A program made the position numbers and the translations under genes. Under the pieces are notes generated by a model. It did no database searches. It had not been told where the DNA came from and was given only the letters and a program-made list of their open reading frames with translations. Positions 1-34,989 of a stretch of 34,989 nucleotides of DNA are shown piece after piece (positions within the stretch are counted from its first letter, which is position 1; each line of letters begins with the position of its first letter). The stretch covers positions 1 to 34,989 of the forward strand of contig CAIUUR010000017.1 in assembly GCA_903902345.1 (NCBI GenBank). Direction: 5' to 3'. The stretch comes from an uncultured Geobacteraceae bacterium (GTDB taxonomy: Bacteria; Desulfobacterota; Desulfuromonadia; Geobacterales; CAIOGM01).

Positions 1-140
1 GACAGTCGCATTCAGACGTGAACCCTCCCGTGAGGACCCTCTATCAGCTACGGTCCATGGTTCGTGCGTCAGCAATGCTGTATGCTAACGACACTTGAAC
101 CTTGTGCCAAGGTGCGCTAGAATGGCTGTCTGCGAAACTC
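1..140 (+). ncRNA. ssrS: probable 6S RNA (SsrS), 5' part cut by window edge
   Basis: No ORF here. ACGACAC...ACCTTG-TGCC-AAGGT...GGCTGTCTGCG resembles the 3' half of E. coli 6S RNA (ACGACACATTCACCTTGAACCAAGGGTTCAAGG...CAGCCTGCGG), including the small CCTTG/CAAGG hairpin. Window bases 1-13 (gacagtcgcattc) can pair with 121-131 (gaatggctgtc), consistent with a rod-like closing stem. Recognised from memory; no covariance model was run. Confidence 0.5.
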
Positions 141-171
141 AACGATTACCTATTTTCGGGGGAGACATCTG

Positions 172-669
172 ATGGCGCCGATTTTACGTACTGTCTTGCT
201 GGTTACCACTCTTTTCATCGTATCCGCCGCAACTGCGGCGTGGGGCGCCGATACCCTCAACCTGGATAAGGCTCTCAAGATCGGCAACGGCAAGAGTACG
301 ATCATCGAATTCACCGACCCGGACTGCCCGTACTGTCGCAAGGCGTACCAGTATTTCCTGACTCGCTCCGACGTCACCCTCTACGTCTTCTTCAATCCTC
401 TTTCCAGCCATCTGAACGCCAAGCAGAAGGCCCAGTATATCCTCTCTGCGGATGACAAGGAACGGGCCTATGCCGAGGTCATGTCCGGTGTCTTCGACCT
501 GGCCCCCCCCACGGCGATAACCGAAAAGGGGAAGAAGCTCCTGGAGGAGCAGATTGTCATCGCCCAGAAAAGCGGTATTGTCGAGGTGCCGGTGTTCATA
601 ATCTACGGGCGGATCATCAAAGGGTTCGAGCGTGGTAAACTGGAGGCGGTGCTGCCGCCGGTTCATTGA
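172..669 (+). CDS. secreted DsbC/DsbG-like thioredoxin-fold protein (CPYC active site)
   Basis: N-terminal signal peptide; FTDPDCPYCRKAYQYF active-site context; cis-Pro-like VPVFIIYGRIIKGF near the C-terminus; RBS ggggga upstream. Confidence 0.85.
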   Translation: MAPILRTVLLVTTLFIVSAATAAWGADTLNLDKALKIGNGKSTIIEFTDPDCPYCRKAYQYFLTRSDVTLYVFFNPLSSHLNAKQKAQYILSADDKERAYAEVMSGVFDLAPPTAITEKGKKLLEEQIVIAQKSGIVEVPVFIIYGRIIKGFERGKLEAVLPPVH

Positions 670-681
670 GAGATTCCCTGC

Positions 682-1119
682 ATGGAGCGTGATGAGGTTC
701 GGGTCGTGGAGACCAACATCGATGACATGAACCCCGAACTCCTGGGGTTTCTCATGGAGCGACTCCTGGACGAAGGGGCGTTGGATGTGGCTTTTTCTCC
801 CCTACAGATGAAGAAAAACCGGCCGGCAGTCAAACTCACCGTCATTACCATTCCCTCCCTCCTGGATCATCTTTGTCGGATCATCCTCCTGGAATCCACC
901 GCAATCGGTGTTCGGCATTATCCGGCCGAGAGGTTGACGCTGGCGCGGCATATGGAGCGCCGGGAGACATCCCTGGGCCGGATCCGGGTAAAGGTTCTCA
1001 GCGAGGATGGGGTCGTGGTGAGGGTTGCCCCGGAGTTCGAGGAGTGTCGGCGATTGGCGCTGGAGAGCGGTCTGTCGCTGGCTGAGGTCTACCGGATCGT
1101 CCAACGGGAAACGACATGA
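682..1119 (+). CDS. LarC C-terminal (LarC2-like, DUF111) domain protein, stand-alone
   Basis: VVETNIDDMNPELLGFLMERLLDEGALDVAFSPLQMKKNRPAVKLTV...VRVAPEFEECRRLALESGLSLAEVYR matches the C-terminal part of nickel-pincer cofactor protein LarC. Only 145 aa; no N-terminal LarC1 region in the window. Confidence 0.8.
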   Translation: MERDEVRVVETNIDDMNPELLGFLMERLLDEGALDVAFSPLQMKKNRPAVKLTVITIPSLLDHLCRIILLESTAIGVRHYPAERLTLARHMERRETSLGRIRVKVLSEDGVVVRVAPEFEECRRLALESGLSLAEVYRIVQRETT

Positions 1120-2354
1120 AGATTTCGACACTTTCCATCGGTGACGAGCTCCTCTTCGGCGAAGTGGTGGACACCAACGCTTCCCGGATCGCCGCCAGGC
1201 TCTACGACGAGGGGATCAAGGTGCAGCGACACCTGCTGGTGGGGGACGACCTCTTCGCTATTATCGATACTCTTCACTATCTGGCAGAAGGGAGTGATGT
1301 TCTCATCGTTACCGGCGGTCTCGGACCCACCGGTGACGATCTGACGGCGGAGGCCGCCGCCGCGGCAACGGGACAATCCCTGGTTCTCAATGAAGAGGCC
1401 CTTGCCCGGATGGTGGAGTGCGTGGGGAGGGAGGGGGGGGAGTTCATGGCCGCCAGCCGGCGGCAGGCGCTTCTTCCTGCTGTCTGCACCCTCATCGTCA
1501 ACCCCACCGGCACCGCCTCCGGTTTTATTGTTACCAGGAACCGGTGCCACCTCATCTTTCTTCCCGGTGTCCCTTCCGAGATGATCCGGATGCTGGATGA
1601 GACGGTGCTCCCTTTCATTGGTGAGCGACTGGTTAAGAAGGTGGCCATCCGGACAAAGGTTTTCACCCTCCTGGGTATCGCCGAGGCGGAGATGGACCGA
1701 ATCATGGCGGATCTTCCCGATCCGGCCGCCGGGCTGTCCGTGGCGTATCGTGTCAGGTTTCCCACCATTGACCTGAAGTTGCGGGGTGAGGGTGATAGCG
1801 AAGCTGCGGTGGCGGCTCTGCTTGGTGGGGGAACGGCGACGGTGAGGGCGCGTCTGGGGGAGTTCATCATTGCCGAGGATGGCGCCACCCTGGACGACGA
1901 GGTGGCGCGACTCCTCCGAGATACGGGGGTAACCGTCTCCCTCGCCGAGTCGTGTACCGGAGGTCTCATTGCCAAACGGCTTACCGACGTGGCGGGGAGT
2001 TCGGCCTATTTTCTGGAAGGTAACGTGGTCTACAGCAACGGGGCCAAGAGCCGGTTGTTGGGTGTTCCCCAGGAGACCCTCCGTGAGCATGGGGCGGTGA
2101 GCGCCGAAGTTGCGGTGGCCATGGCTCAGGGGGGACGGAGAGCCGCCGGAAGCACTGTAGCCCTGGCGGTGACCGGCGTCGCCGGTCCCGGCGCCTCGGA
2201 GGAGAAGCCCGCAGGGATGGTCTTCATCGCCCTGGCGGATGAGGAGGGGTGCCAGGTCAGGGAGTATAGTTTCAGGGGGGACCGGCGCCAGGTAAGGAGC
2301 CTTACGGCATATACCGCCCTGGATTGGCTCCGGCGGTATCTGATGACTCGGTAA
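1116..2354 (+). CDS. cinA: CinA-like protein (competence/damage-inducible, NMN amidohydrolase domain)
   Basis: STLSIGDELLFGEVVDTNASRIAARLYDEGI, VTGGLGPTGDDLTAEA, C-terminal SLAESCTGGLIAKRLTDVAGSSAYFLEGNVVYSNGAK...VTGVAGPGG-like motif. 4-bp overlap with upstream larC-like gene. Confidence 0.95.
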   Translation: MKISTLSIGDELLFGEVVDTNASRIAARLYDEGIKVQRHLLVGDDLFAIIDTLHYLAEGSDVLIVTGGLGPTGDDLTAEAAAAATGQSLVLNEEALARMVECVGREGGEFMAASRRQALLPAVCTLIVNPTGTASGFIVTRNRCHLIFLPGVPSEMIRMLDETVLPFIGERLVKKVAIRTKVFTLLGIAEAEMDRIMADLPDPAAGLSVAYRVRFPTIDLKLRGEGDSEAAVAALLGGGTATVRARLGEFIIAEDGATLDDEVARLLRDTGVTVSLAESCTGGLIAKRLTDVAGSSAYFLEGNVVYSNGAKSRLLGVPQETLREHGAVSAEVAVAMAQGGRRAAGSTVALAVTGVAGPGASEEKPAGMVFIALADEEGCQVREYSFRGDRRQVRSLTAYTALDWLRRYLMTR

Positions 2355-2359
2355 AAAGC

Positions 2360-2501
2360 AATTCGCCACGGAGACACGGAGAATAATCTCTCACTGTTTC
2401 AAATGGTTACACTGAGGTGAGTTCTAATGTTTTTGGGTTAAAACCAAAAAAATATTTTCTCAGTTGTTTCCTCCGTGTCTCCGTGCCTCCGTGGTTCAAT
2501 T
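2360..2501. repeat. imperfect inverted repeat of CCACGGAGACACGGAG type
   Basis: Left arm aattcgccacggagacacggag (ends 2381); right arm ctccgtgtctccgtgcctccgtggttcaatt (2471-2501); AT-rich centre; no supported ORF. Confidence 0.75.
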
Positions 2502-2569
2502 GCCTATTGCGGGCTGAAATGTTTTAAAACTCTCTTTTCTCTGTGACTCTGTGGTGAGAGTCCTCAGTT

Positions 2570-2968
2570 TTATTTTCCGATGGCCTTAAGGTCATCCAGG
2601 TTCTTCTTCCCCATATCCTTCACCTGGCCGGCATCACCCTTGGCCTTGTCGACTGCGTCCTTCCCCTTCTTGACCTTCTCGCTCTTCTTGGCGGCAGCAT
2701 CCTTTACGGTTCCTTCGACTTTGGCTTTCTTGGCGTCAAGCTTCTGCTGCTGTTCCGTGACCGCCTTGCCCGGCGTATCCTTGACTTCCTTCACCTTGTC
2801 GCCGACCTTGTTCTTTTTTTCCTTCAGTTGTTGATCCTTCTTCTGAACCGTATCAACTGCCGCGCTCTCCTTCTTGAGCAGGTCCATGGTGGGGTCAGCG
2901 GCGACGGCAGCCCCGGTAAAGGCGGCGGCGGTGAGGAGTGTTGCGATGACAGCTGTTGATTTTTTCAT
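2570..2968 (-). CDS. exported lysine-rich low-complexity (LEA/histone H1-like) protein
   Basis: Signal peptide MKKSTAVIATLLTAAAFTGAAVAA followed by a Lys/Ala/Asp-rich repetitive body (KEKKNKVGDKVKEVKDTPGKAV...). RBS ggagg before the start (aataatcctcc on +). Confidence 0.75.
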   Translation of the reverse strand: MKKSTAVIATLLTAAAFTGAAVAADPTMDLLKKESAAVDTVQKKDQQLKEKKNKVGDKVKEVKDTPGKAVTEQQQKLDAKKAKVEGTVKDAAAKKSEKVKKGKDAVDKAKGDAGQVKDMGKKNLDDLKAIGK

Positions 2969-3366
2969 AATAATCCTCCAGAAAGTGTAATGATGACGGG
3001 TATCCTAGCAAAAGCCCCGGCGGCACGCAATAATTCTAACACTATTTTAACGATATTGCGCCGCTTGGTTCTGTGTTGCGTCGGATTTTTCTGCTCGAAC
3101 ATGAACGATCCTCACAGGTAAGAGTCAAAAGCAACACACGGATTAAACTGGTCAGGACGAATAAAGGTAGTGCTCTGAGCGCGGTCCCCGAAGTTGGTCG
3201 AGGGGTAGTCGAAGGGCGAATCATTTTTGGTTTGACTAGGTCTATTAATATCAAGGTATTTCGCAACAAGGAAGGGACTCATATCCTCATGATTCATCCG
3301 TCGTACAAGGGAACCATCGACGGCAAGGATCTGACCCCTCAGCCTCTCCCACGGGGGCTGTTTCGA

Positions 3367-3990
3367 TCAGTTCATCCTGGCGAACTCCCTGAGGATGGCA
3401 AGCCCCTGATCCTGTGACTTTTCCGGATGAAACTGGGTAGCGACGATGTTGTCCTTCCAGATTGAGGAGCAAAATTCGATGCCGTGGGTGGTGGTGGTGG
3501 CGACGACACCTTCATCGTCGGGTTTCACGTAGTAGGAGTGGACGAAATAGACGTTGGTTCCTTCATCCAGCTCCCGAAGCGCCGCCGGACGGCGCTTGAA
3601 GGAAAGTTGGTTCCACCCCATGTGCGGCACCTTCAGCGCCTCTCCCCCCTCGACCATCCCTTCGGGGAACCGGAGCACCCTGCCGGGAATGATGTCCAGT
3701 CCCTTGTGACAGCCGAACTCCTCGCTCTGGGTGAGTAGAAGCTGGAGACCGAGACAGATTCCCAGAAACGGTCGTCCTTCCCGGATGACCCGGAGGATCG
3801 GTTCCACAAATCCTCCCGTCTCCAGGTTCCGGATGCAATCCCGAAAAGCACCCACGCCGGGGAGCACGATCCGCTCCGCTTCCAGTAGCACCTTCGGATC
3901 GGCGGTAACGACCGCCTCGTAGCCGACCTTCTCGAACCCCTTCTGAACGGAGCGAAGGTTACCCATACCGTAGTCGATGATGGCAATCAT
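3367..3990 (-). CDS. hisH: imidazole glycerol phosphate synthase, glutaminase subunit HisH
   Basis: [39 protein letters not shown] nucleophile elbow, [14 protein letters not shown]. Confidence 0.97.
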
Positions 3991-4574
3991 AGCATCCCTT
4001 TCGTGGACATGACCCCCTGGATGCGGGGGTCGAGAGATGTCGCTAGGTCCAGCGCCCGGGCGGTGGCCTTGAAGCAGGCCTCGATGATGTGGTGAACATT
4101 GTCGCCGTACCTGATATTCAGGTGGACGTTGGCCCCGCAGTTGTTGGTAAATGCCTGAAAAAACTCTTTTACCAGCTCCACGTCCAGATCCCCGATCTTC
4201 ACCTTGGGGAGTTCCACATGGTAGACGAGATACGGTCGCCCCGAAAGGTCCACGGTGACTTCGGCCAGGGTCTCATCCATGGGGACGACGGCGTGACCGT
4301 AGCGCTTGATCCCCTTCTTATCCCCTACCGCCTGTTTGAAGGCGTCGCCCAGGACGATGCCGATATCCTCCACCGTATGGTGGTAATCGATATCGATGTC
4401 CCCTCGGGCCTCCACCACTAGGTTGAAGAGGCCGTGGCGGGCGAAGAGATCCAGCATATGGTCGAGAAAGGGGACCGAGGTGCAGATCTTCGCCTCTCCC
4501 GTGCCGTCCAGTTCCAGGGTCAAGCGTACCTGGGTCTCCCGGGTGATCCGTTCTATGGTTGCGCTGCGGGACAT
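3987..4574 (-). CDS. hisB: imidazoleglycerol-phosphate dehydratase HisB
   Basis: [46 protein letters not shown]. Overlaps hisH by 4 bp. Confidence 0.97.
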
Positions 4575-4589
4575 GATGAGCTCCTTGCT

Positions 4590-5888
4590 TCAGATGGAAT
4601 CCTTTAACCTTACGCTCACCGATTTGCCGTGGGCCTGAAGCCCCTCCAGTTCGGCAATCCGGACGATATGGCTCCCCAGACGGTTCAAGCCGGCTTCCGA
4701 GAACCAGACGATGGAGGTTTTTTTGACGAAGTCGTCCACGGAGAGCGGGGAGAAGAAACGGGCCGTCCCCCCCGTGGGGAGGGTATGGTTGGGGCCTGCC
4801 AGGTAATCGCCGGCCGCTTCCGGGGTGAAATGCCCCAGGAAGATGGCTCCCGAGTTGGTGATCCTGGGCATGACCGCGAAGGGATCGGCCACGGCCAGTT
4901 CCAGATGTTCCGGGGCGATCCGGTTGGAGAAGGCGATGGCCTCGTCCAGGGTTCCTGCCACGATGATGGCGCCGTAGCTACCCCATGATTTGCGGGCGAT
5001 AGCTTCCCGCGTCAGCTCTCTCAGTTGGCGCTCCACCTCAGCCGCTACCTCCTGACCGAACTCCCGGTGGGTGGTGATGAGGATGGATGAGGCCAGTTCG
5101 TCATGTTCCGCCTGGGAGAGGAGGTCGGCGGCGATATGGGCCGGATTTCCGCTCCCGTCGTTGATGACGAGGATCTCGCTGGGGCCGGCGATCATGTCGA
5201 TCCCCACCTGGCCGAAGACCAGCTTCTTGGCGGTGGCCACGTAGATGTTGCCGGGGCCGGTGATCTTGTCCACCTTGGGGACCGTGGCCGTGCCATAGGC
5301 CAGGGCCGCCACCGCCTGGGCCCCTCCCAGACGGAAGATCCGGTGCACGCCGGACAGCCGCGCCGCCACCAGTACGTGGGGATTGATCTCGCCATCGGGG
5401 GTGGGGGCCACCATGATGATCTCGCCCACTCCGGCAACCTTGGCGGGAACGGCGTTCATGATGACGCTGGAAGGGTAGCTCGCCTTGCCGCCGGGGACGT
5501 AGATTCCCACCCGGGCCAGGGGGGTCACCTTCTGTCCCAGGAGAATATCCTCTTCTTCGGTGGAGAGCCAGCTCTGCTGTTTCTGTTTCTCGTGAAAGCG
5601 GTTCACCCGCTCCACGGCCAGTTGCAGGGAGGCGATCTCCTCCGGGGAGACCCGGGCGAAGGCGGTGTCGATCTCCTCGCTTGTTACCTCAAGTTCCGCC
5701 ACGGAGGTCGCATTCAGCCGGTCGAAGCGGTTGGTGTACTCCAGAACCGCTCCGTCGCCCCGCCGGCGTACGTCGGCGATGATATCCCGGACGACCTGCT
5801 CCACCTGGTGGGAGGACTCTTCCCCCCGGGAAAGGATGGCTGCGAACTTTTGATCAAAATCGGTATCGGTCATGTCAAGAAACTGCAT
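4590..5888 (-). CDS. hisD: histidinol dehydrogenase HisD
   Basis: VPGGKASYPSSVIMNAVPAKVAGV, KITGPGNIYVATAKKLVFG, MIAGPSEILVI, GPNHTLPTGGTARF. Confidence 0.97.
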   Translation of the reverse strand: MQFLDMTDTDFDQKFAAILSRGEESSHQVEQVVRDIIADVRRRGDGAVLEYTNRFDRLNATSVAELEVTSEEIDTAFARVSPEEIASLQLAVERVNRFHEKQKQQSWLSTEEEDILLGQKVTPLARVGIYVPGGKASYPSSVIMNAVPAKVAGVGEIIMVAPTPDGEINPHVLVAARLSGVHRIFRLGGAQAVAALAYGTATVPKVDKITGPGNIYVATAKKLVFGQVGIDMIAGPSEILVINDGSGNPAHIAADLLSQAEHDELASSILITTHREFGQEVAAEVERQLRELTREAIARKSWGSYGAIIVAGTLDEAIAFSNRIAPEHLELAVADPFAVMPRITNSGAIFLGHFTPEAAGDYLAGPNHTLPTGGTARFFSPLSVDDFVKKTSIVWFSEAGLNRLGSHIVRIAELEGLQAHGKSVSVRLKDSI

Positions 5889-5909
5889 GATAGTATCCTT
5901 CGATGTAAT

Positions 5910-6125
5910 CTATGCTGCTAATTTTCTGATATTATCAAGTTCATGCTCAAATGTCATGAGCATGTTTTGCATTGCATTGACCTCATGCTCCTCAAAAAAC
6001 CGTTCGCCGCACCGTTCACAGACCAGTGCCGGGATGTCCTGGAGGAAGAGGTGATACCCCTTTCTGTCGACCGTATAGGCAACGGACTTTCGTTCCATTT
6101 CACCTGTACACTTGAGGCATTTCAT
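5910..6125 (-). CDS. YgiT-type (MqsA N-terminal-like) zinc-finger protein, putative antitoxin
   Basis: MKCLKCTGEMERKSVAYTVDRKGYHLFLQDIPALVCERCGERFFEEHEV: two CxxC pairs in YgiT-type spacing. Start set at the internal Met (6125), giving an ATGA overlap with the upstream gene stop. Confidence 0.85.
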   Translation of the reverse strand: MKCLKCTGEMERKSVAYTVDRKGYHLFLQDIPALVCERCGERFFEEHEVNAMQNMLMTFEHELDNIRKLAA

Positions 6126-6442
6126 GACCTTCTCCTTGTTCGATAATTTGGGTCCCACTTCCGGAGAGAGGGAGTGTACGTGGTAATTATCGCAAGATAC
6201 TCTGTCTTTGGGGAGCAAACCAGATGAATTGGTCGGTTGTCTCCGTAGCCAAGAATCAGAACGCTTTGGCCCCTGGCATCCTCTTGGTATTCTTCAATAA
6301 TTTCCCCTTCGAAGATAACGCAGCGAACTTCCTCAGTTGTGATCGCTTGATCCTCTGCAAGCATTTCATCAACGGCATGCTGGCTGAAAATTATTTTCTG
6401 CGTGGCCGCTCTCCTTACCTGCAAGATCAAAGAGTCGCTCAC
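6122..6442 (-). CDS. DUF4258-family protein, putative toxin partner
   Basis: IIFSQHAVDEMLAEDQAITTEEVRCVIFEGEIIEEYQEDARGQSVLILGYGDNRPIHLVCSPKTEYLAIITTYTP matches the DUF4258 pattern. GTG start overlapping the hisG TGA (GTGA). Confidence 0.85.
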   Translation of the reverse strand: MSDSLILQVRRAATQKIIFSQHAVDEMLAEDQAITTEEVRCVIFEGEIIEEYQEDARGQSVLILGYGDNRPIHLVCSPKTEYLAIITTYTPSLRKWDPNYRTRRRS

Positions 6443-7077
6443 AACTCTTTCTCCAACCCCCGGATGATTTCCGTGATCCGCTGGTGCCGGGTCTTGAGGC
6501 TGGCGCGGTTGACGATGAGACGGGTGGTGATGTGGGCGATGGTCTCCACTTCCACCAGGCCGTTCTGCTTCAGGGTCTCTCCGGTGGAGACCAGATCCAC
6601 GATCCGCTCGGAGAGCCCCACCAGCGGCGCCAGTTCGATGGAGCCGTAGAGCTTGATGAGCTCCACCTGTATCCCTTTGGCGGCGAAATATTTCTCGGTG
6701 ATGTGGGGGTACTTGGTGGCGATCCGGATATTGGACCAGCGGGAGGGATCGTCGCCACGGGCCAGACCCACCGGTTCGGCCACCATGAGGCGGCAGTAGC
6801 CGAACTTCAGATCCAGCGGTTCATAGAGTTCCTTCTCCTGCTCCAGGAGGGTGTCTTTTCCCACGATCCCCAGATCGGCGCAGCCGTACTCCACATAGGT
6901 GGGGACATCGGTGGCCCGGACGATCATGTAGCGCATCTTCTGCTCGCTGTTCTCAAAGACCAGTTTGCGGGTGTCAGAGAGGAGCTCGGAACAGTCTATG
7001 CCGATCTTGGCGAAGAGAGCCACGGATTCCTGAAGGATCCGCCCTTTGGGAATGGCGATGGTGATAAAATCGTTCAT
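6439..7077 (-). CDS. hisG: ATP phosphoribosyltransferase HisG (short form)
   Basis: [71 protein letters not shown]. 212 aa, short form. Confidence 0.96.
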
Positions 7078-8327
7078 GCTTTTACTCTCTGTATGTCCGC
7101 GCCCAAGGCAGCAAGTTTTCGTTCGATGGTCTCGTACCCCCGGTCCAGGTGGTAGATGCGGGAGATCTCGGTGACGTTGTCCGCCGCCAGGGCGGCAATG
7201 ATGAGGGAGGCGGAGGCCCGGAGATCAGTGGCCATGACCGGCGCTCCGGAGAGTTTCTTGATCCCCTTCACTGTGGCGCTCTTTCCGTCCACCGTGATAT
7301 CCGCGCCGAAGCGCATCAGCTCCGAGACGTGCATGAATCGGTTTTCGAAGATGTTTTCCGTGATGACGCTGGCGCCGTCGGCCACGGTCATGAGCGCCAT
7401 GAACTGGGCCTGGATGTCGGTGGGGAAGCCGGGATAGGGGCGGGTCTTGATATTGACGCTTTTGATGCGGCGCGGTCCCTTGACCCGGACTACTCCCTCC
7501 TTGTTGACCACATCCACCCCGGCGTCTTGGAGCTTGAAGGTCAGGGCGTCCAGGTGTTCCAGCTGCATCCCATGGATCTTTATGTCGCCACCGGTGATGG
7601 CGGCGGCGATCATGAAGGTTCCCGCCTCGATCCGGTCAGGCATGACCCGGTGGCTGGTCGGGGTTAGTTCGCTCACCCCCATGATCCGGACAGTATCGGT
7701 GCCGGCCCCCTCGATCTTTGCTCCCATGGCCGTGAGCATGGCCGCCAGGTCGACGATCTCCGGTTCGCGGGCGGCATTCTCCAGTACCGTTTCCCCCTTG
7801 GCCGTGGCGGCTGTCATCATGAGGTGTTCGGTTCCTCCCACGGTGGCCACGTCGAAGTTGATCCGCGCCCCCTTGAGTTGCTTGGCTCTGGCCTCCACGT
7901 AACCGTGGGCCAGGTGGATCTCCGCCCCCAGCGCCTTGAGTCCCTTGAGGTGCTGGTCGATGGGTCGGGCGCCGATGGCGCAACCGCCGGGGAGGGAAAC
8001 CCGTGCGACGCCGAAGCGGGAGAGGAGCGGGCCGAGGACCAGCACCGAGGCGCGCATGGTTTTTACCAGATCGTAGGTTGCCTCATGGGTGGCTATTCCG
8101 GAGGTGTTTATCCGGACCACGTTGCCGTTGCCATCCACCTGAGCGCCCAGACTTTCCAGGAGCTTGATGGTGGTGTTGATGTCGGCCAGAAAGGGGACGT
8201 TGCTGATTTCATGAACCCCCGGCGCCAAGATGGTGGAGACGAAAATAGGGAGGGCGGCGTTCTTGGCCCCGCTGACGGTGACGTTTCCGGAGAGCTTGTT
8301 GCCCCCCTTTATGATCAGTTTATCCAA
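7074..8327 (-). CDS. murA: UDP-N-acetylglucosamine 1-carboxyvinyltransferase MurA
   Basis: [68 protein letters not shown]. 4-bp overlap with hisG. Confidence 0.97.
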
Positions 8328-8354
8328 TGGAACTACCTCGGATTGTATTTTATT

Positions 8355-8462
8355 GTAGGGATACCCCTTAAGGATATCCTGGGTTATGACGGCAGCATGT
8401 TAATCCGGTCACGTGGTCGGGGATACCTGCCACGGCAGGGCGCCCGCAAGGGGGGCCCCTAC
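8355..8462. repeat. intercistronic repeat element bounded by GTAGGG...GCCCCTAC with internal hairpins
   Basis: gtaggg (8355) ... gcccctac (to 8462). Internal palindromes aggatatcct and cctgcc-ac-ggcagg, and a gggcgcccgcaaggggggcccctac end. Similar boundaries to copies at 11350 and 27534-27662. Confidence 0.55.
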
Positions 8463-9334
8463 AGAACCTGTCCCCCCACCACCCGCTGGATGTTGCCGGG
8501 GTCCTTGGCGGTGAAAATATCCACAAATCCTGCTGTCGTGAACATTCCCTGTACCGCCTCCGCCTGCCCGATTCCCACCTCAACCACCAGCCGGCCGCCG
8601 GGGTTCAGGTGATTCGGCGCCGAAGGAACCATGACTCGGTAAAAGTCCAGGCCATCCGCGCCGCCGTCCAGGGCTCCCCTGGGTTCGAAATCACGAACCT
8701 CCGGCTGGAGCCCGTCAATGTCGGCGGTGGGGATGTAGGGAGGGTTCGAGACGATGAGGTCAAATCGCTGGCCCGTGAAGGGTTGGAACAGGGAACCGGA
8801 GACGAAGCTGACCTTCACTCCGTTTCTCTCGGCGTTCTCCCGCGCGACAGCCAGAGCCTTGTGGGAATTATCCACCGTAACAACCTGAGCGTCGGGGAGA
8901 AGTTTCGCCAGCAGTACGGCGACACAGCCGCTTCCCGTGCCGATATCAAGCACCCGCAGAGCATTGCCGCCACGGGTCACTGCTTCATGAACCAGTGTCT
9001 CGGTATCGTGGCGTGGGATCAGCACCGCCGGGGAGACCAGGAACTCCAAACCCATGAATTCCTGACTCCCCAGGATGTACTGGAGCGGTTCCCGTTTGGC
9101 CCGGCGGGCTACGGTTCCACGCACACCAGCCAGTTCATGAGGTTGGAGCGGCTTTTCGAAGTTGACGTAGAGCCCGATCCGGTCAAGCCCCAGCGCGTCG
9201 CAGAGAAGCCATTCCGCCTCCAGGCGGGCGTTCTCCACCCCCTTTTCAGCCAGATATCCTTTTGTCCAGTTCAGGACCTTCAGAATGGTCCATATTTCAT
9301 TCGATTTATCCACGAGTCTCGAGCCCGGGATCAC
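8459..9334 (-). CDS. prmC: peptide chain release factor N5-glutamine methyltransferase PrmC
   Basis: VLDIGTGSGCVAVLLAK, DLIVSNPPYIPTADIDGLQPEVRDFEPRGALDGGADGLDFYR (NPPY motif). Confidence 0.95.
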   Translation of the reverse strand: MIPGSRLVDKSNEIWTILKVLNWTKGYLAEKGVENARLEAEWLLCDALGLDRIGLYVNFEKPLQPHELAGVRGTVARRAKREPLQYILGSQEFMGLEFLVSPAVLIPRHDTETLVHEAVTRGGNALRVLDIGTGSGCVAVLLAKLLPDAQVVTVDNSHKALAVARENAERNGVKVSFVSGSLFQPFTGQRFDLIVSNPPYIPTADIDGLQPEVRDFEPRGALDGGADGLDFYRVMVPSAPNHLNPGGRLVVEVGIGQAEAVQGMFTTAGFVDIFTAKDPGNIQRVVGGQVL

Positions 9335-9343
9335 GAGCCAGGG

Positions 9344-10411
9344 TTACTGGCTTTGGTCCTGGAGCGCCTCCATCTGGTAGTGCGCCCGCAGGGAATCGGC
9401 GATCTCACCTATGTCTCCGGCCATGATACTGTCCAGCCGGTAGAGGGTCAGGCCGATGCGGTGATCGGTCATCCTTCCCTGGGGGAAATTGTACGTCCTG
9501 ATCCGTTCGCTTCGATCGCCACTTCCCACCTGCTGTTTCCGGTCGGCAGCCATGCGGGAATTCTGCTCCTGATGGAGGATGTCCAGCATCCGGGATTTGA
9601 GGACCTTCATCGCCTTGGACCGGTTTTTTATCTGGCTCCGTTCCTCCTGGCAGGCCACCACGATCCCGGTGGGGAGGTGGGTGATCCGGACCGCCGAGTC
9701 GGTGGTGTTGACGTGCTGGCCCCCTGCGCCCTGGGAGCGGTAGACGTCGATCTTCAGATCAGCCGGGTTGATGTCGATGTCGAACTCTTCCGCCTCGGGC
9801 ATGATGGCTACGGTGCAGGCGCTGGTGTGAATCCGCCCTTGAGCCTCGGTCTCGGGAACACGCTGGACACGGTGGGTACCGGACTCGTATTTGAGTTTTG
9901 CGTAGACCCCTTGCCCCTCCACGGAGGCGATGACCTCCTTGAATCCGCCCCGCTCCGATTCGGAGGCGGAGATGATCTCCACTTTCCAGCGGTTGGCGTC
10001 GGCAAAGCGGGAGTACATCCGAAAAAGATCGCCGGAGAAGAGGGCCGATTCATCCCCGCCTGTCCCGGCCCGGATCTCCAGGATGACGCTCTTGTCGTCG
10101 TTGGGATCCTTGGGGAGGAGGAGGAGCCTGATCTCTCCTTCCAGTTCCGTCCTGCGCTGTTCCAGTTCTTCCAGTTCCGCCTTGGCCATCTCCCGGATCT
10201 CCGGGTCGGATTCGGCAAGGAGTGATTGATTGTCCTTTATCTCCGCCTGGAGTTTCCGGTGCTGCCGGTACACCTCCACCAGCGGGGCCAGTTCCGCATG
10301 TTCCTTGGAAAGTTTGCGGAATTCAACCTGGTTGGACATCACTGCCGGGTCGGAGAGGAGGGATTCCACCTCCAGGGAGCGGCGTTCCAGTTCTTCGATC
10401 TTATCTAGCAT
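9344..10411 (-). CDS. prfA: peptide chain release factor 1 (RF1)
   Basis: [40 protein letters not shown] (GGQ motif); [32 protein letters not shown]. Confidence 0.97.
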
Positions 10412-10413
10412 AC

Positions 10414-11322
10414 TTATATCACCAACCTGTCGTCCTTGAATCCGGCGTTCATTTCCAGCGCTTCCTGCATGGAGCGGATGGCGACCTCCAGTTGGCTGTC
10501 GTCGGGTTCCCGGGTCGTCAGTCGCTGGAGAGCAAGACCGGGGGAGATGAGAAACTTTACGAAGGGAGTCGAATCATGCTTGGCAGTCCACTTGAGGATC
10601 TCGTAGGAGACGCCGGCAATGACCGGGAGAAGGAGTATCCTCGCCCCCCCCTTCATGTAAAAGGGCCAGAGCTTGGGGATGAGGGAGAAGATCACGATGC
10701 TGATGAGCATGACGATGAGGAGAAAACTCGTGCCGCAGCGGGGGTGAAGGCAACTGTACTTCCTGACGTTCTCCACGGTGAGCTCTTCCCCTGCTTCGAA
10801 GGCGAAGATCGACTTGTGCTCGGCTCCGTGGTACTGAAAGACCCGCTGGATATCCTCCATCCGGGAGATGATCCAGATGTAGAGGAGAAAGACTGCCACC
10901 CTGATAACGCCGTCCACCAGGTTGAAGACGATGTTGGAGTCGCCGATGACCGGGACCAGGAGCTTGGTCAGATAGAGCGGCATGATGAAGAAGAGGAGGA
11001 TGCCGAAGCCGAAGGCCACCGCCATGGTTCCTCCCATGGCCCAGGGGGAGAGCTCTTCCTGCTTACCCTCTTCCTCCACCATTGCTTCGTTGGCGGAAAA
11101 GTTCAGGGCCTTGATCCCGACGATGAGGGATGAAAAGAGAGCGACGGCCCCCCGGATGATGGGGTACTTGACGATGGGGTAACGCTCCGAGAGTGGCACC
11201 ACCTCGTCCTTCTTGACTACGATCTCGCCGGTGGGGCGTCGTACCGCAATGGCCATGGAGCGGGGCGCCCGCATCATGACTCCTTCGATGACCGCCTGAC
11301 CGCCGATGTTTATTTTCGACAT
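10414..11322 (-). CDS. DUF1385 (YqhQ-like) membrane protein
   Basis: [64 protein letters not shown]; multiple TM segments; conserved next to prfA/rpmE. Confidence 0.92.
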
Positions 11323-11349
11323 GGAGTTCCTTTTTGCATATTGTCTTGG

Positions 11350-11377
11350 GTAGGGGCACGGCGTGCCGTGCCCCTAC
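11350..11377. repeat. 28-bp palindrome GTAGGGGCACGGCGTGCCGTGCCCCTAC
   Basis: 13-bp perfect arms with a 2-nt centre, read directly from the sequence. Lies between thyX and the DUF1385 gene and contains the thyX TAG stop. Confidence 0.95.
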
Positions 11378-12066
11378 GACAGGGTTTTGAAAAATTCCCG
11401 GACTTCAACCGCTTTTCCGCAGCAGAACTTTCCTTCGGGACAGGGCCCGCCGAGGCATCCGGGACCGGCATCCCGGAAAAGCGCCGGGGCCGCCGGTCGA
11501 ACAGCTATGAGCATCTCCACCGCCATGGCTCGAATCTCCCACTGGGCCCTCCGGCAGCAGCGGAGAGCGAAGAAGTGGCGCAGTGAACGGGCATTCATGG
11601 TGACGATGATCTTCGTCTCCGTGGCATTGGGGAGGATGTAGCGGGCATCCTCGGCCGGCACTCCAGCCTCAACCAGTTCCCGGTAGCAGTCGTGAAGTGC
11701 CTGAAGCTGGGACTCGAACCGGTCCCGCAGTTCCGGACGGGCCGTGATGGAGTCGGGAACTACTGCATTGAACCGCTGGGCATGGGAAACGTACCGCTGG
11801 GATTGCTGGGAGTACGATGCTATCCGGTGCCGGACAAGCTGATGGCTGGCGGCGCGGGAGATGCCGTCAATCCCGAAGGTGAAGGAGGCGTGCTCCAGTA
11901 CCGAGTGGTGCCCCAGGGAGAGGATCTTGTCGAGAAAGGCGACCGTGTCGACAGCCGTCAGTCGTTCCTGGAGTTCGTCGATGTCGGCGGGGGAATAGCA
12001 GAGGCGAGCGGCCAAGGCAACCGTACGTTCAGGGTCGGGGGTATGTTGGAGAAGGGCGACCTTCAT
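11374..12066 (-). CDS. thyX: flavin-dependent thymidylate synthase ThyX
   Basis: LGHHSVLEHASFTF, RHRIASYSQQSQRYV (ThyX signature RHRxxSxxxxSxR), SLRHFFALRCCRRAQWEIR; Cys-rich tail. Start taken as MKVALLQHTP (12066). Confidence 0.96.
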   Translation of the reverse strand: MKVALLQHTPDPERTVALAARLCYSPADIDELQERLTAVDTVAFLDKILSLGHHSVLEHASFTFGIDGISRAASHQLVRHRIASYSQQSQRYVSHAQRFNAVVPDSITARPELRDRFESQLQALHDCYRELVEAGVPAEDARYILPNATETKIIVTMNARSLRHFFALRCCRRAQWEIRAMAVEMLIAVRPAAPALFRDAGPGCLGGPCPEGKFCCGKAVEVREFFKTLS

Positions 12067-12099
12067 GCGGGATGTCTGTCTCCGTGGGGAAACTGTTAT

Positions 12100-12140
12100 G
12101 AAAAAACAGAAGGGGATTTCGCCATGGACAAAATCCCCTC
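12100..12140 (-). terminator. intrinsic terminator downstream of rpmE
   Basis: On the minus strand: AGGGGATTT-TGTCCATGGCG-AAATCCCCT followed by CTGTTTTTT. Confidence 0.75.
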
Positions 12141-12163
12141 GCAGCATGCCGGCCTGGATTCTG

Positions 12164-12361
12164 CTACATATTGTAGCGTCTCTTGAATCTTTCCACCCGT
12201 CCGGCGGTGTCGATCAGTTTCTGCTTGCCGGTGAAGAACGGGTGGCAGGCAGAGCAGATCTCAGTGTGGATCTCCTTGATGGTGGAACAGGTCTGGAAGG
12301 TATTGCCGCAGAGGCATTTGACGGTCACTTCCTGATACTTGGGGTGAATTCCCTCTTTCAT
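12164..12361 (-). CDS. rpmE: 50S ribosomal protein L31 (zinc-binding form)
   Basis: [63 protein letters not shown]; start at the internal Met 12361. Confidence 0.97.
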
Positions 12362-12461
12362 CGGTGCTCTCCTCCTGAACAGGGTGGAGTGACTCCCCCT
12401 GAGTAAAATCTTGGTCAAATGTTATGTTTACCAGCTTGCCCTTTTTTTTTCAAGGTTTTTT

Positions 12462-13709
12462 TCAGCGGTTCATGGAATCGAGGAAAGCCTGGTTGCTCTT
12501 GGTCTCGGACAGTTTGTCGAGGAAGAATTCCATGCAGTCCACCACATTCATGGGGTGGAGCACCTTTCGGAGGATCCAGATCCGGTTGAGGGACGCCTTG
12601 CCGATGAGGAGTTCCTCCTTCCGGGTGCCTGACTTGTTGATATCGATGGCCGGGAAGGTCCGCTTTTCCACCAGTTTCCGGTCGAGATGGAGCTCCATGT
12701 TGCCGGTCCCCTTGAACTCCTCAAAGATGACCTCGTCCATCTTGCTCCCCGTATCCACCAGGGCGGTGGCGATGATGGTGAGGGAGCCTCCCTCCTCGAT
12801 GTTACGGGCTGCGCCGAAGAAACGTTTCGGTTTCTGGAGGGCGTTGGCGTCCACACCACCGGTGAGGATTTTGCCCGAGGGGGGGAGGACCGTGTTGTAG
12901 GCCCGGGCCAGGCGGGTGATGGAGTCCAGGAGAATGACCACATCCCGTTTGTGCTCCACCAGTCGCCGGGCTTTTTCGATGACCATCTCGGCGACCTGGA
13001 CGTGGCGGGTGGCCGGTTCGTCGAAGGTGGAAGAGACGACTTCCCCCTTCACCGAGCGCTGCATATCGGTGACCTCTTCCGGTCGCTCATCGATGAGGAG
13101 GACGATGAGGTAGACCTCGGGGTGGTTCTCGGCGATGGAGTTAGCGATATTCTGGAGGAGCATGGTCTTGCCGGTGCGGGGGGGGGCCACGATGAGTCCC
13201 CGCTGTCCCTTGCCGATGGGGGCCACCAGTTCCATGATCCGCATGGGCATATTGTCCGGAGTTGTCTCCAGCGTCAACTTTTCCTCGGGATAGAGGGGGG
13301 TGAGGTTGTCGAAGAGGGTCTTCTCCCGCGCTACCTCCGGCGACTCGAAGTTCACCGTCTCTACCTTCAGGAGGGCAAAATAGCGCTCCCCTTCCTTGGG
13401 GGGGCGGATCTGCCCGGAAACCGTGTCCCCGGTCTGGAGGTTGAAGCGGCGAATCTGGCTGGGGGAGACATAGATGTCGTCGGGGCCAGGGAGGTAGTTG
13501 TAATCCGGAGCCCGAAGGAAGCCGAATCCGTCTGCCAACGTTTCGAGGACCCCTTCGCCGAAGATCATGCCGTTTTTTTCCGTCTGGGCATTGAGGATGG
13601 CGAAGATCAGCTCCTGCTTGCGCAGGCTTGAAGCTCCCTCGATGTTGAGTCCCTTGGCGATGATGGTCAATTCGTTGCTTTTCTTCTCTTTCAGTTCCTG
13701 CAAGTTCAT
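12462..13709 (-). CDS. rho: transcription termination factor Rho
   Basis: [61 protein letters not shown] (Walker A); [15 protein letters not shown]; start at Met 13709. Confidence 0.98.
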
Positions 13710-13900
13710 GTGTTGCTCCTGGGAGACGTTGCGGTGCTGCGGTAGCGGCAAGCGTGGTGTGGTTTGATTTAGGTATCAATCAGTATGCGGAAATAACCGG
13801 GGAGAGCGCTCGTTGGTTAGGTTGTCCTGGAGGTATATTCGATAATGAAATGGAGTCGTCGGGTGCAGGTACGAGTCGGGATGCTTTTCGAGGATATGAA

Positions 13901-13930
13901 CTTATAGGCGCATTTTTTGTAGTTTGTCAA
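13901..13930 (-). promoter_or_regulatory. sigma70-type promoter upstream of rho
   Basis: Minus strand TTGACA-N18-TATAAG (RC of 13901-13930), about 190 nt upstream of the rho start. Confidence 0.6.
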
Positions 13931-14049
13931 CTATTTGTTTTGCAGCGTCGAGAAAAATATGAGTGAAAAATAAAACTTTCATTGACCTTCATCCCTGGAT
14001 GTGAGAATTTCTGCAGGTAACCTGCTGTTTTTCTGAGAGGTGGTGGAGG

Positions 14050-16059
14050 ATGTTCGTGAGAGAGGGTTTTTCCCTTGCCGTGCCACTCATTCTGGCCGGG
14101 ATACTGCTTACTGCCTGCTCCGGAGTTCCGGCACTTCTCTTCGTCCGGCGGGATGGGCGGGGACAGAAGGTCGCTACCCTGTTCATGACCGTCGGTTCAG
14201 CGGCGGGGGGCGCCGGTGCGCTCCTGGTACTTCTCGGCGCCGCTTCCCGGCGATATCTCCTGGAGGAGGGGCTCTTCCCGGGGGGAGCCCAGTGGGGAGT
14301 CGATCCCCTCTCGGCTTTTTTCCTCATCCCTACCTTCCTTATGGCCGGTTGCTGCTCTCTTTATGGGATGGGTTATTTTCCCGAGACGAAGCATCCGTCC
14401 TCCGCGCCCCGCCTCACCTTCTTCTTCGGTCTCCTCGTCGCCTCGGTGGCTCTGGTCTTCACGGCCCGTGACGCTATTTCCTTTCTGGTGGCGTGGGAGG
14501 TGATGGCCCTGGCCTCTTTTTTTGCCATGACCACCGAAGACCAGAAGAAGGAGGTCCAGAGTGCGGGACTCCTCTTCCTGATTTGCGCCCATATGGGGAC
14601 GCTCGTTCTCTTTGCACATTTTTCTCTGCTTAAGGCGGGGAGCGCCACGTTCGGTTTTCCCGGAGGGGGCTCTCTTCCCGGTGGGACCCTGTCGGCCACG
14701 GCGATCTTTCTCACCGCGCTGGTGGGGTTCGGCTTCAAAGCAGGAATCATGCCGTTTCACATCTGGCTCCCCTCGGCCCACGCCGCGGCTCCCAGCCATG
14801 TCTCGGCGCTCATGTCCGGCGTCATCATCAAGACCGGGGTCTACGGACTCATCCGGGTCACCTCTTTTTATCATCATCCCCCCGGTTGGTGGGGGATGAC
14901 GCTGCTGGCTCTGGGGACCGTTTCCGCCGTGGCCGGGGTGCTCTTCGCCATAGGTCAGCATGATCTGAAGCGGCTCCTGGCCTACCACAGCATTGAGAAC
15001 ATCGGGATCATCGTCATGGGGATAGGTCTCGCCACCTTGGGGCGGAGTTCGGGCAGTACTCCCCTGCAACTCCTGGGAATGGGGGGGGCGTTGCTCCATG
15101 TTCTCAATCATGCCCTCTTCAAGGGGCTCCTCTTCCTGGGGGCCGGGTCGGTCATCCACGCCGCCGGGAGCAGGGAGATCGATCTCATGGGGGGGCTCGC
15201 CAAGGTGCTCCCCTTCACTGCTACCCTCTTTCTCGTGGGGGCTGCGGCAATCAGCGCTCTTCCGCCGCTCAACGGTTTTGTCAGCGAATATCTACTCTAC
15301 CTGGGGCTCTTTCACGGTGTTGTCGGTACCGGTTCCGTCGCGACTTCCTCCGTTCCGCTCATGGCTCTGGCCGTGCCGGCCCTGGCCCTGGTGGGGGGGC
15401 TGGCCCTGGCCTGTTTCGTTAAAGTTTACGGTATCGTTTTTCTGGGGATGCCCCGTCGGGACCATGCCCTGCAACCCCATGAGGCGGGGAGCGCCATGCT
15501 TCTCCCCATGGGGCTCCTGGCGTCGCTCTGCATTCTCATCGGGCTCTTCCCCCAGGGTGTTGTCCCGTTTCTGGAGCCGGCGGTGGCGGCGGGGCTTCCC
15601 GGTGGCATACCCGCCGCCGGTTTGACTGCATTGGCTCCCCTGGGATGGATCACCGTCATGGGGGGAGTGCTGCTCCTGCTGGTGGCCGTCATTGCCCTGA
15701 GTGCTCTCCGGCGGCGTCCCGGTGGCGTTGCCACTTCGGTTACCTGGGGGTGCGGCTACCTCCATCCCACCCCCCGGATGCAGTACACCGCCTCTTCTTT
15801 TGCCGCGATGCTGGTGGATCTGTTCGGCGGCATTCTTTGTCCCCGGCGCCATGCCCCGAAAATCACCGGTCACTTTCCGGCGCCGGCCGGTTTTTCCCGT
15901 ACCGTTCCCGAGGTGGTGCTGGAACTCCTTTATCTCCCCACCCTGAGACGTGGCAACGAACTGCTCATGCCGCTGAGGAAGCTCCAGCACGGCCAGATAC
16001 CGCTCTACATCCTCTATATTTTCGTCACGGTCATCGTTCTGTTGGTTCTGGCGCCGTGA
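14050..16059 (+). CDS. HyfB/NuoL-M-like proton-translocating membrane subunit (Ehr-type complex)
   Basis: Many TM segments; LVAWEVMALASFFAMTTED, GFGFKAGIMPFHIWLPSAHAAAPSHVSALMSGVIIKTGVYGLIR, LLAYHSIENIGIIVMGIG, LNHALFKGLLFLGAGSV. Confidence 0.92.
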   Translation: MFVREGFSLAVPLILAGILLTACSGVPALLFVRRDGRGQKVATLFMTVGSAAGGAGALLVLLGAASRRYLLEEGLFPGGAQWGVDPLSAFFLIPTFLMAGCCSLYGMGYFPETKHPSSAPRLTFFFGLLVASVALVFTARDAISFLVAWEVMALASFFAMTTEDQKKEVQSAGLLFLICAHMGTLVLFAHFSLLKAGSATFGFPGGGSLPGGTLSATAIFLTALVGFGFKAGIMPFHIWLPSAHAAAPSHVSALMSGVIIKTGVYGLIRVTSFYHHPPGWWGMTLLALGTVSAVAGVLFAIGQHDLKRLLAYHSIENIGIIVMGIGLATLGRSSGSTPLQLLGMGGALLHVLNHALFKGLLFLGAGSVIHAAGSREIDLMGGLAKVLPFTATLFLVGAAAISALPPLNGFVSEYLLYLGLFHGVVGTGSVATSSVPLMALAVPALALVGGLALACFVKVYGIVFLGMPRRDHALQPHEAGSAMLLPMGLLASLCILIGLFPQGVVPFLEPAVAAGLPGGIPAAGLTALAPLGWITVMGGVLLLLVAVIALSALRRRPGGVATSVTWGCGYLHPTPRMQYTASSFAAMLVDLFGGILCPRRHAPKITGHFPAPAGFSRTVPEVVLELLYLPTLRRGNELLMPLRKLQHGQIPLYILYIFVTVIVLLVLAP

Positions 16060-16093
16060 TGTCACTCCCTGAAATAAGTTCGGACCGATCGCC

Positions 16094-17002
16094 ATGATCG
16101 ATTTCACTATTCACCTCCTTCTCGTCCTCTTCATGCCGCCGCTCCTCCTGGGGGTCATAGGGAAGACCAAGGCCGCCTTTGCCGGACGGGTCGGTGCTCC
16201 CTACCTCCAGCACTATCATGACCTGCTGCGGCTGTTCCGGAAGGGGATGGTGGTCAGCGAGACCACCACCTGGCTACACTGGGGCGGCCCGGTCACCGCT
16301 CTGGCCGCCACCCTGGCCGCCTCATGCCTCATCCCCCTGGGAAACCACCCCCCTCCCGTTTCCTTCCCTGGCGATATGATTCTCTTCGCCTACCTCCTTG
16401 CCTTGGGGCGCTTCGTCACGATCCTGGCGGCGCTGGATACCGGCTCCAGCTTCGAGGGGATGGGGGCCGCCCGGGAGGCGACCTACGCTTGTCTCACCGA
16501 GCCGACCCTCTTCTTTGCCCTGGTGGTCCTGGCGCGACTTTCCGGCTCTCTCTCTTTACAGACCATGTTGACCACCTCCCCGAGGGGGGGATGGGCCGGC
16601 TCCGGCGCACCGCTCCTCCTGCTGGTGGCTGCTCTCTTCATCGTCCTTCTTGCGGAGAACTGCCGTATCCCCTTCGACGACCCCGCCACCCACCTGGAGC
16701 TGACCATGATTCATGAGGTGATGGTTCTGGATCAGAGCGGGCCGCTCCTGGGCGCCGTCCAGTACGGCGCCGCTCTCAAGCTCTTCATCCTGGGCTCCTT
16801 GTTTGTTCAGGTTGCCCTGCCGCTACGCACCGGCAATGTTCTGGCTGACTGGGGGGTTTTCATCCTCTCCCTGCTTCTGCTGGCCATGGCCATCGGCACC
16901 GTGGAATCGGTCATGGCGCGGCTTCCTTTGCTCCGGGTTCCCCAGCTCCTCATCGCGGGGAGCATCCTGTCGGCCTTCGCCCTCCTCCTCATACTGAGAT
17001 AA
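16094..17002 (+). CDS. HyfC/HycD/NuoH-like membrane subunit
   Basis: GVIGKTKAAFAGRVGAPYLQHYHDLLRLFRKGMVVSETTTW, LLAENCRIPFDDPATHLELTMIHEVMVLDQSGP. Confidence 0.93.
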   Translation: MIDFTIHLLLVLFMPPLLLGVIGKTKAAFAGRVGAPYLQHYHDLLRLFRKGMVVSETTTWLHWGGPVTALAATLAASCLIPLGNHPPPVSFPGDMILFAYLLALGRFVTILAALDTGSSFEGMGAAREATYACLTEPTLFFALVVLARLSGSLSLQTMLTTSPRGGWAGSGAPLLLLVAALFIVLLAENCRIPFDDPATHLELTMIHEVMVLDQSGPLLGAVQYGAALKLFILGSLFVQVALPLRTGNVLADWGVFILSLLLLAMAIGTVESVMARLPLLRVPQLLIAGSILSAFALLLILR

Positions 17003-17005
17003 CAT

Positions 17006-17650
17006 ATGGAATCGCTCATCGATCAGCTCCTTGTCCTTGTGATGCTTCTCAATTTTCTCGGTTTGGGGACCAGCCGGATGCATGTCGCTATCCGGACCGT
17101 TGCCTTCCAGGGGGTGATCCTGGGAATCTTGTCGGGGATCACCCATTCACTGACGCTGCACCTGGTGCTAATCACCGGGGGGATCATCTTCGCCAAGGGG
17201 TTTTTCATCCCCTGGCTCCTGTTCCGGGCCATGCGTCGAGTGGAGATCCGGGAGGAGGTGGAGCCGTTTCTGAGCCATACCGCCACCCTGCTCCTTTGTG
17301 CCGTCACCACGGCCTTGGCCTTCGTCTTTGCCGCCAAACTCCCCCTGGCTCCGCAGCATCAGGGGCTCCTCTTCGTTCCCGCCGCCATCGCCACCATCAT
17401 CACCGGGTTCCTTGTCCTGACCACCCGGAAGAAGGCCATTACCCAGGTCATCGGCTATCTGATCCTGGAGAACGGGATCTTTATCTTCGGTCTCCTCCTT
17501 TCCCAGGCGATGCCAGTCATGGTGGAGGCCGGCGTCCTTCTGGATCTCATCGTGGGAATCTTCGTCATGGGGATCATCATTAACCAGATCAGCCGTGAGT
17601 TCTCTTCCATCGATACCTCGCGACTCACGGCACTTCGGGAGGAGCAGTGA
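17006..17650 (+). CDS. HyfE-like (NuoK-like) hydrogenase-4 component E membrane subunit
   Basis: MHVAIRTVAFQGVILGILSGITHS, TTRKKAITQVIGYLILENGIFIFGLLL; gene order. Confidence 0.88.
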   Translation: MESLIDQLLVLVMLLNFLGLGTSRMHVAIRTVAFQGVILGILSGITHSLTLHLVLITGGIIFAKGFFIPWLLFRAMRRVEIREEVEPFLSHTATLLLCAVTTALAFVFAAKLPLAPQHQGLLFVPAAIATIITGFLVLTTRKKAITQVIGYLILENGIFIFGLLLSQAMPVMVEAGVLLDLIVGIFVMGIIINQISREFSSIDTSRLTALREEQ

Positions 17651-19086
17651 TCTATCTTCTTCTCACCCTCGTCCCCCTCACCGGTGCTTTCCTCTCCTGG
17701 TACATCCGGTCGAACCTGCGGCGCCCCCGGATTCTGCCCCTGTTCGGTCTCGCCCACTTTGTTCTGACAATAACGGCGGTGGCGGATCGCCCCCTCCCGG
17801 CTCTCTCCGGGTGGATCGCCCTGGACCCCCTGGGAATGGTGGTGCTCCTGACCATCAGCACCCTCTATCTTGCCTGTTCGCTGTATGCCGCGGGGTATCT
17901 CCCCTCCCGCCACGAACGTTCCAATCAGGTGCTCTGTTTCGGTATGCTCCTCTGTCTCTCGGCCATGACCTTGGTGACGCTTGCCCATCACCTGGGACTT
18001 CTCTGGGTCGCCATGGAGTCCACTACCCTGAGTATGGCTCCGCTGGTCTACTTCAACCGGAATGCCCGCTCCATTGAGGCCACCTGGAAGTACATGATCA
18101 TCTGCTCCGTGGGGATCGCTCTGGCGCTGTTGGGACTCTTCTTTCTGGCGTATGCCACTCTGGTGGCGGGGAAGGAGACGACCCTCCTCCTGGAACCGCT
18201 GGTCGCCGGGGCGCGGAATCTTTCCCCCGACTGGCTCAACGCCGCGTTCATCTTCCTCCTGGTAGGATTCGGCACCAAGATGGGGTTGGCCCCGCTTCAT
18301 ACCTGGAAGCCGGACGCCTACGGCGAGGCGCCGGGACTGGTGGGAGCGCTCCTGGCGGGGGGGCTCGTAAACTGCGCCCTCCTGGGGGTGATCAGGGTCT
18401 ACCAGATCTGCATGGCTTCCGGCGACATCCGCTTCTACCAGCGGACATTGGTGGGGATGGGGCTCCTCTCCATGGCCTTCGCAGCTCTCTTCATGCTTCG
18501 CCAGTCCGATTTCAAGCGGATGTTGGCCTACTCCAGCGTGGAGCATGTGGGGGTACTGGTCATCGCCCTGGGAATCGGCAAGGGGGCCCTTCCGGGGTTC
18601 CTCTTTCATATCGTCAACAACGGGCTGACCAAGGGGGTCCTCTTCCTTGCTGCCGGGAATATCCACCGTTCCTACGGGACCAAAAACGCCGGGAAGGTCC
18701 GGGGCTTGCTCCAGAGGCTCCCCCTCACCGGCGGCCTCTTTCTTGCCGGATTTTTCGCCATTACCGGATCTCCCCCGTTCAGCCCCTTTCTCAGCGAATT
18801 CAGCATGGTTTCCGGGATCTTCGGCAGCGGGCGCCCCCTGGTTGCCGCCTGGATACTCTTTCTCCTGGCAATCATCTTCATGGGGATGGCCAACACGGTT
18901 CTTCCCATGATGATGGGGAGCGCCCCCCGTGAGGCCGGGACGATTGTGGGGTATCGTGACCAGTTTTTCACCGTTGCCCCCCCCTTGGCGTTAATGGCTG
19001 TCATTCTCGTTCTGGGGGTATGGCAGCCGGAACCGTTGAGGGAGCTTCTGGCCGATGCCGCCCGGCTCCTGGAGGTACGGCCATGA
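17647..19086 (+). CDS. HyfF/NuoN-M-like proton-translocating membrane subunit
   Basis: GLLWVAMESTTLSMAPLVYFNRNARSIEATWKYMIICSVGIALALLG, GTKMGLAPLHTWKPDAYGEAPGLVGALLAGGLVNCALLGVIRVYQIC, KRMLAYSSVEHVGVL. GTG start overlapping the upstream TGA. Confidence 0.93.
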   Translation: MIYLLLTLVPLTGAFLSWYIRSNLRRPRILPLFGLAHFVLTITAVADRPLPALSGWIALDPLGMVVLLTISTLYLACSLYAAGYLPSRHERSNQVLCFGMLLCLSAMTLVTLAHHLGLLWVAMESTTLSMAPLVYFNRNARSIEATWKYMIICSVGIALALLGLFFLAYATLVAGKETTLLLEPLVAGARNLSPDWLNAAFIFLLVGFGTKMGLAPLHTWKPDAYGEAPGLVGALLAGGLVNCALLGVIRVYQICMASGDIRFYQRTLVGMGLLSMAFAALFMLRQSDFKRMLAYSSVEHVGVLVIALGIGKGALPGFLFHIVNNGLTKGVLFLAAGNIHRSYGTKNAGKVRGLLQRLPLTGGLFLAGFFAITGSPPFSPFLSEFSMVSGIFGSGRPLVAAWILFLLAIIFMGMANTVLPMMMGSAPREAGTIVGYRDQFFTVAPPLALMAVILVLGVWQPEPLRELLADAARLLEVRP

Positions 19087-20588
19087 ACCTGTCCGCCAGC
19101 GTCAGAACCATCCGTAACGGAGGGACTCTCCCTCTGACCCAGATCCCGCTCCTCCCCGTGGACGAATTCTGTCAGACTCTCCTGGACGCCACCGATCATG
19201 GCTGGCAGGTGGCATCCTATTTTGGCGTCCCCGAAGGGGAGGAGGTAATCCTCTATGCTGTTCTGGGGTACAAGGAAGAGGGGGTCATCGCCCTGCTCCG
19301 GAGCCGGGTGCGGGGACGTTTCCCCTCATTGGCCACCCTCTCTCCTCAGCTGCAGCTCTTTGAGCGGGAAATTAGAGAGGAGTGCGGAATCATCCCCGAG
19401 GGGCACCCCTGGCTCAAGCCGGTCCGTTTTCTCCCCGATCCTCGCAGTGGAGTGCGACCGTTGCCGGGAGCTCTGGATCCCTACGTCGTGGAGGGGGACG
19501 AAATTCATGAGGTGGCGGTGGGGCCGGTGCACGCGGGGATCATCGAGCCGGGGCATTTCCGTTTCCAGTGTCACGGGGAACAGGTTTTTTACCTGGATAT
19601 CTGCCTCGGGTACCAGCATCGGGGCATCGAAAGGGGAACGGTGGGGGGGCCACATCCGGCGACCCTGTTTCAGATGGAGGCGGCGGCGGGAGACAGTACG
19701 GTGGGCCACACCCAGGCCCACTGCATGATTACGGAGTCGCTCACCGGGCGGCGGGTCCCTCCCCGGGGGGAGGCGCTCCGGGGGATCGCCCTGGAACTGG
19801 AGCGGCTGGCCAACCATACGGGGGATCTGGGAGCCATCGCCGGGGATGTGGGGTTTCTCCCCACGGCCTCCTTCTGTGGTCGGATCAGGGGGGATTTTCT
19901 CAACATGACCGCGCTCCTCTGCGGTAGCCGTTTCGGCAGGGGGTTGGTCCGTCCCGGCGGGTGCGGCTTCGATCTGGATGACCGGCGGCGGGATGAGCTG
20001 CTGCAACGGCTGGCCGCAGCCCGAAAAGATCTCACTGCAGCGGTGAATCTCCTCTGGTCGACCCCGTCAGTCATGGCTCGGCTGGAAAAGTGCGGCGCCG
20101 TTGCCCTGAAGGATGCCGAGGAGCTCGGAGTGGTGGGGCCTCCGCTGCGGGGGTGTGGCGGTTCACGGGATGTCCGGGTAGACTATCCCTTTGGTATCTA
20201 CCGGACGAAGCGGATTCCCGTGGCCACCGCCACCGGCGGCGACGTTCATGCCCGGGCGCTGGTCCGATGGCTTGAGGCGGAGCGCTCTCTTGATTTTATG
20301 AGGGAATTACTGGGTGAGTTGCCGGGTGGAGGTGTCCTCAGCGCCCCCCATGCCGCATCCCCCCCTGCTCCAGATACGCTGGCCGTGGCCTTCACCGAGG
20401 GGTGGCGCGGTCGGATCTGTCATGTGGTTCTAACCGGTGCCGACGGCCGTTACCGTAACTACAAGATCACTGATCCCTCTTTTTTTAACTGGCCGGCTCT
20501 CGCCTTGGCGATGCGCAATCAGCAGATTTCCGATTTTCCTCTCTGCAACAAGAGTTTTAATCTCTCCTATTGCGGGTTCGATCTGTGA
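19083..20588 (+). CDS. NuoCD/HycE-like 'large subunit' lacking the Ni-Fe cysteine motifs (Ehr-type)
   Basis: NuoC-like N-terminus; VGPVHAGIIEPGHFRFQCHGEQVFYLDICLGYQHRGIERG and LELERLANHTGDLGAIAGDVGF like HycE/NuoD. The CxxC motifs are replaced by EAAAGDSTVGHTQAHC and NKSFNLSYCGFDL. Confidence 0.9.
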   Translation: MNLSASVRTIRNGGTLPLTQIPLLPVDEFCQTLLDATDHGWQVASYFGVPEGEEVILYAVLGYKEEGVIALLRSRVRGRFPSLATLSPQLQLFEREIREECGIIPEGHPWLKPVRFLPDPRSGVRPLPGALDPYVVEGDEIHEVAVGPVHAGIIEPGHFRFQCHGEQVFYLDICLGYQHRGIERGTVGGPHPATLFQMEAAAGDSTVGHTQAHCMITESLTGRRVPPRGEALRGIALELERLANHTGDLGAIAGDVGFLPTASFCGRIRGDFLNMTALLCGSRFGRGLVRPGGCGFDLDDRRRDELLQRLAAARKDLTAAVNLLWSTPSVMARLEKCGAVALKDAEELGVVGPPLRGCGGSRDVRVDYPFGIYRTKRIPVATATGGDVHARALVRWLEAERSLDFMRELLGELPGGGVLSAPHAASPPAPDTLAVAFTEGWRGRICHVVLTGADGRYRNYKITDPSFFNWPALALAMRNQQISDFPLCNKSFNLSYCGFDL

Positions 20589-20623
20589 TACACTAAGTTC
20601 CACTTCTGTTAGGGGGGTTCCAG

Positions 20624-22603
20624 ATGTCCGATTCGCGGCAGACTCATCCCGGTCCGGCAAGGCCGAGGTTGTCCCTCGCCCATAAGATTCTCTTCTTTAC
20701 CACCCTCTCCATCGTCCTTGGGCTCCTCATGGTGGGGGGGGCTGCCCTTTTCCTGGCAAAAAAGGAACTGGTGGCATTGCAGAAAAAAAACAGCATGAGC
20801 TTTGTGGGGGTGATCGCCGAGGATATCCGGAGCGTCATGCTGGCGGGGAACGCCAGGATGCTGGATGCGAAAATGGCGGATGAGGTGACCGAACATGGGG
20901 GATCCCTCTCCCTCATGCTTTACAACCACCGGGGAGTGGAGCGTCGCAGCGGGGCGCCGGGGAACTCCTCCGTTGCCCTGGTTCTCCGGAGCGGCCTGCC
21001 GCAAAGCAATGAAAAAGTGGAAAACGGTATCCATCTCCTGGAGACCTATTTTCCCCTGACCAACGAAGTTCGTTGCCAGGGGTGCCACGACAAAGGGGTG
21101 AGGGTCAACGGCGTGCTGAGGCTGACCACCAGCATCGAGCAGGCCTACGACGCCACGAAAAACTCGGCGCTTCTCCTCGCCGTTTGCGGCGCTGCGGCGC
21201 TGATTGCCAGCATCGTTATGCTGACAATCGTCCTTCGGGTCATGGTCCTGAGAAAGATCAACGACTTTGTCGCCCAGATAGCCAATCTCTCCCACGGTGA
21301 TGGTGACCTGACCCGTCGGCTGGACAGTACGGGGAACGATGAGCTGGCCGAGGCGAACCGGCAGTTCAATCTCTTTCTGGACAGGCTTGATACCCTGATT
21401 TCGCAGGCGGCGCTGACGGCGGTGCATGTGGCCGGTTCCGCCGGAATCATTCAGGCCTCTTCCCAGAGTCTCTCCAGGGTAGTGGGCGATGCCGCGGTCC
21501 AGGCTACTTCAGTGGCAACAGCCGGAGAGGAGATGTCGGCAACCTCCAATGACATCGCCCGAAGCTGCACCATGGCTGCGGAGAGTTCCCAGCATTCCAA
21601 CCGCCTTGCCTTTGAAGGGGGGGCGGTCATTGACGCCACCATTCAGGGGATGATGCGTATTGCCGATCGAGTGAAGGAGACGGCAACGGTGGTGGAAAAC
21701 CTTGGCCGACGTTCGGACCAGATTGGTGAGATTGTGGGGACCATCGAGGATATTGCCGATCAGACCAACCTGCTGGCTCTCAATGCCGCCATCGAGGCGG
21801 CCCGGGCGGGTGAGCAGGGACGGGGGTTTGCCGTTGTTGCTGACGAGGTCAGGGCCCTGGCCGAGCGTACGACCATCGCAACCAGGGAGATCGGCGGGAT
21901 GATCAAGCTCATCCAGAACGAAACGAGAGTGGCCGTGGCTTCCATGGAGCAGGGGGTCGCGGCGGTCACCAGAGGGACGGAAGATGCTGCCAGGTCGGGA
22001 GAGGCGTTGCAGGGGATTCTTCGCCAGGTGGACGGGGTGACACAGCAGATTCATCAGATTGCCGTCGCGGCAGAGGAGCAGTCGGCCACCACCAACGAGA
22101 TCAGTTCGCATATCTACGCCATCAACGATGTGTTTCTGAATACGGAGCAGTCGGCGAGGAATACCTCCGGTGAAGCGGAAAAATTGACCCGCCTCTCCAC
22201 GGATCTCCAGGAGGCGGTGGGAAAGTTCAAAACACGAGAGAGCGATATCCTGATGCTGTCGGTTGCCGCCAACGACCACCGGATGTTCGTCAACAGAATT
22301 CGGGCCGCGGTGCATGGTGATACCTTCATCGCCGCGGACACTCTGCCGGATCACCACGGCTGCCGTTTCGGCGTCTGGTATGACGGCGATGGCGACCGGT
22401 TTTGCGGCGGATTGGGCTCATTCAAGGCGATCGTCGTTCCCCATGAACGGATTCACGCCCTTGCCAGGGATGCCGTGTCCGCCGCCAATGCCGGTGATCG
22501 CACCAAGTCAAACCGACTGATGCAGGAGATCGAACAGAGTTCCGTTCTGATCATGGCTCAACTGGAAAAGACCAAGCAGGAGTATCTTGGGGGAAAGAGC
22601 TAG
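20624..22603 (+). CDS. methyl-accepting chemotaxis protein with periplasmic CXXCH heme motif and C-terminal CZB-like domain
   Basis: Two TM segments flank a sensor region with [16 protein letters not shown] hairpin tip [50 protein letters not shown]-terminal [39 protein letters not shown]. Confidence 0.93.
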
Positions 22604-22619
22604 GGACGGGGAGCGACGC

Positions 22620-22652
22620 AAAAAAGCCCCGGATTGCTCCGGGGCTTTTTTC
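22620..22652. terminator. bidirectional intrinsic terminator
   Basis: AAAAAAGCCCCGGA-TTGC-TCCGGGGCTTTTTT between the convergent MCP gene and cspA. Confidence 0.92.
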
Positions 22653-22672
22653 GTGCCTTTACGGAAGGATCA

Positions 22673-22873
22673 TTACACCCTGGTCACATTCGCGGCCTGA
22701 AGCCCTTTCGGACCCTTGACTACATCAAACGTTACCCTATCGCCCTCAGCAAGGGATTTGAAACCTTCACCCGTTATTGCGGAGAAATGTACGAATACGT
22801 CGTCGCCATTCTCCTGCTCCAGAAAACCGAACCCCTTGCTGTCATTAAACCATTTTACCGTGCCCTGTGCCAT
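22673..22873 (-). CDS. CspA-family cold-shock protein
   Basis: [66 protein letters not shown]. Confidence 0.97.
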
Positions 22874-22936
22874 GTTCTGTACCTTCTCCTGACCCTACGT
22901 TAGTTAGTTGTTCAAGAATACTCTCGAATGTTCGTT

Positions 22937-22965
22937 AAAATACCAGTTCGGTTCGGATAAAGCAA
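22937..22965 (-). promoter_or_regulatory. candidate sigma70-type promoter for the cold-shock gene
   Basis: Minus strand TTGCTT-N17-TATTTT, about 65 nt upstream of the start codon. Confidence 0.35.
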
Positions 22966-22997
22966 GCAGATAATCCTGTTTTTCGGCGCCGTCAGCA

Positions 22998-23483
22998 TTA
23001 TTTTTTGTTTGCTCTTTCCGCCGCGACACGATCTTCTTTCACCAGTCGGGTTAATGTTCGGTCCAGAGCCGAGGCAAACCGTTGCCGGTCGGCCTGTCCC
23101 AATTGAGCCGGTCCCCCCTGGATTTCTCCCATCGTCCGGAGTTCCTGCATCAGGTCGCGCAGGGAGAGACGTTCTCCCACGTTTTCTTCCGTGTAGAGCT
23201 CTCCCCGGGGATCAAGGGCGATCCCCCCCCTGGCCACGACCCGCGCCGCCAGGGGGATGTCGGCGGTTATCACCAGATCCTTTGCCGTTGCATGGAGGAC
23301 AATATGGTCGTCGGCGGCGTCGAACCCCCCGGACACAACTACGGAGCTGATCAGTGCGGAATGATGTTTGGAGAGTCCGGCATTGGCCACGAGCTGTACG
23401 GGAAGTTGAAGCCGCTGGGAAGCCTTGAATATAATCTCCTTTATGATCCGGGGGCAGGCGTCGGCGTCGATCCAGATGGTCAT
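22998..23483 (-). CDS. YaiI/YqxD family (DUF188) protein
   Basis: [83 protein letters not shown]. Confidence 0.95.
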
Positions 23484-23519
23484 GAGAACTCCCTCCTCTG
23501 TTGGGGGACAATGAGTGGC

Positions 23520-24107
23520 TTACCGGTACGCCACGGCTCCCATCATGGCGGCGGTAAGGATAATGAAGGCGGGGTTGATTTTCGTGAAGGTCAGGACCGC
23601 GAAGGCCAGGAGGACGATGAAGAGTTTGTCCAACCCTGCAGCCGAAGCCCCTCCCCATCCCAGTTTCCCTACCCCGAAGACGGAATAGGCCATGTCATAG
23701 GCCGTCCAGAGGAGGAGGCCGACCACCACCGGTCGGACCCCCTTGAGCATGGAGCTGACGGTGGGACTCTCCTTGACCCGAAAAAACCAGACCACCATGA
23801 TCAGCATGAGGACCGTGGTGGGGAGAACCGTTCCCGCCGCGGCGGCTATGGCGCCGGGAACTCCCGCCATCTTATACCCCACATAGGCCGAGACCTGGGG
23901 GGCTATGGGACCGGGAAGGGCATTCCCCACCGCCACGGCGTCGGCGAATTCGTCGGAGTTCACCCAGGGAAGCTGTTCCGTTCCTCCGGGGGGGATCCAG
24001 AGGGCAGTGGTTGCCTCCCGCTGCATGAGGGCTAGGGATGCGGGCCCGCCTCCCCAGGAGAGTAGGGCTACGCGGGTGAAGAGGATGAATATTTTCCAGA
24101 GCAGCAT
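23520..24107 (-). CDS. short (single-domain) chromate transporter family protein
   Basis: LLWKIFILFTRVALLSWGGGPASLALMQREAT...FADAVAVGNALPGPIAPQVSAYVGYKMAGVPGAIAAAAGTVLPTTVLM. Confidence 0.85.
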   Translation of the reverse strand: MLLWKIFILFTRVALLSWGGGPASLALMQREATTALWIPPGGTEQLPWVNSDEFADAVAVGNALPGPIAPQVSAYVGYKMAGVPGAIAAAAGTVLPTTVLMLIMVVWFFRVKESPTVSSMLKGVRPVVVGLLLWTAYDMAYSVFGVGKLGWGGASAAGLDKLFIVLLAFAVLTFTKINPAFIILTAAMMGAVAYR

Positions 24108-25069
24108 GGCGACTCCTCGCAGTTCGTTAGCTCCCGGGCCAGGGAGCGGATATGGCGGTCGTCGGTACCGCAGCAGCCACCAAGGATCTTCATGCCCAGT
24201 TCCTTATGGAGAAGCGCCACCGAACGGCCGAATCTCTCCGGGGCTTCTTCCCGGAGCTGGGTGCTGTTATCCAGCTCCTCGGGGGAGAGCGCCGCCGTAT
24301 TGGCCAGGAGCCCTGCGATCCGTTTCCGGACCAGCGGCGAGGAGTTGACTTCATGGAGGAGCGCCTGCCGGAAGAACGAGGCGTGGGTGCAGTTGACCAG
24401 GTAGGCCAGAGGCGGTGATGATGTCGCGGCGTCCAGGGTGATTATGGCTTCATGCAGAGGTGTCCCGTCCAGAAGCGTTCCCTGGGGACGGAGTACGAAG
24501 CTTATGAGGTAGGGGATACTCGTCGCGGCCAGGGCCTTGGCCAACCCGATGGCCTCGCTGAGCGCCGGGAGGGTGGAGGCCAGCAGGAGGTCAACCCCCG
24601 CCGTTGCCAGGGCGTCTGCCTGCCAGGCGTGGAACTCCTCCGCATCCCGGATGGAGAGCGCCTCTTCCGGGCGGTAGGCGTCGCCCCGACAACTCATGAG
24701 GCCACAGATGGCGACCTTGCCGGCGTACTCTCCGTACTCCCTCCGGAGGCCATGGAGGAAGCGGAAATTGTCCCCGTTCAGATCCCGTCCTTCCAGCCCG
24801 GCGGCCTGTATCCTTTCCCGGCCGGCGCGCCAGGTGGGTGTGGAGAGGAGGAGGGGGAGGTCGTGGTTCCGGCCGATCTCCAGGTAGTCGCGGTAGATGG
24901 CTTCCAGCGCGGCTCGACCGGCATCATCATAAATGAAGGCCGAATTGACCACGTGGGGGTCCAGCTGGACTCCCGGCATACGGCGGAGACGTTCCATGAC
25001 TGCTCCCTCCCCCAGGATGACCGGAGAGGTTGCCAAAAGCCGGGGAAACGAGATAGCGGCAGGATTCAT
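24068..25069 (-). CDS. homocysteine S-methyltransferase family protein
   Basis: VILGEGAVMERLRRMPG, YLVNCTHASFF and ILGGCCGTDDRHIRSLA zinc-ligand motifs. Confidence 0.9.
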   Translation of the reverse strand: MNPAAISFPRLLATSPVILGEGAVMERLRRMPGVQLDPHVVNSAFIYDDAGRAALEAIYRDYLEIGRNHDLPLLLSTPTWRAGRERIQAAGLEGRDLNGDNFRFLHGLRREYGEYAGKVAICGLMSCRGDAYRPEEALSIRDAEEFHAWQADALATAGVDLLLASTLPALSEAIGLAKALAATSIPYLISFVLRPQGTLLDGTPLHEAIITLDAATSSPPLAYLVNCTHASFFRQALLHEVNSSPLVRKRIAGLLANTAALSPEELDNSTQLREEAPERFGRSVALLHKELGMKILGGCCGTDDRHIRSLARELTNCEESPCCSGKYSSSSPA

Positions 25070-25252
25070 CTGGGCTGAAGCTCCGTTTCGTGTTGGAATG
25101 GGATGGGCAAGTGTAGTCCATCGGGAATTTCATGCAAGAAAATTCTTGATGCCGGAGAGTATCTCCCTATAACGGCTTCCGGATCACCGAACTCCATGGC
25201 GGAGTGCTTTTCCCGGGATGAACGGTTGAAACCTGGGTCAAAGAGTCGTATC

Positions 25253-26407
25253 ATGTTATCCATGAAATTTTTTCTCAGTCCGCGGATACTGCGACTTCTC
25301 CTGCTGTTCATTGTCACCGTCGTTTTTTTAGCCGTGGCCGCCCTGTTCTGGTTATCCCGTAATCTGACCCATCTTCTGGAGCAGGCTCTTCGTCGGACCT
25401 ATGGCCAGGAATTGTCACTGGGGAGGGTAGAGGCGGGGTGGAACCGGGTGCTCCTCCATGATCTCCGCCTGAAACGTCCGGAAGGGGGAGCCGGTGGCGA
25501 CCGGATCAGCATTGAACGGGTGGTCATAACTCCGCGGTTCGGTGCGCTCTTCTCCCGGCGGATCGAAATCGACCTGCTCCGGTTGGAGCATCCTCGGTTG
25601 CTGATTGAGATTGCTCCGGACGGGACTCTCATCTACCCCCTGACTCCCCGCTCTGTCGATCTCCCGGCGGGTGGTGGAACGGTTAAGCCTCCTCTCCCCC
25701 TGATCATTGGCCGGATCGAGATCGATAAGGGTGAGCTTATCTTTCTGGACAGGAGCAGTGAGCGGCTCAGGATGCCCGGGGTCAGCAATCCCAGGGAGGG
25801 GTATCATCTCCTGCCACTGACCGGCATCTGGTTTCATACCGGGCCCCTGGGGTTTCCCCTGAAGGGTGGCTCTCTCCCCGTCTCCCTGTTCCTGGCGGCG
25901 CCGGGACCGGGGAGCCTGAGAGTTGCCGGAACGTTCGATCCCGTCACCCTGGATGCCGCGCTGAAGATTACCCTCCGCCACTGGGATCTTACCAGGCTAC
26001 GCCCCTACTACCTCAAACCCGATAGTCTCAATGTCACCCGGGGCTTTTTGGATGGTGACGCTACAGTGGATATTGTCGCTAAGAAGCTGCATGCCCCGGG
26101 AGAAATCCGGATCAGGGGGCTTGAACTGGAACGACATGGTGGTCAGGGGAGGCTTCTTGGACTGTCGGCCAAGGCATTTTTGTCCGTCATGAAGAATGAT
26201 AACGGGGAGATTGTCGCCCCCTTCCTGCTGGACGGCGATCTGAACAACCCCCGGTACAAGGTGCGCCAGTCGCTGGTGGAGCAGATCGGCGGGGGGATGG
26301 CGCACAAACTGGGGGTGCCGGTGGTTTCTGATGTGGGGAGTGGGATCATCGACCTGGGGAAAAAGGGGATAGGGGGGATCAGGAGCCTCTTCGGGGGGAG
26401 GAAGTGA
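25253..26407 (+). CDS. AsmA/DUF748-like membrane-anchored protein
   Basis: N-terminal TM anchor LRLLLLFIVTVVFLAVAALFWL, then YGQELSLGRVEAGWNRVLLHDLRLKRPEG...IEIDLLRLEHPRLLIEIAPDGTL pattern. Start uncertain (25253 or 25262). Confidence 0.7.
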   Translation: MLSMKFFLSPRILRLLLLFIVTVVFLAVAALFWLSRNLTHLLEQALRRTYGQELSLGRVEAGWNRVLLHDLRLKRPEGGAGGDRISIERVVITPRFGALFSRRIEIDLLRLEHPRLLIEIAPDGTLIYPLTPRSVDLPAGGGTVKPPLPLIIGRIEIDKGELIFLDRSSERLRMPGVSNPREGYHLLPLTGIWFHTGPLGFPLKGGSLPVSLFLAAPGPGSLRVAGTFDPVTLDAALKITLRHWDLTRLRPYYLKPDSLNVTRGFLDGDATVDIVAKKLHAPGEIRIRGLELERHGGQGRLLGLSAKAFLSVMKNDNGEIVAPFLLDGDLNNPRYKVRQSLVEQIGGGMAHKLGVPVVSDVGSGIIDLGKKGIGGIRSLFGGRK

Positions 26408-26489
26408 CGGACCGTTACCATGAGCGTTTGCATTTCTCGGCGGCCTATGGTAGGAACTCAAAAGTTTTTATGCGGGAGCAAGGAGCAGC

Positions 26490-27530
26490 ATGGCAAAGAC
26501 CGACCTGAAAAATTTCACCCTTCCCGAGCTGGAGGCATTCCTTTCCGGCCAGGGTAAGGAGCGTTTCCGGGCGACCCAGATCTTCAAATGGCTCTACCAG
26601 AAGGATGCACAAAGTTTTGAGGAAATGACCAATCTTTCCAAGGATTTGCGAGCTGAACTGGAGAATACGGCCTGTATCAGCAACCTGGAACCGGCCACGG
26701 TGGAGGTGGGGAGCGACGGTACCCGCAAGTACCTCTTCCTGTTGGAGGATGGCGCCGGTGTGGAATCGGTTGTCATTCCCGATGAGGGGCGCAACACCCT
26801 CTGTATCTCCTCCCAGGCGGGGTGCGCCATGGGATGCGAATTCTGTCTCACCGGAACCTACAACCTGACCCGCAATCTCACTACGGCGGAGATCATCGGT
26901 CAGGTTTGCGCCATCAAACGGGAGGTGGAGATCCGCAACGTCGTTTTCATGGGGATGGGTGAACCGCTGCATAACCTGGACAACGTCATCCGTGCGCTCC
27001 AGATCATGGTTGACGGCAACGGTCTTCAACTCTCCAACCGGCGGGTGACGGTTTCCACCTGCGGTCTTGTTCCCGAGATGGCCCGTCTGGGACGGGAGGT
27101 TATCTCCAACCTGGCCATCTCTCTCAACGCCACCACCGACGAGCTGCGTGACCGGATCATGCCGATCAATCGCCGCTATCCGTTGAAGGTGCTGCTGCAG
27201 GCCTGCCGGGAGTTCCCGCTTCCTTCCCGGCGCAAGCTGACCTTCGAGTATGTCCTGCTGGGAGGGATTAACGACTCCCTGGCCGATGCCAAGCGGCTCC
27301 TGAAGCTGATCCACGGTATTCCAGCCAAGGTGAACCTGATCCCGTTCAACGAGCACCAGGGATGCGACTTTATTGCGCCAACACAGGCTGCCATCGACAT
27401 TTTTCACGCCCATCTCCTGGCCCATAATGTGACGGTTATCACCCGGGACAGTCGGGGAGGGGACATCTCGGCAGCTTGCGGACAGCTGAAGGGAAGACTG
27501 GCGGAAAAGAGTGTGAATGGTGAAGGGTGA
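26490..27530 (+). CDS. rlmN: 23S rRNA (adenine-2503-C2)-methyltransferase RlmN
   Basis: [33 protein letters not shown] (radical-SAM CxxxCxxC), [31 protein letters not shown]. Confidence 0.97.
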
Positions 27531-27533
27531 AAC

Positions 27534-27662
27534 GTAGGGGCACGGCATGCCGCGCCCGTGTTGGCGGTGAAGGGATTGTGGTCGTAGGGGCGAACGGCGT
27601 TCGCCCGGGGTGTGTGACAATTGTGGTGACTTTGAACAGGGGCGTATGCCATACGCCCCTAC
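27534..27662. repeat. cluster of three GTAGGGGC/GCCCCTAC-type hairpin repeats (BIME-like)
   Basis: gtaggggcacggcatgccgcgcccgtg (27534-27560), gtaggggcgaacggcgttcgccc (27584-27606) and aggggcgtatgccatacgcccctac (27638-27662). Confidence 0.85.
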
Positions 27663-27675
27663 GAAAATCATCGTT

Positions 27676-27719
27676 GAACGGCAGAGGCCGGACAGATTTC
27701 TGTCCGGCCTCTGCCGTTC
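27676..27719. repeat. 44-bp near-perfect palindrome (21-bp perfect arms, 2-nt centre)
   Basis: gaacggcagaggccggacaga-tt-tctgtccggcctctgccgttc, between convergent rlmN and the DEAD-box helicase gene. Confidence 0.95.
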
Positions 27720-27754
27720 CGGCTCGTTTCTATGTTTCGTCTGCTTCCGGGGCG

Positions 27755-29110
27755 TTACTGGGTGCGACGGCTCCGGTATTCCACAACCACCGGGCCATGG
27801 CCTCTTTCTGCAGGACGGGCTGAACGCTCATCTCTTCCCTGCCACGGTTTTTCCTGGGGCCTAGCCGATCCTCCGGGACCGTTGCTGCGTGGGGAAAATC
27901 CCTTGCCGCGGGTGGGGGGGCCAGAGGTCCCCTTCCGCCCGTAGCTGTTACCCGAGGAAGGGCGATGGAGGGAGGTCATCGGCTCCAGCCCCGGGATGAT
28001 GTGTACCGGAACTTTGTTGCCGATGAAGCGCTCGATCTTGTCCAGATAGGCCCGTTCCGAAGCTGAGACGAAGGAGATGGCGATGCCGTTGACCCCGGCG
28101 CGGCCGGTACGACCGATCCGGTGGACATAGTCCTCGGCGAAACGGGGAATGTCGAAGTTGATGACATGGCTGACGCCGGAGACGTCCAGGCCTCGGGCGG
28201 CCACATCGGTGGCCACGAGGAGTCGGAGCCGTCCCCCCTTCATCCGGGCGATGGTCTTGTTCCGCGCATTCTGATTCATGTCGCCATGCAGGGCAGCCAC
28301 GGCGTGACCTTCACCCAGCAGTTCCCTGGCCAGATCGTCGGCGTCCTTCTTGGTCGCCGAGAAGATGATGGCCCGGGTAAGAGTATCGTCGGCGATGAGG
28401 TTCCGGAGCAGCTCCTTCTTATGGCTGAGATTGTCGGCCACGTGGAGGCGCTGTTCGATCAGTTCCTGGGCCGGCTGGTCCCCGGAGAGTTCGATCCGTT
28501 GCGGATTTTTGAGCATCCTCTGGGCAAGACGCGCCAGGGTGGAGTCCATGGTGGCGGTGAAGAGCAGCGTCTGGCGCTCCTTCGGTGCGGCGGCCACGAT
28601 GGCGTCCACGTCATCGCTGAATCCCATGTCCAGCATCCGGTCGGCTTCGTCCAGAATCAGGAGTTCCATGCGGCTAAAGGAGACGCTCCCTCGGGCCATA
28701 TGGTCGACGAGACGTCCCGGTGTGGCCACAAGAATGTCCAGCGGCGCGGCGAGAAGTCGAAACTGTTCGCGGTAAGGCATCCCCCCCACGATGGAACCGC
28801 AGCGGAGTTTCATCCCCTTGCCGTAGCTGCGGGCCGCTTCCATGACCTGACTGGCCAGTTCACGCGTGGGGGTGAGAACCAACACCCGTGGCCCGTTGCC
28901 GGGGAGCGTGGAGCGGAGCGCCAGGCGTTCCAGCGCCGGGAGCACGAAGGCCGCAGTCGTGCCGGTGCCGGTGCGGGCCGTGGCAATGATGTCGTTGCCG
29001 GCCATGACGAGGGGGATTGCCTGTTCCTGAATGGGGGTGGGGGTGGTGTAGCCGCAAGTCGTCACCGCCGAGAGGATGACCGGATTGAGGCCAAGTTCTT
29101 CGAATGTCAT
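27755..29110 (-). CDS. DEAD-box ATP-dependent RNA helicase (RhlE-like)
   Basis: MTFEELGLNPVILSAV, ATARTGTGTTAAFVLP, LVLTPTRELASQV, LLILDEADRMLDMGF, FTATM, VATDVAARGLDVSGVSHVINFD, YVHRIGRTGRAG; Gly/Arg-rich tail. Confidence 0.95.
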   Translation of the reverse strand: MTFEELGLNPVILSAVTTCGYTTPTPIQEQAIPLVMAGNDIIATARTGTGTTAAFVLPALERLALRSTLPGNGPRVLVLTPTRELASQVMEAARSYGKGMKLRCGSIVGGMPYREQFRLLAAPLDILVATPGRLVDHMARGSVSFSRMELLILDEADRMLDMGFSDDVDAIVAAAPKERQTLLFTATMDSTLARLAQRMLKNPQRIELSGDQPAQELIEQRLHVADNLSHKKELLRNLIADDTLTRAIIFSATKKDADDLARELLGEGHAVAALHGDMNQNARNKTIARMKGGRLRLLVATDVAARGLDVSGVSHVINFDIPRFAEDYVHRIGRTGRAGVNGIAISFVSASERAYLDKIERFIGNKVPVHIIPGLEPMTSLHRPSSGNSYGRKGTSGPPTRGKGFSPRSNGPGGSARPQEKPWQGRDERSARPAERGHGPVVVEYRSRRTQ

Positions 29111-29380
29111 GCAAGTTCCTTTATAAATGGTGTCGAGAAAGGCGTGCGCGAGCCGCGGGACCGGAAACTCCGGAGGTCCTGAGGAAAAGCGGGGAGACGC
29201 AGGCAGGCTGTACGGAAAATCTTCGCCTGCCGAGCGTGCTGCGTTATCGTGAAGTGATAGCAGGGGGGCGGGAAGCGATGATCAAAAGAAAACAGCGGAC
29301 ACCGTACCGCTGTTCGTGTGGTTACAGTCCATCGAACACTATACTGGGTTATTTCAGGGAATGCAAGGGATAAATTTTTA

Positions 29381-29412
29381 TTGAACTTTGCCGGGGAAAT
29401 CCGTAAAGTTCA
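29381..29412 (+). promoter_or_regulatory. candidate promoter with overlapping inverted repeat upstream of mtnP
   Basis: TTGAAC-N17-TAAAGT. TGAACTTT (29382-29389) and AAAGTTCA (29405-29412) form perfect 8-bp arms covering the putative -35 and -10. Confidence 0.35.
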
Positions 29413-29443
29413 CTGCTACCGTTAATCGTTCAGAGGAGTCTTC

Positions 29444-30307
29444 ATGTCCATACCCACCATAGGTGTTATCGGCGGCAGTGGTCTTTACGAAATGGAGGGG
29501 ATGTCCGACATCCGGTCAGTGACGGTGGAGACCCCTTTCGGTGCGCCCTCCGACGACTTCGTCACCGGTATCCTGGACGGGGTGCGAATGGTCTTTCTCC
29601 CCCGCCACGGTCGCGGCCACCGGTTCCTGCCATCGGAAGTCAACTATCGCGCCAACATCTGGGGAATGAAAAAATTGGGTGTTCAGCGGATCATCTCGGT
29701 CTCGGCGGTGGGGAGCATGAAAGAGGAGATCGTTCCCGGCCACATCGTCATTCCGGATCAGTTCATCGATCGGACAAAGGGGATTCGGAAAGATACCTTC
29801 TTTGGCGAAGGGGTGGTGGGGCATGTTCAGTTCGCCGACCCGCTCTGCTCCGACCTCTCCGGATGGCTTTATGATGCGGCCGTAGCTGCGGGGGCTACGG
29901 TACACAAAGGGGGGACATACCTCTGCATGGAGGGGCCGGCCTTTTCCACCCGGGCGGAGTCATTCATGTATCGCTCCTTCGGGGCATCGGTCATCGGCAT
30001 GACCAATCTCACCGAGGCGAAGCTGGCCCGGGAGGGAGAGATTTGCTACGGGACCATTGCCCTATCCACGGACTACGACTGTTGGCACGAAACGCATGAC
30101 GATGTCTCCATTGAGGCGATTATGGAGATCATCCGGAGTAACGTGACCACTGCCAAGAACATCATCCGCCATGCCATCGGCAAGATCGGTGGGAACCGTT
30201 CCTGCCCCTGCGCCTCGGCGCTTCAGTACGCGGTCATTACCGACCGGAGCATGATTCCGGCGGCGACCAGGGAGAAGCTGGAACTTATAATCGGAAACTA
30301 TCTTTAG
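29444..30307 (+). CDS. mtnP: S-methyl-5'-thioadenosine phosphorylase (or related purine phosphorylase)
   Basis: TIGVIGGSGLYEMEGM, FLPRHGRGHRFLPSEVNYRANIWGMKKLGV, CMEGPAFSTRAES, MTNLTEAKLAREGEICYGTIALSTDYDCWH. Confidence 0.93.
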   Translation: MSIPTIGVIGGSGLYEMEGMSDIRSVTVETPFGAPSDDFVTGILDGVRMVFLPRHGRGHRFLPSEVNYRANIWGMKKLGVQRIISVSAVGSMKEEIVPGHIVIPDQFIDRTKGIRKDTFFGEGVVGHVQFADPLCSDLSGWLYDAAVAAGATVHKGGTYLCMEGPAFSTRAESFMYRSFGASVIGMTNLTEAKLAREGEICYGTIALSTDYDCWHETHDDVSIEAIMEIIRSNVTTAKNIIRHAIGKIGGNRSCPCASALQYAVITDRSMIPAATREKLELIIGNYL

Positions 30308-30319
30308 GAGCAGGATTTT

Positions 30320-31249
30320 ATGAGTATTGTTGTCGTCGGCACCGTTGCGTTTGATACCGTGGAAACCCCCTTCGGTCGAGGGGAAAACGTTCTGGGTGGT
30401 TCGGCCACCTACTTTTCCACTTCGGCCAGTTTTTTTACTGACGTGAGTCTTGTGGCGGTGGTGGGAGAGGATTTCCCCGAAGAGCACATCGCCTTTCTCA
30501 AGTCACGAGACATAGATACGTCGGGGTTGTCCCGGATTCCCGGCAAGACTTTCCACTGGAGCGGCAGATACGGCTATGACCTGAATGAGGCCCAGACTCT
30601 GGATACGCAGCTCAATGTCCTGATGGAGTTTCGCCCCAACCTCCCCGAAAGCTACCGCGACGCGGAGTATCTCTTCCTTGCCAATATCGATCCCGATCTG
30701 CAACTTGAGGTGCTGAGCCAGGTCCGCAAGCCCCGGTTGGTGGCATGTGACACCATGAACTTCTGGATCTCCTCCAAACCGGAGGCGCTCCGGGAGGTGC
30801 TCCGGAAGGTGGACATCGTTGTCATCAACGAAGGAGAGGCGCGCCAGTTTACCGGTGAGGCCAATCTGGTGAAGGCGGCCCGCCGGATCGTGGCGTTGGG
30901 GTGCAAGCGTCTGGTGGTCAAGCGGGGGGAGTACGGGGTCCTCATGTTCACCGCCGATTCGCTCTTTGCCGCGCCGGCCTACCCGCTGGAGGAGGTTTTC
31001 GATCCCACCGGCGCCGGCGATACCTTCGCCGGGGGGCTCATGGGGTATCTGGCCAACACGGGTAACATCTCCGATGAAGGGGTCCGGCAGGCCATCGTTT
31101 TCGGCAGTGTCATGGCCTCCTTTAATGTGGAGGATTTCAGCCTCAACCGGATGAAGCGGCTCTCCTACCCGGAAATCGAGAGTCGATATCGGAGTTTCAA
31201 GGCATTGACCCATTTTCAGGGGCTTCCCGATGGTCCGGTTTCAGTATAG
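30320..31249 (+). CDS. PfkB-family (ribokinase-like) sugar/nucleoside kinase
   Basis: VVVGTVAFDTVETPFG, VLGGSATYFSTSASFF, VVINEGEARQFTGE, VFDPTGAGDTFAGGLMGYLA. Confidence 0.93.
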   Translation: MSIVVVGTVAFDTVETPFGRGENVLGGSATYFSTSASFFTDVSLVAVVGEDFPEEHIAFLKSRDIDTSGLSRIPGKTFHWSGRYGYDLNEAQTLDTQLNVLMEFRPNLPESYRDAEYLFLANIDPDLQLEVLSQVRKPRLVACDTMNFWISSKPEALREVLRKVDIVVINEGEARQFTGEANLVKAARRIVALGCKRLVVKRGEYGVLMFTADSLFAAPAYPLEEVFDPTGAGDTFAGGLMGYLANTGNISDEGVRQAIVFGSVMASFNVEDFSLNRMKRLSYPEIESRYRSFKALTHFQGLPDGPVSV

Positions 31250-31316
31250 GCCTATTTGGTTGACTTTATTAAATTTGCTTGTTATGGTGCTGAATGGCAA
31301 ATTCCGGGCAATCAGG

Positions 31317-32066
31317 ATGATGATGAAACCAGGCCGTAGAGGGTGTCTCCTGCTCGCGTTGCTGCTCTCGGGCTGTGCCGCCGGCGCCAAGGTAAAAAAA
31401 GAAGCGTCCTATCATTACCAGATGGGAGTGTCGTATCTGCATGAGCGAAACTACACGTCCGCACTCACCGAACTGACCGAGGGAAGCAGGCTGACTCCCG
31501 AAGATCCGGACCTACTCTTCAATCTGGGGTTGGCCTACTATTACAAGAATCAATACCCAGCGGCCGAACAGCGCTTTCTGGAGGCAGTGACCCTCCGGAA
31601 GGAGTTTTCCTTGGCCCGCAACTATCTCGGCGACACCTACCTGAGAATGAAACGGTGGGATGACGCCATCGCCCAGTTTACTATTGTCAGCGAGGATCTC
31701 TTTTCCACCGAACAGGAAAATGCAGGGATCAACCTGGGAATGGCCTATCTGGGCAAGGGGGAAACAGCCATGGCCTTATCCGTTCTTCGTTCGCAAGTTG
31801 CCGCAAATCCTCAAAATCCGACGGCGCATCTGTTCCTTGGACGGGCTTATTTCGCCGAGGGGAAGTTCAAGCTGGCCATGGAGGAGTACCGGGAAGCCCT
31901 CCGGATCGTCCCTGACTACGCCGAAGCCCAGTATTATCTGGGGCTTGCCTGCCAGAAGGCCGGTCTGTCCGAGGAGGCACGGATCGCCTTTGGCGAAGTG
32001 GTTCGCCTGGCGCCCTACTCCGAACTGGGACGGCTTTCCCGAGAGCAGTACGGTGGGGTAAAATGA
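31317..32066 (+). CDS. TPR-repeat lipoprotein (PilF/PilW-like)
   Basis: Lipobox LLLALLLSGCAAG; successive TPR units (YHYQMGVSYLHERNYTSALTELTEGSRLTPEDPDLLFNLGLAYYYKNQYPAAEQRFLEAV...). Start among three tandem ATGs. Confidence 0.85.
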   Translation: MMMKPGRRGCLLLALLLSGCAAGAKVKKEASYHYQMGVSYLHERNYTSALTELTEGSRLTPEDPDLLFNLGLAYYYKNQYPAAEQRFLEAVTLRKEFSLARNYLGDTYLRMKRWDDAIAQFTIVSEDLFSTEQENAGINLGMAYLGKGETAMALSVLRSQVAANPQNPTAHLFLGRAYFAEGKFKLAMEEYREALRIVPDYAEAQYYLGLACQKAGLSEEARIAFGEVVRLAPYSELGRLSREQYGGVK

Positions 32067-32073
32067 GGATGTC

Positions 32074-32877
32074 GTGGCAGATGAAGCAAGCAATGTTGTG
32101 ATGCCGGGGGGGACGTTGCGGGTGGCGCGGGAAATACGCGGAATCTCCCTGGAGGAGGCCGCCCGTCAGACCTGCATCGGTATCACGTATCTGAGAGCGC
32201 TGGAGGCTGACAGATATGAGGAGTTGCCGAACCCGGCCTACGTCAAAGGGATCCTCAGGAGCTATGCCCGGATGCTCGGGATTTCACCGGAACCACTTAT
32301 TGACTGCTACACACACGGCCTGGAGCCGGCTGAGCAGGAGAAAGAGGGTTCCGGGGTTCGCTCCGTACCCCTGGACTCAAAAACGAGATTTCTGCTGCTG
32401 TTCATCGGTTTCATGGTCTGCGCCGGATACCTGTTGGCCCAGCGGGATACCGGCCGTGAACTCCCTTTCGTTTCCGGGGAACAGATGATGGCGACTGCTC
32501 TCCCTCCACAGATGGTACTGCCGCCTCGGACGTCGCATCCCCGACACGTATCTTTCCCGGTTGCCCCGGCGACAGTTTCCTCCGTGGAGGACGATTCGGC
32601 GGAAAGTGTCGCTACGCCCCTGCCAAGTAAATCAGTCCTCAAGGCGAAGATCCTTGCCGAGTGCCAATTGACCATGACCATTGACGATATGCCGTCCCAG
32701 CAGTACGATCTGAAACCGGGAGACCAGGTGGAGTGGATTGGGGAGAGGTACTTCGCCCTGGAGATGACCAACGCCGGCGCCGCTCGGGTTAGATTAAACG
32801 GCAAGAGGCTTCCACCCCTTGGCAAGGGGGAAGAAGCCGTAAGCGTCGTGATTACGGCGGACGGCCAGATCCAATAA
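32074..32877 (+). CDS. RodZ-like helix-turn-helix protein with TM segment and DUF4115-like C-terminus
   Basis: LRVAREIRGISLEEAARQTCIGITYLRALEADRYEELPNPAYVKGILRSYARMLGI; TM FLLLFIGFMVCAGYLLA; C-terminal DUF4115-like region. GTG start with GAGG upstream. Confidence 0.85.
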   Translation: MADEASNVVMPGGTLRVAREIRGISLEEAARQTCIGITYLRALEADRYEELPNPAYVKGILRSYARMLGISPEPLIDCYTHGLEPAEQEKEGSGVRSVPLDSKTRFLLLFIGFMVCAGYLLAQRDTGRELPFVSGEQMMATALPPQMVLPPRTSHPRHVSFPVAPATVSSVEDDSAESVATPLPSKSVLKAKILAECQLTMTIDDMPSQQYDLKPGDQVEWIGERYFALEMTNAGAARVRLNGKRLPPLGKGEEAVSVVITADGQIQ

Positions 32878-32939
32878 TACAGCCATCCGCCACAGTGCAG
32901 CGGTGGGGATATTGCCGGACCAGACCCAGGAGGAAAACC

Positions 32940-33392
32940 ATGAAAACGATTCATACTGTCCTCTTTGCCACGGACTTCACAGAAAACTGTGCGCATGCCT
33001 TCGACTACGCCCTGGGGTTCGCCACGCAGTTCGGTGCGAGGCTCATCATCATGCACGTCATCAACGAGCCGGTGGATCTGAGAGGTTTCTATGTCCCTCA
33101 CATCTCCTTCGAGTCACTGGAGAAAGAAATCGCCGAAGGGGCGGATGCCATGATGCAGAAGTTCTGCCGGACGCAGATGGGGGAGTTCACCAACTACGAA
33201 ACCTGCCTTGCCACGGGGGTGCCGTATGAAGAAATTCTAAAAAAAGCTCAAGCGGCGAACGCTTCACTGATTGTCATGGGAACCCAGGGACGGACGGGGC
33301 TGGATCACCTTCTCTTCGGGAGCACGGCGGAGAGCGTCTTCCGGCGGGCCACCTGCCCGGTAATGACGGTTCGTCTGCCGGAAACCTCATAA
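32940..33392 (+). CDS. universal stress protein (UspA family)
   Basis: MKTIHTVLFATDFTENCAHAFDYALGFA...LIVMGTQGRTGLDHLLFGSTAESVFRRATCPVMTVR. Confidence 0.95.
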   Translation: MKTIHTVLFATDFTENCAHAFDYALGFATQFGARLIIMHVINEPVDLRGFYVPHISFESLEKEIAEGADAMMQKFCRTQMGEFTNYETCLATGVPYEEILKKAQAANASLIVMGTQGRTGLDHLLFGSTAESVFRRATCPVMTVRLPETS

Positions 33393-33413
33393 CCGTTTTT
33401 TTCGTGATTTACC

Positions 33414-34989
33414 ATGCCGATACTGATCCGCAATCTCATCCTTACCCCCGGCGAGCCGGAAGAACGGCTCAAAGGGGAACTCCTTCGCCGCTTCTCCCTG
33501 GATACCACTGACCTTCTGGCGTTCCGGGTGGTGCGAAGCGGCATCGACGCCCGTAAAAAACCCCGTATCCGTCTGGTCTGCGGGGTGGAGTGCTCCCTGC
33601 GGGACGAGGTCGGTTTCCTGGCGAGGAATGCCGGAGATCCGGATGTAGCCGATGCGCCGCCACTGCCGTCACCCACATTCCCTCGGATAGGGGGGGGGGC
33701 GCCCATCATCATCGTGGGGGCCGGACCGGCCGGACTCTTTGCCGCTCTGCGACTGGCCGAGTACGGGCTTACCGCCACGCTTCTGGAGCGGGGGAAACCG
33801 GTACACGACAGACTGGCCGATGTGCAACGGTTCTGGCGCCAGGGTGAGCTGGACGAGGGGAGCAATGTCCAGTTTGGGGAAGGGGGGGCCGGAACCTTTT
33901 CCGATGGCAAGCTGACCACACGGGTGCGGGATGCCAATATCACCTGGGTCCTGGAGAAACTGACCCGATTTGGCGCCCCCCCGGAGATCCTGAGCCAGGC
34001 CAAGCCGCACATCGGCACCGACCGGCTTCGACAGGTGGTGGTGGCGTTGCGGGAAGAGCTGACTGCTTCCGGTTTCACGGTCCGGTTTAGCGCCAAGCTC
34101 ACCGGATTTGAGGTCAGGGGCGGGAGCGTGGCGACGGTTATGGTGAATGAGGTGGAGGAACTCCCCTGCGACCATCTGATCCTGGCGCCGGGGCACAGCG
34201 CCCGTGATACCTACGGGATGTTGGCGGATCGCGGTGTCAGGATGGAGCCCAAGCCCTTCGCCGTGGGGGTCCGGGTGGAGCATCCCCAGGAGCTGATCAA
34301 CCGGATTCAGTACGGCCATTCTGCCCCCTTGCACCTCCCCCCTGCCGACTATGGTGTAACTTACAATAATAGGTCCAGTGGCCGCTCCGCCTACTCCTTC
34401 TGCATGTGTCCCGGCGGGGTCGTCATGGGGGGGAGTTCCGAGGCGGGGGGAATCGTCACCAACGGGATGAGCAACCACCTCCGCAACTCACCCTACGCCA
34501 ACAGCGCCCTGGTGGTGAACGTCGGTCTCCCTGATTTTCCCGGCGAAGGTCCCTTGGCGGGGATCAGGTTTCAGCGGGAGCTGGAGCATTCGGCCTACGC
34601 TGCGGGAGGAGGCGATTACCGCGCCCCGGGGCAGAATCTCATGGACTTTCTAGAGAAGCGGACCGGGCGTCGCTACGCCTCGACCTATCAGCCCGGCGTC
34701 CGGGAGTGCGACCTGGGAACAGTGCTCCCCGGCTTCGTCACGGAGACTCTCCGGGAGGGGATACGCGCCTTCGACCGGAAGATGAAGGGTTTCGTCACCG
34801 AGGCCGCGACTCTCACCGGTGTGGAGAGCAGGACATCAGCACCCTTGCGTATCATTCGGGGGGACGACTGTCACTCCGTGACGTTTCGGGGGCTCTATCC
34901 GGCGGGGGAAGGGGCCGGTTATGCCGGCGGCATCATGAGCGCCGCATTGGATGGCATCCGGGTGGCTGATGCGATTGCGAAGCAGTTGC
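33414..34989 (+). CDS. FAD-dependent dehydrogenase (COG2509-like NAD(P)/FAD oxidoreductase), truncated at window end
   Basis: PIIIVGAGPAGLFAALRLAEYGLTATLLERGKPV (Rossmann FAD motif), SNVQFGEGGAGTFSDGKLTTRV, LAPGHSARDTYGML, EGAGYAGGIMSAALDGIRVADAI. Open to the last base. Confidence 0.88.
   Translation, partial: MPILIRNLILTPGEPEERLKGELLRRFSLDTTDLLAFRVVRSGIDARKKPRIRLVCGVECSLRDEVGFLARNAGDPDVADAPPLPSPTFPRIGGGAPIIIVGAGPAGLFAALRLAEYGLTATLLERGKPVHDRLADVQRFWRQGELDEGSNVQFGEGGAGTFSDGKLTTRVRDANITWVLEKLTRFGAPPEILSQAKPHIGTDRLRQVVVALREELTASGFTVRFSAKLTGFEVRGGSVATVMVNEVEELPCDHLILAPGHSARDTYGMLADRGVRMEPKPFAVGVRVEHPQELINRIQYGHSAPLHLPPADYGVTYNNRSSGRSAYSFCMCPGGVVMGGSSEAGGIVTNGMSNHLRNSPYANSALVVNVGLPDFPGEGPLAGIRFQRELEHSAYAAGGGDYRAPGQNLMDFLEKRTGRRYASTYQPGVRECDLGTVLPGFVTETLREGIRAFDRKMKGFVTEAATLTGVESRTSAPLRIIRGDDCHSVTFRGLYPAGEGAGYAGGIMSAALDGIRVADAIAKQL

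Follow-up and report, generated by a model that had tools for sequence, protein, structure and literature searches.

The five Hyf-like genes of the window, which is the complete 34,989-bp contig C17 of a 4.9-Mb, 568-contig Geobacterales draft genome, are part of an ordinary Ehr complex of the kind known from GSU0739-45 of Geobacter sulfurreducens, here split between two loci. Ehr complexes are energy-converting membrane relatives of respiratory complex I in Geobacter-type bacteria. The window encodes the membrane arm (EhrA, EhrB, EhrC, and EhrD) and the large subunit EhrL. EhrS, encoded on another contig, is expected to join them, presumably in a redox-driven ion pump. The probability of this reading is put at about 85%.

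The ehr cluster and its large subunit

The genes of the cluster are as follows:

14050-16059, + strand: EhrA, HyfB/NuoL-like antiporter subunit, 669 aa; Pfam PF00361 (Proton_antipo_M) 1e-49; NCBIfam hydrogenase-4 subunit B model, below cut-off
16094-17002, + strand: EhrB, HyfC/NuoH-like, 302 aa; PF00146 (NADHdh) 1.5e-29
17006-17650, + strand: EhrC, HyfE-like, 214 aa; NF008556 1.2e-22, below cut-off
17647-19086, + strand: EhrD, HyfF-like antiporter subunit, 479 aa; PF00361 8.6e-49; hydrogenase-4 subunit F models 3e-97, below cut-off
19083-20588, + strand: EhrL, NuoCD/HycE-like large subunit, 501 aa; PF00346/PF00329 (Complex1_49kDa/30kDa)

All five closely packed open reading frames are real, and the profile matches agree with the HyfB-, HyfC-, HyfE-, HyfF-, and HycE-like identities given in an earlier note made from the sequence. 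ehrC overlaps ehrD, and ehrD overlaps ehrL, by 4 bp. Matches of the cluster proteins to the NCBIfam hydrogenase-4 subunit B, E, and F models all fall under the equivalog cut-offs, and EhrC scores 23.5 bits against Oxidored_q2, slightly short of the cut-off of 26.1. The clustering of Hyf/Mrp-like membrane subunits with EhrL is one of the features by which an Ehr complex is recognized.

A chemoreceptor gene (20624-22603) is also found in the window. Its product combines a sensor domain of the Mcp40H-20 type with a heme-type CxxCH motif (CQGCH) and, at the C-terminus, a zinc-binding CZB domain. A conserved link between the chemoreceptor and ehrL was rejected: the two genes adjoin in genome G002, and a different gene is found there in G003.

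Among structures in the PDB, EhrL is best matched by E. coli HycE (7z0s_E, E=8e-43, phmmer). HycE is also nearest in predicted fold, with a TM score of 0.84 to 7z0s_E (mean pLDDT 84; residues 132-157 and the C-terminal 16 residues are of low confidence). In the alignment, CGIC of HycE corresponds to AGDS in EhrL and DPCYSC to NLSYCG, and the Ni-Fe cysteine positions of HycE hold A202, S205, S495, and G498 (phmmer alignment). The sequences EAAAGDSTVGHTQAHC and NKSFNLSYCGFDL, quoted in the earlier note as replacing both Ni-Fe cysteine motifs, are indeed present. A CxxC is found at none of the conserved positions of 37 EhrL homologues, and the replacement motifs, (A/S)GD(S/T) and NKSFxLSYCG, hardly vary among them. 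The earlier suggestion of no nickel stands when EhrL is aligned to HycE and Ehr homologues, the ligand columns being without cysteines.

In NuoD, a histidine and a tyrosine are the quinone-binding residues. When EhrL is aligned to NuoD of the same genome, G203 falls in the Tyr column and I154 in the His column. Since both the ligand columns and the His/Tyr columns are substituted, EhrL is, as judged from its sequence, without a Ni-Fe site and without the canonical quinone His/Tyr pair. The four Ni-Fe-ligating cysteines that mark a group 4 [NiFe]-hydrogenase and the quinone-site His and Tyr that mark complex I are thus both lacking. A large subunit devoid of both CxxC motifs, together with Hyf-like membrane subunits, bears out the proposal of an Ehr-like complex without a Ni-Fe site. 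Ehr is described in the literature as having no Ni-Fe ligands and an unknown function (PMC10284858, PMC12342949).

EhrL has its own conserved residues. Every one of 102 close homologues has C163, C265, C446, H447, and C497. HycE keeps a histidine matching H447; the four cysteines are absent from HycE, NuoD, and the sister clade Ehr2. It is conceivable, although rather improbable, that these residues form a new metal or Fe-S site in place of Ni-Fe, an idea that supplements the main explanation. Such a site would replace the Ni-Fe centre and define what this Ehr clade reduces. However, in more divergent Ehr1-type proteins other residues stand in for C265 and C446 (F/S, N/C, C/T), with C163 and C497 left in most, and the C-terminus is of low confidence in the EhrL model. 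Given the variation of C265 and C446 in the wider homologue sample, the idea that every member of the family has the four-cysteine site is rejected.

The Ehr2 clade is a second Ehr-like group, with the C-terminus NKSFNQSYSGHDL or NDL (L124 1512-3872, L182-L187). It occurs in some Geobacterales and in other genomes of the phylum, and at locus L124 a NuoB-like small-subunit match lies downstream.

EhrS on a second contig

The reported absence of a small subunit and a ferredoxin subunit is correct for the window, a complete contig, and incorrect for the genome. A genome search for EhrS/NuoB paralogues, as the earlier note advised, recovers a dedicated EhrS:

C184:14361-15116: EhrS, 252 aa; residues 1-104, FHL iron-sulfur subunit model 8e-17, below its cut-off; residues 136-246, Oxidored_q6 2e-25

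Read from these matches, EhrS is a fusion of a HycF/HyfH-like two-cluster ferredoxin to a NuoB/HycG/HyfI-like domain. The NuoB-like cysteines C136, C139, C203, and C233 are found in 43 of 43 orthologues, as are C51, C69, C72, and C75 (43/43 sequences). The eight ferredoxin-type cysteines are kept in most or all of the 43, alignment gaps aside. EhrS is predicted to carry two [4Fe-4S] clusters in the ferredoxin domain and the proximal cluster in the NuoB-like domain.

The genome has six Oxidored_q6 matches, five of which are assigned, by neighbours and sequence, to complex I or other [NiFe]-hydrogenases and were rejected as EhrS. The proteins on contigs C84 and C21 are judged to be complex I NuoB. 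Those on C245 and at C184:31485 are small subunits of other [NiFe]-hydrogenases with TAT-like N-termini. The last, on C182, is a [NiFe]-hydrogenase small subunit beside cytochrome b and a hydrogenase-maturation-protease-like ORF.

Because ehrS and ehrL are unlinked in this genome, their partnership rests here on co-distribution and on the gene order of relatives. The closest named records of these relatives are uncultured Geobacter/Desulfuromonadales MAGs; Geobacter, Geotalea, and Geomonas strains are more distant. In a set of 58 genomes, EhrL is found in 54, and 52 of those have EhrS; in the remaining two a contig end truncates the EhrL gene. The four genomes that have no EhrL have no EhrS either. 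EhrS orthologues at the relatives' loci (61-72% identity) are encoded directly or closely downstream of L, usually at a spacing of <250 bp and sometimes with one to a few intervening genes. The fullest order in Geobacterales loci is reg-A2-A1-B-C-D-L-S. The B-C-D-L-S part reaches Phycisphaerae, Verrucomicrobia, Zixibacteria, and Riflebacteria, as labels of single MAG contigs.

The comparison of gene order that had been called for finds ehrS adjoining ehrL in most related genomes and distal in the window's genus. A place in the ehr operon is usual for ehrS and does not define Ehr; each of the four species of this genus has the gene outside it. Ten genomes appeared to have a distal ehrS. Two of these were discounted: G036 has the gene beside an ehrL fragment on a single contig, and the two genes of G025 are both at contig ends. 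Of the eight that remain, four belong to the window's genus and four to another family (G022, G050, G054, and G052; genera g12/g19). In G054, a single-contig genome, ehrS is 2.7 Mb from ehrL. It follows that ehrS can be unlinked from the ehr operon in at least two lineages.

EhrS, a NuoB-like protein, is distal and co-conserved with EhrL, the very finding that, according to the earlier note, would make this an ordinary Ehr complex; the lack of a small subunit in the window is then no longer remarkable. Of the two explanations offered in the earlier note, an electron-input module encoded elsewhere is the one that agrees with C184:14361-15116, which tracks EhrL in the 58 genomes. The other, a membrane arm paired with something else, is superfluous given a dedicated, co-conserved EhrS. 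One form of it, in which EhrL and the membrane arm use another NuoB paralogue such as complex I NuoB to make a hybrid complex, has material to draw on, as the genome has two complex I sets with NuoB (contigs C84/C358 and C21). Yet these NuoB domains are just 38-44% identical to EhrS and sit with other nuo genes, and with a dedicated EhrS that tracks EhrL across the 58 genomes a hybrid is very improbable.

The split could also be taken for decay, the cluster being a non-functional remnant after loss of the Ni ligands and the operon small subunit, and the regulator and one of the two EhrA copies of relatives are likewise absent from the locus; but none of the five frames is broken, three sister species that share the split have them at 75-94% identity, and conservation of the replacement motifs extends from Geobacterales to Phycisphaerae MAGs, making decay hardly credible. 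The second EhrA (the A1 copy) was not found in a search of the window's own genome, and the one EhrA it has clusters with the relatives' A2-type paralogue (FastTree tree, no support testing). At L055, L058, and L061-L064, a regulator-like gene (helix-turn-helix by eye) stands beside the second EhrA, divergent from the main ehr operon. The ehr locus of the window's genus shows no such pair.

Neighbours of ehrS and a proposed electron path

mobA and mobB come after ehrS in each of the four species of the window's genus, and larA is close by. This link is not seen outside the genus in the relatives' loci compared. The pairing might point to a molybdenum enzyme, for example formate dehydrogenase. 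In this genome the run is compact (L013 4373-8304, on C184) and a HAMP histidine kinase gene is found upstream.

A cytoplasmic-type FdhA that scores above the TIGR01591 cut-off is encoded in the genome (L212 3094-7060, on C468), not near the ehr genes. By eye, its gene sits between flavoprotein-like and iron-sulfur-like ORFs, and the three are possibly a sulfhydrogenase-type module. A link between formate dehydrogenase and Ehr has been proposed in other organisms (PMC6349859). It is reported that Ehr of G. sulfurreducens reaches higher abundance on formate than under conditions that include hydrogen, a correlative observation, and its role is described as never investigated (PMC7894505).

Although encoded apart from the operon, EhrS is expected to assemble with the window products into an L-shaped machine like formate hydrogenlyase and complex I. 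By homology to these two, a cytoplasmic donor (reduced ferredoxin or one derived from formate) would pass electrons into the two ferredoxin-type clusters of EhrS. From there, the conserved cysteines suggest a chain through the NuoB-type cluster to the EhrL pocket. There an acceptor would be reduced, one other than H+ at a Ni-Fe centre or a quinone bound by the usual His/Tyr pair, and ion pumping via EhrB, EhrA, and EhrD would draw on the energy. A ferredoxin- or formate-fed ion pump that would make no H2 is favoured, formate or ferredoxin as the donor being a guess.

With EhrS placed, the apparent gap in electron input is closed. Annotation that relies on operons can mistake Ehr complexes for incomplete ones. 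Concrete leads on the Ehr substrate are offered by the invariant cysteines of EhrL and by the genus-specific ehrS-mobA-mobB run.

Comparison with known systems

The literature places Pyrococcus Mbx, as a hydrogenase-related complex, in the same superfamily as Ehr (PMC6349859). The modules of respiratory complex I (NuoCD, NuoB, and NuoHLMN) are homologous to those of Ehr. However, the NuoD quinone columns are substituted in EhrL as given above, and no NuoEFG-like subunit is found at the ehr locus.

E. coli formate hydrogenlyase and hydrogenase 4 (HycE, Hyf) have a subunit plan and fold in common with Ehr, and the N-terminus of EhrS is like the FHL iron-sulfur subunit. Unlike these enzymes, Ehr has a large subunit without Ni-Fe ligands, and its HyfH- and HyfI-like parts are fused in EhrS.

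The subunits reported for GSU0739-45 of G. sulfurreducens, an Ech-related membrane complex named Ehr (Ech-hydrogenase-related), include EhrA-1, EhrC, EhrL, and EhrS (PMC7894505). The cluster is like GSU0739-0745 in its Ehr subunits, the conserved order in Geobacterales loci being reg-A2-A1-B-C-D-L-S. It differs in that the window's genome has ehrS at another place (S-mobA-mobB) and that neither the regulator nor one of the two EhrA copies is at the locus.
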